This document shows, in pieces, positions 1-64,000 of a stretch of DNA of 64,000 nucleotides. Origin of the DNA: a virus. Positions within the stretch are counted from its first letter, which is position 1; each line of letters begins with the position of its first letter. The DNA is taken from positions 62,001 to 126,000 of the IMG/VR virus record IMGVR_UViG_3300042888_001738; one strand, 5' to 3'. The notes beneath the pieces are model-generated. The model was not told where the DNA came from. It made no database searches and saw only the letters and a list, made by a program, of their open reading frames with translations. The translations under genes were made by a program, and so were the position numbers.

Positions 1-2
1 CA

Positions 3-3000
3 TCAGATTTAAGTTACATTTTAGCAACTATGAAAAAATTTGGGGCGGTTCATAAACTACCTTATGCTTGGATATTAAAATACGGATCAATTTGGAATAG
101 ATATAAAACATATCGAGACACTGGTGTTGACTACCTTGATAGTGTTTGGAAGGACTTTAATTATCTTGAAAATTGGGACCCTGCAAACTCTGCGGCAACC
201 AAAAATTATGATTTAGTAATTGACGGTATACCTAGAAGTTTAGTATTAGATACAACAACAGGAACACAACCATTTACAGATATTAACACAGGTTTTTATC
301 CACAATTAGTTGATGACTTTAATGTCTTCTTACAAGGTTTAAAATTATTTAGTGGTAAAACTCAAACGGGTGGAAGTTGTACAGTACAAGAAGTAACAGG
401 TAATACAACAGTTTTTGAAGTGACAGGTGTTTGTAGTGGAAACGGATCGACCGTAATCATAAATTCAATCACTAATAATCTATTACAGGTTGGTACTACA
501 ATCACAATTCCATCCATAAGTGTTAACTTAGTGGTAACAGGGCAAATTGCGGGTGCTGCAGGAAGTACTGGTGTTTATACAACAACCCCAACCCTCTCGA
601 GTGCAATACCTCTAAACTTTACAATCGGTAGTTTTGCTCAGATGTCAAATGTCAGTTTGGCGGCAATAACAAACGGTTTGATATTATCAGGATCATCATT
701 CCCATCATCATTAACAATTACCAACCAAATTACAGGTACTACGAATTTAAATGGTTTATATAAAGTTAGTAATAGTTCTGGGTTTACATCTAGTTTTATT
801 GCTTTAAATCCGGTATTACAAATTAATTCTATTGATAGTAATGTTTTAGTGAACGGATCAATAGTTAATGGTCCTCTATTAAATGGGAATGTAACAATAC
901 AAAATCAAATTTCGGGAACTACAGGTGGTATTGGTCTTTATATAGTCGGTACAGGTCAAACACCAACAACATCGGCGTTTGTTGTACAAAATAGTTATGT
1001 ACAAGGTATTCCATCATTATCGATACAGAACAACTTAGATAGTGGTAAGTTAATAATGATGAACACACAAAACTCAACAATTTATGAGACACCAGGTTTT
1101 GATCAATCAAATCCTGCAAGGACAATGAGAGTTTCTCCTTGGTCTGTTGTTGTATCATCATCGACCGAACCAAGTTTTTGTTATGTAATGCCGTCTTTTG
1201 GTACTAATATAAATCAGACAAAAGATGAGGCGTTCAAGAATGGGGTTATGCGTACCGAACTTTCGGGTAATGACGCAATGTTTAACGGATCGGTTAGATT
1301 ATTTTGGAACGCACCACAATACGGATGGTTTGATAATTCTAAAGTAATTAAGAATGACCCCGAAACTTATTTGAAAAAAATACTTAACGAACAAAAGGAC
1401 CAACAAAACTTTATTATAAGTGGTAATAAAAATGATTATACGGACTTCCAAGAATTATTTACAACTTTCAATATTAAAACATTAGATTATTTTGAGTCTG
1501 AGTTTTTAAATTTTAGTAGATCAATTTATGATTTTATTGATACCCTACCATCATCTCAAACCGCAAGTAACTTAAATACGACTGAGGCTGAAACCAATGC
1601 GAACGAAGTCAGTGAACAAACGTTTAAAAATTTCCAAACCTTAGCGAGGGAATTATTTAAAGTAAAAATTCCTACAGGTACTTCACCCGAAACAAAATTG
1701 AATAGTTTAATAACAAGTCAAAACGAGACATTCCAAAATATATTAACATCATTTATGAATTATGATGTGGTATTTAAGTATGGTAACCCATCTGATTTTA
1801 ATAAAAGATTGTTCTATACATTCTCAACTAGATTCATTGAAGACCCTATTATTTATGGACCTTATTTCCAAGGATCTTTACCTACACAAGGTGGTGGAGT
1901 CACATTAGCTCAATCCAAACAACAAAACCCAAAATCATGGGAAGCTCTTGAATACTATGTTGGTAAATCAAGTATTCCTGAATTAGTATATAAAGATAGT
2001 GGATCTTATATTACAGACTTCTTTGTTGATTTAAATGTTCTTTTTAATGAACAGAATGTTAAGGATTTTGCACCATTAATTAAAATATATGCAACCCAAA
2101 AGTTGGCTAATCCTAAATTAAATTATACGAGTTTTTATAGTTTAATGGACAACTATATTATTGAATCCGATAACTACATTAGTAACATTATAAATGTTAT
2201 GTTACCGGCAGTAAGAAAACAATTACCTAATGTGTTCGTTGAAGAAGATAATTCACAAAATAGAGCCGACTTAGAAGCTGGTTTTACCGAGCAAACAAGA
2301 ACTGAACTATGGGAAACATTTAAGGCACTTAACGATAGTTGGATTGCAGGTTTTGATTTTGAAAGTAAAACATTATTTGAAGATGTATTATTGGTAGATA
2401 GGGCTAGCCGAAACGTTGGTGATAAAGTATTGGTTGATATTTTTGAGATTATGGATCTTATCGATGGGGCTAATTATAAAAACACCCTATTAGATATGGT
2501 AACAACCATATTAGTGCAAAACAACTTCCAACACTTTATGTTACCAGCATATGTTAATTTTTATAATGTACAGGATGCTCAGAAAAACCCAACACCAAGA
2601 CCTGACGGTAGTTTAGAGTTTGGTAATATGCTTTTTGGAACATTCCTAAATGTGGATTACAGAAATAGTTCACCTAAATTCCTTTGTTATTATGCGAACA
2701 AACCAAGTGAACACTTGGATATGAAAGATAATATTGATTACAGATATCGTGATGATGCGTTTGACTTAAGAAGGGCTAGTGATAATCCTTTAATTGAAAA
2801 TCAAATTGATAAACAAGATTGGGCAAAATCAAACAAAGTAGTTGGTTTTAATGTTGACATGACAAGACAAAACCAACAAATCTTTAAATCATTTAGTGTT
2901 GCTCAGGATCCTGGTAAACCAACATCTGAATCACTTGAGATGTTAAATCAAATGGCAAACTTAGGTCAAAACAGAAGATCAACAACACAATCAGTTTCAT

Positions 3001-3971
3001 TATATAACCTATATAAAAATAGAAGTTATAGTTGTAGTGTGGATATGATGGGTAATGCTTTAATACAACCCATGATGTACTTTAACATCAGAAACATTCC
3101 TATGTTCTCAGGTCCTTACATGATTACAAAAGTTTCCCATAGTGTTAATGAGGGTGGTTTTGAAACACATTTTGAAGGTACAAGACAACCATTCTACAGT
3201 TTACCAAGAATTGATAATTTTATTCAAACACTTAATGTGAAAATATTATCAACAATCGATAGTAAGATACAAGAAAGAGAAAAGAAATTAAGAGAAAGTT
3301 CTACAAATATTATTGCTCAGAAAGATAATGTTTTAGCTAACTTACAGGCACAAGAAACTCTTACAAAATCACAAGATTGTCAAACTAATTTGAATCCAAG
3401 ATATTCACAATATACCGCAATTGATGTCCCTACTGCGACATCTAAAACAACTAAAGAGTTGTTTGATACAATTGTTAAAGTGTTAACAAATCTTAATGTT
3501 GGACCTACAACCGGAACGACATTCCAAACTTACACGGCGTTACTGTTTGAATTTATTTATGTTGATACAGGAAATAGTTCTAAAATTACAGGTTATGAAA
3601 ACAATTATTCTACTATCAATCTTAAAGAGGTTTATGGACCATCTTTTACTAATTATGTAAATAATAAATTTTATTGTGTAAAAAGAGGTACTGATAATAA
3701 TTTACCAGTTGCTAGTTTCAGATCGTTTGAAAGTTTTATTGAATTTGCGTTTTTCAGAATAAAAGATATACTCAGTAATTTAGAATCAGATCTTAAATCA
3801 GGGTTAACGGTATTACAGTCAATTACAAAACAATACATACTTAATTACCCGGTAGGACAACCTCCTAATGTTTACGACACTATGATTGAACAAGATAAGA
3901 AAATTATTGAACAAGAATTTACAAAGGCGATACAAGTTTTTGACACCGTCCAAACTTTTAAAATTAATTGA
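3..3971 (+). CDS. Large baseplate/tail hub-like protein, 5'-partial
   Basis: Probable virion protein of the baseplate or tail hub. The first ATG is at base 30, but the frame is open to the window edge, its upstream codons read like protein (SDLSYILAT), and no ribosome site precedes the ATG, so the true start is very likely outside the window. From base 30 there are 1313 residues. Residues about 115-330 are a Ser/Thr/Gly/Asn-rich beta insert with three degenerate repeats containing QI.G..G..G(V/L)Y. Residues about 998-1055 (around SVDMMGNALIQP and FSGPYMITKVSHS) resemble the hub domain of late-control D/gp27-type proteins: small beta barrel, FSG.Y.I..V.H, then GF.T. A charged helix follows. 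The product is named by pattern only; baseplate location is supported by gp25 and gp6 about 10 kb downstream. Confidence 0.6.
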   Translation, partial: SDLSYILATMKKFGAVHKLPYAWILKYGSIWNRYKTYRDTGVDYLDSVWKDFNYLENWDPANSAATKNYDLVIDGIPRSLVLDTTTGTQPFTDINTGFYPQLVDDFNVFLQGLKLFSGKTQTGGSCTVQEVTGNTTVFEVTGVCSGNGSTVIINSITNNLLQVGTTITIPSISVNLVVTGQIAGAAGSTGVYTTTPTLSSAIPLNFTIGSFAQMSNVSLAAITNGLILSGSSFPSSLTITNQITGTTNLNGLYKVSNSSGFTSSFIALNPVLQINSIDSNVLVNGSIVNGPLLNGNVTIQNQISGTTGGIGLYIVGTGQTPTTSAFVVQNSYVQGIPSLSIQNNLDSGKLIMMNTQNSTIYETPGFDQSNPARTMRVSPWSVVVSSSTEPSFCYVMPSFGTNINQTKDEAFKNGVMRTELSGNDAMFNGSVRLFWNAPQYGWFDNSKVIKNDPETYLKKILNEQKDQQNFIISGNKNDYTDFQELFTTFNIKTLDYFESEFLNFSRSIYDFIDTLPSSQTASNLNTTEAETNANEVSEQTFKNFQTLARELFKVKIPTGTSPETKLNSLITSQNETFQNILTSFMNYDVVFKYGNPSDFNKRLFYTFSTRFIEDPIIYGPYFQGSLPTQGGGVTLAQSKQQNPKSWEALEYYVGKSSIPELVYKDSGSYITDFFVDLNVLFNEQNVKDFAPLIKIYATQKLANPKLNYTSFYSLMDNYIIESDNYISNIINVMLPAVRKQLPNVFVEEDNSQNRADLEAGFTEQTRTELWETFKALNDSWIAGFDFESKTLFEDVLLVDRASRNVGDKVLVDIFEIMDLIDGANYKNTLLDMVTTILVQNNFQHFMLPAYVNFYNVQDAQKNPTPRPDGSLEFGNMLFGTFLNVDYRNSSPKFLCYYANKPSEHLDMKDNIDYRYRDDAFDLRRASDNPLIENQIDKQDWAKSNKVVGFNVDMTRQNQQIFKSFSVAQDPGKPTSESLEMLNQMANLGQNRRSTTQSVSLYNLYKNRSYSCSVDMMGNALIQPMMYFNIRNIPMFSGPYMITKVSHSVNEGGFETHFEGTRQPFYSLPRIDNFIQTLNVKILSTIDSKIQEREKKLRESSTNIIAQKDNVLANLQAQETLTKSQDCQTNLNPRYSQYTAIDVPTATSKTTKELFDTIVKVLTNLNVGPTTGTTFQTYTALLFEFIYVDTGNSSKITGYENNYSTINLKEVYGPSFTNYVNNKFYCVKRGTDNNLPVASFRSFESFIEFAFFRIKDILSNLESDLKSGLTVLQSITKQYILNYPVGQPPNVYDTMIEQDKKIIEQEFTKAIQVFDTVQTFKIN

Positions 3972-3978
3972 TATTTAT
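3972..3978 (+). promoter_or_regulatory. TATTTAT motif, candidate promoter element
   Basis: TATTTAT heptamer starting 1 nt after the preceding stop codon and 14 nt before the ATG at 3993. It is one of 14 such motifs placed just upstream of genes in this window. Promoter function is inferred from position and recurrence. Confidence 0.4.
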
Positions 3979-3992
3979 AATAAAAGACAACT

Positions 3993-4217
3993 ATGAATAC
4001 AAAATTGTTATTGGATAACTACTTGGGTAAAAATACAAGAGTTTCTGAAAAAGATATGGGAGATGGTACTAAACAAGTTTGTGATTTAGACACAGGTGAT
4101 TGTTATACTGTACGAATGAAAGACGGCTTGATTGAAAGAGTCGATAATACTATGAGAACCTTTAAGAAAGTTCAAGTTGAGACCAATAAAGGTATAAAAA
4201 CATTACTAAACGGATAA
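3993..4217 (+). CDS. Small hypothetical protein, 74 aa
   Basis: Unrecognised 74-residue soluble protein. It contains two cysteines in CDLDTGDCYTVR, flanked by short beta-prone segments, and has no membrane segment or signal peptide. It sits between the giant hub-like gene and the Ala/Pro-rich gene; its stop is followed after one base by the next ATG, so the two are probably translated together. A TATTTAT motif lies 14 nt upstream of its start. It may be a small structural or head-core component given the neighbours, but nothing in the sequence proves that. Confidence 0.7.
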   Translation: MNTKLLLDNYLGKNTRVSEKDMGDGTKQVCDLDTGDCYTVRMKDGLIERVDNTMRTFKKVQVETNKGIKTLLNG

Positions 4218-4218
4218 G

Positions 4219-4911
4219 ATGAGTATAGACGAAAGAATATTAAAAGAGATTAAACGATATAATTCGATTAATAATTACATTTCGGAACAAGAAGTTCCTG
4301 AACCTCCAGTAGACCCACTTGCGGCAGCAGCACCTGCTGATCCTGCGGCTGGCGAAATTCCCCCACCTCCGGGTGATGTACCTGTTGATCCAGCAGCTCC
4401 AGCACCACCAGCGGCACCGGCAGTAGGTGCGGAACCAACACCTGTTGATGTTGCTACAGACCCTGATGTTGAAGAAGTTGGTGCGGAAGGTGAAGGTGAA
4501 GTTGAGGAATTAGATATTACTGATTTAGTTGATTCACAAAAAACTATGGCTGACAAACAAGAAGAATATTTTGAAAACTTGTTTAACCAAATTAAAACTA
4601 TGGAAGATAAATTATCTGAAATGGACACGCTGGTTTCAAAAATAGATACTTTAGATGCTAAAGTTGAAAAATACAGACCTAAAACCGCACAAGAGAAATT
4701 AGAATTACGTTCATTAGATTCAGGACCATTCAAACAAAATTTGGCAGACTTCTTTAAAGATAAAGAGGGAGAAATGGAAATGACTGGTAAGAATGAATAC
4801 GTTCTAACAAAAGACGACGTGGAAAATTTTAGCCCATCTGAAATTGAAAAAACATTCAATGAACCGATGGAAGACGAAGACGATATTTTATTAAACAGAT
4901 ATAATTCATAA
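4219..4911 (+). CDS. Ala/Pro-rich coiled-coil acidic protein, possible virion or core protein
   Basis: Unrecognised 230-residue protein in three parts. A basic N-terminal helix (about residues 1-25, ending YISEQE) is followed by a low-complexity Pro/Ala/Val/Glu linker (about 25-95, runs such as LAAAAPADPAAG). The rest is an acidic, heptad-like coiled coil (about 95-150) and a charged tail ending DEDDILLNRYNS. The N-terminus ends in I-S-E, matching the (L/I)xE rule of T4-type prohead protease sites and similar to several other proteins here (see findings). It ends at a strong intrinsic terminator. The base composition of the linker is GC-richer than its surroundings because of Ala and Pro codons. 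A long antisense reading frame over it is a by-product of this composition. Confidence 0.75.
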   Translation: MSIDERILKEIKRYNSINNYISEQEVPEPPVDPLAAAAPADPAAGEIPPPPGDVPVDPAAPAPPAAPAVGAEPTPVDVATDPDVEEVGAEGEGEVEELDITDLVDSQKTMADKQEEYFENLFNQIKTMEDKLSEMDTLVSKIDTLDAKVEKYRPKTAQEKLELRSLDSGPFKQNLADFFKDKEGEMEMTGKNEYVLTKDDVENFSPSEIEKTFNEPMEDEDDILLNRYNS

Positions 4912-4912
4912 G

Positions 4913-4947
4913 GTTAAAGGTCGATTATTTCGACCTTAACTTTTTTT
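4913..4947 (+). terminator. Intrinsic terminator
   Basis: An inverted repeat, GTTAAAGGTCGA and TCGACCTTAAC with one bulged A and a 5-nt loop, is followed by seven T residues. It closes the unit ending with the Ala/Pro-rich gene. Confidence 0.85.
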
Positions 4948-4958
4948 GGCGACACTAT

Positions 4959-4987
4959 TTGACTATAACTTTTTATACAACTATAAT
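4959..4987 (+). promoter_or_regulatory. Sigma70-like promoter before the SSB gene
   Basis: TTGACT (4959-4964), a 17-nt spacer and TATAAT (4982-4987) lie 32 nt before the SSB start and just after a terminator. This is a near-consensus generic sigma70 arrangement. In a Bacteroidetes host the usual consensus differs (TTG and TAnnTTTG), so use by the host enzyme is uncertain. Confidence 0.45.
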
Positions 4988-5018
4988 TTTAACATAAACC
5001 TTTAATTTTTATTTACAC

Positions 5019-5891
5019 ATGGCGACAAATGTTTTAGACGCAGTACTTTCACAGTACGAAAAATCAACACAGAGTTCTACGAACTCATCATCTAAAATGT
5101 CTTCTGAAGATCGAATGAAGAAATACTTCGCGGCTCTTTTGAAAGACAACGAAAAACAAGGTCAGAGACGAGTACGTATTCTACCAACAACAGACGGATC
5201 TTCACCGTTCAAAGAAGTATGGTTCCACGAAATCCTTGTGGACGGTAAATGGCAGAAATTTTACGATCCAGGAAAGAATGACAACGAGCGTTCACCTTTG
5301 AATGAAGTTTATGAAGAACTTATGTCAACAGGTAAAGAAACTGACAAACAATTAGCAACACAATACAGAGCACGTAAGTTTTATATTGTGAAAGTAATTG
5401 ATCGTGATAACGAACAAGACGGAGTTAAATTTTGGCGATTTAAACACAACTACAAACAAGAAGGAATACTTGATAAAATCATTCCAATTTGGAAAGCAAA
5501 AGGTGATGTAACCGATCCTGATAATGGTCGTGATTTGATCCTTGAACTTACAAAGGCTAAGACTCCAAAAGGAGCAACTTACACAGTAATTCAAACGGTT
5601 ATGTATGATGACCCATCACCAATCTCTAACGAAGAAACTCAAATGTCTGAGTGGGTTGCTGATGAATTAACTTGGGAAGATGTATACTCTAAAAAACCTG
5701 TTGAGTATCTTGAGGCAATCTCTCGTGGTGAAACTCCACGTTGGGATTCAGAAAAAGGTGGATATGTTTACTCAAACACTGAAACTTCTGAATTTTCTAT
5801 GGGTGGAACACCAAAAGTTGAAGTAAAATCAATCAACGAGGTTGCTGATCCACAAGCAAACGATGAGGCTGATGAAGAATTACCATTCTAA
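5019..5891 (+). CDS. Single-stranded DNA-binding protein, gp32-like
   Basis: Binds and protects single-stranded DNA in replication, recombination and repair. The 290-residue protein has a flexible Ser/Thr-rich N-terminus, then a core with the gp32-type signature: RRVRILPTTDG, then FKEVWFHEIL, then W-K-F-Y-D-P (about residues 50-90), and aromatic/basic strands including KFWRFKHNY. The C-terminal 40 residues are acidic and end DEADEELPF. T4 gp32 uses an acidic tail to recruit partners; the terminal ELPF looks instead like the tip of bacterial SSB (see findings). The gene stands alone between two terminators behind its own promoter, as expected for a protein needed in large amounts, and directly precedes UvsX, a normal partner. 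Confidence 0.85.
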   Translation: MATNVLDAVLSQYEKSTQSSTNSSSKMSSEDRMKKYFAALLKDNEKQGQRRVRILPTTDGSSPFKEVWFHEILVDGKWQKFYDPGKNDNERSPLNEVYEELMSTGKETDKQLATQYRARKFYIVKVIDRDNEQDGVKFWRFKHNYKQEGILDKIIPIWKAKGDVTDPDNGRDLILELTKAKTPKGATYTVIQTVMYDDPSPISNEETQMSEWVADELTWEDVYSKKPVEYLEAISRGETPRWDSEKGGYVYSNTETSEFSMGGTPKVEVKSINEVADPQANDEADEELPF

Positions 5892-5910
5892 TTTTAAATA
5901 GGAAAAATAT

Positions 5911-5941
5911 AACGGGAGCAGTTTATTGTTCCCGTTTTTTT
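5911..5941 (+). terminator. Intrinsic terminator after SSB gene
   Basis: AACGGGA pairs with TCCCGTT across a 12-nt loop and is followed by a run of T. It isolates the SSB transcript from uvsX. Confidence 0.8.
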
Positions 5942-5978
5942 GTTTATATTTTAGTACAAACACTAACTGAATATTCAT

Positions 5979-6986
5979 ATGGCTTTAAAGAAAAATGACT
6001 TTAGTTCGATCAAGAAAAAATTCTCATCGGACGCAAAATACAAACCACAAAGATTCTTTGATTTAGGATCTGACTTCTTAGATGCGGTTGGTCTACCTGG
6101 ACCTGCAATCGGTCACCTTAATATGTATTTAGGTCACTCTGATACTGGTAAAACTACCGCACTTGTTAAAACCGCTGTTGATGCACAAAAGAAAGGTATT
6201 CTTCCTGTGTTTATTATTACGGAACAAAAATGGTCTTTTGATCACGCAAAACTTATGGGTTTTGAATGTGATGAAGTTGTTGATGAAGAAACTGGTGAAT
6301 TAGATTGGGATGGATTTTTCCTCTTTAATAATAACTTCAGTTATATTGAACAAATTACCGATTACATTAACGATCTATTAGATGCACAAGTGAAAGGTGA
6401 ATTGGATTATTCACTTTGTATTATGTGGGATTCAGTCGGATCGGTTCCTTGTAAAATGACGTATGAAGGTAAAGGTGGTAAACAACACAATGCAAGTGTT
6501 TTAGCAGATAAAATTGGTATGGGTATTAACCAACGTATTTCAGGATCTCGTAAATCGGATTCTAAATATGAAAATACCTTAATCATTGTCAACCAACCTT
6601 GGGTAGAATTACCTGACAATCCATTTGGTCAACCTAAGATTAAAGCGAAAGGTGGAGAAGCGATTTGGTTAAACTCTTCTTTGGTATTCTTGTTTGGTAA
6701 TCAAAAAGGAGCGGGAACAACAAAGATCACGGCAACAAAAGATAAGAGAACTGTGAAGTTTGCGTCAAGAACAAAAGTGTCGGTTATGAAAAACCACATC
6801 AATGGTCTTGGATTTGAGGACGGTAGAATTATTGTAACCCCACACGGATTCTTACCGGGTAAAGACACTACAGAGGAAAAGGCATCAATAGAAAAGTATA
6901 AGAAAGAATACGCCGACTATTGGAAAGACGTAATCGGAGTTGATGGTGACTTTGATTTGAAAACAGAAAAAGAAGAGGTAGAGTAG
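5979..6986 (+). CDS. uvsX: UvsX/RecA-like recombinase
   Basis: Strand-exchange ATPase for recombination-dependent replication and repair. The 335-residue protein has a RecA core: Walker A GHSDTGKTT at 52-60, a hydrophobic Walker B with Asp151 (SLCIMWDSVG), and a later L2/KG-rich region (KAKGGEAIWLNSSL) with the conserved Asn/Gln ATP-sensing segment before it (TLIIVNQP). It is shorter than T4 UvsX (about 390) and lacks the long N-terminal domain of RecA. The C-terminus is acidic. Neighbours (SSB upstream, T4 RNase H-type nuclease and helicase downstream) support the assignment. It ends in TAG, showing that TAG is a stop here. Confidence 0.85.
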   Translation: MALKKNDFSSIKKKFSSDAKYKPQRFFDLGSDFLDAVGLPGPAIGHLNMYLGHSDTGKTTALVKTAVDAQKKGILPVFIITEQKWSFDHAKLMGFECDEVVDEETGELDWDGFFLFNNNFSYIEQITDYINDLLDAQVKGELDYSLCIMWDSVGSVPCKMTYEGKGGKQHNASVLADKIGMGINQRISGSRKSDSKYENTLIIVNQPWVELPDNPFGQPKIKAKGGEAIWLNSSLVFLFGNQKGAGTTKITATKDKRTVKFASRTKVSVMKNHINGLGFEDGRIIVTPHGFLPGKDTTEEKASIEKYKKEYADYWKDVIGVDGDFDLKTEKEEVE

Positions 6987-7007
6987 AAATCATTTAAGTT
7001 TTAGGAA

Positions 7008-8015
7008 GTGTCCAAAACATTATTAGTAGACGGAAATAATTTATTGAAAATTGGATTTCATGGTGTTAGAGAATTCTATCACAATGGGAAACACGTTGGT
7101 GGTGTTTGGCATTTTCTAAATACTCTTCGTAAATTCTTAGAAGAACACAACTACAATAAAGTTGTTGTTTTTTGGGATTCTAAAACCTCATCCCTACAAA
7201 GAAGGATGATTTACCCCAAGTACAAATTAAATCGTAAATCTTCAGATTCAGAATCGAAAGAAGAATCTTTTGCAGAACAAAAACAAAGGGTTAAACAATA
7301 CCTCGAGGAGATGTTTGTAAGACAATTAGAAACGGAAAACGCTGAAGCTGATGACTTGATTGCTCAATATTGTAAAATCTCCTTAGACGAAGAAAAAACG
7401 ATATTTTCCAGTGATCGAGATTTAACTCAATTAATTGGGGAGAAAGTATCGATTTATTCACCATCCACAAAACAATATTATAAGGTTGGAGATACAATAA
7501 AGATCAACGATGTTGAGATTCCACACTATAATATTAAGACCGTAAAGATTCTCACTGGTGATAGTTCGGATAATATCGATGGTATTTTCTATCTCGGTGA
7601 GAAAACTTTGGTTAAATTATTTCCTGAGCTACTTGAAGAATTAGTACAAATACCATATATTTTGGATAAGAGTACTAAATTACTTAAAGACGAGAAGGGG
7701 AATGTAGCACTTCAAAATCTATTAAGTGGAAAAACTAAAGAAGGTATTTTTGGTGATGAATTTTATGTGATCAATCAAAAGATCGTAGATTTAGATGAAC
7801 CACTATTAAGTGATGAAGACAAAGAATTGGTAGGACTATATTACACTGAGTCGTTGGATCCCGACGGAAGAGGATATAGAAATCTAATTAGAATGATGAT
7901 GGAAGATGGATTCTTCAAATACCTACCAAAGGGTGACGACGCTTGGGTAAGTTTTTTGAAACCATTTCTTAAGTTAACAAGAAAAGAAAAAAGTAAGTTT
8001 AGAAACAAAAAGTAG
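7008..8015 (+). CDS. 5'-3' exonuclease/flap nuclease, T4 RNase H-type
   Basis: Removes RNA primers and 5' flaps during lagging-strand synthesis. 335 residues with GTG as start, preceded by AGGA; the first residues SKTLLVDGNN carry the first catalytic Asp, so a later start would destroy the fold. The metal-binding acidic residues of the FEN-1/T4 RNase H family are visible: Asp8, Asp57 (VFWDS), Glu113-Asp115-Asp116 (AEADDL), Asp136 and Asp138 (SSDRD), and Asp185 and Asp188 (LTGDSSDN) beginning the helix-hairpin-helix. The basic segment after residue 60 (QRRMIYPKYK) fits the helical arch. T4 RNase H is about 305 residues. It lies between uvsX and the helicase gene. Confidence 0.85.
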   Translation: MSKTLLVDGNNLLKIGFHGVREFYHNGKHVGGVWHFLNTLRKFLEEHNYNKVVVFWDSKTSSLQRRMIYPKYKLNRKSSDSESKEESFAEQKQRVKQYLEEMFVRQLETENAEADDLIAQYCKISLDEEKTIFSSDRDLTQLIGEKVSIYSPSTKQYYKVGDTIKINDVEIPHYNIKTVKILTGDSSDNIDGIFYLGEKTLVKLFPELLEELVQIPYILDKSTKLLKDEKGNVALQNLLSGKTKEGIFGDEFYVINQKIVDLDEPLLSDEDKELVGLYYTESLDPDGRGYRNLIRMMMEDGFFKYLPKGDDAWVSFLKPFLKLTRKEKSKFRNKK

Positions 8016-8030
8016 AAAACAAAACAAACT

Positions 8031-8480
8031 ATGAAAGATCAAGAAATAACAAAAGTTGAATTTTTGTTAATGTGTAATGACAACATCGTAGTCCAAAGGT
8101 TCTTTAATGTTCGTGGGTTTAATAGAAACGCTCACAAATCTGAAGAATTTTATGACTACATCTCAAGTCTTTACGGAGAGTTACAATACGATTTAAAAAT
8201 GAGATCGGTAACTTATATGTTGGACAACCAATATGAAATATCAGAGAATCCAGACGTTTTAAATACGTCAATTACAGACGGACCTGAAAATTTTAACCTA
8301 ATTATTAAGCTCGGAGATATGACAATTTGTCAGAGAGTATTCGACGCTAAAGTGTACCCTCCAAAGGTTAGATACACCGTAGACCTACGCCCGAAACTAA
8401 AAACCATACTTGGCACCCTGACTGACATTTTTTCAGGTGAAAAATTTAATTTCGCATACCCTGAATTTATCAAAAACTAA
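8031..8480 (+). CDS. Hypothetical protein between nuclease and helicase
   Basis: Unrecognised 149-residue soluble protein, 15 nt after the 5'-nuclease gene. The sequence looks like a compact alpha/beta domain with alternating strands (KVEFLLMCNDNIVVQRFFNV, FNLIIKLGDMTICQRVF) and ends in an aromatic segment FNFAYPEF. There is no signal peptide, membrane helix or metal-binding cluster. In T4 the helicase loader and other accessory proteins lie near replication genes, but this protein does not show the all-helical composition of gp59, so no function is claimed beyond likely association with replication. Confidence 0.7.
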   Translation: MKDQEITKVEFLLMCNDNIVVQRFFNVRGFNRNAHKSEEFYDYISSLYGELQYDLKMRSVTYMLDNQYEISENPDVLNTSITDGPENFNLIIKLGDMTICQRVFDAKVYPPKVRYTVDLRPKLKTILGTLTDIFSGEKFNFAYPEFIKN

Positions 8481-8483
8481 TAC

Positions 8484-8490
8484 TATTTAT
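8484..8490 (+). promoter_or_regulatory. TATTTAT motif upstream of helicase gene
   Basis: TATTTAT occurs 24 nt before the ATG at 8515. This is the longest spacing among the 14 motifs and the only one before a clear replication gene, so it may be chance. Confidence 0.25.
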
Positions 8491-8497
8491 TTTTACT

Positions 8498-8504
8498 AAA
8501 GGAG
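8498..8504 (+). promoter_or_regulatory. Shine-Dalgarno sequence of the helicase gene
   Basis: AAAGGAG ends 10 nt before the ATG at 8515. It is noteworthy because most genes in the window have no clear Shine-Dalgarno sequence; it supports this start codon. Confidence 0.55.
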
Positions 8505-8514
8505 AAAAAACTAT

Positions 8515-9897
8515 ATGGCGACAGGTAAAAATTTTGAGTATTTAGGTAATACTTTTCAATTACAATTATTAAATCAAATCATCGTAGACAAAGACTTTTC
8601 ACATTCAATTATTGATGTGATTGAGAACAATTATTTTGAAAACAAATACTTTAAAATAATCATTCAGATGATTAGAGAGTATTACGTAAAATACGACCAC
8701 ACCCCGTCGTTTGAAACTCTTGAACAAATTACAAAATCAGAACTCCAACAGGAGATCGCATCTAAGATTGTTATGGATACAATTAAGAAAATTAAGGATG
8801 CACCTATTGATGGCGTAGGTTTTGTACAAGAAAAAGCTTTAAAATTCTGTAAACAACAAGAACTACAAAAAGTAATGGGTAAGGCTCAAAAGATCATCGA
8901 TGGTGGTGAGTTTGAGAACTACGACACACTTGAAGAAATGGTTAAAACCGCTCTTCAGGTTGGAGCAAAAGACACTTCTATGTTAGACGTATTCTCCAAC
9001 CTTGAACAAGTTCTTGAAGATGATTACAGACATCCAGTTCCAATGGGAATACCAGGTATTGATAGATTATTGAAGGGTGGTTTGGCAAAAGGAGAAATTG
9101 GAGTTATCTTAGCACCAACAGGTGTTGGTAAGTCAACTATCTTAACCAAGATGGCAAACCACGCATTTAATCTTGGATTTAACGTACTACAGATATTTTT
9201 TGAAGACAACCCAAAGGTTATCCAAAGAAAACACTTCACTTTATGGACTAAGATTCATCCTGACGATTTGTCAGAAAAAAGAGATGAGGTAATGTCTAAA
9301 GTTAGAGAAATTGAGGAGTCAATGCCAAATAAGTTGATTATGAAAAAGTTACCATCGGATACTATGACGATGTTACAAATCAAAAATCAAATTAGAAAAA
9401 TGGTTTCTGATGGGATTAAAGTTGATATGATCATTTTAGATTACATCGATTGTGTGGTACCTGATAAGAACTTAGGTGATGAATGGAAGAGTGAAGGGTC
9501 TGTAATGAGAGCATTTGAAGCAATGTGTCACGAGATGAATATTGTAGGATGGACCGCGACACAAGGTAACAGATCATCAATTTCATCAGAAGTGGTAACA
9601 ACAGATCAAATGGGTGGATCAATTAAAAAAGCTCAGGTGGGGCACGTAATTATATCGGTGGCTAAGACATTACAACAAAAAGAAATGAAGTTAGCAACCA
9701 TTGCAATTACTAAATCAAGAATCGGTGATGATGGGGTCGTATTTGAAAATTGTAAATTCGATAACGCGATGATTGAAATTGATACTGAAAGTACAACAAC
9801 GTTCTTAGGTCTTGAAGAACAGAAAGAAGAAAGACAAAGACAACGAGTTAAAGAACTCTTAGATAAGAGAAAACAACGAGAAACACAGTCAAATTAA
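8515..9897 (+). CDS. Replicative DNA helicase, gp41/DnaB-like
   Basis: Hexameric 5'-3' helicase that unwinds the fork and works with the primase encoded at 42755. 460 residues: an N-terminal helical domain (about 1-150) similar in layout to DnaB, a linker (about 155-180), then the RecA-like motor. Walker A is APTGVGKST at 200-208; the following FEDNP segment and the hydrophobic Walker B (MIILDYID) are present, and GWTATQGNRSS and GGSIKKAQVGH match the DnaB-family H3/H4 motifs. The C-terminus is a charged, Gln/Arg/Glu-rich helix. Length agrees with T4 gp41 (about 475). Confidence 0.9.
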   Translation: MATGKNFEYLGNTFQLQLLNQIIVDKDFSHSIIDVIENNYFENKYFKIIIQMIREYYVKYDHTPSFETLEQITKSELQQEIASKIVMDTIKKIKDAPIDGVGFVQEKALKFCKQQELQKVMGKAQKIIDGGEFENYDTLEEMVKTALQVGAKDTSMLDVFSNLEQVLEDDYRHPVPMGIPGIDRLLKGGLAKGEIGVILAPTGVGKSTILTKMANHAFNLGFNVLQIFFEDNPKVIQRKHFTLWTKIHPDDLSEKRDEVMSKVREIEESMPNKLIMKKLPSDTMTMLQIKNQIRKMVSDGIKVDMIILDYIDCVVPDKNLGDEWKSEGSVMRAFEAMCHEMNIVGWTATQGNRSSISSEVVTTDQMGGSIKKAQVGHVIISVAKTLQQKEMKLATIAITKSRIGDDGVVFENCKFDNAMIEIDTESTTTFLGLEEQKEERQRQRVKELLDKRKQRETQSN

Positions 9898-9918
9898 CAA
9901 ATAAGTAAATTATAATAA

Positions 9919-10866
9919 ATGGAAAAAATACTAGTAGAAAATCCTGGTCGATTCGTCATCTTCCCTATTGAACACAACGATATATGGGAATATTACAAAC
10001 AACACCAAGCTGCTTTTTGGACAGCTGAAGAGGTGGATTTAACAAACGACATCAGAGATTGGGAAACATTAACTGATAATGAGAAATACTTCATCAAAAA
10101 TGTATTATCATTTTTTGCGGCATCAGACGGGATTGTGAATGAAAACTTGGCAGAAAACTTCTACCGAGAAGTACAATACCCTGAGGCGAAATTCTTTTAT
10201 GGAATCCAATTGGCGATGGAAAACATCCACTCACTTATGTACTCACTTTTGATTGACACATACATTAACAACCCGAAAGAGAAAGATGAATGTTTCAATG
10301 CAATCGATAGATTACCTGCAGTTCAGAAAAAAGCTAAATGGGCATTGGATTGGATTGAAAACGCATCGTTCGCAGAAAGATTAGTTGCGTTCGCAGCGGT
10401 CGAAGGTATCTTTTTTTCAGGATCGTTCTGTTCCATATTTTGGATGAAATCAAGAGGAATAATGCAAGGTTTGTGTAATGCTAACACACTTATCTTTAAA
10501 GATGAGAACTTACACTGTGATTTTGCAATCCACTTATTGAATAACCACTTGGAAAATAAACCTTCAGAGAAAAGAATCAAAGAGATTGTATTATCTGCTC
10601 TTGAGATTGAAAAGGAATTTATCACAGAATCACTTCCAGTTTCACTAATAGGGATGAACTCAAACCTTATGAAACAATACCTTGAATTTGTGGTTGACGG
10701 ATTACTCGTTAAGATGGGTTGTGGTAAACAATTCAATGTTGAACAACCGTTCAAATTCATGGAGCAAATTGCTGTTGAAACAAAAGGTAATTTCTTTGAG
10801 TCCAGAACTATGGAATATCAGAAGGCGAAATTGAACGAAACAATAACATTTACAGACGACTTTTAA
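9919..10866 (+). CDS. nrdB: Ribonucleotide reductase class I small subunit
   Basis: Carries the metal cofactor and tyrosyl radical used by NrdA to reduce ribonucleotides, supplying dNTPs for phage replication. 315 residues. The metal ligands are in family order: Asp70, Glu101, His104, Glu162, Glu196 and His199. The radical Tyr108 lies in the expected place four residues after His104 (IHSLMYSL). The N-terminal [13 protein letters not shown] is the conserved opening of the family. It is followed after 9 nt by nrdA, a B-A gene order, and preceded by the helicase gene. Confidence 0.93.
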
Positions 10867-10875
10867 ATTTAGATT

Positions 10876-13305
10876 ATGTCATTAAAAATTATTAAACGAG
10901 GTGGTGAGATTGTATCATTTAACCCACAAAAAATTTACAACAGAGTTAAAAGATCTGCAAAAGGTTTAAACGTAAATTCGGATGAGATCTTCATTAAGGT
11001 TATTACTTCAGTACCAACTGAGGGTGAAATAACAACTAAGGAACTTGATAAGTTAGTTAACGAGATTGCGGCGTCTTATACCGGTAGTCACCATGATTAC
11101 TCAAGATTGGCCGCTTCAGTTGCAATATCTTCTTACCATAAGGAAACAAATGATAGTTTCTCACAAACAATGATGGAACTTTATAAGGATGGTATTATCA
11201 ACGAAAAACTTATTGAAACAATTAAAGAGTATGGTGAGGATACAATCGATGCTGTGATCAATCACGAAAACGATTATAACTTTGACTATTTTGCTTGGAG
11301 ATCTTTACAAGAAATGTATTTGTTGAAGAAACCAACTGGTAAAGTAATCGAAAGACCACAACATATGTATATGAGAGTCGCATTGTGGGTAACAACAAAC
11401 ATTACTGATGCTTTTGAATACTATAAATCGTTATCAGATCAGTTAATTTCAAAGGCAACACCTATCATGATTAACGCGGGAACAAAAGTTCCACAGTTAG
11501 CGTCTTGTGTATTACACTATAACGATGCTGACTCAAGAAAAGGTTTATTGGATACCTTAACAGATATATCTACATTTTCTTCAGACGCTGCGGGTATCGG
11601 ACTTTCTATGTCTAACATCCGTAGTAAAGAAAGTAGAATCTCAAGTTCAGGTGGTTATGCCGGTGGACTATTAAAATACCTTAAGATTGTGAATGAGTCA
11701 CTTAGATTCTTTAATCAACAAGGTCGTAGACCTGGTTCAGCCGCAATCTATCTTGAACCATGGCACAAAGACATCTTTGATCTTTTGGATATTAAAAAGA
11801 ATACAGGTGCTGAAGAACTAAGAGCTCGTGATTTATTTACATCATTATGGCTTCCCGATAATTTCATGAGAGCAGTTAAAAATAACGGTGATTGGTATTT
11901 GTTCTGTCCTAATGATATTAAAAAGTCGGGTCTTAAACCATTACAAGAGTGTTATGGTGATGAATATGAGTCTGTATATAATAAGGCAGTTGAATTAGGT
12001 CTTGGTAAAAAAGTTAAAGCTCAGGATATTTGGACCAAAGTTATTGAATCGCAAGTTGAAACTGGTGTTCCATACTTATGTTCTAAGGATAATGCCAATA
12101 AAAAGACTAATCATCAAAATATTGGGGTTATTAAACAATCTAACCTTTGTAATGAAATCTACCAATACACAGATGAGGAAACAACAGCAATCTGTACGTT
12201 ATCATCTATGGTTTTGAAAAACTTTATCAAATCAGGAAAATTTGATTTTGAACTGTTATACAATGAAGTTAAAAAGGTTGTTAGATCTTTAAACAAAGTT
12301 GTGGACATCAACAACTACTCAACAGAAAAAGGTAGAAAAGGTGGGTTAGAACAAAGAGCAATTGCAATTGGAACTCAAGGTTTAGCGGACGTATTCTATT
12401 TAATGGATTACATCTTCACATCAGAAGAAGCGAAACAATTAAATAGAGACATTTTTGAAACAATCTATTACGCGGCAATCTACGAAAGTAACCAATTGTG
12501 TAAAGATGGAAAATACGAACCCTACAAATTCTTCAAAGGGTCACCAATGTCACAAGGGACATTCCAGTTCGATATGTGGAATGTGGATGAGTCAAACTTA
12601 TCAGGAATGTGGGATTGGAGTAAATTAAAGAAAAGTGTTATGGAGTATGGTGTATGTAATTCACTATTCACGGCACAAATGCCAGTGGCGTCTTCAGCTA
12701 AAATCACAGGTTCTTATGAAATGACTGAACCAGCTCACTCGGCAATCTTTAACAGACGAGTAGTTGGTGGTGAGATCATGATTGTAAACAAATACTTAAT
12801 TGCTGACTTTGAAAAGATAGGTATATGGTCTGAGGATTTGAAAAATGAAATCATTATGAATGAAGGATCAATTCAAAATATTAACTTTAATAATTACTTA
12901 GACCCTGAGGATAAGATTTACAATAAGAAAGTGAAACGAATTGAACACTTAATACCTAAGTATAAAACAATTTGGGAGATTTCACAAAAACAACTTATCG
13001 ATATGGCTGCAGATAGAGCACCATTTATAGATCAATCACAATCTATGAATATCTACATGTCTAACCCAACATTATCAAAGATTACATCATCACATTTTCA
13101 CTCTTGGGAAAGTGGTTTGAAAACACTTTGTTATTATGTTAGAACTAAGGCAATATCAACAGGGGCAAAACATTTAGCAATGGATATCTCTAAAAAAAAT
13201 AAACCAAGAGTAACACCTGAACCACCAAAGGTTGATTATACAAATATGAATTTACCACCAAAACCTGAGAATTCTGATTTTGAATGTTTTGGATGTTCAT
13301 CTTAA
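10876..13305 (+). CDS. nrdA: Ribonucleotide reductase class I large subunit
   Basis: Catalytic subunit reducing ribonucleotides with the radical from NrdB. 809 residues: an N-terminal ATP-cone (about 1-90, IIKRGGEIVSFNPQKIYNRV) indicates dATP/ATP control of overall activity. The barrel has the redox pair Cys211 (LASCVLHY) and Cys440 (AICTLSS), and the radical Cys425 with Glu427 in NLCNEI. The PGSAAIYLEPWHKDI segment is typical of NrdA. The C-terminal tail ends ECFGCSS, with Cys804 and Cys807 for re-reduction by a thioredoxin or glutaredoxin; no such gene is seen in this window, so a host reductant is inferred. An intrinsic terminator follows. Confidence 0.95.
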   Translation: MSLKIIKRGGEIVSFNPQKIYNRVKRSAKGLNVNSDEIFIKVITSVPTEGEITTKELDKLVNEIAASYTGSHHDYSRLAASVAISSYHKETNDSFSQTMMELYKDGIINEKLIETIKEYGEDTIDAVINHENDYNFDYFAWRSLQEMYLLKKPTGKVIERPQHMYMRVALWVTTNITDAFEYYKSLSDQLISKATPIMINAGTKVPQLASCVLHYNDADSRKGLLDTLTDISTFSSDAAGIGLSMSNIRSKESRISSSGGYAGGLLKYLKIVNESLRFFNQQGRRPGSAAIYLEPWHKDIFDLLDIKKNTGAEELRARDLFTSLWLPDNFMRAVKNNGDWYLFCPNDIKKSGLKPLQECYGDEYESVYNKAVELGLGKKVKAQDIWTKVIESQVETGVPYLCSKDNANKKTNHQNIGVIKQSNLCNEIYQYTDEETTAICTLSSMVLKNFIKSGKFDFELLYNEVKKVVRSLNKVVDINNYSTEKGRKGGLEQRAIAIGTQGLADVFYLMDYIFTSEEAKQLNRDIFETIYYAAIYESNQLCKDGKYEPYKFFKGSPMSQGTFQFDMWNVDESNLSGMWDWSKLKKSVMEYGVCNSLFTAQMPVASSAKITGSYEMTEPAHSAIFNRRVVGGEIMIVNKYLIADFEKIGIWSEDLKNEIIMNEGSIQNINFNNYLDPEDKIYNKKVKRIEHLIPKYKTIWEISQKQLIDMAADRAPFIDQSQSMNIYMSNPTLSKITSSHFHSWESGLKTLCYYVRTKAISTGAKHLAMDISKKNKPRVTPEPPKVDYTNMNLPPKPENSDFECFGCSS

Positions 13306-13313
13306 AAAAAAAG

Positions 13314-13343
13314 AAATCACGATTTATTCGTGATTTTTTTTTT
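13314..13343 (+). terminator. Intrinsic terminator after nrdA
   Basis: AAATCACGA and TCGTGATTT form a 9-bp stem with a 5-nt loop, followed by a long T run. It ends the replication and nucleotide block. Confidence 0.88.
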
Positions 13344-13351
13344 GTTGTTGA

Positions 13352-13358
13352 TATTTAT
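13352..13358 (+). promoter_or_regulatory. TATTTAT motif, candidate promoter element
   Basis: TATTTAT begins 9 nt after the nrdA terminator and ends 14 nt before the ATG at 13373. Its position between a terminator and an isolated gene makes it one of the best promoter candidates in the set. Confidence 0.5.
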
Positions 13359-13372
13359 AAATAAAAATTATC

Positions 13373-13861
13373 ATGAAAAAAGTAATTAAACTAACTGAAA
13401 GAGATCTTACTAATATTGTCGCTAAAGTGATAAGAGAAGAACAAAAAAGTAAAAAGAGCCTTAATGAAGGTGTATTATTAACTTTAGGTGGACTTGCACT
13501 TGGTGGGGCTGTAATTAAAAAAGCATACGATTATATAAAAAACAGACAACTTAAAAATAATATGTCTGAGACAGGTAACGTTAAAAAATCGAAAGATGGT
13601 AAATTTACCATGAAAGAATATGAAGACAATGAGTCTGGTGAAACGTTTTGGGGTGTTGATGTAACTGACCACACTAGAGGTGAAGGATATGAGGAGAGAC
13701 GAGTTTTATTATTTAAAAACGATCCTGAAAGAATTGAAAAAATCTTAAATTCCGAAGTTAAACATGATTATTCTGATGAGGCGTATATGACAGATGGATA
13801 CGAAGACATGTTCGGACAATTCAAATCCGACAAACGAATTGATTTAGATATCGAAGATTAA
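13373..13861 (+). CDS. Hypothetical protein with N-terminal LTE-type helical leader
   Basis: Unrecognised 162-residue protein transcribed as a single-gene unit between two terminators. It starts MKKVIKLTERDLTNIVAKV followed by IREE, an amphipathic leader with the I-x-E ending of T4-type prohead cleavage sites. A near-copy of this leader (IIFTENELISLIEKMINEE) is found inside the 532-residue protein at 55423. Residues about 32-50 (GVLLTLGGLALGGAVIKKAY) are a short glycine-rich hydrophobic helix that could insert in a membrane. The rest is acidic and soluble, with a YEERRVLLFKNDPERIEKIL segment and an Asp/Glu-rich tail. It could be packaged in the head; no enzyme motif is seen. Confidence 0.75.
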   Translation: MKKVIKLTERDLTNIVAKVIREEQKSKKSLNEGVLLTLGGLALGGAVIKKAYDYIKNRQLKNNMSETGNVKKSKDGKFTMKEYEDNESGETFWGVDVTDHTRGEGYEERRVLLFKNDPERIEKILNSEVKHDYSDEAYMTDGYEDMFGQFKSDKRIDLDIED

Positions 13862-13866
13862 TCCAA

Positions 13867-13896
13867 AACCCTCCCCAAAAAGGAGGGTTTTTTATT
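13867..13896 (+). terminator. Intrinsic terminator
   Basis: AACCCTCC and GGAGGGTT form an 8-bp stem with a 7-nt loop and a T tract. It separates the single gene at 13373 from the baseplate operon. Confidence 0.88.
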
Positions 13897-13931
13897 TCCA
13901 TAAATTTTTTACTTAAAAAAAACTGAACTTA

Positions 13932-13938
13932 TATTTAT
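13932..13938 (+). promoter_or_regulatory. TATTTAT motif, candidate promoter of the baseplate block
   Basis: TATTTAT lies 35 nt after a terminator and 7 nt before the gp25 start. If it acts as a -10 element the transcript would have almost no leader. Confidence 0.5.
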
Positions 13939-13945
13939 ATGTGAT

Positions 13946-14404
13946 ATGGCAAATGGTATTACATATGGTATTTCTTTCCCCTTCGTTGACTCATTCACAG
14001 GTAGATACTTGGATGTTACAAATTCAACAGAAGGCGAAGTAAGATCAAGTTTGGTTCACTTAATTCTAACAAGAAAAGGGTCAAGATATTTCTTACCTGA
14101 TTTCGGAACTCGTTTATATGAGTTTATTTTTGAACCTCTTGATGGTCCTACATTTTCAGATATAGAATCTGAAATACGAGATACTATTGGTAACTACATG
14201 CCGAACTTACAAGTAACCAATATAACAGTAGAACCAGCATCTGCAGGTTTAGAAGATAAGGGTGAAACAATTAATCAATACGGTGAAAGAGAATTTAGGG
14301 TTACTAATATTGCTCAATTAGAACACACAGCAAGAATCAAAATAGATTATAGAATAACAGATTCCGCTTTTGAATCTAGTGATTTTATCATTATCAATAT
14401 TTAA
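13946..14404 (+). CDS. Baseplate wedge protein gp25-like
   Basis: Component of the baseplate wedge that joins gp6 and helps initiate sheath polymerisation. 152 residues, in the usual size range for T4 gp25 (132) and GPW/gp25 family proteins. The core (about 20-110) has the family pattern: residues flanking EGEVRSSLVHLILTRKGSRY, then LPDFGTRLYEFIFEPLD, and IESEIRDTIGNYMPNLQVTNITVE. It is followed after 6 nt by the gp6-like gene, the same order as in many contractile-tail phages. It is preceded by a terminator and a TATTTAT motif. Confidence 0.9.
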   Translation: MANGITYGISFPFVDSFTGRYLDVTNSTEGEVRSSLVHLILTRKGSRYFLPDFGTRLYEFIFEPLDGPTFSDIESEIRDTIGNYMPNLQVTNITVEPASAGLEDKGETINQYGEREFRVTNIAQLEHTARIKIDYRITDSAFESSDFIIINI

Positions 14405-14410
14405 TAGTAT

Positions 14411-16252
14411 ATGGCAGAAAAGAAAATATCTTACACGGTCCGAGATTTTCAAGGAGTAAGAACGGAGTTAATTAACTTTACAAGAACCTATTACCCTGAT
14501 TTAGTTCAAAACTTTAATGATGCGGGTATTTTCTCTGTTATGTTAGATTTAAATGCTGCAGTAACAGATAACTTAAACTTTCAGATTGATAGGAGTATAC
14601 AAGAAACTGTACTACAGTTTGCACAACAAAAGAATTCAGTATATAATATTGCAAGAACTTACGGATTAAAAATACCAGGTCAAAGACCATCAGTTGCTTT
14701 GGTTGATTTCTCAATCACGGTTCCGGCTTTTGGTGATAGAGAAGACTTAAGATATTGTGGTGTTTTAAGAAGAGGATCTCAGGTTAATGGAGCTGGACAA
14801 CCATTTGAAACGGTATATGATATTGATTTTGCGTCACCAATAAATGCTGAAGGATCACCAAATAGAGTAAAGATACCTAACTTTGATTCAAGTGGTAAAC
14901 TAATTAACTACACAATTGTTAAAAGAGAAGTTGTTGTTAATGGTATTACTAAAGTGTATAAGAGAGTTATTACTGCTAACGATGCTAGACCTTATTTAGA
15001 ATTATTCTTACCTGAGAAAAATGTTTTGGGTATAACAAGTGTTTTATTAAAACAAGGAACACAATACTCAACAATACCTCAACCACAAGAGTTTATTACA
15101 GTAGGACCTGATAGATGGTTCGAAGTTGATGCTTTAGTACAAGACAGAGTCTTTATTGAGGACCCAACTAAAGTTTCAGATCAACCTGGTATTAAGGTTG
15201 GTAGATATATAACAACATCTAACAAATTCATATCCGAATATACACCTGAAGGTTTCTGTAAAATGACTTTTGGTGGTGGAAATATATCAGCAGAAGAACA
15301 ATTAAGAGAATTCGCTCGTGATGGTAAAGGTTTTGATTTAAGTAGATATACAAACAATTATGCGATGGGTGCGGCTTTGACACCTAATACAACACTATTT
15401 GTTCAGTATAGAATTGGTGGTGGGTTATCAAGTAATTTAGGTATTAACACTATCAATCAGATCGGTACCGTGTCATTTGCGGTAAACGGTCCTTCAGATT
15501 CAGTTAATAGAAGTGTTATTAATAGTTTGCAGTGTAATAACGTAACCGCAGCAATTGGGGGTGCGAACATACCAACAACTGAAGATGTTAGAAACATGGT
15601 CGCATTTAACTTTGCAGCACAAAACAGAGCTGTTACGGTAAATGACTACAACTCAATCATAAGAACAATGCCTTCTCAGTTTGGTGCACCTGCTAAAGTT
15701 GCAATCACAGAAGAAAATAATAAGATAAAAATTAAAATGTTATCTTACGACACAAGTGGTAGTTTGACAAATGTTATATCAAACACACTTAAACAAAATG
15801 TTGCCAATTACCTATCCAACTTTAGGATGATAAATGACTATATCTCAATTGAGGCTGCGGAAACAATTGACCTATCGGTAACTGTTGACGTTGTATTAGA
15901 TAATAGTCAGAATCAAGGTGCGGTGATTGCCAAAGTGATTCAGCAGGTGAGTGAATTCTTTAACCCGTTGGTTCGAGAATTAGGTCAGAACGTTAATATA
16001 TCTGAATTAAGGAGAATACTACAATCGGAAAATGGTATTGTAAGTGTGTCTGATGTTCTATTCTTTAACCAAGTTGGAGGTCAGTATTCATCAGCACAAA
16101 CATCGATGCCGTATTCAGATCCATTAACAAGACAGATCCAACCAACGGCTGATACTATATTCGCAACACCAACCCAAACTTACCAAATTAGATACCCAAA
16201 CAAGGATATTAATGTAAGGGTATTGAACTTAAAATCGGTAAACTTCTCTTAG
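14411..16252 (+). CDS. Baseplate wedge protein gp6-like (baseplate J family)
   Basis: Forms the inner baseplate ring with gp25. 613 residues, close to T4 gp6 (660). The N-terminal part (MAEKKISYTVRDFQGVRTEL, then DLVQNFNDAGIFSVMLDLNAAVTDNLNFQIDR) is the conserved start of T4-like gp6 and the baseplate J family. The middle is beta-rich, and the C-terminal third (AFNFAAQNRAVTVNDYNSII, then VNISELRRILQSENGIVSVSDVLF) matches the J-family C-terminal helix-strand region. It ends in TAG. Confidence 0.88.
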   Translation: MAEKKISYTVRDFQGVRTELINFTRTYYPDLVQNFNDAGIFSVMLDLNAAVTDNLNFQIDRSIQETVLQFAQQKNSVYNIARTYGLKIPGQRPSVALVDFSITVPAFGDREDLRYCGVLRRGSQVNGAGQPFETVYDIDFASPINAEGSPNRVKIPNFDSSGKLINYTIVKREVVVNGITKVYKRVITANDARPYLELFLPEKNVLGITSVLLKQGTQYSTIPQPQEFITVGPDRWFEVDALVQDRVFIEDPTKVSDQPGIKVGRYITTSNKFISEYTPEGFCKMTFGGGNISAEEQLREFARDGKGFDLSRYTNNYAMGAALTPNTTLFVQYRIGGGLSSNLGINTINQIGTVSFAVNGPSDSVNRSVINSLQCNNVTAAIGGANIPTTEDVRNMVAFNFAAQNRAVTVNDYNSIIRTMPSQFGAPAKVAITEENNKIKIKMLSYDTSGSLTNVISNTLKQNVANYLSNFRMINDYISIEAAETIDLSVTVDVVLDNSQNQGAVIAKVIQQVSEFFNPLVRELGQNVNISELRRILQSENGIVSVSDVLFFNQVGGQYSSAQTSMPYSDPLTRQIQPTADTIFATPTQTYQIRYPNKDINVRVLNLKSVNFS

Positions 16253-16303
16253 TAATTTATTTTTCTCAAAATAAGATTATTTTTTCTAAAATAGGAAATA
16301 AAC

Positions 16304-16310
16304 TATTTAT
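16304..16310 (+). promoter_or_regulatory. TATTTAT motif, candidate promoter element
   Basis: TATTTAT in the 76-nt gap after gp6, 18 nt before the ATG at 16329. Confidence 0.42.
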
Positions 16311-16328
16311 GAAAAAACGAAATCTTTA

Positions 16329-19300
16329 ATGCCCAAATCATATAGAATAAGAACCGAAGTTGGTGTTGACAAATACATTAACGTCAATTTAGAACAAGAT
16401 TGGGAATCTTTGGAAGTATTATCCTTAAAGATTCTTGCTAATGATTTATACACAAGGATGTGTGCTGATTACGGTGTTGTAGTTGGTCGTGTTTTTGTTA
16501 ATAACGGGTTTGGTTTACCAAACGCAAAAGTTTCCGTGTTTATCCCTTTGGATGATGCGGATGAAGTTGATCCCGTTATATCAGAGTTATACCCTTACAG
16601 AACGATTACGGATACTAATGAAGAAGGTTACAGGTATAACTTACTTCCTAAATTACCATCATATCGAGGACACCAATCTACAGGTACATTCCCAAATGTG
16701 GGTGATGTATTAATGGATGAGTCATATATTGAGGTTTATGACAAATACTACAGATTTACCGTAACAACAAATGAAAGTGGTGACTTTATGATCTTTGGTG
16801 TACCAACTGGTACCCAAACTATTGTAATGGATGTCGACCTTTCAGATATAGGTTGTTTCTCATTAGCGCCACAAGACTTAATCCAACAAGGACTTGCAAC
16901 TGAAACTCAAGTTAACGGATCCACATTTAAAACCTCAACTAACTTAAGAGAATTACCACAAATTAAAAACTTGGTATTTGATGTGGATGTTGCACCATTT
17001 TGGGGTGACCAAGATTTATGTCAAGTTGGAATTACAAGAGTAGATTTCGATTTAACAAAACAAGCAAACATTAATATCCAACCTACGTCAATCTTTATGG
17101 GATCAATTATCTCAACAACAAATGACGATGCGTTAAAGGTGGGTTGTAAACCTAAAAATAATACAGGTAACTTATGTGAATTAGTTTCAGGACCTGGCGA
17201 AATACAGGCGATTAGACATACGATCAATTCTGATGAAAATGGTTTACCGATATTAGAAGTTTATCAAGTAGAACAAGAAGGGAAAGTTATTGATCCTGAC
17301 GGTACATATGTACTCAACGTTCCGATGAACCTGGATTACGTATTCACTAATGAATTCGGAGAACAAGTATTGTCAGACGACCCAAGTAAAGGGATACCAA
17401 CGAAGGGTAAATATAGATTTAAGTTCAAGTGGCAAAACGAAGAAGGACTACAAAATAGCTTCCAAAGGGCAAATTTCTTGGTACCTAATATTAAAGAATA
17501 TGGATGGTCAAATTCTGCGAATGATCCATTTGATCAAGCAACACAATCATATACCTATCAAATATCTGCGGGTGCGATATCAGGTGTGACTCAAATACAA
17601 TCATTTGGTTTTGATGCTGGTATTTCATTAGATAATGCAATAAACAGCTCGTCATATGAGGTATATTTAAATGGGGTTGAATATACAGGATCACTTAATT
17701 CAATACCGTTTAACATTGGTGATACAATACAAATTGTTGGTACGCCAATTAATCCTAACGTAACTCAAGACTTTTCGTTTACGGTTTATCCTGAAACATT
17801 ATTTAATTTATTAAAATCTTACGCATTTAGTTTAGATTGGGATGATTATGTCAATCCCCAAGAAGCGATTGATTGTGAGGATACATTCTACGAATTCAAG
17901 TACAATAAGGTATATACGACTGCCATGTTCTTAGATAGATACAAGAACGGTATTGGTAGAGCAAAACATTTAGGTATAAAAGAAATTGATAACAGATCGT
18001 GTAAGTCTACCGTAAATACATTCCCTGTGAATGATATTATACGAAACTTTGATCCGATATTCTTCGTATTCAATATACTAATTAATATTCTAACATTTCC
18101 AATATTAGTTTTATTATTTGTTGCTCACTTTATTTCGTTTATTTGGCCAATACTAAAATATGTGTTGATAGTGTTGAGTATTTACTTAACTTATGACGCC
18201 GCGGTTGCATTATTTAATGCAATTCAAAGTGGTATACAATTAATAAGTGCGGGAGCAGGGGTTTTCCAAGTGGGTCTTGGTGTTACTGTTAACGTTGGTT
18301 TTATTTTGGAGGGTATACGTTTAATTTTCGCAGGTATATTCCTAATTGCCGCGGCAACATTTAAACTTATACTAGCCGCAGCATTTTTAGCTTTTGCGGT
18401 TGTGGCGGCAATTAAAGTTAAAGGGTTCCCAAGAATTGCATTACCTATGATTGCATATCCTGATTGTACAAGTTGTGATTGTGATTGTGGAAATGCGGAA
18501 CAAGATGATAATTTTGACATTAATAGTGTTAATGATGAACTTGAGGCTGCGGCTCAAACAGGTGGAAGTAGTTTTTATGATACAACATTAGTACCATCTC
18601 TTAGTATTATCGCACCTGTAAACTCAGCAGGATCTTACGAAATAGAGCATCCTAATTTAGTCGGACCCAATGATGACCCAACTCAAGATGAATACCAGTG
18701 TGGTGGAATAGGGCCATATAAAAACTTAGCTAATTTAATAGGTGATGAAGATATTAGTCAAAATTTAGCGGTTCAAGCGTCTTTAGATTTGGCTAGAGTC
18801 ATTTCAGGATACGATGTACTATCATCAACTAATCCTAACCGTCTATATGTTAATGAACAATATCTACTACACGCACCACAACCTTTTTTATGGTCTGCGG
18901 ATAAACAATTATTCCCAACCTATGACCTTGTTGCAGACGCTAGATATTTTGCATACCCACTATCTAAAACTTTCCCACAACAGCTAAACGACTTCAATAC
19001 AAGAGATAAATATTTTAATTTTGGAGGGGCTGTTAATCAAATTAAAACTACTGTTAACCCAAGTCTAGGGTCCGAATTTTTCTTGGATCAAGTTGTGGTA
19101 ATTTTGATGAGTGCCGGTGCGACAAGTCAAATAGGTGTAGGTAATGTTTGCTCATTCCAAAATCCTAACTATTTGGATACTCAGTCATCCAATCGTCTGT
19201 TAAACTTAACAGGTGCGACACTTAACCAATTCGGTACAAATTCAATTACAGGTACAACGTTAATTGGTAATTCAGTTCCAAGTCAAATAAGTTATGCGAA

Positions 19301-21908
19301 CCCAACGAATCCGACTCAAAATCTTCCGGCAAACATTGTCCTTAGTTTACCTGAGGTTAGCCAACTACCAGTACAAGGTAATCCTAACGTAGAACAGAGT
19401 TATTTACAATATGCGACAGACGTGGAATACTTCCAACTCATAACAGGATTAACTGTAAATGACTTTATAGGTATTGATCAATTAAATACTGGTTTATTCC
19501 CTAACAATTATTTGAGACATAGTGTGTCCATTGCAACTCCAGACTGTCCTGTAGGGTCTAATAATTTTAGTTCGTGGACAATTAATAATGTTATAACCTT
19601 AATGGGTGGATGGGAAGGTTATGAAGTTTGTATCTTCGTAAGAGGTGTCGACCCATTCACACCAAAACAAACTATAAAATATGATTTATCTAAGGTATTT
19701 GGTTTCACATCGTTAAATGGTTCGGTACAGATAGAAGGTTCTTATTATTTGAATAGACCAATACAAGGATATTCATCGTTTGCTTCAGGAAATAAACCTG
19801 TTAGTCACGTCAGTTCGACTAACAACACGTCAAACTTATATTTCCCTTCATTTGCATTTACACCTGATGTTACTAAATTTACTGCGTTCACATCTAACTT
19901 ACCTTATTTCTATTTGTGTACCGACGATACTAACGTTTCGGGTATTGGGTCATATACTCCTGTTAATACAGGTTGGCAGACTACATCAAGTTTGACTACA
20001 GGAGGTAATTTATATCAATTACTGGCAAGTTCTAACTTCACAATACCGAGACAACAATCTGCACCGACACAATATGTTGGTGGTGGATCATTCTTGGCGT
20101 GGAATCTAAATATACCATTTAACTATACTTTATACACAAACTCAGGTGGTGGTTGTGATCAAGATTGTCAAAAAGATCAATATTACTCAACTCAAAATGG
20201 TTGGTTTAATAACACAAATGTTGGTGGTAACATTTCAGTTCTTTATTCACCTGCTTATTATCGATATGGTTTAACACCTGTGACCTTCCAATCTACTAAT
20301 ATAGTAATGAGGAGTGATAGGTTACCTACATCAACTAAAGTGGAAAACGGACTTCAAAATAGAACGGGATATGCATTACACCAAAATAATAACTTTACGG
20401 TTTACAATGCGAGTGGTATTGCTTCTGAACCTACAATTTCTGCCGGGTTAGATTTACCAAGTGGTGAACAACAAGATGAGGATGCATTTGTATCAGGTCT
20501 TACCGATACGTTAACTTGTGAAGGTATGGTCCCATTAGAATGTTATAGTGGTTCAGGAAGTAATGTTGGTGTTATACCGTCTAGTCAATGCTCCATTCCC
20601 GCTAACCGAATGGTTAATGGTTGTTATTGTTTGTTAAATAAAACTTATTTGGCTGAATATCCTGAAGACGCTAGATTGTTCTTAGAATGGAAAACAAGAT
20701 TTACCATGAACTTTGCTGCTTGTAGAGGTATTTTTGCTCAAGTCTTCCAAAACAATTGGATTAACGGAGTACTATATATGTTCAACTTTAACAAGAGAAC
20801 AACCTTCAGTTCGATCGGTAATCCTAATTATAATTATTGTGAACAAGTTATTGTGTTTAATGACCTAAATAATAGTTTTTATTATAGATCATCACCATGG
20901 AGTGGTACTAAATTTATAGGTAAAAATTCACCTTCATTTAACTCCTCAAACCCTTTCGCCGACTTCCCTGGTTTCGGATACAATAAAAAACAAATCCAAT
21001 TTCCAACGACGGTGGTTGATTTAGGTCCGAGAGATGCGTTTATTAATGAGATTTGTTGTGGTGGAATAGATGGGTTTGGTGCGTATTTTGCTGACCAAAT
21101 GAAAGCAACATCATACCAAGATAACTCAGACATTATTCAGTTAGGGTTTTTATCTAGAATTTTAAATGATGGTGTTAGACAAAGAATGATACCTCTTAAG
21201 GTTGGTGACGACTCAAGTGAAGGACAAGGAGTAATCCAATTCTTCAATAGTACAAGAGGTGGTTATAGAATTGATGGTGATTGGGCTCAAATGTTATCAA
21301 TAAATTCTGAGTGGAAGGTATTACCATTTATTACTGAAAACGTACCAAGTAACAACTATATATTCTTTGGTGATAATGGTGCTACAGGTAATCAAATTAA
21401 ACCTGTAATGGGATTATTTTTCCAAACACCAACACCTAATCTAAATTATAGAAAAATCGAATCTCCGGGAATCCAAACGTATAGTACATCACCACTTATT
21501 GAGGAAAAATTTGGTTATTCTAAGTCACAAGTTGTACCTCACTACAAATGGTCTTTAAAGACAAGTAACCCTACCTCTAATATATTTGGAACTGAAGATA
21601 ACAACTGGGTTACTGATAATGTTTATAACGGAGGGTTTTTTAGTGACAAGTATCAAGAATTAGATTTTACTAATTTAAATGAGAAATATATAACTCAAAG
21701 TACAAGATTAGGTTATATCTCTAATTACGTTAACGGAATACCAACACCACAACCCTCAATTAATACAATTATACAAGGACAACCAGTTGGTACTAATCAA
21801 CAAGCAATCGTTGTCGGTGCTCCTTACCACTTCTATTTTGGATTGAATAATGGTAAGACCGCAGTAGATAGATTCTATAAACTTTATGTATCAACCGCTG
21901 AATTGTAA
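16329..21908 (+). CDS. Giant baseplate/tail protein with internal hydrophobic domain
   Basis: Unrecognised 1859-residue virion protein, the largest in the window. The N-terminus (about 1-200) includes an Ig/carboxypeptidase-regulatory-like beta domain (VVVGRVFVNNGFGLPNAKVS, later TNESGDFMIFGVPTGTQTI). The middle, residues about 574-700, is strongly hydrophobic with at least four membrane-helix-length segments rich in Ile/Leu/Phe/Ala and Gly. It ends in a cysteine cluster, CTSCDCDCG (Cys713, 716, 718, 720). The remaining 1150 residues are Asn/Thr/Tyr-rich beta structure typical of tail proteins. It follows gp25 and gp6 and overlaps the next gene by one base (TAATG). A role in penetrating or docking with host membranes is inferred from the hydrophobic segment. 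Confidence 0.72.
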   Translation: MPKSYRIRTEVGVDKYINVNLEQDWESLEVLSLKILANDLYTRMCADYGVVVGRVFVNNGFGLPNAKVSVFIPLDDADEVDPVISELYPYRTITDTNEEGYRYNLLPKLPSYRGHQSTGTFPNVGDVLMDESYIEVYDKYYRFTVTTNESGDFMIFGVPTGTQTIVMDVDLSDIGCFSLAPQDLIQQGLATETQVNGSTFKTSTNLRELPQIKNLVFDVDVAPFWGDQDLCQVGITRVDFDLTKQANINIQPTSIFMGSIISTTNDDALKVGCKPKNNTGNLCELVSGPGEIQAIRHTINSDENGLPILEVYQVEQEGKVIDPDGTYVLNVPMNLDYVFTNEFGEQVLSDDPSKGIPTKGKYRFKFKWQNEEGLQNSFQRANFLVPNIKEYGWSNSANDPFDQATQSYTYQISAGAISGVTQIQSFGFDAGISLDNAINSSSYEVYLNGVEYTGSLNSIPFNIGDTIQIVGTPINPNVTQDFSFTVYPETLFNLLKSYAFSLDWDDYVNPQEAIDCEDTFYEFKYNKVYTTAMFLDRYKNGIGRAKHLGIKEIDNRSCKSTVNTFPVNDIIRNFDPIFFVFNILINILTFPILVLLFVAHFISFIWPILKYVLIVLSIYLTYDAAVALFNAIQSGIQLISAGAGVFQVGLGVTVNVGFILEGIRLIFAGIFLIAAATFKLILAAAFLAFAVVAAIKVKGFPRIALPMIAYPDCTSCDCDCGNAEQDDNFDINSVNDELEAAAQTGGSSFYDTTLVPSLSIIAPVNSAGSYEIEHPNLVGPNDDPTQDEYQCGGIGPYKNLANLIGDEDISQNLAVQASLDLARVISGYDVLSSTNPNRLYVNEQYLLHAPQPFLWSADKQLFPTYDLVADARYFAYPLSKTFPQQLNDFNTRDKYFNFGGAVNQIKTTVNPSLGSEFFLDQVVVILMSAGATSQIGVGNVCSFQNPNYLDTQSSNRLLNLTGATLNQFGTNSITGTTLIGNSVPSQISYANPTNPTQNLPANIVLSLPEVSQLPVQGNPNVEQSYLQYATDVEYFQLITGLTVNDFIGIDQLNTGLFPNNYLRHSVSIATPDCPVGSNNFSSWTINNVITLMGGWEGYEVCIFVRGVDPFTPKQTIKYDLSKVFGFTSLNGSVQIEGSYYLNRPIQGYSSFASGNKPVSHVSSTNNTSNLYFPSFAFTPDVTKFTAFTSNLPYFYLCTDDTNVSGIGSYTPVNTGWQTTSSLTTGGNLYQLLASSNFTIPRQQSAPTQYVGGGSFLAWNLNIPFNYTLYTNSGGGCDQDCQKDQYYSTQNGWFNNTNVGGNISVLYSPAYYRYGLTPVTFQSTNIVMRSDRLPTSTKVENGLQNRTGYALHQNNNFTVYNASGIASEPTISAGLDLPSGEQQDEDAFVSGLTDTLTCEGMVPLECYSGSGSNVGVIPSSQCSIPANRMVNGCYCLLNKTYLAEYPEDARLFLEWKTRFTMNFAACRGIFAQVFQNNWINGVLYMFNFNKRTTFSSIGNPNYNYCEQVIVFNDLNNSFYYRSSPWSGTKFIGKNSPSFNSSNPFADFPGFGYNKKQIQFPTTVVDLGPRDAFINEICCGGIDGFGAYFADQMKATSYQDNSDIIQLGFLSRILNDGVRQRMIPLKVGDDSSEGQGVIQFFNSTRGGYRIDGDWAQMLSINSEWKVLPFITENVPSNNYIFFGDNGATGNQIKPVMGLFFQTPTPNLNYRKIESPGIQTYSTSPLIEEKFGYSKSQVVPHYKWSLKTSNPTSNIFGTEDNNWVTDNVYNGGFFSDKYQELDFTNLNEKYITQSTRLGYISNYVNGIPTPQPSINTIIQGQPVGTNQQAIVVGAPYHFYFGLNNGKTAVDRFYKLYVSTAEL

Positions 21909-23707
21909 TGACCGTAGACCCAACAGAAAGAATAATATTATCTACACAGAGGTATAAGTCAGCACCAAGAACTGATCAATTTATAAATGTACCTTTAGCT
22001 CAAACTTCTAAAGATTTAGTTGAATACGATAGAAGTGTTGATTTGAATTTGGTAAATGTTTTTGAGGAAGAAAGACAATTATCTAGTATTTTCAGACCAG
22101 TTACTAAGTTTACAATTTTATTTGAAAATGGAATTTCTGGATCAACAACTTATGTCCCATACAGAGACAATCTGTACTACACAAATGCTGTCGGGAACGC
22201 TCAAGACTATTATTATCAAGGTAATCAACCATCAGTTCCACCATTACCCACTAATCAAAATGTGCCGTGGGACGGTTTACCACAATACCCTGAGTTTGAT
22301 TTTATAAGAACTGATAATAGTGTCATTGGTTACACACAACCACCCAATAATCACCTTACATTTAAGAATGTTAGTGCAACAACATACAATTGGTCTCATC
22401 ATATAAGTTATCCATATGCTAATGACTTTACAAAAACATTATTCACGGTTGAACCCGATTCACCTATAACATGGTCTTGGGTTGTGTCGAATGGAATACC
22501 TTATTATGTGGTTGCAGGGGCTAACCTACAAAGAAACAACATTGTTTTTAAATCCCCGATGAAACACGGATTATCGGTTGGTGAATATGTTTATTTATCT
22601 GTAAATTATAATGGTAATAGCATGTTCCAAGTAACGTCTTTAGGTGACGGAGCTTCAGGATCTGACGAATATATTTTTAATATTAGAAATGTCGGATATA
22701 CAGGAACCACTTTCCAAACCAACACCCAAGGAACGTTTAGAAGAGTGGTAAACGCTGCAAATTCAGCAGATACTATAAGTCAGTACTATATCCGTAAACA
22801 CAGAATAATAACTAACCCTGATTGTGCAGTTTTGGTAAACGCGGGTTTTGAAAGAAATATTTATGGTGATAAAAAGAAATGTGAAATTAAAGTTTTAACA
22901 CCAAATCAAAAACAAAGAACGTCAATTAAAGAAGGTAGTAGATCTTATACTTTATCGTTTAATTGTGATATCGATATAAATGGTTTAAGAGACAATCAAA
23001 ATAGACCACTTACACAACTTTTCTTCACGACAATTTGGAGAGGTTATTTTGGTTGGACAAGAAACATGAAACAAGGATGGGAATTCAACACATTTTTACA
23101 AGATAATAAACCTCAAACTTGGTGGGATCAAAATAACCCCAATTCAAATACAAATATCCCACAGGGGCAATATACTTCTTTAGTAGGTTCAGGACCTTTC
23201 TTTTATAACCAACTTTTACAATCAGGTGATACTATTGACGGAGATTTTTGTGAGTGGAATAGCTTTAATCAACTTGAGAGAGTTATATCAACATACCAAC
23301 ACAAGATTAAATTCAATCAAAATTGGTTCGGGATTTTTAATAATGGTTTAAATAGTACTAATCAAATTGGATACTTCTACCAACCACATAACCCAGTACA
23401 GATTGGTGCGTTTTCTGACTACATAGAAGAGGGTAGCTCAACTACTGTTGTGGGTATACCGCCATATGCATATTACTCAACAACTAACGCTTTGTTTAGA
23501 TGGAGAGATCTATATCCGTATGGGTTTGTGGATACTGATGGTATTGGGGTCGATTTTCCATTTATGAATGGTGCTCACTATCCATATATTAATACGATTT
23601 TTAGAATTACACCTGAAAATTATAACATACCAAGTGATTACGCTCAAGGTAAAGTTCCACAGAACATAAACACAATTGAGGATCCATTAGTAGATGAATG
23701 CGAATAA
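21908..23707 (+). CDS. Structural (baseplate/tail) protein, 599 aa
   Basis: Unrecognised virion-type protein. 599 residues, rich in Asn, Tyr, Thr and Pro with no membrane segment; the composition and the position inside the baseplate block suggest beta-structured tail protein. The N-terminus is helical and conserved-looking (MTVDPTERIILSTQRYKSAP). A distinctive central part contains INPDCAVLVNAGFERNIYG-like Cys/Asn patches and W-rich segments (RGYFGWTRNMKQGWEFNTF). Its start overlaps the stop of the giant gene (TAATG) and its end overlaps the next gene by 14 nt, showing tight translational coupling. Confidence 0.65.
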   Translation: MTVDPTERIILSTQRYKSAPRTDQFINVPLAQTSKDLVEYDRSVDLNLVNVFEEERQLSSIFRPVTKFTILFENGISGSTTYVPYRDNLYYTNAVGNAQDYYYQGNQPSVPPLPTNQNVPWDGLPQYPEFDFIRTDNSVIGYTQPPNNHLTFKNVSATTYNWSHHISYPYANDFTKTLFTVEPDSPITWSWVVSNGIPYYVVAGANLQRNNIVFKSPMKHGLSVGEYVYLSVNYNGNSMFQVTSLGDGASGSDEYIFNIRNVGYTGTTFQTNTQGTFRRVVNAANSADTISQYYIRKHRIITNPDCAVLVNAGFERNIYGDKKKCEIKVLTPNQKQRTSIKEGSRSYTLSFNCDIDINGLRDNQNRPLTQLFFTTIWRGYFGWTRNMKQGWEFNTFLQDNKPQTWWDQNNPNSNTNIPQGQYTSLVGSGPFFYNQLLQSGDTIDGDFCEWNSFNQLERVISTYQHKIKFNQNWFGIFNNGLNSTNQIGYFYQPHNPVQIGAFSDYIEEGSSTTVVGIPPYAYYSTTNALFRWRDLYPYGFVDTDGIGVDFPFMNGAHYPYINTIFRITPENYNIPSDYAQGKVPQNINTIEDPLVDECE

Positions 23708-24497
23708 AGTTAAAATATTAAAAACCGATTTAGATCAGTCTATTAATATCCCAATTAATATGCAATGGGATTTTACTGGTAGAGATGAGGCGATAAGTGA
23801 ATACGAAACAAGTATATTACAACAAGTAATTGGTGTCGCGACAGATTTTGAAATTGCGAGGTTTGCTCACAACGTATTCCCCAATTTTGATTCTGCGATT
23901 GATTATGAGTTTTATTTTTATGATTATACCCAACCTATCACAGCAACTACTATCGGGTCATGGGATGTTTCATATTTAGATCTTGGGTTCAGTGCGGAAC
24001 AAGTATATTACTATAGTAAACCATTCACAAAGTCATTCTTTAAGTTAGACCTTTTCGATAGTGATAATGAAAAGACACAACAATTGTACCTATCACTTAT
24101 TTTACCGGTACAACAAGGTAGAACTGAAACGGTGATATTATCACCTTTAATTGGTCCGATCGAAATTAAAAAACCTAAGATGGTTTTGGATTATATTGGG
24201 GATAAAGAAGGATTCTTCATTTATTGGTTAAGAAGTAGAGAGATTATAAATGTTGATACTTTCTATATGACTGCAAGTTTCTTTGATGCCAGAACAGGAG
24301 TCTTCAAAAGAATGACTAATACCAAACAAGATTTGATTATACCTGACAAATTTACTTTTGATAACTCTACATATTTCTATTATAGAGTAGATTTGGATTA
24401 TAACCAAAAAACATACGAAGTGTTTTCAACCCAAACCAACCTAAGAGTTGGTGATTCAACAACACCGATAAAATGGTATGAATATGTTAACCCATAA
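23694..24497 (+). CDS. Structural protein, 267 aa
   Basis: Unrecognised 267-residue protein in the baseplate block. The sequence predicts beta strands: KVKILKTDLDQSINIPINMQ at the N-terminus, then acidic and aromatic strands (YEFYFYDYTQPITATTIGSW) and a C-terminal half ending in strand-rich YYRVDLDYNQKTYEVFSTQT. No signal peptide or membrane helix. The gene overlaps both neighbours (14 nt before, 1 nt after), so expression is coupled with the surrounding tail genes. Wedge, adaptor or fibre-connector roles are all possible. Confidence 0.65.
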   Translation: MNANKVKILKTDLDQSINIPINMQWDFTGRDEAISEYETSILQQVIGVATDFEIARFAHNVFPNFDSAIDYEFYFYDYTQPITATTIGSWDVSYLDLGFSAEQVYYYSKPFTKSFFKLDLFDSDNEKTQQLYLSLILPVQQGRTETVILSPLIGPIEIKKPKMVLDYIGDKEGFFIYWLRSREIINVDTFYMTASFFDARTGVFKRMTNTKQDLIIPDKFTFDNSTYFYYRVDLDYNQKTYEVFSTQTNLRVGDSTTPIKWYEYVNP

Positions 24498-25672
24498 TGG
24501 AATTGCAAGAATATAAGTTTATTATTTCACCCGAGAACATCAAAAGTGATCTTGTATTTGTTTCATATACGGGGGATACAGATATTACAACAATTATCGA
24601 TCCTTGTTGTTTAACCGCGACAACGATTAGTGCGACAACCACAGGTACCACGGGTGTTTATTTACCTATGGATTATCTTTTATCTGGTAATACAGGTGGA
24701 ACATCATTTTTAACGGGACTTTCCGTTAACATCATGTTTACTGAATCTGCGGTTGATTTTGGGTATTATACACCAACAGATGGTTTGATAATTCAGGCGG
24801 ACGTATTGAATAATTTTATTGTAACGGCTAACACTCTAAACCCATATACGTTTACATTTTATAATACCTCCGATTTGGAGTTTATAAAGTTCTTACAATT
24901 ATCAAAATATAGTTTAGATTGGGGTGATGGATCGCCAATACAGCCTATTTTGGGTATAACACCTTTATCACACACTTACCCAACCGCACCGAATACATAT
25001 ACAATTACTTTAACCGCAAGTTCACCTTGGGGTATCTCTAAGGTTGAGAAAACGGTGATCACACCATATACAAACGTTGTTATAACCAACCCTCAAGGTA
25101 GTATTACTTTCTATCCTGCAGGTGGTACTTGGACTGGCACACCGATCAGTTATGATTATATTTTTACGGGAGATTCAAACACAGATATCAACGATTATTA
25201 TTCATACAATTACACTTCAGTACCATTCGTAGTCACAGGTTTCACTGAATCAACATTAAATGATTTGGCACAATATGGACCAAAAATAAATTTAGCGGGT
25301 GGTAAATATAAATTGGGTGTTCAGGTTACAGGTACAACAGGAGAGATCGGAACATATTGGGGTGTTGATCCTACAGGTCTTTATTCGGCGTACACTATTA
25401 ATGGTGTAAACTATTTTGATTACGAAGATTATACAATTTATATAACCGAATCTTATGGTTTAGTACCAGGTGATTTAGTTTTAAGTGCGTTAACCAAAAA
25501 CGAAGCCCTGTTAAATGTTATTGATGAACCTGAAATAATCACAAATGTATTTGTTGAACGAGGTAAATATACTGCGTTAGAAAATGTGATGAGGTTAGGG
25601 GAAGTTGATAATGTGGGTGATTTAGAAAAATACGGATACAAATATTTTAATGTTGAAAAAGTATCCACTTAA
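24497..25672 (+). CDS. PKD-domain structural protein
   Basis: Unrecognised overall; 391 residues with one clear PKD/Ig-like beta domain at about 138-195: LDWGDGSPIQPILG, then SHTYPTAPNTYTITLTASSP. The W-G-D-G-S-P and H-T-Y-P...Y-T-I-T-L pattern is characteristic of PKD domains, common in surface proteins of Bacteroidetes. The N-terminus is a Thr/Gly-rich beta segment and the C-terminus (YTALENVMRLGEVDNVGDLE) is helical. It probably forms an extended spacer or adhesion module in the tail. One-base overlap with the gene before; a TATTTAT motif follows before the next gene. Confidence 0.7.
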   Translation: MELQEYKFIISPENIKSDLVFVSYTGDTDITTIIDPCCLTATTISATTTGTTGVYLPMDYLLSGNTGGTSFLTGLSVNIMFTESAVDFGYYTPTDGLIIQADVLNNFIVTANTLNPYTFTFYNTSDLEFIKFLQLSKYSLDWGDGSPIQPILGITPLSHTYPTAPNTYTITLTASSPWGISKVEKTVITPYTNVVITNPQGSITFYPAGGTWTGTPISYDYIFTGDSNTDINDYYSYNYTSVPFVVTGFTESTLNDLAQYGPKINLAGGKYKLGVQVTGTTGEIGTYWGVDPTGLYSAYTINGVNYFDYEDYTIYITESYGLVPGDLVLSALTKNEALLNVIDEPEIITNVFVERGKYTALENVMRLGEVDNVGDLEKYGYKYFNVEKVST

Positions 25673-25673
25673 C

Positions 25674-25680
25674 TATTTAT
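25674..25680 (+). promoter_or_regulatory. TATTTAT motif, candidate promoter element
   Basis: TATTTAT begins 1 nt after the preceding stop and lies 22 nt before the ATG at 25703; a GGAAAA stretch between them may be a weak ribosome site. Confidence 0.42.
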
Positions 25681-25702
25681 AAAAAAGGAAAAAAGATTAA
25701 AA

Positions 25703-26608
25703 ATGGCAACAGGTAATTACGGAACTATAAGACCATCAGATGTTAGTCCTGAAGACGTTGAAATCGTTATGGTTTATACTGAATCAAGAGACGATACTCA
25801 AAACTTCACATTAACAACCCTGAATGCTCAAGATGTGTTGAGACCATACTTCAATAATGCAGAGACAGGAGGAAGTAATGTCGAGATATTAGGTGGTTTA
25901 TACAACCTAAAACTTCCTGCGGACCAATTCAATAGATTAGGTATATATACGTTAATGATTAGACCAGCACAAATCAGAACAACAATTACTGATTGTGGTG
26001 TGTTATCAGCATTACCCAATGTGAAAGGTCTTGTGATAGACCTTAATAATGTACCTGTTGAATATCGAAACAAATTCGTTAATCAAGGTTTAGTTGGTTT
26101 TAGAGTTGAGTATTTAAATCCTGATGGGACAAAAATACCTAATTTCTTTAGAATCATTACCTCATCGTTCTATTGTGAACCTGTGGTGCAAAACCTTACA
26201 AACACAATCCAAAAATCTATTAGATATGCTTATGTTGAAGGTGCGACTAATTTATTATTCTGTACTTTATCACCTTCGTCATCACCAACAAACAAACCAA
26301 GTGCAACACCATTTATAGGTCAACCAAATCAAAGTATTATTATCTCAAATACGTACTTTAATCCTATAAGTACTGAAATTGAGATCGTAGATCAAGACAT
26401 CTCAACACTTGCGATTGCTCTTTACGGTAATCAAACTAAATCTATCGAAGACGGTATTTACACTATTTACGATTCTGACAATAATATCTACAAACAATAC
26501 AACTTGTATGAAATTAAAGACCAGTTCAATACACTTCTTTATGAAGTTAGACAAGATCGTGGTGATAACATCGACTTTTCTAAAGCATTTAACAATATTA
26601 CAGCTTAA
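25703..26608 (+). CDS. Structural protein, 301 aa
   Basis: Unrecognised 301-residue protein. The N-terminus (NYGTIRPSDVSPEDVEIVMV) is followed by mixed alpha/beta structure; the middle (LKLPADQFNRLGIYTLMIRP, VKGLVIDLNNVPVEYRNKF) looks like a compact beta domain, and there is a Ser/Pro-rich linker (TLSPSSSPTNKPSATP). It ends with a charged helix. The stop overlaps the ATG of the 995-residue gene by one base. Its place directly before the gpI-like gene suggests baseplate wedge or fibre attachment, without direct proof. Confidence 0.65.
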   Translation: MATGNYGTIRPSDVSPEDVEIVMVYTESRDDTQNFTLTTLNAQDVLRPYFNNAETGGSNVEILGGLYNLKLPADQFNRLGIYTLMIRPAQIRTTITDCGVLSALPNVKGLVIDLNNVPVEYRNKFVNQGLVGFRVEYLNPDGTKIPNFFRIITSSFYCEPVVQNLTNTIQKSIRYAYVEGATNLLFCTLSPSSSPTNKPSATPFIGQPNQSIIISNTYFNPISTEIEIVDQDISTLAIALYGNQTKSIEDGIYTIYDSDNNIYKQYNLYEIKDQFNTLLYEVRQDRGDNIDFSKAFNNITA

Positions 26609-29595
26609 TGGCAACACAGAAATTTACTTGTCCGCCTCAAAGTAGTGCAGCAAATCAATTCTCTAACAATTTAGTTGGGGTACAACTTGTTGCGGGCGGA
26701 GGTTTGACACAAGCAAATTTCAACTTCACTACAAACATAACGGAAAAACAAAATAGAACTTTTACGATAGGTGCATTTTCAGACCCTATCAATTTGGAGT
26801 CTATTAATATTGAAACAAATGTTGAAGCTGCTGAAATTTTAGCGGCGAACTACCGAGTTTATCCTAACTACGACTTAAGTCAGGTTACTAACTTTACTCA
26901 ATACGGATCCTTAGTAAAAAGGTTCTCAACCTCTATTACGAAGATCATTAATTTTTTCCCTGCCGGTTTAGAGGTACCACCTCAGACTGACAAATTTATT
27001 AATCAAGAAACCGCATTTAATATTATATACGATTCGGTGGAAGATGACACAACGTTGGAAATACACCTTTCCTCAATAAGAAACCCATTTGAAATTGATT
27101 TTTCACAAAACGCAGAAATCAATATGATGTATAATGAGAATCAGGTTTCGTCTTTGAGAAATATGAAGTTAGAGTATAAGAAATATGTTCTTTTTATTAA
27201 TGGGCAACAATACCCACTTAACTATCTATACCCAACCAATAGTGATTCGACAAGTCTTAAAATAATTGTAGATGGAAACCCATTCAGTGGTAATCAAATA
27301 TCATATGATTACTTAGTAATTAGACCAAACGATTTCGAAGTGAATAAAGTATTCAATTTGAACTTCGACCCCGTTGAAAATTTCCTACTTAATAGACGAA
27401 TTACACCTGTATACACCGCAAAATTTGTTGTACCAAAAGAATTAGAGGATGGTACGTTTGCGATCTCAAGTGAATACGCAACATTCCCTCAAGCGGGTAT
27501 TTGGAATTTAGATATCGTTACGGTTCGTTTTGATAACTACTTAGTACAAATTAATGACTTCGCTATAAACCTAGATCAGTACAATACGAACTTAATCTCA
27601 AGGTTTATGACAACAGGTGCGTTAAAAGAGTTCGACACACCAGATCAGAGATTTGAAAAATTATTACAGATATATGGTAGAAGTTTCGATGAAACAAAAT
27701 CATTTATTTCAGCGTTAGGTAATATGAATAGTGTTCATTATACCATACAAAATGACATACCATCACAATTATTAAAAAACTTAGCTCAAACATTAGGTTG
27801 GGTTACTAATTTCTCACCAATCTCAAATGAGGAATTATTACAGGCAGTATTCTCAACACAACCAAATACATTTCCAGGTTTACAAATAGGACAGACACCT
27901 GAGGAGATTAACTATCAATTCTATAGAAACTTAATATTAAATTCTGCTTACCTATTTAAATCAAAGGGTACAAGAAAGTCTATTGAATGTCTTTTGAGAA
28001 TGGTTGGTGCACCTGAAGCATTAATTGACTTTCATGAATATGTCTATGTTGCTGACCAACGAATTAATATGAGAGAATTTGACCAACAATACTTTCAGAT
28101 TACAGGTGGTACCTTGAACCTACAAATTCCGGTATTACAAGGAGATAATACATTCTCAATACAAGGAGTTCAATATACAGGATTTACAACGGTTTCAGTT
28201 AACTCAAATGTATTAACGGTAAGAGAAGATTACCCTGTAGATGCTTTTGGATGCCCTCAAATGCCAATAGCGACCGAGACTTATTACTTCCAAATAGGGG
28301 GCGGTTGGTTCGAGTCAACTCCACAACATAGAATGCCTGAGTTTGCAGTACCAACTAACTTGGTATTCACAGGTAATAACCCTAACTATCAAACTCAACT
28401 ATTACCATTTAATTATGGTGAAGAATATCTACAAAGATATAGACAATTCCCATACATGAATTTAGGATTTAAGTTGAGAAGAGTTGCCGACAACAAAAAA
28501 AGTTGGGTAGATACCGATCCATTCTTAAGAACAAGTTTTGATGGTGGATTTAATTCGTATTATGAAGCGGGTGAAGATTGTTTGGTATTGAATGTGAAAA
28601 ACGTTGACATTATGATGAATCCAGCACAAGGATTAGTTTATGATGTTTGGACGATGTCAAGACAATTTAATTTCCCAATTCCTGAACAAGGTTTGTTCTA
28701 CACACCACCTTCACCTTGTAATATACCAAACCCATACCCTAAGTTAGGTGGTATAGATTGGACGACAATTGTACCAAAACCAAAACAAAAAACATTCTTT
28801 GAGTTTGCTCAAACATTTTGGAGAAACATGGTTAACACAAGAAACAGACAAACTATCACAGATGGTAAGACTGGAGGTTACCCAACACTCCAATCAATTT
28901 ATTGGAGATATTTAGAATCTCAAAAATTAGCGGGAATTCAAAACGATAACTTCACATATCAAACGATGATTGATTATGTGAATGGAATGGGTAATTATTG
29001 GATTAGAATGGTGGAACAAATGGTTCCGGCAACAACAATATGGAATACAGGTGTTAGATTAGAAAACTCGGTTCTTCACAGACAAAAGTATGTGTGGAGA
29101 AGACAAGAAGGATGTAAGTTTATTCCGGTACCTTGTAAACCTTGTACTCTATCAACACAGCTGTATGTACTTGATTGTCCTGTACAAGAAGTGATTTGTG
29201 GTTTGTATCCTTGGAATAATGACCCATTGATTACATCTTTTGGTGTTGTATTAAATCAAACATTACAAACATTCTTTAGTCAAAACGGACTGAACTCAAC
29301 AGTTTGTTCTCTTAATACCGTTTCATCAACTTGGTATGTTGATATTAGACAGAACGGAGTTTTAATAGAACAATATGGTTTCTTTAATGGTGTTGGACCA
29401 AGCCAATTCCCAACCGACACTCAGTGGGTGGATGCTTTAGGAATAGCTTTAGGTAATTTACTAACATCAGGATATAGTTATAATATTGATGAGGATAGTG
29501 AAAATGTAGTCGTATTTAATAATAATTGTGTGCCTAATTTTGACGACTTCCAAATAAACGTAGGAATAGAATTCGAAATATTTTGTAACCAATAA
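26608..29595 (+). CDS. Baseplate wedge protein with P2 gpI-like domain
   Basis: Probable wedge protein linking baseplate and fibres. 995 residues, near the size of T4 gp7 (1032). Residues about 345-480 match the pattern of the P2 gpI tail-protein family: FEKLLQIYGRSFDETKSFIS, then DIPSQLLKNLAQTLGW, then LILNSAYLFKSKGTRKSIE and LLRMVGAPEALIDFHEY. The family hallmarks are an LA..LGW segment and a KGT...I..LL...G segment. N- and C-terminal parts are beta-rich; a Cys/Pro segment is near residue 840-860 (CKFIPVPCKPCTLS). It follows gp25 and gp6, as in contractile tails. Confidence 0.7.
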   Translation: MATQKFTCPPQSSAANQFSNNLVGVQLVAGGGLTQANFNFTTNITEKQNRTFTIGAFSDPINLESINIETNVEAAEILAANYRVYPNYDLSQVTNFTQYGSLVKRFSTSITKIINFFPAGLEVPPQTDKFINQETAFNIIYDSVEDDTTLEIHLSSIRNPFEIDFSQNAEINMMYNENQVSSLRNMKLEYKKYVLFINGQQYPLNYLYPTNSDSTSLKIIVDGNPFSGNQISYDYLVIRPNDFEVNKVFNLNFDPVENFLLNRRITPVYTAKFVVPKELEDGTFAISSEYATFPQAGIWNLDIVTVRFDNYLVQINDFAINLDQYNTNLISRFMTTGALKEFDTPDQRFEKLLQIYGRSFDETKSFISALGNMNSVHYTIQNDIPSQLLKNLAQTLGWVTNFSPISNEELLQAVFSTQPNTFPGLQIGQTPEEINYQFYRNLILNSAYLFKSKGTRKSIECLLRMVGAPEALIDFHEYVYVADQRINMREFDQQYFQITGGTLNLQIPVLQGDNTFSIQGVQYTGFTTVSVNSNVLTVREDYPVDAFGCPQMPIATETYYFQIGGGWFESTPQHRMPEFAVPTNLVFTGNNPNYQTQLLPFNYGEEYLQRYRQFPYMNLGFKLRRVADNKKSWVDTDPFLRTSFDGGFNSYYEAGEDCLVLNVKNVDIMMNPAQGLVYDVWTMSRQFNFPIPEQGLFYTPPSPCNIPNPYPKLGGIDWTTIVPKPKQKTFFEFAQTFWRNMVNTRNRQTITDGKTGGYPTLQSIYWRYLESQKLAGIQNDNFTYQTMIDYVNGMGNYWIRMVEQMVPATTIWNTGVRLENSVLHRQKYVWRRQEGCKFIPVPCKPCTLSTQLYVLDCPVQEVICGLYPWNNDPLITSFGVVLNQTLQTFFSQNGLNSTVCSLNTVSSTWYVDIRQNGVLIEQYGFFNGVGPSQFPTDTQWVDALGIALGNLLTSGYSYNIDEDSENVVVFNNNCVPNFDDFQINVGIEFEIFCNQ

Positions 29596-31793
29596 TGATT
29601 CAAGTATTTAACTTTAATATAACAGGAGATTGTAGTAATACAGGGAGTGGTGCGGTATCGTTTGATATTACTGGAACAACCCCAACAGTCGCACCTTTTA
29701 GTATTACAGATGCGACAGGTCAAGGGTTATTACCCTTATCTGCAGCAACATTAACATATACGGTTACAGGATTAACAGGTGGAACTTATTACGCAACGAT
29801 TGCCGATTCATCTTCCGAAAAGGTAGTCCAAAACATATACATATCGACGGGTACAACCGCAACAATAGATTCTACAGCACCATCTTGTGGTTTAGATAAT
29901 GGGGTTATTACAGGGTTTACAAGTGCGGTTTATGGAAACTCAACATTTGAATTATATGATGGTGATAATAACTATATTACATCGGCAATAACACCAACGA
30001 CGTATTATGAATTTACAAACCTTTCTGCGGGAACTTATTATATTGTAGCAAACGATGGTGGTGGATGTACCGGTATTACATCATCTGTCATTTTAACAAC
30101 ATCAACAGGATTTACATTTGGTGGATATGTTGTTGATGATGCGAGTTGTATTGGTAGTGGTAGTGGTAAAATATTTATCACAGGACTTACACCTCCGGTC
30201 TCAGCATATACAATAAATTGGAGTTCAAATGTAGGGTCACAAACTGGTACCACAGTAACAGGATTGACGGGAGGTACTTATATCGTCTCAATAGAGAATC
30301 CATCGGGATGTACAGGATCTCAGTCATTTTTTGTAAATACGGTAGCACCTTTAGAGTCTGCGGGTTTTATAACAATATCACAACCAAGTTGTTTTGCGAA
30401 TGACGGTGAAGTTGAGTTCCTAATTGCAAATGGTACCGCTCCTTATTTCTTTAGTGGGTCATCTGGTCAGGTTGAAATAACATTTGATACCTCGGTAACA
30501 TTTACAGGATTATCATCGGGTGCTTATTCATTCTTAGTAACTGATGCTGGTTTATGTACCATTTATGATTCTGTGAGTTTAATAACACCTAATTCATTTA
30601 GTACGGTTGCAATTAATACGACAAATTCGTTCTGTTCATCAAACGATGGATCTATTCAGGTTTTAGTGGATAATGGGTTGAGTAATGTTAATAACCTCCT
30701 AACAACAATTTCAGGATCAACGGGAATACAACAAAGCGGAACAATAGGAAACCCAAACCAAACATTCAACGGACTACCTAATGGTAATTATTTGGTTACC
30801 GTGACTTCAGCGGGTTGTACATATACCGCAACAACAACCATAAGCTCTACAAATTTATATAGTGCAACAACGGCAGTTACAGGAACTACTTGCGGTAGTA
30901 ATAACGGCAGAATAGAGGTTACAGTTTCAACAGGAGGTACGTTACCCTATCAATTTACTTTGACAGGACCAACAGGACCAAACCCGTCAACTATTAATAA
31001 TCCTGTTGGTGTGTTCACCAACCTAAAAGGTGGTAATTATACCTTGACAGTTCAAGATTCGGGATTACCGACATGTGTCCAAAGTTTTACGATTTATGTT
31101 GATGTTAGTGATCCTGTTTATTTTAATTTATTCCCATCACAACCTTTAAATGGTAATGATGGATCAATTACAAGTTTTATTTATTCAGGAGAACCACCAT
31201 TTAATTTGATTTGGAGTGGTGGAAGTATAAATGGTTACACAGGAAGTACAGTCACAGGTTTAACAGCAGACACATATAGTTTAACTTGTACTGATGCTAG
31301 TGGTTGTTCACTTACAAAATCTGTAATACTAACAGGAACTAAAAAATATGTTGATTATCGATATTATACAATTTGTGAAGAACAATTCTTTGATAGTGGA
31401 TTGGTGCAGAAAAAATCAATAAGATCCATGTATTTGGAAGGTTTTAATGATCTTACAAGTGGGGATACAAATTGTATAATTAATTCTGCGGACTTCACAA
31501 TATATGCCGAGGTGGGGGGACAATCGGCACAAACCGAGTTCTATACCTCAACAGGTACTACCGATTACCCAAGTGACACGGTTTGGGCTGATGCGATCGT
31601 AAATATATTAGAAGATTTTGTTGGTATTTCTGGTGTTACCGTAGATATCATATCAAATAGAATTACAATAACGGCAGCTTGTGAAGACTTAAAGAAGAAT
31701 TGTGGTAATCAACCCATAAATCCATTACAAGATAGTGAAATAAAAGTTAATTTATTAATTGATTACGACATATCTTGTGTTAGTTGTAGTTAA
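29595..31793 (+). CDS. Tail fibre/adhesin protein with SprB-like repeats
   Basis: Predicted extended fibre. 732 residues built from about seven beta modules of 70-85 residues, each with a C..NDG.I.....NG..PY.......T.....F..L..G.Y...V.D..GC skeleton. Clear examples are SCFANDGEVEFLIANGTAPY, TCGSNNGRIEVTVSTGG and LTADTYSLTCTDASGC. This pattern is that of SprB repeats in gliding adhesins of Flavobacteria. The C-terminal 150 residues are different, with Cys-rich strands (DTNCIINSADFTIY, ACEDLKKNCGNQ). Start overlaps the stop of the wedge gene. It is likely a host-contact or spacer fibre; repeat count and function are inferred. Confidence 0.72.
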   Translation: MIQVFNFNITGDCSNTGSGAVSFDITGTTPTVAPFSITDATGQGLLPLSAATLTYTVTGLTGGTYYATIADSSSEKVVQNIYISTGTTATIDSTAPSCGLDNGVITGFTSAVYGNSTFELYDGDNNYITSAITPTTYYEFTNLSAGTYYIVANDGGGCTGITSSVILTTSTGFTFGGYVVDDASCIGSGSGKIFITGLTPPVSAYTINWSSNVGSQTGTTVTGLTGGTYIVSIENPSGCTGSQSFFVNTVAPLESAGFITISQPSCFANDGEVEFLIANGTAPYFFSGSSGQVEITFDTSVTFTGLSSGAYSFLVTDAGLCTIYDSVSLITPNSFSTVAINTTNSFCSSNDGSIQVLVDNGLSNVNNLLTTISGSTGIQQSGTIGNPNQTFNGLPNGNYLVTVTSAGCTYTATTTISSTNLYSATTAVTGTTCGSNNGRIEVTVSTGGTLPYQFTLTGPTGPNPSTINNPVGVFTNLKGGNYTLTVQDSGLPTCVQSFTIYVDVSDPVYFNLFPSQPLNGNDGSITSFIYSGEPPFNLIWSGGSINGYTGSTVTGLTADTYSLTCTDASGCSLTKSVILTGTKKYVDYRYYTICEEQFFDSGLVQKKSIRSMYLEGFNDLTSGDTNCIINSADFTIYAEVGGQSAQTEFYTSTGTTDYPSDTVWADAIVNILEDFVGISGVTVDIISNRITITAACEDLKKNCGNQPINPLQDSEIKVNLLIDYDISCVSCS

Positions 31794-31796
31794 TTC

Positions 31797-32093
31797 ATGC
31801 CTAATCAAGTAACCATATTAAGTGCGGTTGGTATTACACCACCTTTTAGTGGAACTGCCTGTGATGTTTACGGAAACAACTGTGTTTATGTTGGTAGTGG
31901 GTCAACATTCCCAACCACATTTACTTTACCATCACAATTCAATACAGCACCTGCGTTACAATTAACTATTACAGATTCTGCGGGATGTACCCTAAGTGAA
32001 ACGATTTATTGTGAAGCCGAAGGTCAACCAAAACAGTTCCAAAATCTTGATTATTTCTTCTTTATGGGAGGAGACCAATATAATTTCCAATAA
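31797..32093 (+). CDS. Small fibre-associated protein, paralogue of the gene at 42458
   Basis: Unrecognised 98-residue beta-rich protein immediately before the collagen-like fibre gene. It begins MPNQVTILSAVGITPPFSG and contains CDVYGNNCVYVGS and a TFTLPSQF strand. The minus-strand product of 42458-42679 has the same plan: MPTQITISTLTGAQPFDVY, CDTGYTNCIYIS and YSFDLPF. Both also precede a fibre-type gene in their own reading direction, so they are probably paired fibre components (adaptor, connector or chaperone). The C-terminus here is aromatic (YFFFMGGDQYNF). Confidence 0.7.
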   Translation: MPNQVTILSAVGITPPFSGTACDVYGNNCVYVGSGSTFPTTFTLPSQFNTAPALQLTITDSAGCTLSETIYCEAEGQPKQFQNLDYFFFMGGDQYNFQ

Positions 32094-32098
32094 TACAA

Positions 32099-32105
32099 TA
32101 TTTAT
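32099..32105 (+). promoter_or_regulatory. TATTTAT motif, candidate promoter element
   Basis: TATTTAT lies 8 nt before the ATG of the collagen-like fibre gene, in a 20-nt gap. Confidence 0.45.
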
Positions 32106-32113
32106 AAGTTGAT

Positions 32114-34801
32114 ATGGCATTACTAACAGATCAAATATTAGCGACAGGAGTTTCACTTAATGATTTAATACATATTGTTATTACGGGTGATACCTCACAA
32201 AATCCTGCCGGTTCATCGTATAAAGCAACTATTCAACAAGTCGCAACTGCAATTGGTGGTAAAACTGGAACTAGTGGTACTTCGGGTACAAGCGGAACTT
32301 CAGGAAATAGTGGATCTTCAGGGTCTTCAGGTACTAGCGGAATAAATGGTACAAGTGGTACGTCTGGAACAGATGGAACTTCAGGTACAGACGGAACTAG
32401 CGGAACAGATGGAACTTCAGGTACAGACGGAACTAGCGGAACAGATGGATCTTCAGGAACTAGCGGAACTTCGGGTACTAGCGGAACAGATGGAACTAGT
32501 GGAACAGACGGAACTTCAGGATCGAGCGGTTCTTCAGGGACTAGCGGAACAGATGGATCTTCAGGTACTAGCGGAACTTCAGGGACTAGCGGAATAGATG
32601 GAACTAGCGGAACAGATGGGACTAGCGGAACAGATGGAACTTCAGGAACAAATGGGACTAGCGGAACAGACGGAACTTCAGGAACAAATGGGACTAGCGG
32701 AACAGACGGAACTTCAGGATCGAGCGGTTCTTCAGGGACTAGCGGAACAGATGGATCTTCAGGTACTAGCGGAACTTCAGGGACTAGCGGAACAGATGGG
32801 ACTAGCGGAACAAATGGGACTTCAGGAACAAATGGGACTAGCGGAACAAATGGGACTAGCGGAACATCTGGTACGGATGGATCTTCAGGGACTAGTGGAA
32901 CATCTGGATCAAGTGGTAATCCATTAACGGTATATGACTCATCATCAGGAGTAACAGTAACAAATGTTACTGGAATGACTTTCAGTGGATCATCAGTTGT
33001 TGCAAACGGACAGAATGTAATTATTACAATGACAGGGTCAACCGGTACATCCGGATCAAGCGGTACTAGCGGAAACTCAGGTTCTTCAGGTTCTTCAGGA
33101 ACATCTGGATTAAGCGGTACATCTGGTTCGTCAGGAACTAGCGGTAATAGCGGAAGTTCAGGAACATCAGGATCAAGCGGTTCTTCAGGAACATCAGGAT
33201 CAAGCGGTTCTTCAGGAACATCAGGATCAAGCGGTTCTTCAGGAACTTCAGGTTCGAGTGGTACTAGCGGTGCAATCGGAAAAGATGGTAATGATGGATC
33301 AAATTCTGGTAGGTGGATTTACCAATCATCAGCAACAACAACACCATCAATTGCTAACTTCTCAACTGATTCAGACTCCGTTGGTTTTGTATCTAATATT
33401 TACATTAACGATGAGTCAATAAATACTGTTGACTATACTTCATGGTTAGCCGGTATTGATACAATACAAGCAACAGGAAGACCTGTTTATTTACAAATTA
33501 CTCAACTTGGTAATAATAGTATTATTGGTATATGGACCGTAGGTACAATTGGTGTAATCGGTACTGTGTATAGTTTTGGTTCACTTAGTCCTGTTGTAAC
33601 TAACGGAACTTTTAGTGTGGGTGCAACATATACAATATCTTGGGTTTACGATGGTGTTAGTGGAAGTTCAGGTAGTTCAGGTACAAGTGGGTCATCAGGA
33701 TCATCTGGAACTAGCGGAACTTCGGTTATTGTACCAGGATCAAACAACGAAATACTCACCTCAAACGGAGCTGGTGGTATTGTTGCGGAAAACTTAGCGA
33801 CTTTTGATGGTACGACTTTAGCTTTAAATAAAAACAGCACGTCACCTAACATTACCTTAACTGATTCTGGATCAACATCTAATGATGTTTATATTAGGTT
33901 TTCACCAACAGCAACAACCGCAACATATGCGGTAGGTATCGATAAGAGTGACGGCAACACATATAAAATTACATATGGGTCGAATGTAACACCAAGTACC
34001 GGTAGTGCAAGATTAGAAATAACTTCAGGTGGTACAGTAAACATACCAACAAACAGTAACAACACTATATTCAATATAGGAACTGCGGAACAAGTTGGTG
34101 TCTATGCGACTACAACATCATCAGGGTTTAGATTTTATAATGGTTCCAGTAATATGGATCAATATAGTTCGATCATACAATACGATAATTTTTCCGAATA
34201 CACGACAAACGTAGGTAATACAAATAGTGCGGCTATTTCATACTTTACAAATATGGCATTGTCCGGTGAAACAAACTTTGGTTGTAATGCGGGGATTCCT
34301 GATATGACTCTTTTTAACTCGGGATCAACGAGTAACTTCATAATAGGTGGTGCTGGTTTATACGTTAGATATAATTTAAGTGTTGATGGGAAAGTGAGGG
34401 TTGGAACTCAAGGTTCTGGAACTGGAACTGCAAATGTTTATAGAGACCCAACAACAGGTATTTTAGGTCCAATTTCTTCTGACGTTAGATTAAAAACAAA
34501 TATAACACAAATATCGGGAGCAACAGATATTATTTCTAATTTGAGAGGAGTTTACTTTAATTGGGTGAGTAATGAAGATTTTATAATAAGCGATGAATCC
34601 AAACAAGTTGGTTTGATTGCTCAAGAAGTTGATCAGTATTTTCCTGAGGCGGTTACACCTAATGGTGTTAAAGATTATAAATCTGTTAAATATGGTGAAA
34701 TGGTTTCATTACTTATTGAGGGTTTTAAAGAACAGAATGAAGTAATAAAATCTTTACAATCTGAAGTTGAGTTATTGAAACAAAGATTGGATAATCTTTA
34801 A
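32114..34801 (+). CDS. Collagen-like tail fibre with C-terminal S74 intramolecular chaperone
   Basis: Trimeric host-contact fibre. 895 residues. N-terminal anchor (about 1-50), then Gly-X-Y triplets with Ser/Thr/Asp/Asn rather than Pro: residues 52-267, 308-398 and a short block near 514-538. Beta domains lie between and after them. The C-terminal 107 residues are a peptidase S74 chaperone: SSDVRLKTNI at 788-797, GLIAQEVDQYFPEAV, KSVKYGEMVSLLIEGFKEQ, and a heptad tail (IKSLQSEVELLKQRLDNL). In this family the chaperone folds the trimer and cleaves itself off before the Ser of S-D-x-R-L-K, here probably Ser789. The gene lies between the small fibre partner and a glycosyltransferase-like gene. 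Confidence 0.88.
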   Translation: MALLTDQILATGVSLNDLIHIVITGDTSQNPAGSSYKATIQQVATAIGGKTGTSGTSGTSGTSGNSGSSGSSGTSGINGTSGTSGTDGTSGTDGTSGTDGTSGTDGTSGTDGSSGTSGTSGTSGTDGTSGTDGTSGSSGSSGTSGTDGSSGTSGTSGTSGIDGTSGTDGTSGTDGTSGTNGTSGTDGTSGTNGTSGTDGTSGSSGSSGTSGTDGSSGTSGTSGTSGTDGTSGTNGTSGTNGTSGTNGTSGTSGTDGSSGTSGTSGSSGNPLTVYDSSSGVTVTNVTGMTFSGSSVVANGQNVIITMTGSTGTSGSSGTSGNSGSSGSSGTSGLSGTSGSSGTSGNSGSSGTSGSSGSSGTSGSSGSSGTSGSSGSSGTSGSSGTSGAIGKDGNDGSNSGRWIYQSSATTTPSIANFSTDSDSVGFVSNIYINDESINTVDYTSWLAGIDTIQATGRPVYLQITQLGNNSIIGIWTVGTIGVIGTVYSFGSLSPVVTNGTFSVGATYTISWVYDGVSGSSGSSGTSGSSGSSGTSGTSVIVPGSNNEILTSNGAGGIVAENLATFDGTTLALNKNSTSPNITLTDSGSTSNDVYIRFSPTATTATYAVGIDKSDGNTYKITYGSNVTPSTGSARLEITSGGTVNIPTNSNNTIFNIGTAEQVGVYATTTSSGFRFYNGSSNMDQYSSIIQYDNFSEYTTNVGNTNSAAISYFTNMALSGETNFGCNAGIPDMTLFNSGSTSNFIIGGAGLYVRYNLSVDGKVRVGTQGSGTGTANVYRDPTTGILGPISSDVRLKTNITQISGATDIISNLRGVYFNWVSNEDFIISDESKQVGLIAQEVDQYFPEAVTPNGVKDYKSVKYGEMVSLLIEGFKEQNEVIKSLQSEVELLKQRLDNL
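32267..32922 (+). repeat. Gly-X-Y coding tandem repeat block 1
   Basis: About 650 bp of 9-bp-based repeats built on GGAACTAGC, GGAACAGAT and GGATCTTCA units. It includes a 94-bp exact duplication: 32501-32594 equals 32699-32792 (offset 198 bp, 66 residues). Also a 36-bp unit (GGAACAGACGGAACTTCAGG followed by AACAAATGGGACTAGC) in tandem near 32624-32700. All units keep frame. Confidence 0.9.
33037..33290 (+). repeat. Gly-X-Y coding tandem repeat block 2
   Basis: A second in-frame block of Gly-Ser/Thr-Ser triplets, with an 18-27 bp unit (GGATCAAGCGGTTCTTCAGG then AACATCA) repeated several times around 33165-33245. It differs in codon pattern from block 1. Confidence 0.85.
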
Positions 34802-34839
34802 GATTTACAACCTCTTTATTTTTAATATTTTTTTTAAAT

Positions 34840-35820
34840 ATGGAGAGCATACTATTCGTCTCAGCACAACCTGACGTACCATACTTTATTTGGCAAATAA
34901 AATTATACGTACATAATTTTATCGAAAAAGGGATTAACCCCAACCAAATACACGTTGTTTTAGGACTGGTTCAAGGAAATACAAAACCATCTAAAGGAAG
35001 TGAACAACTTAAAGAGTTAGGTATTAACTTACATTACTTTGTGGATGAAAGATATAAGAAACAATATATCCCATCTATTAAACCATACCTCATTTCCAAG
35101 TGGATACAATCAAATCCTGACCACGGTAAGTTATTCTTTCTACATGATGCTGACATCATATTCAAAGACCTTCCAAACTTTAATGAGTTATTAAAAGATG
35201 ACGTGTGTTATCTTTCAGATACCGTAGGATATATAGGACACGATTATATTATGGATTGTTGTAGAAGATACGAAACAAAACACCCTACCTCAGAGAAAGG
35301 TCAACTTATAAGTGAAATGACGAATGTCATTGGTCTTGATGTTGAGACTGTTAAAGTTAATCAAGACAACTCAGGTGGAGGACAATACCTCATCAAAAAT
35401 TCAAATTGCGAATTGTGGGATAAGATTTATAAAGACTCAATCAAACTTTACGATCAAATGTTAGATTACCAAAGAAGGTTCCCAATTAATCCAGGTCAAA
35501 TACAATTTTGGACTGCCGAAATGTGGTCACTACTTTGGAACCTTTGGATGTATGGTTTTGAAACAAAAATAAGTGATGAGTTAAGTTTTTCATGGGCAAC
35601 AGACGATACTCAAAAGTACGAAAAACACCCCATTTTACATATGGCAGGAGTTACCGACAATCTCAAATCTACAAAATTTTATAAAGGAGACTATATTAAT
35701 ATGGACCCCATATTGAAAATGAGAGAAAACCCCAACCACTTCGATTATATCGACAAAGAGAGTTCCACAATAAAATATATTGAGAATATGAAATCTTATA
35801 TTCAAAAATACAATATTTGA
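34840..35820 (+). CDS. Glycosyltransferase-like protein (GT-A type)
   Basis: Probable sugar transferase. 326 residues, with an N-terminal Rossmann-like start (ILFVSAQPDVPYFIWQIKLY), the substrate/nucleotide part, and a D-x-D motif at residues 103-105 in FFLHDADIIFKD, typical of metal-dependent GT-A enzymes. A GGGQYLIKN loop (about residues 182-190), W-rich segments (FWTAEMWSLLWNLWMYG) and a late HMAG acceptor-like loop follow. No signal peptide. It sits between two fibre genes, so it may glycosylate a fibre or modify host-surface sugars; the substrate cannot be told from sequence. Confidence 0.65.
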   Translation: MESILFVSAQPDVPYFIWQIKLYVHNFIEKGINPNQIHVVLGLVQGNTKPSKGSEQLKELGINLHYFVDERYKKQYIPSIKPYLISKWIQSNPDHGKLFFLHDADIIFKDLPNFNELLKDDVCYLSDTVGYIGHDYIMDCCRRYETKHPTSEKGQLISEMTNVIGLDVETVKVNQDNSGGGQYLIKNSNCELWDKIYKDSIKLYDQMLDYQRRFPINPGQIQFWTAEMWSLLWNLWMYGFETKISDELSFSWATDDTQKYEKHPILHMAGVTDNLKSTKFYKGDYINMDPILKMRENPNHFDYIDKESSTIKYIENMKSYIQKYNI

Positions 35821-35821
35821 T

Positions 35822-35828
35822 TATTTAT
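35822..35828 (+). promoter_or_regulatory. TATTTAT motif, candidate promoter element
   Basis: TATTTAT lies 5 nt before the ATG at 35834 and just after the glycosyltransferase stop; a promoter here would give a leaderless transcript. Confidence 0.4.
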
Positions 35829-35833
35829 TGTAA

Positions 35834-37915
35834 ATGGTAGAAAATTGTTATATACTTTATTCCTGTGATGGAAGTTATGATCCTATAGTATCTAATTATA
35901 GTGGTTTAAGTGCTTATTCATCTTCTTTTGTGACGATTGAAACTGATAGTCCATCAGTATCTGGTGATACATGTTATTATGTGTTAGATATTGGAGTTGT
36001 TGATTGTGACCCAACTTATAATGTTACGGGAGCAACGAGTGGATGTAGTTGTCAGTGTTTTTGTTATCTAATCAAATCTGTAAGTACAACAACAGATGTT
36101 ACCTATGTTAATTGTGACAATGAAATAGTTGTTGATACAATAGTTGACGGAGTTACTTACAATATATGTAGTAAGGTATACCCACAATTCGACGTTCAAA
36201 CACAAATCCCAATTAAACTTACCGATATTTGTGTAGACAATCAGTGTCCCTCATCAATACCAACAGTAAAACCTACTAATGAATGTGATGTAATCACAAT
36301 TTTCCCTATGGGTGTTACTTGTTCTGTTTTACAACCAACGAGTGATCTTACTTTTGATGGTGCCGCAACTTTAATTATTACAGGTGGAACTCCACCTTAT
36401 ACGGTAGCTTGGGATTCAGGTAGTTATGCACCAGCACTTATTAACTTAGGTATTGGAGAATATAAAGCAACCGTGACCGATTATTATAATGATTTTACAG
36501 CATTTACTAAATGTGTATTGACCGCAGAAACAACAACATTCTCAGGTATGTGTTTTGTTGTTTCAGGTTTGGTCGAAGATAACCTAACTTATATATCAAC
36601 CAATAGTTTAGGTTTAAAAAATGGTAAACCTTATTATAAACTACAGAACGGAACTACGGTATTGGGTTATGTATTTTGGAGCCAAGCTCAAGGACTTTGG
36701 ATTTTCTGTGAAAGTTTGGATTGTCAGGGATCATTCTACCAATCATTAAATAATAGTGGTTATTTATATCCTTCAGGTGATACGTGGAATGTTAGTGGTA
36801 GTACTTCATATTATATTGAAGAGTCTTACCCTGGTAATTGTAATATACCATTCATACCAAAATCAGGTAGTTCTTTATGTGTAACCTTTGTTAATAGAAG
36901 TGAAGATGCTGACCTACCTGACACCGTAACAAATGTGGACATGGACCCAAGTGCCGATATCAACGGACAAATGAGTTGGACATCATCAACAGGTCAATAT
37001 GTGATTTATTGGAATACAGGGTCAACACCTTCTCAGTGGACTTTCACAGGATATTCTAACCCATCTGTCTTAATTACAAGTAATGATCCATCTGATCCAC
37101 CAATTAGTAACTGGCAAGTTTTTGGTGCACCTGAAATATCAAGCTTTAGTGTTGTGGAAGGAAGTTGTTCTTCGTCTTATACAATATCCGTAAATGCTGT
37201 TGCGAATAGATCGAGTTGTAATGTAAATAACGGTAGTATTACCGTAGTTGCAAATGGAGGACAAGCACCTTACCAATATTCAATCAACGCAGGATTCACT
37301 TATCAATCATCACCAATATTTAATGGGTTGGGTCCAGGTAACTACACAGTTTTTGTTCAAGATTCCAATTCAGTTGTAGGTGTTTTTAATGGTAATACAA
37401 TAGTATATGCAAACTTACCAACAACATATAATCTTACACTTAGTGTGAATTATGTAACAAATTTATTCACCATAACCGCACCAACATTACCACCGGGGGT
37501 TACGATCACATTTGATTTAGTACAATCCTCTAATTTCAGTTATTATCCATCAACACTATCACCGATACCAACATATAACAACATAACTACAATTACAGGT
37601 GTAGGAACAATGCCCCTAACGAACACAAACTCAAACACATATCCACTTGGTGGACCATGTTCTGCTGGAGGTGCGATAACAGTTACACAACAAACCAAAA
37701 CCTATCAGAGTACAATTACCATGACAAGTAATCAAGTGATAACAGGATCAGTTAGTAATACTATTTCAAATAACCCAACTGGACCATGTCAAGATACCGC
37801 CGGTTACTATCAATTGTTAATTACAAATAATGGTATAAACAATTTCGCTAACCAATGTGATTGTTGTGTATTAAACGTAATAAACCCACCATTACCTGAA
37901 ATCCAAGTTTTATAA
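35834..37915 (+). CDS. Cys-rich fibre protein with SprB-like repeats
   Basis: Predicted fibre or adhesin of 693 residues. The N-terminus is very Cys-rich (VENCYILYSCDGSYD, then TSGCSCQCFCYLI). Two SprB-type modules are visible: GGTPPYTVAWDSGSYAPALI with LGIGEYKATVTD, and SCNVNNGSITVVANGGQAPY with LGPGNYTVFVQDS. Between them, about residues 235-300, is a GKPYYKLQNGTTVLGYVFWS and WIFCESLD domain that looks like a small carbohydrate- or surface-binding fold, but the family is not recognised. The C-terminus ends with a Cys pair (ANQCDCCVLN). It likely extends the tail fibre array. Confidence 0.68.
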   Translation: MVENCYILYSCDGSYDPIVSNYSGLSAYSSSFVTIETDSPSVSGDTCYYVLDIGVVDCDPTYNVTGATSGCSCQCFCYLIKSVSTTTDVTYVNCDNEIVVDTIVDGVTYNICSKVYPQFDVQTQIPIKLTDICVDNQCPSSIPTVKPTNECDVITIFPMGVTCSVLQPTSDLTFDGAATLIITGGTPPYTVAWDSGSYAPALINLGIGEYKATVTDYYNDFTAFTKCVLTAETTTFSGMCFVVSGLVEDNLTYISTNSLGLKNGKPYYKLQNGTTVLGYVFWSQAQGLWIFCESLDCQGSFYQSLNNSGYLYPSGDTWNVSGSTSYYIEESYPGNCNIPFIPKSGSSLCVTFVNRSEDADLPDTVTNVDMDPSADINGQMSWTSSTGQYVIYWNTGSTPSQWTFTGYSNPSVLITSNDPSDPPISNWQVFGAPEISSFSVVEGSCSSSYTISVNAVANRSSCNVNNGSITVVANGGQAPYQYSINAGFTYQSSPIFNGLGPGNYTVFVQDSNSVVGVFNGNTIVYANLPTTYNLTLSVNYVTNLFTITAPTLPPGVTITFDLVQSSNFSYYPSTLSPIPTYNNITTITGVGTMPLTNTNSNTYPLGGPCSAGGAITVTQQTKTYQSTITMTSNQVITGSVSNTISNNPTGPCQDTAGYYQLLITNNGINNFANQCDCCVLNVINPPLPEIQVL

Positions 37916-37929
37916 TTTGAATATTAGAA

Positions 37930-37936
37930 TATTTAT
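37930..37936 (+). promoter_or_regulatory. TATTTAT motif, candidate promoter element
   Basis: TATTTAT lies 7 nt before the ATG at 37944 in a 28-nt gap. Confidence 0.42.
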
Positions 37937-37943
37937 CATTTAA

Positions 37944-40442
37944 ATGGCATACATAATTAAAAATACGTCAGGATTAGTTAACACTCGTGTTACTGATACA
38001 GGTAGACAAAGACTATCTGAAGGTAATTTTAGGATTACATATTTTGCTTTGGGTGATAGTGAGGTTTCATATAACAAACTTCCTAACACTTATAATCAGG
38101 TAAATACGGTTATTTTAGAACCTGAATTTAATGCTCAGAATAGTTCTGGAGTTCCTGAATCTAACAGACAATATGTTAAGTATCCTTATTTAGTTGATGA
38201 GGGTCAAACAAATATATATGGAATTCCTTTTATGGATTCGGGTATTGAGTCTGTTTATAACAGAGCGGCAATGAGAGGATTTTTCACGGGTAATACAACA
38301 GCGTCTACGGTAAATTGGAGTGCACTTGTGAACAATAGTTATGTGGTTACACCTAACTATGTTGTAAACATGTCAACCCTAAATGGTACGAATGAAATTA
38401 CAGTACAGAGAATGGATTGTAATTCGCAAAACGATAATACACCTAGTGTAGGAGATTTCATAACGATTTACTATGATGGTAGAGCAATGACAGATTGTTC
38501 TTGTTCTAATTTCCCAACACCAACACCAAGCGCTTCTGTAGGTCAAACACCAACACCAACGCCAACACCAAGCTCAACAAACGGTAATCCTTGTGCTTCG
38601 CCAACACCGACGCCAACACCTACTAAAACACCTTGTCTAACACCATCAAATACACCACAATGTCCTGTATTACCACCACCTGATTGTTTAAAGAATGTGG
38701 TGAGTTGTTTCTCAATTCTAACCTATAGAATTGTTGCGGTTTGTGGTGACGTATTAACATTGGATAGAACAACACCTGACTTTACAGACTTAGCATCTGA
38801 TTGTTATGGTAGAACATTAATCTATCCACCACAAATGGTACCATTATATGATAGTTTTACACCTGAACCACATTGGGCACAAAGTGTGATTGATTTTGAA
38901 TCTGTTTGTGATACCGATCAATTTGATGTTAAAATTTGGAATATGAATATTCCTTGGACCGAGAGTCCGGCAGGATTGAATTCTAACACATACCAAGATT
39001 ATACTAAATTTGGTTCAGTTAATTATATAGGTCAAAAAGAATACTTTGGTTATACAACCTCAAATGCTCAAACATCTACAGATTCTGTATATTATTATAA
39101 CTCTTTTGGTGAAAAAACTGTTGTTACACCTGAAAACCAAAAGGCAATTGCAATTATCCATTACACTAATCAAACTATTGATTTCTTCTATGGTGAAAAA
39201 TTTGCGTTAGAACCTTACGACGCTCAAAATGCCGATAATACACAAGGTCAAGCGAGAAACTTCAAATTACACATACCAACGTTAATGTGGCATAAAAACC
39301 CTGAATGTTGTTACGGACAAACTTTTTGGGTTGATCCTCCAGGGTTCGATGGTAAAAACCTATTCCAAGTACAATATATTAAATCAAGTATTTCGGATAA
39401 TATGAACCAACCTGGTATGAGATATTATAATCTTTGGGACACATTTGCACAACCAAACGGATTACCAAGTAGAATTGGTAAAGTATTTCCTGACTCTAAA
39501 TTGATCATTATTGATGATGAGGAAATTGTTGCGGCACTTTCATATAAAGCAAACAGAAACTGGACTTTACCAGCACCACAGGTTTCATTAATCACACCAA
39601 ACACTTGCGGGGTTTCAAATACTACAGGGGTTTTAACGGGAGGTGCAGAAACACTATGGGTAACATATAGATTATCTAATACGACAACATTTACAAATTC
39701 TTTACATAGTAATTATTATACAAGTGTTGTTGGTACCGCTAATGTTTGTACACCAGATACTCCACAGAACGTGGCAGTAAGATTTGGTGGTGAGTTTAAT
39801 TGTTTAGTGCAACCAGGATTTAGTCCTACCACTACAACAACAACTATGTCACCAACCACAACAACAACAACTTTAAATCCTATAACAACCACAACAACAA
39901 CTTCTTGTCCTCTTTGTGTCGTACCTGCTGGATTCTACGCAACACAGTTCCAAGTCTTGGCTCAAAAAACGGTTGCAGGACAAAGACCCGATCCGTCATT
40001 ATGGAAACTAATTGATTTTACAGATCAAATTAGTGGTATGTTTATTAATGGTTATGTGACACAAGAGTCTTTAACGGCATCTACATTCGTAGTAACTGCA
40101 GAAAATTATAGTTCGGCACCTTATTATAACCTAAACAACTACATCCAACTACCACAAAATGGTGCAACAGGACAACAATTAAACTTCGGAGACGAATATT
40201 ATTTCTATGGTAATTTGGAAACAGATATCCAAGCAACCATTTACGAAATGAAATATAAGATCAACTTAAGTTTTAATGAGTTCTTGGTATCACAGAACCC
40301 AACATGGACACCTGGTACACCATCTTACGTTACGGAAATTGCATTGTTAGACGATAACCAAGATATTTTGGTGATGTCTAAACTACAATCACCGGTATTA
40401 AGGCAAGGTATTCAACAATACGTTGTGAAGTTAGATTTCTAA
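37944..40442 (+). CDS. Structural fibre/baseplate protein with Pro-Thr linkers
   Basis: Unrecognised 832-residue virion protein. The N-terminus (MAYIIKNTSGLVNTRVTDTG, then RQRLSEGNFRITYFALGDSEVSY) forms a compact domain with a T-D-T-G-R...G-N-F..Y-F.L-G-D-S-E-V pattern. At about residues 190-250 there is a Pro-Thr repeat linker (TPTPTPTPSSTNG, SPTPTPTPTKTPCLTP), and at about 630-655 a poly-Thr linker (TTTTTTMSPTTTTTTLNP). Domains between are beta- and Tyr/Asn-rich. The same Pro-Thr style occurs in the inverted fibre gene at 41161, linking the two. The linkers are encoded by short DNA repeats likely to vary in length. Confidence 0.65.
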   Translation: MAYIIKNTSGLVNTRVTDTGRQRLSEGNFRITYFALGDSEVSYNKLPNTYNQVNTVILEPEFNAQNSSGVPESNRQYVKYPYLVDEGQTNIYGIPFMDSGIESVYNRAAMRGFFTGNTTASTVNWSALVNNSYVVTPNYVVNMSTLNGTNEITVQRMDCNSQNDNTPSVGDFITIYYDGRAMTDCSCSNFPTPTPSASVGQTPTPTPTPSSTNGNPCASPTPTPTPTKTPCLTPSNTPQCPVLPPPDCLKNVVSCFSILTYRIVAVCGDVLTLDRTTPDFTDLASDCYGRTLIYPPQMVPLYDSFTPEPHWAQSVIDFESVCDTDQFDVKIWNMNIPWTESPAGLNSNTYQDYTKFGSVNYIGQKEYFGYTTSNAQTSTDSVYYYNSFGEKTVVTPENQKAIAIIHYTNQTIDFFYGEKFALEPYDAQNADNTQGQARNFKLHIPTLMWHKNPECCYGQTFWVDPPGFDGKNLFQVQYIKSSISDNMNQPGMRYYNLWDTFAQPNGLPSRIGKVFPDSKLIIIDDEEIVAALSYKANRNWTLPAPQVSLITPNTCGVSNTTGVLTGGAETLWVTYRLSNTTTFTNSLHSNYYTSVVGTANVCTPDTPQNVAVRFGGEFNCLVQPGFSPTTTTTTMSPTTTTTTLNPITTTTTTSCPLCVVPAGFYATQFQVLAQKTVAGQRPDPSLWKLIDFTDQISGMFINGYVTQESLTASTFVVTAENYSSAPYYNLNNYIQLPQNGATGQQLNFGDEYYFYGNLETDIQATIYEMKYKINLSFNEFLVSQNPTWTPGTPSYVTEIALLDDNQDILVMSKLQSPVLRQGIQQYVVKLDF

Positions 40443-40496
40443 TAAAACTACAATTTTTATTGTTTTAGGTTATTATAAAATAAAACATTATTGTTT

Positions 40497-41105
40497 ATGG
40501 CAAAAAATTTAAAAAACTCACCTAAAGTTTTAGGTTTGGACGTATCCACAAGAACGATAGGATGGGCTTTATTTGATATTAAGACCCAAGAATTATTAGA
40601 ATTAACTCACATATCACCAAGACCTAAAATGGATAAAGGTGAGGATGATAAACTAAAGGAGTTATTATTAAAATCAGAGGTATTTGCCGAAAAACTCAAA
40701 CAATATAAAGATTTAGGTATTGTGAGAGTTGTAATCGAAGAACCATTATTAAACTCTAATAATATTTACACAATCCAAACACTATTGAGATTTAATAGTT
40801 TTATCTTTAAAGAGATATATAATATTTTGGGTATTGTACCTGAATTCATTTCAACGTACAACTCAAGAAAGTTTGCATTTCCCGATTTAGTACAAGAAAA
40901 TGATAAGAAAAAGTTTGTCTTATTTGGAGGATTTCCAAAAGATGCGGATAAGAAAATGATTATTTGGGAAAAGGTTGCGAAGAAAGAACCTCAAATTAAA
41001 TGGTTATACACTAAAAATAATACCCTTAAAAAAGAAAATTTTGATCAGACCGATGCTTATACCTGTGTGTTAGGATTTATGAGATATAAAGAAATTTGGT
41101 CTTAA
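40497..41105 (+). CDS. RuvC-like Holliday junction resolvase/RNase H-fold nuclease
   Basis: Predicted junction-resolving nuclease. 202 residues from the ATG at 40497; an upstream TTG at 40491 is in frame but adds only two residues and is less likely. Four acidic residues of the RuvC-type RNase H fold are placed as expected: Asp15 (VLGLDVSTRTIGWA), Glu81 (VVIEEPL), and Asp183 and Asp186 (FDQTDAYTC). Basic C-terminal segments could contact DNA. It probably processes recombination intermediates or replication junctions made by UvsX and gp46/47. It ends just before a terminator and a convergent fibre gene. Confidence 0.78.
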   Translation: MAKNLKNSPKVLGLDVSTRTIGWALFDIKTQELLELTHISPRPKMDKGEDDKLKELLLKSEVFAEKLKQYKDLGIVRVVIEEPLLNSNNIYTIQTLLRFNSFIFKEIYNILGIVPEFISTYNSRKFAFPDLVQENDKKKFVLFGGFPKDADKKMIIWEKVAKKEPQIKWLYTKNNTLKKENFDQTDAYTCVLGFMRYKEIWS

Positions 41106-41130
41106 TATCGTTTAATATACCGATAATTTG

Positions 41131-41162
41131 AAATATCGTCTTTATAGACGATATTTTTTTTT
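41131..41162 (+). terminator. Intrinsic terminator between convergent genes
   Basis: AAATATCGTC and GACGATATTT form a 10-bp stem with a 6-nt loop followed by nine T on the + strand. On the opposite strand only a short T run follows the stem, so it mainly serves the resolvase transcript. Confidence 0.8.
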
Positions 41163-42456
41163 ATAAACAAGCCGAACCAACAGGTGTAATTGTGATGTTA
41201 GGTGATGTAGTTGTAGGTACAACTGATGCACAAATTATACTTGATGAAAATGCCGGTATACCCTGAGTTTGAGCTCCGTTACAGTTTGTGTAGTTAAATT
41301 TAAATAAAGTAGGGCTTTGATTATTTACGATGTATTGTAATAATATACAAGGTGTTGAACTCGGTGTTGGTGTAGGTGTGGTTGTTGGTGTTGGTGTTGG
41401 TGTTGCGGTTAAGTTAGGTATACAATTTAAACACGCTCCGTCAACAGACGCACCAATCTCAGTAGTTAATGATATGGTATCATTACCACTTATATTTTCA
41501 AACAAACCTTCATAAACAACACAATACCCCTGACCATTAATCGTTGCATTATAAACGTAACCTTCTTTAGGTGATGTGGTTCCAGATACTAAAACAATAC
41601 CTGATGTGAAGTAATCTATACCTGTAAAACAATCTTTAAATTTCTTACTATTTGCACACTCAAGAATTTCGGAGAATGCATTGAAGATAACTTCACCTGA
41701 GAAATTACAAGGTCTTGTAACTACTGGTGATGGTGAAGGTGTTGGAGTCATTGTTGGTGTTGGAGTTGGTGTATAACCACTAGCCGTTGCTAATAATGAA
41801 ACCCCACCACATGGGTTAGAAGATGTTGGTGTAGGTGTTGGTGTTGGTGTTGCAGTACTTGTAGGTGTTGGTGTTGGTGTTGAAGGGACTAAACAATCAA
41901 AAATTGCGTCAAAATTAAAAGTGGCACAAGGATCAACAGGTGGTGCCGGAGGTGTTACACATAACCCCGGATAACCAACTGTTATATCAAAATCAGGTTC
42001 AGAACTCGTACTCCCAAACGTACCAAATTGAATACACGGTGAACCTACAGCGTTAGACAAACACCACCTACTTTCTACAGTAGAATAATAAATACAAGTA
42101 CTATTTGTTATTGAAGTATAAACAGGATAAGTGTCTTGAACACCAACCATCTGATATTGACCGTTATATCCTGGTTCATTTTGTATACAATATTGAATAC
42201 CACCTGTAGTACAACCCGACATATTACTCACATAATACTGGCTAAAAAGAAAAGAAAATTCTATAACTACATTACCGTTTGAATAAAATCCTGTCGATAT
42301 TATATCTGCCGGATTAGCACAACTTGACCCACTATAAAGAGTTTGGGGTGTTGCAAAGAAATAATTATCCCCATATAAAGTTATGTTTGGTGTTTCATTA
42401 CACAACCCAGTTGACGTACCACTATAAACCCAAAGACCTAAATTATTACAAGCCAT
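41161..42456 (-). CDS. Inverted Cys-rich fibre protein with Pro-Thr linkers
   Basis: Predicted fibre protein of 431 residues on the minus strand. The N-terminal domain (MACNNLGLWVYSGTSTGLCN, LYSGSSCANPADIISTGFYS) is Cys/Ser/Gly-rich. Three Pro-Thr repeat linkers follow (TPTPTPTSTATPTPTPTPTS; TPTPTPTMTPTPSPSP; TPTPTPTTTPTPTPSS), separating small beta domains such as the one at about 240-330 (FSGEVIFNAF, GIVLVSGTTSPKEGYVYNAT). Composition and linkers match the fibre gene at 37944. Its orientation is opposite to all surrounding genes and it follows its small partner (42458-42679) with only one base between. Confidence 0.68.
   Translation of the reverse strand: MACNNLGLWVYSGTSTGLCNETPNITLYGDNYFFATPQTLYSGSSCANPADIISTGFYSNGNVVIEFSFLFSQYYVSNMSGCTTGGIQYCIQNEPGYNGQYQMVGVQDTYPVYTSITNSTCIYYSTVESRWCLSNAVGSPCIQFGTFGSTSSEPDFDITVGYPGLCVTPPAPPVDPCATFNFDAIFDCLVPSTPTPTPTSTATPTPTPTPTSSNPCGGVSLLATASGYTPTPTPTMTPTPSPSPVVTRPCNFSGEVIFNAFSEILECANSKKFKDCFTGIDYFTSGIVLVSGTTSPKEGYVYNATINGQGYCVVYEGLFENISGNDTISLTTEIGASVDGACLNCIPNLTATPTPTPTTTPTPTPSSTPCILLQYIVNNQSPTLFKFNYTNCNGAQTQGIPAFSSSIICASVVPTTTSPNITITPVGSACL
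41361..41406 (+). repeat. GGTGTT hexamer microsatellite
   Basis: Near-perfect repeats of GGTGTT, read as Pro-Thr codons in the minus-strand fibre gene. Similar tracts occur at about 41740-41772 and 41827-41880 in the same gene. Such tracts can change length in steps of two residues. Confidence 0.75.
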
Positions 42457-42457
42457 A

Positions 42458-42679
42458 TTATATTACAACATTTGTTTCGATAATGCAATTGTTATTATCA
42501 ATCACCTTAATTCCTACCGAAGCCATTCCTTCTTGAATAAATGGTAAATCAAAACTATAAGGTACCTGACCCGAGGTTATTGTTGAGATATAAATACAAT
42601 TTGTGTATCCTGTATCACAAGAATAAACATCAAATGGTTGTGCTCCCGTTAAAGTTGAAATAGTGATTTGTGTTGGCAT
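42458..42679 (-). CDS. Small fibre-associated protein, paralogue of 31797
   Basis: Unrecognised 73-residue beta-rich protein. Starts MPTQITISTLTGAQPFDVYS, then CDTGYTNCIYISTI and VPYSFDLPFIQEG, and ends with an acidic/Cys segment (VIDNNNCIIETNVV). It aligns by eye with the 98-residue protein at 31797 but lacks its aromatic C-terminus. One base separates its stop from the start of the 431-residue fibre gene, so the two form a minus-strand pair equal in order to the + strand pair at 31797-34801. A role as fibre partner is inferred from this. Confidence 0.68.
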   Translation of the reverse strand: MPTQITISTLTGAQPFDVYSCDTGYTNCIYISTITSGQVPYSFDLPFIQEGMASVGIKVIDNNNCIIETNVVI

Positions 42680-42754
42680 ATCAACAATAAATATAAAAGA
42701 ACCCGAAAGTTTGTGTAGTTGATGTATTGAAAGTTTATGTTTATATTATAGGGG

Positions 42755-43654
42755 ATGGATGAAAATGAAGCGTTAGTTGAGTTATTAGAGGAAGTTCTTG
42801 GTGATCACGGGCTCCATTACCCCAACCGTGGACAAATTTCTTTCAACTGTCCCGTATGTGATGAGGACCGGAATAAACACAACTTGGAGGTTAACTACAT
42901 AGATAATGTCTATAAGTGTTGGGCTTGCGGTGATAGTGAAGGAACTCACGGATCTTTGGGTAAGATATTCGACAAATACGGAAACAGAAAACAAAAGAAA
43001 CTTTATACCGTCCTAAAACCCGAAACCGTTGTCAAACGAGAAAAAAAGAAAAAAACCCTTAAACTCCCCGACTCATTCACCCTGTTCAAAGAATCAAGTC
43101 CGGTATATCCTGTTAGAAGACAAGCTATAAATTACCTACATAATCGGGGAATTTCCGATTATATGATTGAAAAATATCAAATTGGATTTTGTGATAAAGG
43201 TGATCACGCTGGTCGTATTGTCGTACCATCATACGATAAAAATGGTGAACTGAATTATTATATCGCAAGAAGTTGGAACCCAATGTCTCGAGCAAAATAT
43301 AAAAACCCTGAAGCAGAAAAAGATAAGATCATCTTTTGGGAGAATCTTATTGATTGGGATAAAGATATTTTTTTAGTTGAGGGTGCCTTTGATGGGTTGT
43401 TTTTAGATAATGCGATACCTATGTTAGGTAAACACATGTCGGAACTTCTTTTTGAAACGATCTATAAAAAAGTGAAAGGTAACATTACTATTTGTTTGGA
43501 TGCTGACGCTTGGCAAAACGCGGTTAAACTCTATCACGAATTAAATGGAGGTGAATTGTGGGGTAGAATCAAATTAGTTAAACTACCCGACGATAAGGAT
43601 ATTGCCGACCTTAGAGGCGAAATAAAAGATGAATATTATCATATTATAAAATAA
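42755..43654 (+). CDS. DNA primase, DnaG/gp61-like
   Basis: Makes RNA primers for lagging-strand synthesis with the helicase at 8515. 299 residues, smaller than T4 gp61 (342). The N-terminal zinc-binding module has four Cys: Cys32, Cys35, Cys55 and Cys58 (FNCPVC, then YKCWACG). A Toprim-type core follows with the RIVVPSYDKNGELNYYIARS strand pair, Glu209 in LVEGAFDG and the D-A-D motif at 249-251 (CLDADAW). No C-terminal helicase-binding domain is evident. The start is close to AGGGG at 42746. Stop and next start overlap by 1 base. Confidence 0.85.
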   Translation: MDENEALVELLEEVLGDHGLHYPNRGQISFNCPVCDEDRNKHNLEVNYIDNVYKCWACGDSEGTHGSLGKIFDKYGNRKQKKLYTVLKPETVVKREKKKKTLKLPDSFTLFKESSPVYPVRRQAINYLHNRGISDYMIEKYQIGFCDKGDHAGRIVVPSYDKNGELNYYIARSWNPMSRAKYKNPEAEKDKIIFWENLIDWDKDIFLVEGAFDGLFLDNAIPMLGKHMSELLFETIYKKVKGNITICLDADAWQNAVKLYHELNGGELWGRIKLVKLPDDKDIADLRGEIKDEYYHIIK

Positions 43655-44517
43655 TGGATTTAGTAAAAATATCACAAGAGATAAGAGACATTATCTCACA
43701 GAAACAAAAAGAATTCCAACTAACCTTTGAGGAGGAAAGTCATAAATATACGATGTTAGATGTTAATGGTAATCTAAAAAGTGATTTTCCATCGGTATCT
43801 AAAGTAATGAAAATATTTTACGAGGAGTTCCCAACCGAACAAGTCGCTTATAACAAAGCAGGTGGTGATCCTGATGAGGCAGAAAGACTAATGGAAGAAT
43901 GGGCTGAATCGGGTAGAAAATCGACAAACTTAGGATCAAGGTGTCACTACTTTTTAGAGGAACATACCCTCAAAGAGTTTGGTATTGAAAAAGTTGTTCG
44001 TCAACCAATATTTGATTGTGATGCCGAACAGATCATCAAGAGTGACACGATGATCATCGCTGGAAAACGATACATCGAACTATTAAAATCAAGAGGATGT
44101 GTATTGATCGATACGGAGATGGTGTTAGGTCATCCTGAATTGGAATATACGGGACAACCCGATAAGGTATGGTTAGTTGTTGGAACTAATGGTAATCTTG
44201 GTATTCTAATAACAGATTGGAAATCAAATAAACCAAAGAACTTTGCGGTTACTCGATACACCAAAAAAATGAAACAACCATTTGAGGATTTACCTGACAA
44301 TGCTCTTGGTCACTACAACACTCAATTACCTTTTTATGGTAAATTATTATTAAAAATGTTAGAAGGAACTAAGTACGAAAACATACAACTATTAGGGTGT
44401 ATTGTCGTTTTAATAACAGATGAAAGAGAATACCATGAATATCGTGTCTCTAAAAAAACAATCAATACCATTTTAGAAATGGATATGAAACAATATTTGA
44501 CTAAACTTAAAAAATAA
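43654..44517 (+). CDS. RecB-like PD-(D/E)XK nuclease
   Basis: Predicted DNA exonuclease of the PD-(D/E)XK superfamily. 287 residues. Motifs: a substrate-helix GSRCHYFLEEHTL at about residues 92-104; the core D(x)n D-x-K as TGQPDKVWL followed by Asp188 and Lys190 in ILITDWKSNK; and a downstream Gln/Tyr helix HYNTQLPFYGKLLLKML, all in RecB/Cas4-like order. It overlaps the primase gene by one base, so it probably trims DNA ends or processes recombination intermediates together with the primase-helicase system. No Cas4 iron-sulphur cysteines are seen. Confidence 0.72.
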   Translation: MDLVKISQEIRDIISQKQKEFQLTFEEESHKYTMLDVNGNLKSDFPSVSKVMKIFYEEFPTEQVAYNKAGGDPDEAERLMEEWAESGRKSTNLGSRCHYFLEEHTLKEFGIEKVVRQPIFDCDAEQIIKSDTMIIAGKRYIELLKSRGCVLIDTEMVLGHPELEYTGQPDKVWLVVGTNGNLGILITDWKSNKPKNFAVTRYTKKMKQPFEDLPDNALGHYNTQLPFYGKLLLKMLEGTKYENIQLLGCIVVLITDEREYHEYRVSKKTINTILEMDMKQYLTKLKK

Positions 44518-44530
44518 ACTATAATTCAGT

Positions 44531-44623
44531 ATGGAAGTTACAATTACGCCCATTTGGGTCACAACAACAAGTTGGGATCACCAAATACCTTTTGAAATAA
44601 ACGTAAATTATATTATAAAATGA
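44531..44623 (+). CDS. Possible 30-aa ORF coupled to the next gene
   Basis: An ATG at 44531 opens 30 residues (MEVTITPIWVTTTSWDHQIP then FEINVNYIIK) and its TGA overlaps the next ATG as ATGA. The hydrophobic/beta composition does not look random, and the ATGA junction is the style used by the neighbouring small genes. It could also be only a leader for coupling translation of the zinc-ribbon gene. Confidence 0.35.
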   Translation: MEVTITPIWVTTTSWDHQIPFEINVNYIIK

Positions 44624-44838
44624 GTGATGATATCATAAGACCAAAGATTGACCTACGTCAACAAGCAACAATTAAATGCGAAAAGTGTGAGTCAAAGTTC
44701 TTCAAGGAAGTGACCATGTTGAAGAAAGTCCCTAAATTATTAACAGGAAGTGCTGAAGACACAATCGTTCCATTCCCTACATATATGTGTAATGACTGTG
44801 GACATGTGAATGAAGACTTCGAATTATTCTTAGACTAA
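44620..44838 (+). CDS. Small zinc-ribbon protein
   Basis: 72 residues with two CxxC pairs, CEKCESKFFK (about residues 19-28) and CNDCGHVNEDF (about 55-65), giving a classical four-Cys zinc ribbon. Such small ribbon proteins in T4-like phages often bind DNA or RNA polymerase, but the exact partner cannot be read here. It is in the run of tightly overlapping small genes before gp47 (stop and next start share one base, TAATG). Confidence 0.75.
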   Translation: MSDDIIRPKIDLRQQATIKCEKCESKFFKEVTMLKKVPKLLTGSAEDTIVPFPTYMCNDCGHVNEDFELFLD

Positions 44839-44984
44839 TGGAAATTGGTAAAATGAAAATAAGTGAAGCGGAGCCATATTTGGAAAGTATTGCTCTACTT
44901 TACGGATTAAAACTAAACAAAGTTAAACACTTTAAGTTCGCAAGAATGATCCTTGCAACTTTATATTGTAGAGAAACAGCATGA
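44838..44984 (+). CDS. Small hypothetical protein, 48 aa
   Basis: Unrecognised 48-residue helical, basic protein (MEIGKMKISEAEPYLESIAL, then LYGLKLNKVKHFKFARMI). Its ATG overlaps the preceding stop (TAATG) and its TGA overlaps the next ATG (ATGA), strong evidence that it is translated even though it is short. Two amphipathic helices are predicted. It sits between the zinc-ribbon gene and another small gene upstream of gp47. Confidence 0.7.
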   Translation: MEIGKMKISEAEPYLESIALLYGLKLNKVKHFKFARMILATLYCRETA

Positions 44985-45223
44985 CACACAAAGAATTTTA
45001 CATTTGGTTAGAAGGGTACCTTCATGGTAAACTTGAAAACAAACACATAGATATCGCACCTATTGTGGAAAAAATGGGTCAGGTAAAAGAGGAAAGAACT
45101 AAAAGTAATTTATTACCTTTCCAACACATACCAATACCGGTTAACCCATTTCCTATTAAAGATGATCCTTATAAACCACCATACGAAGTATATTGTGGAG
45201 ATAAAACACAATTAAATGATTAA
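44981..45223 (+). CDS. Small hypothetical protein, 80 aa
   Basis: Unrecognised 80-residue protein. Helical N-terminus (MTHKEFYIWLEGYLHGKLEN) followed by a Pro/Ile-rich tail (FQHIPIPVNPFPIKDDPYKP). The N-terminal FYIWLEGYL resembles short phage accessory proteins but no domain is recognised. It starts on the ATGA of the previous gene and overlaps the gp47 gene by 8 nt, so all are read from one message. Confidence 0.68.
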   Translation: MTHKEFYIWLEGYLHGKLENKHIDIAPIVEKMGQVKEERTKSNLLPFQHIPIPVNPFPIKDDPYKPPYEVYCGDKTQLND

Positions 45224-45995
45224 GAAACTTACACATTTTTCGGATTTACATATTCGTTTATTTAAGGATCACGACTTGTATCGCGACATTATTCGCGACA
45301 TGTTGTCGCGATTCGAACAAATTAAGCCGGATAGAATAGTATTCACAGGTGATTTAGTTCATTCCAAAAATCAAATGACACCTGAACTTATTGAGATTGT
45401 TGCTTGGGTTTTAACTGAATGTTCTAAAATTGCAAAGACAATCTTGATTCCTGGTAATCACGACTTCTTGGTGAATAATACTGAACGATTGGATGCTTTA
45501 TCACCAATTATCAATTCACTAAATAGTGAAAATATTGTCTATTATAAGGATAGAGGTATCTATGAGGATGAAAATATTAGTTGGTGTGTTTATTCACAAT
45601 ATCAAGGAAATATCCCACCTGATATTGTTGACGCAAAAGGAACCAAGATTGGATTGTTTCACGGACCAATTCAAGGAATGAAGACCGATCTTGGTTTTGA
45701 CTTTGGTGAGGAGGCTTATGATGTTGAAAAGTTTAATGGACTTGAAACTGTTTTGTGTGGAGATATTCACAAAAGACAAGAGTTTAATTTTAAGACAGGT
45801 AAAGGATATATGATTGGAAGCCCAATTCAACAGAATATTGGTGAAAGTATCGGACGACACGGTTATGGAATTTACGATGTTGAAACAAAAGAATATTCTT
45901 ATGTTGATTTACCAAACCCAAAACCTTTTATGAAGTTCTCCATAAAATCATTTGAGGATATTGAGAATGGAACCGAAAAACTCCAAAATCTTTAA
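45216..45995 (+). CDS. gp47/SbcD/Mre11-like nuclease subunit
   Basis: Metal-dependent nuclease that works with the ATPase encoded at 47404 to resect DNA ends for recombination. 259 residues (T4 gp47 is 339). All phosphoesterase motifs are present: Asp10 and His12 (HFSDLHIRLF), Gly45-Asp46 (FTGDLVHS), the G-N-H-D at 80-83 (IPGNHDF), His149 (LFHGP) and Gly182-Asp183-His185 (CGDIHKRQ). The C-terminal domain present in Mre11/SbcD is reduced. In T4 the two subunit genes are near each other; here four unrelated genes intervene. Confidence 0.85.
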   Translation: MIKKLTHFSDLHIRLFKDHDLYRDIIRDMLSRFEQIKPDRIVFTGDLVHSKNQMTPELIEIVAWVLTECSKIAKTILIPGNHDFLVNNTERLDALSPIINSLNSENIVYYKDRGIYEDENISWCVYSQYQGNIPPDIVDAKGTKIGLFHGPIQGMKTDLGFDFGEEAYDVEKFNGLETVLCGDIHKRQEFNFKTGKGYMIGSPIQQNIGESIGRHGYGIYDVETKEYSYVDLPNPKPFMKFSIKSFEDIENGTEKLQNL

Positions 45996-46722
45996 TAAGG
46001 AAATGATGCAGGCAGTGTCTGCATTTTGTGAATCCCAAGGAATTAAGGATATTGACCAATTTATGTATCTATGTTTTAAACAAGGATTTGACATTAAAAA
46101 GTACGGATTGTTGGGAAAAACACTTAATGAAGGTGAAAAAGACTTAAAAACGGGTGGGATTGAAGAAAAACAGGTGGAAATTGAGGTAATTCGAGAAATA
46201 CGGGTGGAAGTACCGGTTGAGGTTATCAAAGAGGTTGAAAAAGTTGTTATCCAAGAAGTCATTAAGGAAATACCTGTTGACCGAGTTGTTGAAAAGGAAG
46301 TCTATATTACGGACAATACTCAAGTAAATGAACTGTTGTTAAAAATACAACAGTTGGAAAATGAAATGTCTAAGAACAATGAAGAGCTAGATGAACTTAG
46401 ACAAGAAATTTCCACTAAAACTACCGAAATCGGTACAATTAGAGAAGAATTTTCCACTAAAGACACTGAAAACGAAAGTTTTTTCCAAAATGAAATGTCT
46501 AAAAAGAATGAAGAACTAGATGAACTTAGACAAACTTTAGACGAACTTAAGAACAACGACAAGTCAAAACTACTTCAGGACACACTCCAAAATATAAGAG
46601 GAGAACTCCAACAAAAAAACGAACAAATAAAAGAATTAGAAAAAATAAACCGAGAACTTCTTAATGGTAATACAAACCAAGCTTACCTTATGAAGGGATC
46701 AAATTTAAATAGAAGAATATGA
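45967..46722 (+). CDS. Coiled-coil protein with Val-Pro-Val charged repeat
   Basis: Unrecognised 251-residue protein (ATG at 45967 chosen; an upstream TTG at 45952 and ATGs at 46003 and 46006, the latter just after a TAAGGAA, are alternatives). After a globular-looking N-terminus comes a repeat of alternating Val/Ile and Glu/Lys/Arg (about 70-115: VEIEVIREIRVEVPVEVIK, then EIPVDRVVEKEV), then long heptad coiled coil with two NEMSKxNEELDELRQ segments (about 125-230). The same V-P-V-D-R-(I/V)-V-E repeat occurs in the membrane protein at 51270. It probably forms an extended fibrous or tethering molecule; function unknown. Overlaps gp47 gene. Confidence 0.7.
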   Translation: MEPKNSKIFNKEMMQAVSAFCESQGIKDIDQFMYLCFKQGFDIKKYGLLGKTLNEGEKDLKTGGIEEKQVEIEVIREIRVEVPVEVIKEVEKVVIQEVIKEIPVDRVVEKEVYITDNTQVNELLLKIQQLENEMSKNNEELDELRQEISTKTTEIGTIREEFSTKDTENESFFQNEMSKKNEELDELRQTLDELKNNDKSKLLQDTLQNIRGELQQKNEQIKELEKINRELLNGNTNQAYLMKGSNLNRRI

Positions 46723-47072
46723 CAACACAAATTTTAGTATGGTTCATTATGAGTTATGGATTAATGAATATCATGGTCTACGGATCGATATTTCAGGGGT
46801 TAAGAGATTTTTTGGGAAGATGGAGAGATGGTCAAAACCTACCCTTCAAACCTATCGGTAATTTTTTATCAGGATTGATTAACTGCCCATTATGTTTCTC
46901 AACGTGGGGTGGATTTGTATTATCCGTATTGATATACTCACCAACAAATACTATATTTAATACACCTTTAATATGCTCTTGGTTCTTTGACGGAATAATG
47001 TCAGCAGGAGCAGTATGGGCAATCAATAGTGTAATCGAATGGTTTGAAGAAAATAGACCAAATAATAACTAA
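46719..47072 (+). CDS. Small membrane protein with CPLC motif (DUF1360-like)
   Basis: 117 residues, starting on an ATGA overlap. Hydrophobic N-terminal helix (about 2-26), a central hydrophobic region (about 58-105) with FLSGLINCPLCFSTWGG: a C-P-x-C...W-x-G pattern typical of DUF1360-type phage membrane proteins. It is likely an inner-membrane protein; exact role unknown. It lies between the two recombination-nuclease subunit genes with no obvious link to them. Confidence 0.68.
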   Translation: MTTQILVWFIMSYGLMNIMVYGSIFQGLRDFLGRWRDGQNLPFKPIGNFLSGLINCPLCFSTWGGFVLSVLIYSPTNTIFNTPLICSWFFDGIMSAGAVWAINSVIEWFEENRPNNN

Positions 47073-47086
47073 TAACGTAAAGTAAA

Positions 47087-47401
47087 ATGGGTAAAAAAGC
47101 AAAAGAACACAGAGCAAAAGTTGCAAAACGAAATGCGAAATTAGCACAACAAAAATCAGGAATGCAGAAGGCATTTGATATGTTAATACAACAACAACTT
47201 GAAAAATTAAAAGAAGAGGAAATTAAGGCTCAAGTTGGTGATCAAGAATTGGATATGTCAATCATTGAAGAAAAAATTGTTGATCATGCGTTTAAATTTA
47301 CACCAAACCCTGAAGAATCTGCGAAGATCAACAAAGAATTTGAAGAAGTAGAGGTTAATGAACAACAAGTTGAGGACCAAGTTTCTGAGTTAGAAAAATA
47401 A
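47087..47401 (+). CDS. Highly charged helical protein, 104 aa
   Basis: Unrecognised 104-residue helical protein: basic N-terminus (MGKKAKEHRAKVAKRNAKLA) and acidic C-terminus (EEVEVNEQQVEDQVSELEK). Basic-then-acidic design could bind nucleic acid with one end and proteins with the other. Two nucleotides separate its stop from the ATG of the SbcC-like gene, so it is probably made with that ATPase and may be an accessory factor for it. No enzyme motif. Confidence 0.68.
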   Translation: MGKKAKEHRAKVAKRNAKLAQQKSGMQKAFDMLIQQQLEKLKEEEIKAQVGDQELDMSIIEEKIVDHAFKFTPNPEESAKINKEFEEVEVNEQQVEDQVSELEK

Positions 47402-47403
47402 AA

Positions 47404-49776
47404 ATGGATTTATTCAATCCACCAAAAACATTTAATTACAACATTATGATAGAGGATTTGGACTTTTCTTTATATGAAAACCCAATTATACAAGTTGTAT
47501 GGGAAGATTTACCGGAAAACTTTACACAAGATAAGATTAAAAGTGTAAAACATTACTTCTCCAAGAAGTATAATACGACCAACGTAAACGTTCTCACAAA
47601 GGCTAAAAACGTCGAGACTGATACAATGCAGAGTATTGATGTTTCGGTAAATATTGCTGACGAGAACTACCAATTAGACTTGTTAAAAAGTTTCCTTGAA
47701 TCAAAAGGATATAAAGATAAAGTCGATGATGTCTTATCAATCAATAAAATGGTTGATAATAAAATGTCTGGTGATGAAGAAAATCAAGCTCAGTTTAAGA
47801 AATGGTATATCCGTAATATCGAGTTCTCAAACTTCTTATCTTATGGTGAAAATCAAAAGTTAGATTTTGATAAATTAAATGGTATTGTAGTAGTTGAATC
47901 AGATCCACCTAACTTCGGAGGTAAAACCGTACTTACGGTGGATCTTTTAATGTTCTTGTTCTTTAACGAAACAACTAAGACATCTAAGGCTGAGGAAATA
48001 TTTAATAGATTCTCAAACAAAGATGTTGTTTCTGTTAAGGGTGAAATTACAATCGACGGAGAGGACTATATCATTGTTAGAAAGATCGAAAGAAAGTTAT
48101 CCAAGAAAAGTGAATGGAATGTTAAGACCGAATTAGACTTCTTTAAAAAATTATCAGATGGTAGTTTGTTGAACTTTACTGGAGAACAAAGAAGAGAAAC
48201 TGAAGCATTTATTAAAACCTCAATCGGAACAAAAGAAGACTTCTTAATGACGATCCTTACAACAGGATCAAACCTTGAAGAGTTATTAGAGTCAAAACCA
48301 ACAGCCAGAGGTCAAGTACTATCTCGTTTTATGGGTCTTGAGTTTTTGAAGAAAAAAGAAGAGGTTGCAAAAGAGATCTACGGTGAGTTCTCAAAACAAA
48401 AGTTGTCTAATGTGTATTCATCTGAACAACTAAAAGATGATATTACAACACACGAGACATCTATCCAATCACTCAACACTCAAATCGAGGAAAGTAAAAA
48501 AGACTTGACGAATGTTGAAGAAGCCATCATTAAAGGTAAATCCTATCGTGATGATATGTTGAAGAAAAAACATTCGAACATCGATCAAGAAATTAGTAGA
48601 TTAAACCCAACCCAAGTTCAGGAGGAGATCAATACGATTGATTTCGAAAAGAAAGGATATATCTCTAAAATCAACGAACTTAAAGTTGTTGAACCATCTG
48701 AGTTTTACCATGAGGATAAACACGATGAGGTTAAAGAACAATATAATGAGGTCTATAAGGAGATTGTTCAGATTGATACTGAGATTGCTTCGATTAATAA
48801 ATTGAAGTCTGAAGTTGAGGGTGGAATTAAATGTGGTCACTGTGGAATTGAGTTGATGAACGCATCAATCACAAACGCCAAAATTGCCGAACTTGATGGA
48901 TATATCCGTCATAAAGAGGAGAAAACCAAGTTAATGCAGGACTTATCCGTCAAAGAACAAAGTTTTGTTCAGTTGAAAAAAGAATTTGATGAGTATGAGA
49001 AAAACAAACTTGTTAGAGAGAAATATGAGGTGTCGGTTGAAAGTTGTGATTTGAAGATAAGTGCTTTGAATGACAAACTTAAAAGATGGGGAGAGATTCA
49101 GGATAAGATCCAAGAGAACCAAAAGATTGATGGTCAGTTGATTAAAGCGGATTTAAGACTTGAGGAACTTGAAAGAGAGAAAACCAGAGTAAACTCAGTA
49201 ATTACAAATAATGAGTTCTCAATTAAAGGGTTAGAGGAGAAAATCGAAAACAATAAGAAAACTATTGTTAAGATCAAAGAAGAGGAAGAAAAGGAAAAAA
49301 TCTATAAGATATACCTCGAAGCTTACGGTAAAAATGGAGTTTCTAAAATCATAATGAAAACTATGATGCCCCTCATTAATTCTGAATTACAAAGGTTAAT
49401 GGAAGACTCATGTTACTTCAAACTTGAAATTAGAATATCTGAAAAAAATGAAGTTGAATTCATTCAAATTGATAATGGTACGGGAATTGAAAAGTTAATG
49501 ACAAGTGGGTCTGGTTTTGAGAAGACGATATCATCTTTAGCTTTGAGATCTGTAATGACTAAGATTTGTACTCTCCCAACTCCAAATTTGGTAATTATGG
49601 ATGAGGTATTCGGAAAAGTATCTCCTGACAACTACGACATGTTGTATGAGTTCTTTGTTAAAGTGAAAAATTACTTTGAGAAAGTGTTCATTATATCTCA
49701 CTCTAATCTAATTAACCAATGGGGTGAGCATGTTGTAAAAATCAGTAAAGAAAACAATATTTCAAAAGTTTTATAA
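47404..49776 (+). CDS. gp46/SbcC/Rad50-like ATPase with N-terminal extension
   Basis: ATPase partner of the gp47-like nuclease; opens and tethers DNA ends. 790 residues versus 560 for T4 gp46. The ATPase head begins near residue 137 (IRNIEFSNFLSYGENQKLDF) with a P-loop-like segment VVESDPPNFGGKTVLT (GGKT 172-175), where the usual first Gly of GxxxxGK is Pro. A long coiled coil is interrupted by a zinc hook, Cys477 and Cys480 (IKCGHCGIEL). The signature (TSGSGFEKTISSLALR) and Walker B (NLVIMDEVFGKVSPD) are in the last 100 residues. The first 130 residues are an added domain (DVSVNIADENYQLDLLKSFL) of unknown function. Confidence 0.87.
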   Translation: MDLFNPPKTFNYNIMIEDLDFSLYENPIIQVVWEDLPENFTQDKIKSVKHYFSKKYNTTNVNVLTKAKNVETDTMQSIDVSVNIADENYQLDLLKSFLESKGYKDKVDDVLSINKMVDNKMSGDEENQAQFKKWYIRNIEFSNFLSYGENQKLDFDKLNGIVVVESDPPNFGGKTVLTVDLLMFLFFNETTKTSKAEEIFNRFSNKDVVSVKGEITIDGEDYIIVRKIERKLSKKSEWNVKTELDFFKKLSDGSLLNFTGEQRRETEAFIKTSIGTKEDFLMTILTTGSNLEELLESKPTARGQVLSRFMGLEFLKKKEEVAKEIYGEFSKQKLSNVYSSEQLKDDITTHETSIQSLNTQIEESKKDLTNVEEAIIKGKSYRDDMLKKKHSNIDQEISRLNPTQVQEEINTIDFEKKGYISKINELKVVEPSEFYHEDKHDEVKEQYNEVYKEIVQIDTEIASINKLKSEVEGGIKCGHCGIELMNASITNAKIAELDGYIRHKEEKTKLMQDLSVKEQSFVQLKKEFDEYEKNKLVREKYEVSVESCDLKISALNDKLKRWGEIQDKIQENQKIDGQLIKADLRLEELEREKTRVNSVITNNEFSIKGLEEKIENNKKTIVKIKEEEEKEKIYKIYLEAYGKNGVSKIIMKTMMPLINSELQRLMEDSCYFKLEIRISEKNEVEFIQIDNGTGIEKLMTSGSGFEKTISSLALRSVMTKICTLPTPNLVIMDEVFGKVSPDNYDMLYEFFVKVKNYFEKVFIISHSNLINQWGEHVVKISKENNISKVL

Positions 49777-49805
49777 AAAAATAGAACGAATCCCAATTTT
49801 ATACG

Positions 49806-49813
49806 TATATTTG
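49806..49813 (+). promoter_or_regulatory. Bacteroidetes-type -7 promoter box
   Basis: TATATTTG fits the Bacteroidetes -7 consensus TAnnTTTG and lies 22 nt before the ATG at 49836. It shares a 13-bp identity (ACGTATATTTGTA) with the promoter at 60603. No clear TTG at -33 was found at the correct distance. Confidence 0.5.
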
Positions 49814-49835
49814 TAGAACATTCTAAACGCAACAT

Positions 49836-50363
49836 ATGAATTACTTACTTTTTGTTTATTACGATGATACCGTAAAAGAATCAGAAGAAAAAACAAATCA
49901 AATCGCAGGGCAAATCGCCGATGTCATGACCTCTAAAGAGATCAAGTTCATGTTTGGAGATAAACACGCAATCTATCACTTCGCATCAGATCTATCTTTG
50001 AGTGAGATGGGAGAACTATTAAATATCATCTCATTTGAGGTGACAGGATTTGAGTTTTTCCTAACACAAAAAACAAAACACAATTTCTCAAATTTCCCTG
50101 AGGAAAATGTAGAACATTTACTATCTTTGAGAAAGACCACACCAAAGAAAAAAACCGCACCAGTAAAACCAGGTCTAAGAACTAATGACATTCGTGGTGG
50201 TGAGAGCTTTTTTGATATTGCAGATCTTATTTTAAACATAAAAAGACCTGAGGTGTGTAATCTTACACTTGATGAATTACTTGATAAAATGGTAGATCAA
50301 GGAGTTGACTCACTCACAGAATTAGAAAAGAAGAAGTTAGAGGAATATTCAAAATCAATTTAA
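49836..50363 (+). CDS. Hypothetical protein with DUF6576-like C-terminus
   Basis: Unrecognised 175-residue protein directly before the sigma factor gene (9 nt apart). The N-terminal 100 residues look like a small alpha/beta domain (MNYLLFVYYDDTVK; IKFMFGDKHAIYHFASDLSL). A Lys/Pro linker follows, then the C-terminal LTLDELLDKMVDQGVDSLTE and LEKKKLEEYSK. That final helix-turn-helix-like segment matches a motif often found at the C-terminus of Bacteroidetes proteins (D-E-I-L-D-K...G..S-L-T..E-K..L). Because it may be co-transcribed with the sigma factor from the TATATTTG promoter, it could regulate transcription, but that is a guess. Confidence 0.68.
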   Translation: MNYLLFVYYDDTVKESEEKTNQIAGQIADVMTSKEIKFMFGDKHAIYHFASDLSLSEMGELLNIISFEVTGFEFFLTQKTKHNFSNFPEENVEHLLSLRKTTPKKKTAPVKPGLRTNDIRGGESFFDIADLILNIKRPEVCNLTLDELLDKMVDQGVDSLTELEKKKLEEYSKSI

Positions 50364-50372
50364 TAGACATAT

Positions 50373-51173
50373 ATGAAAGACAAAAGTACAGGAGCACCTA
50401 TCAATCAGGATGAGATTTACCACTACCTTAAAGACATTAGAAAGATTAAGGTAATGACCGCAGAACGTGAGCGTTATTTGGCGACACGTATGAAGTCTAA
50501 CGATCTCACCTTGACCGAGAAGCAACAGATTGAAGAGGAGTTATTGACGGGTAACCTTCGTTTTGTTATCACCGTTGCAAAACAATATCAAAATCAAGGT
50601 TTGGATCTTTCGGACCTTATTGCTGAAGGTAATCTTGGTTTGATGAAAGCAATCAAAAACTTTGATTGGCACAAAGACCTACGTTTTATATCATATGCGG
50701 TATGGTGGGTAAAACAATCGATTATTCAGTCACTTAACGACAATTCAAGAACAATCCGTCTCCCAGTCAACGTTGTCCAAGATTTACACAAAGCCAAGAA
50801 GGAGGTTGAACAAACAGGTAAGAAGTTGGACGACAAATTCACAACATTACCTTCAATCATAGATCTTGATATGAACATCAACGAAGAAGGTGATACTTTG
50901 GTGGATATGATTGAGAATAAGGACGCTTTGGCACCTGACGCAGCTTTCCATACCAAAGACATACTTAAAGACAAACTAATGGGTCTATTGAATGTCTTAG
51001 ATGAAAGAGAGAAGATCATAATCGGTGATTACTTTGGTTTGACAGGTACACCAAGAACTTTAGAGGACATTGGTTCTGATTTTGGTTTGACTAAAGAACG
51101 TGTCCGTCAAATTAAAGAAAAGGCACTTCGTAGATTACGAAATGATTCTTCAGAATTATTTGATTATCTATAA
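50373..51173 (+). CDS. Primary-type (sigma70 family) RNA polymerase sigma factor
   Basis: Likely redirects host RNA polymerase to phage promoters. 266 residues with region 1.2 (about 8-40), regions 2.1-2.4 (LLTGNLRFVITVAKQYQNQG, DLIAEGNLGLMKAIKNF, FISYAVWWVKQSIIQ; then NDNSRTIRLP), and region 4 with the helix-turn-helix (TLEDIGSDFGLTKERVRQIK). This resembles the primary sigma factor of Bacteroidetes and not the divergent T4 gp55. The region 3.1 part between LPVNVVQDLHKAKKEVEQTG and the EGDTLVDMIEN segment is shorter than in host primary sigma. A terminator follows. Confidence 0.88.
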   Translation: MKDKSTGAPINQDEIYHYLKDIRKIKVMTAERERYLATRMKSNDLTLTEKQQIEEELLTGNLRFVITVAKQYQNQGLDLSDLIAEGNLGLMKAIKNFDWHKDLRFISYAVWWVKQSIIQSLNDNSRTIRLPVNVVQDLHKAKKEVEQTGKKLDDKFTTLPSIIDLDMNINEEGDTLVDMIENKDALAPDAAFHTKDILKDKLMGLLNVLDEREKIIIGDYFGLTGTPRTLEDIGSDFGLTKERVRQIKEKALRRLRNDSSELFDYL

Positions 51174-51177
51174 AATT

Positions 51178-51209
51178 AACCCCACCTACAAGTGGGGTTT
51201 TTTATTTTA
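51178..51209 (+). terminator. Intrinsic terminator after sigma factor gene
   Basis: AACCCCAC and GTGGGGTT form an 8-bp stem with a 6-nt loop followed by a T tract. Confidence 0.88.
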
Positions 51210-51245
51210 TCCCATTTCTATTTCCTTATCTTATTGTTTTTTGGA

Positions 51246-51252
51246 TATTTAT
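51246..51252 (+). promoter_or_regulatory. TATTTAT motif, candidate promoter element
   Basis: TATTTAT lies 37 nt after the sigma-gene terminator and 17 nt before the ATG at 51270. Confidence 0.48.
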
Positions 51253-51269
51253 GAAATAAAACAATTTAA

Positions 51270-52415
51270 ATGAATAAGAAATTTTTGCCTTGGTTTTTAC
51301 TTTTTTGTGCTATCGGTCTATCGGGAACTGCAGCATATTATAGTGTAATTGGACTCTCAATCATATTTTCGGCGGTTGCCATTCCTGTTATCATAATGGG
51401 ATCATTCTTGGAAATCTCCAAGATTGCAATTGCAACATACTTACATGATAAGTGGAAAGAAACTTATGGACTTCTAAAGATCTATTTAACCACCGCTTTA
51501 GTTACCCTATCCATACTCACTTCAATCGGTATATACGGGTTATTATCCACAGGATTCCAACAAAATATTGCAGGTCTCGAGATTAATAACAAAAAGATTG
51601 AAAACATCGAAGTTAAAAAAGAGAGATTTAATGTTATTAAATTAGACTACCAAAAAGATAAGGAATCTTTAGATAAAGACATTACAAATTTACGAAATGC
51701 TTTATCGAACAACACCACAACTCAAAGTGTTGATAGAACTACAGGACAAGTAATTACACGAGCAAATGGTGGTAATAGAAAGGCATTTGAAACACAATTA
51801 AAGATTGCTCAAGAGAGTAGAGATGTGGTATCGAAGAAAATTGAGTCTTTAAATGATAGTATCACAAGTTTAGATCTTGAAGTATTGGACCTAACCTCAG
51901 CCGAAATTGAGTCAGGTGAGTTGGGGGCAATCAAATACTTGAGTGAGATTACAGGTTGGGACATTAAAAAAACAGCTAACTTTTTTATACTTATGTTAGT
52001 TTTTGTTTTTGATCCTTTGGCAATTGCTTTGGTAATATCAACAAACCAAGCATTTAAGAAATTTAGACAAAAAGATGGTGAGGATGTTCAGGTTAAAACT
52101 GAAATTGTTGAAGTTGAGGTTATTAAAGAAGTACCGGTGGATCGAATTGTTGAGGTTGAAGTACCTGTAGATAGAATTGTTGAAGTTGAAGTACCTGTAG
52201 ACAGAATTGTTGAAGTTGAAGTACCTGTAGATCGAATTGTTGAGATCGTTAGAGAAGTACCAGTTGAAGTAGAAGTACCTGTAGAGGTACCATTCAAGTA
52301 CTATGTTAATGATAACGGTCAAGTGTTTGATGAAGAAGGAAATGAAGTTGACATAAGACTATTCAACAAAAAACTAGAAGAGGTTGAAAGACGAGTATTA
52401 TCTTATAAAAAATAA
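51270..52415 (+). CDS. Membrane protein with charged VPVDRIVEVE repeats
   Basis: Unrecognised 381-residue integral membrane protein. Hydrophobic segments at about 7-25, 27-50, 70-95 and 236-258; a coiled coil (about 100-215) lies between the third and fourth. The C-terminus, about 280-330, is a tandem VEVEVPVDRI repeat (about four copies) followed by VPVEVEVPVEVPFKYYVN. The repeat resembles the one in the protein at 45967. The last 40 residues (NGQVFDEEGNEVDIRLFNKK) are charged. It may span the inner membrane with extended fibrous parts; start of a unit containing the amidase and spanin-like genes. Confidence 0.72.
   Translation: MNKKFLPWFLLFCAIGLSGTAAYYSVIGLSIIFSAVAIPVIIMGSFLEISKIAIATYLHDKWKETYGLLKIYLTTALVTLSILTSIGIYGLLSTGFQQNIAGLEINNKKIENIEVKKERFNVIKLDYQKDKESLDKDITNLRNALSNNTTTQSVDRTTGQVITRANGGNRKAFETQLKIAQESRDVVSKKIESLNDSITSLDLEVLDLTSAEIESGELGAIKYLSEITGWDIKKTANFFILMLVFVFDPLAIALVISTNQAFKKFRQKDGEDVQVKTEIVEVEVIKEVPVDRIVEVEVPVDRIVEVEVPVDRIVEVEVPVDRIVEIVREVPVEVEVPVEVPFKYYVNDNGQVFDEEGNEVDIRLFNKKLEEVERRVLSYKK
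52149..52238 (+). repeat. 30-bp tandem repeat, three copies
   Basis: Units 52149-52178, 52179-52208 and 52209-52238 (GTTGARGTTGAAGTACCTGT then AGAYMGAATT) encode VEVEVPVDRI and differ at three to four positions; a diverged unit precedes them. In-frame length variation is expected. Confidence 0.88.
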
Positions 52416-52417
52416 GT

Positions 52418-53011
52418 ATGGAGATTATTGATAATGTTGTTGAGACCAAATTTGAAAATGGGATCAAAAAAATACAAATTGTATTAACACACACCTCAAG
52501 AACTTTATTTGATTATATGGTTTCGATCAAATATAGATTTGGTGGTAAACCGGTAAGATTACCTCATTATGTTATTGGTAGGGATGGTAAGGTGATTAAC
52601 TTATTGAACGACGATACTAACTGTAGATTTACCAATAACGATAGGATTAATGAAAAGGCAATCATTATTTCTTTGGAAAATTTGGGTTGGTTAGAAAAAG
52701 AACCGCTAAAACAACATCACATAAACTGGATTGGTAATATTTATAAAGAGAAAGTTGTAGATCGTAAGTGGAGAGACTACTTTTTTTGGCATCCATATAC
52801 AGATATTCAGTTGGAAAAAACTGCAGAACTCTGTAAAGAATTGTCAGAAAAACATGGTATTAAACTTAAATGTGTGGGACACAATACCAAGGTAAAAGGT
52901 GTTGAATCTTTTTTGGGTATATTAACAAGATCAAACTTTGATGAATTTGCCACAGACTTAAGTCCGGCATTTGATTTTGAGAAATTTAATAAGTTATTAG
53001 AAGATGAATAA
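52418..53011 (+). CDS. N-acetylmuramoyl-L-alanine amidase-like endolysin candidate
   Basis: Predicted peptidoglycan amidase of the amidase-2/T7 lysozyme type. 197 residues. The opening strand IQIVLTHTS gives a zinc ligand at His25; the core HYVIGRDGKVINLLNDD (residues 50-66) and AIIISLENLGWL (81-92) match the family; the second ligand is likely His155 in KCVGHNTKVKGVE. The third ligand is not obvious, so activity is less certain. No signal peptide, so export would need a holin. It starts 2 nt after the membrane-protein gene and lies next to two spanin-like genes, consistent with a lysis module. Confidence 0.68.
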   Translation: MEIIDNVVETKFENGIKKIQIVLTHTSRTLFDYMVSIKYRFGGKPVRLPHYVIGRDGKVINLLNDDTNCRFTNNDRINEKAIIISLENLGWLEKEPLKQHHINWIGNIYKEKVVDRKWRDYFFWHPYTDIQLEKTAELCKELSEKHGIKLKCVGHNTKVKGVESFLGILTRSNFDEFATDLSPAFDFEKFNKLLEDE

Positions 53012-53597
53012 TTACGATGAAATAAAAATGTTGGTTGAAGCGTCAAGAAGAGCTTTAAAGGGTAAAGTGAATGAAAGTAATAGTACCGACATTCGCAAAC
53101 AATATGGTTTAATCATAGAACAAATATCTGATGAAACTGATAATGTTGAAATTGATGACATCAATATTGAAGAAAAACCAAAAAAAGACTCTGATGAAGT
53201 TGGAGTTAAAAAAGAAAAACAAAAAGCTTATAGGGTATTGAATAATATCATTATCCTCCATGGTAAAACTAAGGCCGATTTACAATTAACCACAGACGAG
53301 AAAAACGCTCTAACATCAAGTGTTGATGAATTTAGAAATGATGTTGCAGAACTTGTTGATTTTGGTGATTTGAATGTTTACCACGATAACGTTGAGTGGA
53401 AAGGTAAAATTTTAGAAAATGATTTAGAATTTTTCTTTTCAATAAACGAACCAAATGGTTTATATATTAAGGGAGACATGATCAAAATTGATCAAGACTA
53501 TATGGAAACTATTACAAAATTGCAAGGGTACTATGAGAAATTTAAAACTAAATGGAGTAAGATAGTTGCTTCAAGACAAGAAGACGTAGAAAAATGA
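53004..53597 (+). CDS. Hypothetical protein, 197 aa, LxE-ended N-terminal helix
   Basis: Unrecognised 197-residue acidic/charged protein, overlapping the amidase gene by 8 nt and the next gene by 4 nt. The first 12 residues (MNNYDEIKMLVE) form a helix ending L-V-E, similar to other (L/I)xE-ended starts in this window. An acidic linker (about 35-70) follows, and a C-terminal folded part (about 100-190: DLNVYHDNVEWKGKILENDL, MIKIDQDYMETITKLQGYYE). No membrane segment. It may be a structural or internal protein expressed with the lysis genes. Confidence 0.62.
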   Translation: MNNYDEIKMLVEASRRALKGKVNESNSTDIRKQYGLIIEQISDETDNVEIDDINIEEKPKKDSDEVGVKKEKQKAYRVLNNIIILHGKTKADLQLTTDEKNALTSSVDEFRNDVAELVDFGDLNVYHDNVEWKGKILENDLEFFFSINEPNGLYIKGDMIKIDQDYMETITKLQGYYEKFKTKWSKIVASRQEDVEK

Positions 53598-53947
53598 GAG
53601 AATTTTTAATAAAAAATTGGAAGAACATCACTCTTGGTATACTAGGGGTGATTTTCGTTTATTTATTGGTTAGGGTTTTTACACCAGCTCCTGATATGTC
53701 AGAACTTAATAAGTATAAGTTGGAACAAATAGATAAGCACATTGAGGAAATGAAAAACATGCAGAAAAGTTTGAGTGACTCCATACAATCTTACCAAAGT
53801 AAAATAACTGAGATTGATGAAAAGATCTCAAAAATCAAAGTGGAGAAGAAAGAGGTGAACAATTATTACACTCAGAAAAAAGAAGAAATAAAAAATGCGG
53901 ACAAAAAACAAATAGATAGTCTGTTGAGAAGTAGATACAATTTTTAA
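53594..53947 (+). CDS. Inner-membrane spanin-like (Rz-type) protein
   Basis: 117 residues: one N-terminal membrane anchor (about 11-30, WKNITLGILGVIFVYLLV), then a Lys/Glu/Gln/Ser-rich periplasmic coiled coil to the end. This is the shape of an i-spanin (Rz). It overlaps the previous gene by 4 nt and is followed by a gene with a signal peptide and coiled coil. Position after an amidase gene supports a role in outer-membrane disruption at lysis. There is no sequence-family match by eye beyond architecture. Confidence 0.6.
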   Translation: MREFLIKNWKNITLGILGVIFVYLLVRVFTPAPDMSELNKYKLEQIDKHIEEMKNMQKSLSDSIQSYQSKITEIDEKISKIKVEKKEVNNYYTQKKEEIKNADKKQIDSLLRSRYNF

Positions 53948-53948
53948 T

Positions 53949-54362
53949 ATGAAAAAAATATTTTTAATTTTTGTTTTTGGTCTTTTTTCACTAACGGTTA
54001 GTGGTCAAAAAGGTATTAAGGATACATCAGAAATGTCCATCCCTTATAGTGTTGCTCAGAAAATGTTATTAGATCTTAATGATTATGATAGACTTAAGGA
54101 GTTATCTAAACTTGATAAAAAAGAAATTGTTGAATTAAATAACAAAGTTGAATTGTTAAATAAAGTAAACCAAACTTGGGTTGAAAAAGATTCTTTGAGT
54201 AGAGAAATAATTTCTGAAACGGAAGAAAAGGTTAAAATTTACAAAGAAGAAAATGAACAACTTAGAGATGATAATAAGAGATTAAAAACTAAGAACACGA
54301 TATTCAATATAATATCAGGAGCAATTGTTGCACCATTAACATACATGATATTATTTAAATAA
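53949..54362 (+). CDS. Secreted coiled-coil protein with C-terminal hydrophobic helix (spanin-like)
   Basis: 137 residues. N-terminal signal peptide (about 1-20, MKKIFLIFVFGLFSLTVSGQ; cleavage likely before Gln20, a style common in Bacteroidetes), a coiled coil (about 45-110) with heptad Leu/Glu/Lys, and a C-terminal hydrophobic segment (about 118-136, IISGAIVAPLTYMILF). No lipobox Cys is seen. A signal peptide plus C-terminal anchor is the unimolecular-spanin layout, but a typical u-spanin has a lipoprotein start. It follows the Rz-like gene by 1 nt. Confidence 0.6.
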   Translation: MKKIFLIFVFGLFSLTVSGQKGIKDTSEMSIPYSVAQKMLLDLNDYDRLKELSKLDKKEIVELNNKVELLNKVNQTWVEKDSLSREIISETEEKVKIYKEENEQLRDDNKRLKTKNTIFNIISGAIVAPLTYMILFK

Positions 54363-54607
54363 TGGCACTTACGACATCAGATAAAAAAGAGATCGAAACT
54401 TTAATAAAAAAAGAAATTAAAGACTTTTTAGGGTCAAATACCGCAAAACAATTTGAAACTAAATTACTTGACAACATCTCAAAAGAGATGCAACGAGGAG
54501 GTCTTAAAAAAGATGTTAAAGAGATAGTCATAAAATCATTCCAAGAGTACTTTACAGTGATGTATCAACAAAGAGGGTTCTGGGAACAAAAATTCAGAAA
54601 TGTATAA
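54362..54607 (+). CDS. Small helical protein, 81 aa
   Basis: Unrecognised 81-residue, charged, all-helical protein (KKEIETLIKKEIKDFLGSNT, then KKDVKEIVIKSFQEYFTVMY and a W-containing tail). No membrane segment. It overlaps both neighbouring genes by 1 nt (TAATG). The composition suggests it oligomerises or binds a partner. Possibly a head-core or virion component along with the next gene. Confidence 0.66.
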   Translation: MALTTSDKKEIETLIKKEIKDFLGSNTAKQFETKLLDNISKEMQRGGLKKDVKEIVIKSFQEYFTVMYQQRGFWEQKFRNV

Positions 54608-55398
54608 TGGGAGATGTAATTACAAAACTTAAAGACTCTATCGCGAGTGGTTTAGCCTCAGATCCAGACGCAAGAAGAGATGTTCTTAAAGCGATTGATA
54701 AGGCTAATGTTAATGAAGAATCAAGACATTATTTAGAGTTTTTAAATGATAAAAACGACATGTCTGAGATTTATAAATTAATTAAAAATAAAAAACTTTC
54801 TAACAATCAAATTAGAAAAAAAATAAAAGAATTTCTCAAAGAACCTAACGATTTGAGGGATTTCCTAAATGCTATTTTGGATACAAAATCGAGTATTGAA
54901 AAGTTAATACCTAAGTCGGGTAAAAAAGAAGAAAATACTGAAGCAACAGGTGCTGGAGGTGCGGGAGCATACTCAATGCCGTTATTCTCAACCACAAAGG
55001 GAGATGTTGTTAAAGGTGTGAAAACCGTTAGAGAACAAATAGAGAGTGATGGTGAGGTTGGGTTAACGGATGGCGAATCAGTTAAAGCAGAAACAAAAGA
55101 AGCGACTAGTTCTTCATCATCAGGTCAATATAGTCAACCGGCTATATGGGCAAAATCTATGAAAAAGAAAGATTGGAAAGGAGCGTCAACAAAATGGATG
55201 CCAGGCTCCAAAAGAGTTCAAGTTAAGAAAAAATGTACAAGATTCCCATACTGTAATCAAGGCGATATAAATGCTCTCAAGATCTTTGAAAATGAGACAG
55301 TCCAAAGTGCGATTGACAGTGTCTCGAGTAGGTATGGCGTTAATAAAGAGTATATTTCAGAGATTGTCTTTCAAGAAATTAGAAAAAGACAAAAATAA
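54607..55398 (+). CDS. Hypothetical protein, 263 aa
   Basis: Unrecognised. Three segments: helical N-terminus (about 1-115, KDSIASGLASDPDARRDVLK, EFLKEPNDLRDFLNAILD), a Gly/Ala/Ser/Thr-rich linker with TGAGGAGAYSMPLFSTTKG (about 118-175), and a basic C-terminal part with WAKSMKKKDWKGASTKW, a Cys pair (CTRFPYC) and QSAIDSVSSRYGVNKEY. The central linker has a run of Ser. It may be a virion-associated structural protein; no enzyme motif. Preceded by a 1-nt overlap and followed by a TATTTAT motif. Confidence 0.64.
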   Translation: MGDVITKLKDSIASGLASDPDARRDVLKAIDKANVNEESRHYLEFLNDKNDMSEIYKLIKNKKLSNNQIRKKIKEFLKEPNDLRDFLNAILDTKSSIEKLIPKSGKKEENTEATGAGGAGAYSMPLFSTTKGDVVKGVKTVREQIESDGEVGLTDGESVKAETKEATSSSSSGQYSQPAIWAKSMKKKDWKGASTKWMPGSKRVQVKKKCTRFPYCNQGDINALKIFENETVQSAIDSVSSRYGVNKEYISEIVFQEIRKRQK

Positions 55399-55401
55399 AG
55401 A

Positions 55402-55408
55402 TATTTAT
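55402..55408 (+). promoter_or_regulatory. TATTTAT motif, candidate promoter element
   Basis: TATTTAT begins 4 nt after the preceding stop and is 14 nt before the ATG at 55423. Confidence 0.42.
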
Positions 55409-55422
55409 AAGAAAAATTAAAA

Positions 55423-57021
55423 ATGAATAGAACAGAATATATCCGCTCAAGATTTGAAAAAATCTTATCAGAAAATATTAACGAGAAAGCTAACGAAATT
55501 CTTACCAAACTTAATTTGGATAAAGAAGTCCCATTTGATGCTCCTGGAGGACCTTCTGACTATGTACAAGAAGGTGAAACTTGTGAACAGTGTGGTGGTG
55601 AAATGAAGGAAGGTGAAACTTGCGAACAGTGTGGTGGAAAAGGTGAAGTTATGGAGTTAGGTGGTATGGATACAGATCACCCAAAATTCGGTAAGTTAAA
55701 CCTTAAACAGTTGTCTAGAAAAGAATTGGAAAAACTACTTAGTAGTGATGATGAAGAAGAAGATGACGATGAGTGGGAAGAGGTTGATTTAGATGCGGAG
55801 ACTGACTGGTCTAAATTAGAGGAAGAGATTGAGGAAGAACTTCACGGAAAACAACGCAAGTTAGATAAAAATAAAAATGGTAGACTCGATAAAGAAGATT
55901 TCAAGATGTTAAGAAAAAAACACATGGAAGAAAATGACGAAGATACTGAACCTTTATATGAAGTAGAATTTGAATTAGATTTGAATGAATACTCAATGGG
56001 TGACGACGATCTTGAGGTAGTGAAACCATACGGTGATTTCTCAACAGATAGTCCTAATATTAAACCAGGTAGAAACCAAGTTAAAAATGTTGGAGATAAA
56101 TATCAAAGAAAGATCTCTAAAAAATTTGACGATTATGAGTTAGAAGAGGGTGAGACTGAAGAAGGAAATGCGTTTACAGGAGCTTTAGCTCAAGCTAAAA
56201 AAGAAGGTAAAAATTCTTTTGAAGTTGATGGTAAAAAATATGGTGTTAAAGAGTCATATCGCAATAACAAATCTAAAGTGACCAAAAATATTATTTTTAC
56301 AGAGAACGAACTTATCTCCCTTATCGAAAAAATGATTAACGAAGAGAAAAACTCTTTCAATATGAAAGAACCTAAAGGGTATGTTGAATATGAGAAAGCA
56401 CACAAAAAAGATAAGAAAGAAAACGAAGATTATTTAAAGAGTGTTGCTAAAAAAATGACTGACTACCTTAAAGGTGCATCTGATGGAGGGTCTAAATATG
56501 AAATGAAAGAAACTCAAAAATTCCCAACTGAAAATGGTGGAATGAAAAAAGGTAACAGAAAGAAATATACACCATCTGATGCTGTTGATGAATATATCGA
56601 TGCATTCTCATATCCTGGTCAAACTAATTTAGTGTATGATGAGATTAAACCTAATGATGAGTGGATTGAAGCTAATTTAGTTGGTTCTTCTAAAACAGGT
56701 AATGCTCAAGTTGATAAAGACGGAAATGCGTTAGGTAATGTTGTACCAAGTGAGGTAGGTGAAAAATTCCTTAAAAACTTCAGAGACAACCTTTACGGTC
56801 AAGAACAAATGGATGCGTCATATCAAAGACAACCACAACCTGTTGATCAAGCTGGTGAGACTACTGAAAGAGGTACTCTTAAATCTAAAAGAGGTAAAAA
56901 AACGGCTCAAAGTGTACTTAACAAGTTAGACGAATCTGTTAATGAAAAAGAAACTCTAAAGTTAAATGAGGAATTTAACAGAATACAACAGTTAATGGGG
57001 TACCAACAAAAAACACAATAA
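55423..57021 (+). CDS. Acidic protein with zinc-ribbon and EF-hand-like loops
   Basis: Unrecognised 532-residue, very acidic protein that looks multi-domain. N-terminal helix (NRTEYIRSRFEKILSE). Four Cys, 54, 57, 67 and 70, in two copies of EGETCEQCGG form a zinc ribbon. An Asp/Glu tract (about 106-125) precedes an EF-hand-like loop: D148-K-N-K-N-G-R-L-D-K-E-D159. Around 245-275 there is AFTGALAQAKKEGKNSFEVD, and at about 290-310 an internal IIFTENELISLIEKMINEE that matches the leader of the protein at 13373. The C-terminus is NEEFNRIQQLMGYQQ. Likely a head-core/internal or scaffold-type protein; the motifs suggest Zn and Ca binding. Confidence 0.7.
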   Translation: MNRTEYIRSRFEKILSENINEKANEILTKLNLDKEVPFDAPGGPSDYVQEGETCEQCGGEMKEGETCEQCGGKGEVMELGGMDTDHPKFGKLNLKQLSRKELEKLLSSDDEEEDDDEWEEVDLDAETDWSKLEEEIEEELHGKQRKLDKNKNGRLDKEDFKMLRKKHMEENDEDTEPLYEVEFELDLNEYSMGDDDLEVVKPYGDFSTDSPNIKPGRNQVKNVGDKYQRKISKKFDDYELEEGETEEGNAFTGALAQAKKEGKNSFEVDGKKYGVKESYRNNKSKVTKNIIFTENELISLIEKMINEEKNSFNMKEPKGYVEYEKAHKKDKKENEDYLKSVAKKMTDYLKGASDGGSKYEMKETQKFPTENGGMKKGNRKKYTPSDAVDEYIDAFSYPGQTNLVYDEIKPNDEWIEANLVGSSKTGNAQVDKDGNALGNVVPSEVGEKFLKNFRDNLYGQEQMDASYQRQPQPVDQAGETTERGTLKSKRGKKTAQSVLNKLDESVNEKETLKLNEEFNRIQQLMGYQQKTQ

Positions 57022-57068
57022 TTTACATTATTGAGTAATCCCTTATAATTTTTTCATAGTTGATAACT

Positions 57069-57536
57069 ATGGATAATTTTCTTAACTACATAACTAAAAA
57101 TCTTGACCCTGAACAAGTTGATATCTGGTTCAGGGTCAATAATATTATACCGGAGAAGATGGAATTGTATTACGATCTCTCCTATAGTCTGTACCTACTA
57201 ATTAGAACAACTTATTTAGGTTATGACGATGACTTTAGTGAAACTAAAGTTAAAATGACACCTGAGGATAATCAAAACCACTTTGATTGGTGTTGGAATA
57301 AGACAATCGAAAACTTCAAGAAAGAGAACATTAATTTTGAATTAAAGGGGGAACATTATGATTACTTCCTTAATTTATTTGTTGAGATTTATTACACACA
57401 AGGTAAAGATGTTGTCAGAAACTCAATAGATCTATTCTTTAACGATTTGTTTAATCGAGACAAACCATTTACTCAAGTGGATTTAGATTTAGTATTCAAT
57501 ATATATAAAAGTTTGGATAAAAATCTAATTATATAA
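57069..57536 (+). CDS. Hypothetical protein, 155 aa
   Basis: Unrecognised 155-residue protein; ATG at 57069 taken as start (an in-frame TTG at 57060 is less likely). All-helical with many aromatic residues (MDNFLNYITKNLDPEQVDIW; YYDLSYSLYLLIRTTYLGYD; NHFDWCWNKTIENFK). No signal peptide or clear membrane helix. It follows the acidic protein and precedes the histone-like gene; the wide gap upstream (47 nt) holds no clear promoter. Confidence 0.66.
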   Translation: MDNFLNYITKNLDPEQVDIWFRVNNIIPEKMELYYDLSYSLYLLIRTTYLGYDDDFSETKVKMTPEDNQNHFDWCWNKTIENFKKENINFELKGEHYDYFLNLFVEIYYTQGKDVVRNSIDLFFNDLFNRDKPFTQVDLDLVFNIYKSLDKNLII

Positions 57537-57599
57537 CCTTTACAAAGTCAATAGGGGTTATTACTATAGACTTAATAAACATTAATTTTTTACGTTAAA

Positions 57600-57770
57600 A
57601 TGGAAACTTTAGAAAAAATTAAAGACCTTACCGAACAATTGAGTATCGACGTTACTAAGTTTTATGATGGTAATAAAAGTGCCGGAACTAGAGCAAGAAA
57701 AACATCACAAGATTTAAAAAATCTTATTCAACAATTGAGAGGAGAGATTCTTGAGGAAAGAAAAAAATAA
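57600..57770 (+). CDS. Histone H1-like protein, 56 aa
   Basis: Small DNA-binding protein of the bacterial histone H1-like (Hc1-type) family as found in Bacteroidetes. The 56 residues start METLEKIKDLTEQLS and contain the family signature GNKSAGTRARKTSQDLKNLI, then QQLRGEILEERKK. Family members in Bacteroidetes have N-K-(A/S)-A-G-T-R-A-R-K followed by an amphipathic helix. The start is the first ATG after a 63-nt gap and the stop is 5 nt before the next gene, so the reading frame is a neat fit even though it is very short. It may compact or bind phage or host DNA. Confidence 0.85.
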   Translation: METLEKIKDLTEQLSIDVTKFYDGNKSAGTRARKTSQDLKNLIQQLRGEILEERKK

Positions 57771-57775
57771 TTAAA

Positions 57776-57970
57776 ATGAAGGAATTGGATATTTTACTAT
57801 TATTTGTGTTCGTATTATCATGTGTATTTACTGCTAATACGATAATCAAAATAATTGGACTTATTTTAAGTGACGAACCAAAACAAATAACCTACAACCG
57901 AATTGAAAAAATATCCAATTACTTCTTCTTTTCCTATTTAATAACTTATTTTATAACCAACATAATATAA
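57776..57970 (+). CDS. Small two-helix membrane protein
   Basis: 64 residues with two membrane segments (about 6-31, LLLFVFVLSCVFTANTIIK and following; about 46-64, SNYFFFSYLITYFITNII), separated by a charged loop (SDEPKQITYNRIEK). Size and topology resemble small holins, which would help the amidase at 52418, but the gene is 5 kb away and many small phage membrane proteins look like this. Unrecognised family. Confidence 0.62.
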   Translation: MKELDILLLFVFVLSCVFTANTIIKIIGLILSDEPKQITYNRIEKISNYFFFSYLITYFITNII

Positions 57971-57971
57971 T

Positions 57972-58406
57972 ATGTATAACGAACTTAAAGACATATTCCA
58001 ATACCTAATCTCGGTTAGAAAATTAAAACAATATCTAACTATTGATATTGAATTCCCAAATCACTGGAAAATCCCGAAAAAATTTGTTCAGGAGGACAAA
58101 ATTGTTGAAAATGATAAGGTGAATGATGGGTATAGATTTTTCTCCTTCGTTAGTGAACTTGATGAAAGACAACTTAATAAAACGGTTGAAAACATTAGAA
58201 ATATTATTGATTACAATAAGGAAATTGAAATGAAGGAAAAATTATTAAAACAGAAGATTGACGAATTAAAAAGAGTTTTTGAAAGTGAAAACCTTGATAA
58301 ATTACAATCTTTAAAATTTGACATACTTGAAGAAAAATTAGATGATGGAGAAGAAGTTATCAACACGAGAGGAACAGGCAGTGGACTGGTTGAGGAACGA
58401 GATTGA
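57972..58406 (+). CDS. Hypothetical coiled-coil protein, 144 aa
   Basis: Unrecognised 144-residue, charged protein. N-terminal part (MYNELKDIFQYLISVRKLKQ, then IEFPNHWKIPKKFVQ) looks folded; residues about 80-125 are coiled coil (EIEMKEKLLKQKIDELKRVF). It starts 1 nt after the two-helix membrane protein gene. Its last 65 nt overlap the next gene in another frame, an unusual arrangement in the window (see findings). Confidence 0.64.
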   Translation: MYNELKDIFQYLISVRKLKQYLTIDIEFPNHWKIPKKFVQEDKIVENDKVNDGYRFFSFVSELDERQLNKTVENIRNIIDYNKEIEMKEKLLKQKIDELKRVFESENLDKLQSLKFDILEEKLDDGEEVINTRGTGSGLVEERD

Positions 58407-58545
58407 AAAAGATAAGACCGAACTAGACAAACAAAAACAAAGAATAATTGAGTCTTTAAAAGACTTTAAAAAAGAAGACATTGCGAAACCTAAAGAAAAA
58501 CTAACATTATGGAAGAAGATAAAAAGAGTGTTGACGGGGTCTTAG
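58342..58545 (+). CDS. Small charged protein with basic amphipathic tail
   Basis: Unrecognised 67-residue protein with two Met start candidates (58342 or 58345). Helical and charged (MMEKKLSTREEQAVDWLRNE), ending PKEKLTLWKKIKRVLTGS, a basic amphipathic helix that might contact membrane or RNA. It overlaps the upstream gene by 65 nt and the downstream gene by 37 nt, both in different frames. A similar basic tail is present in the next protein. Confidence 0.55.
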   Translation: MMEKKLSTREEQAVDWLRNEIEKDKTELDKQKQRIIESLKDFKKEDIAKPKEKLTLWKKIKRVLTGS

Positions 58546-58838
58546 AAAATTTGGCTTTGATTACCGATGCAATGCAAACATTATTTCCTGAAGGTAAGAT
58601 GATCTGTGTTTTCGAATTAAATGACGAGGATTTCAAAAAAGTCCAAACGAATTTTAGAAAAATTGACAGAGGACATAAGAAATTCTCTATAGATATGTCT
58701 GGTGTTGAACATGTGTTCATTCATGAAGACAGTGTTGATTACTCATTTGAGGAACCTAAAAAAGAAGAACCCAAAAAAATTAAAAACCCCCTTAAAAGAT
58801 TTTTATCTAGGTTTGTAGGTGGTGGATCGTCTGTATAG
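58509..58838 (+). CDS. Hypothetical protein, 109 aa
   Basis: Unrecognised 109-residue protein: alpha/beta N-terminal part (VDGVLENLALITDAMQTLFP, KMICVFELNDEDFKKVQTNF), then VEHVFIHEDSVDYSFEEPKK and a C-terminal basic tail (PKKIKNPLKRFLSRFVGGGS). The tail resembles the end of the previous 67-residue protein. The 3' end overlaps by 36 nt with the convergent minus-strand gene, so antisense transcription is possible here. Confidence 0.6.
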   Translation: MEEDKKSVDGVLENLALITDAMQTLFPEGKMICVFELNDEDFKKVQTNFRKIDRGHKKFSIDMSGVEHVFIHEDSVDYSFEEPKKEEPKKIKNPLKRFLSRFVGGGSSV

Positions 58839-59441
58839 TGATTGTTTACTAATACCCATCTCAGACAAAATATCGTATAGATACTTCTTTTGTGGTTTAG
58901 AAGTCTCAATAACAATAATAGAATCACCCCTACCCTTATCGATCAAATAGTCATTCAGACTTTCCAAAAACCTACGAGACTCATCCTCATCTTTTAGTGA
59001 AAACAATTTAACATCGTCATCATTCTGAACAACAACCTTGTTGTTTAACCTTGAGATTAACTTTAGAGAACTTTTAGGTAGATACTTTCTAACAAACTCC
59101 TCAGTGGTTATCTTCTTATTCAAGTTAACATCAAATATTTTCTCCGGTACTTTGTATTTGGAAACCTTTATAATTTTATAATCAGGATCATCAAGGTTAA
59201 CCAATATGTTTCTACCAAATTCATCCTTAACAAATAACTTATCGAAGTTATCGTCATTCTTTTTTAATAGACAAAGCTCATAATCACAAGATCTTGCATT
59301 TTCTACTTTAGTCTCAAAAATAACAGACTTATTATCCTCCATCATTTTATTATAATAGGACTCGGCCCTCTCAAAGGTCTTAAATCGGTTGATTATTTTC
59401 TTTCTTTCCTTATTTTTAAACAATACCACAAGGTAATTCAT
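58803..59441 (-). CDS. Hypothetical protein on minus strand, 212 aa
   Basis: Unrecognised 212-residue protein (start at 59441 chosen because the first 26 residues of the longer frame extend over the divergent dnaJ start). Begins MNYLVVLFKNKERKKIINRF, has alpha/beta segments (FVKDEFGRNILVNLDDPDYK, VPEKIFDVNLNKKITTEEFV) and ends with a basic helix (SEMGISKQSLYRRSTTYKPR). It is one of only four minus-strand genes, divergent from dnaJ with 29 nt between starts, and convergent with the + gene before it. Function unknown. Confidence 0.66.
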   Translation of the reverse strand: MNYLVVLFKNKERKKIINRFKTFERAESYYNKMMEDNKSVIFETKVENARSCDYELCLLKKNDDNFDKLFVKDEFGRNILVNLDDPDYKIIKVSKYKVPEKIFDVNLNKKITTEEFVRKYLPKSSLKLISRLNNKVVVQNDDDVKLFSLKDEDESRRFLESLNDYLIDKGRGDSIIVIETSKPQKKYLYDILSEMGISKQSLYRRSTTYKPR

Positions 59442-59470
59442 AAAACAATTATAATAGTTTGTCTCGATAA

Positions 59471-60397
59471 ATGAATAATGAAAATTTTTACAACGTATTA
59501 GGGGTCTCAGAAACCGCAACTCAAGATGAGATTAAAAAGGCTTATCGTAAGTTGGCAAAAGAAAATCACCCTGATGCTGGTGGAAATGAAGACATATTCA
59601 AAAAAATCTCAGTTGCTTATGATACCGTAGGTGATGAACAGAAGAGACAACAATACGATGCTCAGAGAAATAACCCATTTGGCGGGTTCGGTAATATGGA
59701 TGATGTATTCTCACAAATGTTTGGTGGAAGACGACCAAATAACCAACAAAGACCGGTACATACCTCAAATATCACGGTTAATATTGGTGTGTTAGATTCT
59801 TATAGGGCAAAGAAACATTCATTATCTTATCGTAGACAAGCGATGTGTGAACCATGTAATGGTGGTGGTGGTGATAAGACCACTTGTAATGGTTGTGGGG
59901 GTTCTGGTGTGATTGTAAGACAAGTAGGGTCAGGAGCATTTGTACAATTAATGCAAATGGCGTGTGATGTGTGTGGTGGTACAGGATCAAAAATCATTAA
60001 CCCTTGTTTTTTATGTAGTGGTATCGGATCAAAACCTGAAATGAAAAGTGTTGATATCTCATTACCACATGGAATTGATAACGGGCAATTCCTAAGACTT
60101 CAAGGAATGGGAGATTTTAGGAATGGTACATATGGTGATTTAGTCGTTAGAATTGACCTTAGACCTCAAGATGGTTTTGACAAAATTGGTAATCATTTGG
60201 TCTACAACTCGTTCTTAACACTTGATGATTTAAAAAACGGAAATATGATCGTACCTCATCCTGATGGTGAGTTAAACGTTAAAATGCCGAAAAAAGTTGA
60301 TACCTCAATACCATTAAGAGTTAAATCTAAAGGGTTTAGAACAGATACCGTTGGGGATCTGATGATTAATCAATACGTTAAGTTTGAGAGGGATTAA
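59471..60397 (+). CDS. dnaJ: DnaJ (Hsp40) co-chaperone
   Basis: Stimulates DnaK-type Hsp70 chaperones. 308 residues: J domain (about 4-68) with H-P-D at 33-35 in ENHPDAGG; Gly/Phe-rich segment (NPFGGFGNMDDVFSQMFGGR); four zinc-finger CxxCxGxG repeats (CEPCNGGG, CNGCGGSG, CDVCGGTG, CFLCSGIG; about residues 127-190); then the C-terminal substrate domain (VDISLPHGIDNGQFLRLQGM, DLVVRIDLRP). It is shorter than bacterial DnaJ (about 376) but retains all parts. No dnaK is in the window, so it may work with host DnaK to fold viral proteins or the replisome. Confidence 0.9.
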   Translation: MNNENFYNVLGVSETATQDEIKKAYRKLAKENHPDAGGNEDIFKKISVAYDTVGDEQKRQQYDAQRNNPFGGFGNMDDVFSQMFGGRRPNNQQRPVHTSNITVNIGVLDSYRAKKHSLSYRRQAMCEPCNGGGGDKTTCNGCGGSGVIVRQVGSGAFVQLMQMACDVCGGTGSKIINPCFLCSGIGSKPEMKSVDISLPHGIDNGQFLRLQGMGDFRNGTYGDLVVRIDLRPQDGFDKIGNHLVYNSFLTLDDLKNGNMIVPHPDGELNVKMPKKVDTSIPLRVKSKGFRTDTVGDLMINQYVKFERD

Positions 60398-60555
60398 AGG
60401 AACGAAATGAGGTCTTTAATAAATGATATGATTCCGTAAATACCGAATGCAAAAAATATACCACCACCGATTAGAACAAATCTTTGTGTGTTTTGAACTT
60501 GTTGACTTTCTTCACAAGTCCTACATTTAACTTCTGTTGCTTTTTGTTCTTTCAT
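60394..60555 (-). CDS. Small CxxC membrane protein, 53 aa
   Basis: A minus-strand frame of 53 residues (MKEQKATEVKCRTCEESQQV, then a hydrophobic helix RFVLIGGGIFFAFGIYGIIS and a short tail). It has a CxxC near the N-terminus and one predicted membrane helix. The stop overlaps the dnaJ stop by three bases. Convergent end with dnaJ and divergent from the methylase gene. The neat fit in the gap and the amphipathic/hydrophobic design argue for a real gene, although it is short. Confidence 0.55.
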   Translation of the reverse strand: MKEQKATEVKCRTCEESQQVQNTQRFVLIGGGIFFAFGIYGIISFIKDLISFL

Positions 60556-60579
60556 ACCTATAATTTAAATAGTTGATAG

Positions 60580-60610
60580 TTGAAAATAAATATTAAAAAA
60601 CGTATATTTG
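60580..60610 (+). promoter_or_regulatory. Bacteroidetes-type promoter of the methylase gene
   Basis: TTG (60580-60582), 20-nt spacer, and TATATTTG (60603-60610) fit the Bacteroidetes consensus TTG-N19-21-TAnnTTTG. The box ends 4 nt before the ATG at 60615, so the transcript would be nearly leaderless. Confidence 0.6.
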
Positions 60611-60614
60611 TACC

Positions 60615-61454
60615 ATGATTTCATATATAGGAGGTAAGAGTAAGATTGGAAAGTGGATTGTCCCTTTCTACGATAAAAATATGGAGGTTTATTTAGAGAC
60701 CTTTGGGGGAATGTATTGGTGTTTCTATAATATGGACCTCAAGCAATACCCCAACTTAAAGAAAGTTGTTTATAACGACTTTAATCCCCTCAATTACAAT
60801 TTGTTTCAGTGTGTGCAAAACCCAACTGAATTATTGAGATCAATCAATGCGATTGATTGTCAAAAACAAGGTGTGGATCTAACACCTGAATTGTATCGTG
60901 AACAATTTTTCAGCTTTCAGGCTGATATTTTTAACAAAGATTTCAGGGTACAGGCTTATGATTATGAAACTGCTGCTAAGTATGTCTATATTTTAACACA
61001 AGTCTTTAGTGGGTCAAAACCCGAAACATCAAAATTTATTGACTTAAAAGGAAAATATAAGTCGAAATATCTTACCTTTAGAGACAAGTTAATGAAACCT
61101 GATTGGGTAGATCACTTCTTAAAGATTACGGATGTTGAGAATATGGATTTCGCTGATGTGATCAATAAGTATGACTCACCATCTACTTACATTTACTTGG
61201 ACCCACCTTATTGGAAAACCGAGAATTACTACTCCAATCATGATTTCGATAGACAAGATCATGAGAGGTTGGCAAATGTTCTACATGGGGTTCAGGGTAA
61301 GTTTTCTTTGTCGTATTATGACTTTGATTTACTACACGAATGGTTCCCTGAAGATCGATATACTTGGGTTAGAAAAGAGTTTGCTAAGGCGGCAGCGGCT
61401 AAGAAAGGGGAGAAACAAAACATGGGTGAGGAATTACTCATCATGAATTATTAA
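60615..61454 (+). CDS. D12-class DNA adenine methyltransferase (Dam-type)
   Basis: Methylates adenine in DNA, probably to protect phage DNA from restriction or mark replication. 279 residues. N-terminal MISYIGGKSKIGKWIVPFY is the motif preceding the SAM pocket; the FGG motif (LETFGGMYW, about 28-36), catalytic D-P-P-Y at 196-199 (YLDPPYWKTENYY), and the late FSLSYYDFDLLHEWF segment agree with D12 enzymes. The start is fixed because the motif begins at residue 3. No cognate endonuclease was found in the window, suggesting a solitary methylase. Confidence 0.9.
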   Translation: MISYIGGKSKIGKWIVPFYDKNMEVYLETFGGMYWCFYNMDLKQYPNLKKVVYNDFNPLNYNLFQCVQNPTELLRSINAIDCQKQGVDLTPELYREQFFSFQADIFNKDFRVQAYDYETAAKYVYILTQVFSGSKPETSKFIDLKGKYKSKYLTFRDKLMKPDWVDHFLKITDVENMDFADVINKYDSPSTYIYLDPPYWKTENYYSNHDFDRQDHERLANVLHGVQGKFSLSYYDFDLLHEWFPEDRYTWVRKEFAKAAAAKKGEKQNMGEELLIMNY

Positions 61455-61472
61455 TTTTTTTAGGAAATCAAA

Positions 61473-61479
61473 TATTTAT
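61473..61479 (+). promoter_or_regulatory. TATTTAT motif, candidate promoter element
   Basis: TATTTAT lies 18 nt before the ATG at 61498 in the 43-nt gap after the methylase gene. Confidence 0.42.
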
Positions 61480-61497
61480 TAATAAAATATACAAAAA

Positions 61498-62874
61498 ATG
61501 TCATTACTTTTTAAAAACCTACTGAAAGATCTTATTGTGGAAAATTCTCGTTTCCAAGTTCTTTATAACAAATTCGTGAAACCAAAAGATAAGGGTCAAA
61601 AAGGTATATTACCTTTTGAAACACTATTCGCATTAATTGCTGCTGACCCTACGTCTAGTTTCCCTGATGGTATGGATATAGACAACGTAACACCAAAAGA
61701 TATGGATCGAGTTAAGATCGGTAAATACACTCAGTGGTTATTGAAAAACTTTATCACCCCAAAATTGGAATCAAATCACCCATTAAATATTTTGGACCCT
61801 CAATCTGGCCAATATAAATCTGCTTTAAAAGAGTTCCAACACTTATTTATGGAAGACTTATATAAGGTGACTGGTGACCTTAAAAAATTTGAAAGATTCA
61901 AAAATCGTTTACCGCAAGAACTTCGTGACATTAATAAGTTGACAGTAGATACGTTGTATGATCAAGTTAAAGACTTCAGTTTAGAAAAAACTAAGGCAAC
62001 TAAAGATGAGAAAAAAGCGGCTTCTAAAACTTATGAACACCCAGGTGCTGATGTTGTTTATCGTGGTCAAGATTGGACGGTTGCTAAAATTTCTGATACA
62101 GGTCAAATCGGTAAAGACGCGGCTTGTTTCTATGGTGGTTCATACCAAGAGCCAGGTAAAGGTGAAACAAGATGGTGTACGTCATCACCAGGATTAACTT
62201 GGTTTGATAGGTACATTAAAGATGGACCATTATATGTGGTAATTCCAAATAAAGGAACCACATTCCAAGGACAAAAAGAATTAGGTGATGTATCTGGTCT
62301 TCCAGCACTTCGTTATCAATTCCACTTCCCATCTAATCAGTTTATGGATCCTGCCGACAGACAGATCAATTTGATTGATTTCTTGAATACAAATGAGGAA
62401 GGTTTGAAACAATTCTTTAAGCCTGAGTTTATGAAATCATTATCAGGTGATAAAGGAAGTAAAGTACAAGTGGAATATCCTAATGACTCGGCATCGAAGT
62501 TCATAGCCCTTTATGGATTTGATGAGTTCTTTGAATCATTACCTGATAACCTTGAAAGATTCACATTCAAGAATTCAAGTAGAGATAGTAAGTTTGCACT
62601 TAACATTCCTGAGGACATCGGTAGATTTAAAAATCTTACAGCACTTAATTTAGTAGGGTGTGTTGCTTCGATTCCTGAATCTATCTGTAACTTACCTAAC
62701 CTACAATATTTGTCTTTACCTGACAACCCACAACTTCAAAAATTACCGGAATGTATTGGTAACATGGAAAACTTGATGGTATTGAATATACCTGGAGGCG
62801 GAGGTAAAGGAGTAATTCCAAAATCTGTTTATGACAGAGCAGAAAGAGATGAAGACTTCCACATCTTTGAATAA
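61498..62874 (+). CDS. Leucine-rich-repeat protein with WCTS core domain
   Basis: Unrecognised 458-residue protein in three parts. N-terminal helical region (about 1-180) whose first 16 residues (MSLLFKNLLKDLIVE) end I-V-E as in the other leader-type proteins. The middle (about 185-300) has a distinctive W-C-T-S at 226-229 inside KGETRWCTSSPGLTWFDRYI, then GPLYVVIPNKG; a similar W-C-T....F..Y...G-P-L-Y pattern is known to me from hypothetical phage proteins. The C-terminus (about 375-445) is a leucine-rich repeat: FKNLTALNLVGCVASIPESI, LPNLQYLSLPDNPQLQKLPE. LRRs usually bind proteins. It may be an injected effector; not proven. A terminator follows. Confidence 0.7.
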   Translation: MSLLFKNLLKDLIVENSRFQVLYNKFVKPKDKGQKGILPFETLFALIAADPTSSFPDGMDIDNVTPKDMDRVKIGKYTQWLLKNFITPKLESNHPLNILDPQSGQYKSALKEFQHLFMEDLYKVTGDLKKFERFKNRLPQELRDINKLTVDTLYDQVKDFSLEKTKATKDEKKAASKTYEHPGADVVYRGQDWTVAKISDTGQIGKDAACFYGGSYQEPGKGETRWCTSSPGLTWFDRYIKDGPLYVVIPNKGTTFQGQKELGDVSGLPALRYQFHFPSNQFMDPADRQINLIDFLNTNEEGLKQFFKPEFMKSLSGDKGSKVQVEYPNDSASKFIALYGFDEFFESLPDNLERFTFKNSSRDSKFALNIPEDIGRFKNLTALNLVGCVASIPESICNLPNLQYLSLPDNPQLQKLPECIGNMENLMVLNIPGGGGKGVIPKSVYDRAERDEDFHIFE

Positions 62875-62892
62875 GATTGAACTCAAATATAT

Positions 62893-62921
62893 AACCCACC
62901 TTCATGGTGGGTTTTTTATTT
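62893..62921 (+). terminator. Intrinsic terminator
   Basis: AACCCACC and GGTGGGTT form an 8-bp stem with a 5-nt loop and a T tract. Confidence 0.88.
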
Positions 62922-62928
62922 TATAGGG

Positions 62929-62935
62929 TATTTAT
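62929..62935 (+). promoter_or_regulatory. TATTTAT motif, candidate promoter element
   Basis: TATTTAT begins 8 nt after a terminator and ends 5 nt before the ATG at 62941: the arrangement expected of a promoter with a very short leader. Confidence 0.5.
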
Positions 62936-62940
62936 CATAT

Positions 62941-63342
62941 ATGAAAATAATCATTACAGAATCACAACTTAGTCTCCTTAAAGAAAGTTCAATTGTTGAT
63001 ATGGATCTTCAGGAACTATATGATAGGGCTTTGAAATTAAAGAAGGTGGTTACCAGAATGATTAAAAAAGAATTGGAGGATTATTATTGGTTTGATGATT
63101 TACAGGTTGATATTGATAGAGATTGGGGAGGTCTTCCTGTTTACAATTTTATACTCAAAATAAATTTATCAATACCTAACGATGAATTTTATAGTAAAAA
63201 ATTAGGTAAAGAACTCCATGATAAAATAGGTGATGTCTTTAGTGAATATTTCCCACATGTCAATAAACATACTCAATATAATTTGACAGGTACTTGGGCG
63301 GGGTTTATCCAAGACAATGAACTCTTTACAATTATTATTTAA
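62941..63342 (+). CDS. Hypothetical protein with ITES-type N-terminal leader, copy 1
   Basis: Unrecognised 133-residue protein. Starts MKIIITESQLSLLKE, a 15-residue segment repeated with small changes at the start of the next two genes; Leu-Lys-Glu at its end matches the (L/I)xE prohead-protease rule. The body (LQELYDRALKLKKVVTRMIK, then YWFDDLQVDIDRDWGGLPVY) is a helix plus a beta-rich region, differs from its neighbours, and ends TGTWAGFIQDNELFTIII. No membrane helix or enzyme motif. First of a series of three. Confidence 0.75.
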   Translation: MKIIITESQLSLLKESSIVDMDLQELYDRALKLKKVVTRMIKKELEDYYWFDDLQVDIDRDWGGLPVYNFILKINLSIPNDEFYSKKLGKELHDKIGDVFSEYFPHVNKHTQYNLTGTWAGFIQDNELFTIII

Positions 63343-63345
63343 GAC

Positions 63346-63352
63346 TATTTAT
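63346..63352 (+). promoter_or_regulatory. TATTTAT motif, candidate promoter element
   Basis: TATTTAT begins 3 nt after the preceding stop and ends 5 nt before the ATG at 63358. Confidence 0.42.
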
Positions 63353-63357
63353 TCAAT

Positions 63358-63732
63358 ATGAAATTCCTAATCACTCAAGAACAATTTGATTTATTGAACG
63401 AAGTTTATAGAAGAGATCGTTTTGATGCTGAGTATAGTGACGAATACCCAAAGTATAAAAGTATGTTTATAAAGACCTTGAAAAAGGACGTTACATCTTG
63501 GGGTGAAGCTCATGGATCGATATATCTAATGGGTTCGGAGGGTCAAGCTCTATTTGCGTACAGAAAAGGATCTAAAACTTTATATTATGATTATTCCATT
63601 GATCGTGAAATGGAAGACGTGATTCCTAATCATATAGTATCAAGACATTTAAAGAACGCAGTATACGACTACTTCAAAGGACTATTTCCTGATGTAGAAA
63701 TAAAAGAAGTAAGTGGTGCAAATATTGGTTAG
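63358..63732 (+). CDS. Hypothetical protein with ITQE-type N-terminal leader, copy 2
   Basis: Unrecognised 124-residue protein. The leader MKFLITQEQFDLLNE corresponds to that of the genes before and after. The body has a basic, aromatic N-terminal half (VYRRDRFDAEYSDEYPKYKS, IKTLKKDVTSWGEAHGSIYL) and an alternating-strand segment (ALFAYRKGSKTLYYDYSIDR), ending with a helix. It is unlike the bodies of its neighbours. Ends with TAG two bases before the next ATG. Confidence 0.75.
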   Translation: MKFLITQEQFDLLNEVYRRDRFDAEYSDEYPKYKSMFIKTLKKDVTSWGEAHGSIYLMGSEGQALFAYRKGSKTLYYDYSIDREMEDVIPNHIVSRHLKNAVYDYFKGLFPDVEIKEVSGANIG

Positions 63733-63734
63733 TT

Positions 63735-64000
63735 ATGAAAATAATAATATCTGATAACCAATATAGTCTTTTAAAAGAATCAATTAATCTTAAAAATATT
63801 GAGGGAATTAAAAAGTATTGGAGAAACCAACAAAAAAAAGGTGAACAAATTAGATTTAGTAAAGAAGAATTGGAATTTTGGGGTATCACTAAAAGACAAG
63901 AAAAATTTTATGCTCAAGCCGCATTTCGAGAATTAGTTGGGGATGAAGTATTTACTAAAAAATTTATTAAACAATTAATTGGTAAAACATTTTCAACAAA
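63735..64000 (+). CDS. Hypothetical protein with ISDN-type N-terminal leader, copy 3, 3'-partial
   Basis: The frame is open to the window end (88 codons seen). The leader MKIIISDNQYSLLKE is the third version of the tandem motif. The body is basic and helical (IEGIKKYWRNQQKKGEQIRF, then SKEELEFWGITKRQEKFYAQ), suggesting nucleic-acid or protein binding. The C-terminus lies outside the window. The leader is close to copy 1 in DNA too. Confidence 0.7.
   Translation, partial: MKIIISDNQYSLLKESINLKNIEGIKKYWRNQQKKGEQIRFSKEELEFWGITKRQEKFYAQAAFRELVGDEVFTKKFIKQLIGKTFST

Follow-up and report, generated by a model that had tools for sequence, protein, structure and literature searches.

Why should neighbouring genes of a phage begin with the same short peptide and then encode proteins that have nothing else in common? 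The question is raised by the end of the window, the 64,000-nucleotide stretch of DNA analysed here, which covers positions 62001-126000 of a viral contig; the contig, 129,811 bases long, is itself a fragment. Three plus-strand genes lie there side by side. The first (62941..63342, 133 aa) starts MKIIITESQLSLLKE/SSIVDMDL..., with its leader at 62941-62985; the second (63358..63732, 124 aa) starts MKFLITQEQFDLLNE/VYRRDRFDAEY... (leader 63358-63402); the third (63735..64000) starts MKIIISDNQYSLLKE/SINLKNIEG... (leader 63735-63779) and is truncated by the window end. Here and below the slash marks the end of a leader or a putative cut. The third gene is complete in the full contig, where it encodes 184 aa and ends at contig position 126289. 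The first-pass annotation had claimed that these genes share their starts, that the proteins are unrelated beyond them and that the leader is a T4-like capsid-targeting sequence (CTS). The shared starts were confirmed exactly, and the bodies proved mutually unrelated in BLASTP (E about 0.1 or worse), but the phenomenon is much larger than was noted at that stage.

A fourth leader gene, at contig 126286-126873, lies just beyond the window and reads MKIIITESQYSMLSE... (MKIIITESQYSMLSEENLRKF). Its start overlaps the last four bases of gene 63735, and the bodies of the third and fourth genes are distant paralogues (direct E 0.01; joined via intermediates). Immediately upstream of the three genes, an LRR-containing protein of 458 aa is encoded on the plus strand at 61498..62874 (LRR_14, E 6.7e-7), and its leader, MSLLFKNLLKDLIVE/NSRFQ at 61498-61542, is of another type with I13-x-E15, which had been missed. 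The leaders end in LKE (62941), LNE (63358), LKE (63735) and IVE (61498). Since 61498 has its own leader and four leader genes follow it, the cluster includes at least five leader genes and two leader types. A terminator-like hairpin read from the sequence (plus strand, 62894..62912; ACCCACC-TTCAT-GGTGGGT, then a T run) sits between the LRR gene and the downstream cluster. Elsewhere in the window, a class-B leader gene, classified by pattern (13373..13861, plus strand, 162 aa; MKKVIKLTERDLTNIVAKVIRE/EQKSKK...), adjoins a baseplate-type gene and has TATTTAT upstream.

No convincing Pfam or PHROGs match was found for genes 62941-63735. A relative of gene 62941 with 71% identity (L184) occurs in contig G017, which carries both an S77 (gp21-type) protease and a gp23 capsid gene; tblastn of gene 62941 against annotated phages gave no match. 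Three other large proteins of the contig were recorded separately. An acidic 532-aa protein at window 55423-57021 has the leader-like sequence KNIIFTENELISLIEKMINEEK in its interior, and its C-terminal EEFNRIQQLMGYQ is similar to a different class of leader. The 895-aa product of window 32114-34801 contains a long SSGTSGTDGTSG repeat array and is probably a fibre protein. Outside the window, contig 39913-42108 (minus strand; L003:913-3108) encodes a 731-aa protein with a HEWVHEH metallopeptidase-like start. The Pfam match of this protein to a Fe/Mn superoxide dismutase domain has E 1e-40, its linkers are rich in LxE, and it could be a cleavable polyprotein.

The spread of the leader was followed with a strict DNA-level pattern for MKIIITE[S/R/T]Q, run over viral contigs. 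It returned at least 136 matches in at least 120 stretches, nearly all of them true ORF starts. The bodies behind the strict leader form 47 clusters without detectable similarity to one another; window gene 63358, with a variant of the leader, is one of the 47. The strict pattern had no match in 257 Gb of sequence from 84,980 bacterial or archaeal genomes. This zero is meaningful because a relaxed pattern gave 40 single, scattered matches in bacterial and archaeal genomes, so the scan works. The shared leader is not a product of chance.

The common start might be a DNA or RNA signal, such as a promoter or translation enhancer, with the peptide as a by-product. In favour of this, the motif TATTTAT stands 11-12 nt 5' of many leader ATGs. 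In the window it occurs on the plus strand at 62929..62935 and 63346..63352, in each case 12 nt 5' of the ATG of genes 62941 and 63358, respectively. Of 112 genes in the window's contig, 23 have it within 22 nt of the ATG; the expectation is less than 1% per gene. On visual inspection the 23 are leader genes and genes of structural type, with no replication genes seen. The motif is commoner before leader genes than before others in each of the four contigs tested, with Fisher p from 0.03 to 7e-4, and among strict-leader genes it lies within 20 nt in 54 of 116, mostly 11-12 nt before the ATG. Transcripts may therefore have almost no 5' leader. The motif is likely a late promoter, by inference only and without transcript data. 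Against the nucleic-acid explanation, 116 strict leaders comprise 77 distinct 27-mers, with free variation between synonymous codons, from which it follows that selection acts on the peptide, and the explanation was rejected on this ground. The invariant leader Glu and the substitution of unrelated leader classes on the same body, both described below, also speak against it, and it is all but excluded.

In the strict leader, L or I occupies position 13 in 96% (cluster-weighted, as is the next value), and Glu stands at position 15 or 16 in about half. The motif [IL]xE reaches 26% with its end at position 15 and 15% with its end at position 16, compared with 1.3% per position in bodies. A looser [ILVMF]xE ending at positions 12-24 is present in 37 of the 47 clusters versus 31% of random body windows. 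After the Glu, at P1', the frequencies are 8% for A and 20% for S, against backgrounds of 3% and 7%. P1' Glu is common in leader classes C and E, which makes the exact cut ambiguous (KE/E or KEE/). The first-pass statement that the leaders fit (L/I)xE "exactly" was too strong: no usable LxE is present in 10 of the 47 body clusters, and in a few the P1 residue is Asp. For bodies without LxE, docking without cleavage is conceivable. As a separate observation, seven loci (L039, L052, L068, L077, L092, L112 and L114) encode proteins of about 100 aa, one of them longer, with an LRRR or LKRR motif after the MKIIITESQ leader; some have no LxE near the leader.

Conservation of the Glu was demonstrated in the families of two window genes. 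An alignment of 20 sequences of the 61498 family shows no variation at I13 or E15. The Glu is kept in all listed homologues, the distant ones of which start MKFNQIIKSIIVE/QGRYE. The 63358 family has 31 loci, and in 20 aligned members M1, L12 and E15 are the sole invariant leader residues; P2 is variable while E15 does not change. The body of 63358 is found behind other leaders too, as MKNLIRKILKEE/TFSRDWMDAEY and MEHLIRKILLQE/TFGRDRWDAEY, so that the junction LLNE/VYRRDRFDAEY can be set against ILKEE/TFSRDWMDAEY and ILLQE/TFGRDRWDAEY. The leaders of both families have low pLDDT and lie outside the modelled fold in AlphaFold models, which are both of modest quality. For 61498, residues 1-29 are below 50; for 63358, residues 1-10 and 13-16 are below 50, and most of the body is at 70-83. 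A fold search of the 63358 model against the PDB gave no match below E 0.001.

A protease suited to this motif occurs in the same phage group. Of 26 leader-bearing contigs examined for both genes, 11 have the S77 protease, exactly those 11 have the gp23 capsid gene, and the other 15 have neither. The His and Ser motifs are intact in all eight proteases read. In G010 the S77 protease gene lies at 102907-103614. A gp21-type protease is thus present in 11 of 11 related gp23 contigs. In the window's contig the S77 search was negative and the gp23 gene is absent as well, because the capsid region is missing from the fragment. The capsid proteins of the group read [FH]LINE/A where T4 gp23 has FLTE/A. 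That LINE/A is the capsid-protein maturation site is an inference made from sequence alone, and the cut itself was not observed.

These data bear on a second alternative, in which the leaders dock the proteins on a component of the head, tail or core without being cleaved, and LxE is part of a binding helix. It is favoured by the 10 clusters without LxE and the few with Asp for Glu, and by the finding that Asp at CTS position 10 of T4 IPIII stops processing and permits targeting (PMC9026906). It is opposed by the invariance of the Glu while P2 varies, by the same site in the capsid proteins and by the enrichment of A and S at P1'. Uncleaved docking is hence regarded as unlikely, and a cleaved CTS remains the preferred reading.

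The MKIIITESQ leader is not the only one. Further families read in related contigs include MKxIIRLTESDLxRIVxRVIxE, MKxLIxxILKEE, MNLQEQINRIxSMMG, MNLQEHIRKVLREE, ITESEKxRILxMH and MFGYKPGxVLSEQ, and the related T4-like phages show seven or more families on 7-26% of genes. Leader patterns were found on 24 of 189 genes in G008, 46 of 180 in G010, 29 of 335 in G003, 38 of 388 in G004 and 7 of 111 in the window's contig. The class patterns were composed after reading the related contigs and have an internal-Met false-positive rate of 0.2%. Among controls they gave 0 of 61 genes in T4 (50 kb), 1 of 69 in Tenacibaculum phage pT24 and 0 of 65 in Cellulophaga phage phiST. The first 50 kb of Microcystis phage Mel-JY01, a close capsid match among annotated phages, contained no leader class. 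Contig G004 (268 kb) encodes the S77 protease and gp23 twice each, in different types. It may be a chimaeric assembly or an unusual phage, and with two capsid gene sets its counts may mix two phages.

An N-terminal excess of [ILV]xE over internal windows was detected genome-wide in four related contigs (p 9e-9, 3e-10, 2e-5 and 1e-10) and in the isolate immuto (p 0.007). No such excess was found in pT24, phiST, T4 (50 kb) or the window's contig as a whole. Since T4 itself, over its 50-kb control stretch, did not reach significance, this genome-wide test would miss CTS genes that are few in number.

In each of the five contigs tested, leaders of one family are adjacent to one another more often than 2000 shuffles ever produced. 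The longest single-type run seen is in G008 (119414-123682), where eight consecutive genes start with M[KR][IV]II[NS]ExQ[LY][RK]xI[IL]E. Homologous bodies carry different leaders, with the junction at or near xE, in 93 cross-class pairs; exclusion of look-alike class pairs leaves 85 swap pairs in 13 families. One body follows four leaders, LIKE/AVGVPENI, LLRE/AVGVPANI, VLRE/AVGIPEGI and LLSE/AVGVPKSI, and another is seen as LILE/ATEGLDEF versus ILKE/ETEGIDVF. The start of the alignment in these pairs was scattered from -11 to +15 residues around LxE, which counts against the CTS reading. Because homologous bodies stand behind different leaders, the leaders are modular tags. The same data dispose of a third alternative, according to which the genes are old duplicates whose bodies diverged past recognition while the start was retained. 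The distant paralogy of the third and fourth cluster genes agrees with it. The bodies are, however, of different kinds (sigma factor, lysozyme, LRR, DHH-like), and one body can stand behind unrelated leaders. Simple duplication was rejected because of the swaps and is next to ruled out.

The tagged bodies include a sigma-70-type factor, lysozyme plus LysM, DHH-like and LRR proteins, and a protein with GDSL plus peptidoglycan binding plus SLT transglycosylase. Zinc-protease-like and ADP-ribosyltransferase-like bodies were recognized by eye, and no family model confirmed either. The nearest annotated relatives of these uncultured T4-like phages include Flavobacterium phage immuto by capsid protein, and Cellulophaga and Tenacibaculum phages by RNR; Bacteroidota hosts are probable on this basis, by inference. 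A fourth alternative is that the leaders address the proteins elsewhere, for example to the membrane, a replication compartment or the host surface. Nothing supports it directly, though muralytic proteins occur among the bodies, with lysozyme plus LysM or with SLT transglycosylase. Inspection revealed no Sec-like hydrophobic core, the Glu motif fits the S77 protease, and the late-promoter-like motif is common to leader genes and structural genes. Another address is thus very improbable, and capsid targeting is again preferred.

The known system closest to this arrangement is that of the T4 internal proteins. In T4, the gp21 protease cleaves behind L/I-X-E; for IPIII, residues 1-10 suffice for head targeting (PMC9026906). 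The gp21-cut CTS of IPII and IPIII (and IPI) is MKTYQEFIAE, and ipII and ipIII read MKTYQEFIAE/A. As in T4, a short N-terminal leader is placed on unrelated proteins, (I/L)xE is followed by a small residue, a gp21-type protease is present, and the same motif stands at the inferred capsid-protein maturation site. Unlike T4, there are several leader families and not one, they are found on 7-26% of genes and not on a handful, and they are swapped between bodies. Their sequences are not related to MKTYQEFIAE or the IP bodies; the window leader proteins have no Pfam or PHROG match to the T4 IPI/IPII/IPIII families and so show no homology to the IP bodies. The N-terminus of T4 gp24, MAKINELLRE/S, closely resembles class-C leaders such as MKDLIKKLLRE/A, but gp24 is a shell protein, whereas class-C bodies are varied cargo-like proteins.

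Among isolates, Flavobacterium phage vB_FspM_immuto (MW353175) is T4-like and has gp20, an S77-type protease and gp23 (QIVSE/A). It has repeated leaders of its own, e.g., FDLKKFLVENKLTxNSxLL and MKKSxLRxIIKE, whose families differ from those of this group; no MKIIITESQ-class leader was found in the 50 kb read. In the giant phages SPN3US and phiKZ, many of the head proteins undergo cleavage behind a Glu motif and are ejected (PMC9026906, PMC5694885). They differ in that protease and motif are diverged and short shared leaders on unrelated bodies are not a described feature. No report of CTS in Bacteroidota phages, or similar survey, was found in the literature searched.

Taken as a whole, the leaders are likely T4-type capsid-targeting sequences expanded into several exchangeable families. 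The original CTS claim is supported by several independent lines, namely swaps at or near xE, the Glu invariant in the families of two window genes, (L/I)xE/A in gp23-type capsid proteins, S77 wherever the capsid gene is present and late-promoter-like motifs. That the tagged proteins dock, are cleaved, packaged and injected, and that their bodies then act in the host, remains inferred, and no virion proteomics for these phages was found. The claim that the proteins are packaged and injected is consistent with the data at this level; for an anti-defence or host-takeover role there is no direct evidence. In the proposed mechanism, tagged proteins would be made late in infection from the late promoter, and the N-terminal tag of 12-25 residues would dock the protein on the prohead core. 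The gp21-type protease would then cut after (I/L)xE, as in capsid-protein maturation, and the freed body would remain in the head and exit with the DNA. Tag families would be exchanged freely between bodies, and a cargo gene that gains a tag would yield a packaged protein.

A bolder reading, which is slightly less likely than not, is that of multi-address packaging, with several leader families loading dozens of different proteins into one head, among them sigma factors, lysozymes and LRR, DHH-like and protease-like bodies. Each family might be read by a different core partner or serve a different cargo set. If true, this would give these phages an unusually large injected protein arsenal that is readable from sequence alone. 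Proteins injected by phages are often non-essential and fast-evolving and are, for that reason, difficult to identify. If the leaders are CTS, a 15-residue pattern would list the injected arsenal of a whole environmental phage group, with 24-46 genes per contig (by patterns, in four related contigs) and predicted mature N-termini, and these genes would be candidates for early host takeover and counter-defence. Work on T4 suggests that the CTS is the route by which T4-like phages recruit varied internal proteins (PMC9026906); under the same proviso, this suggestion would become directly testable.
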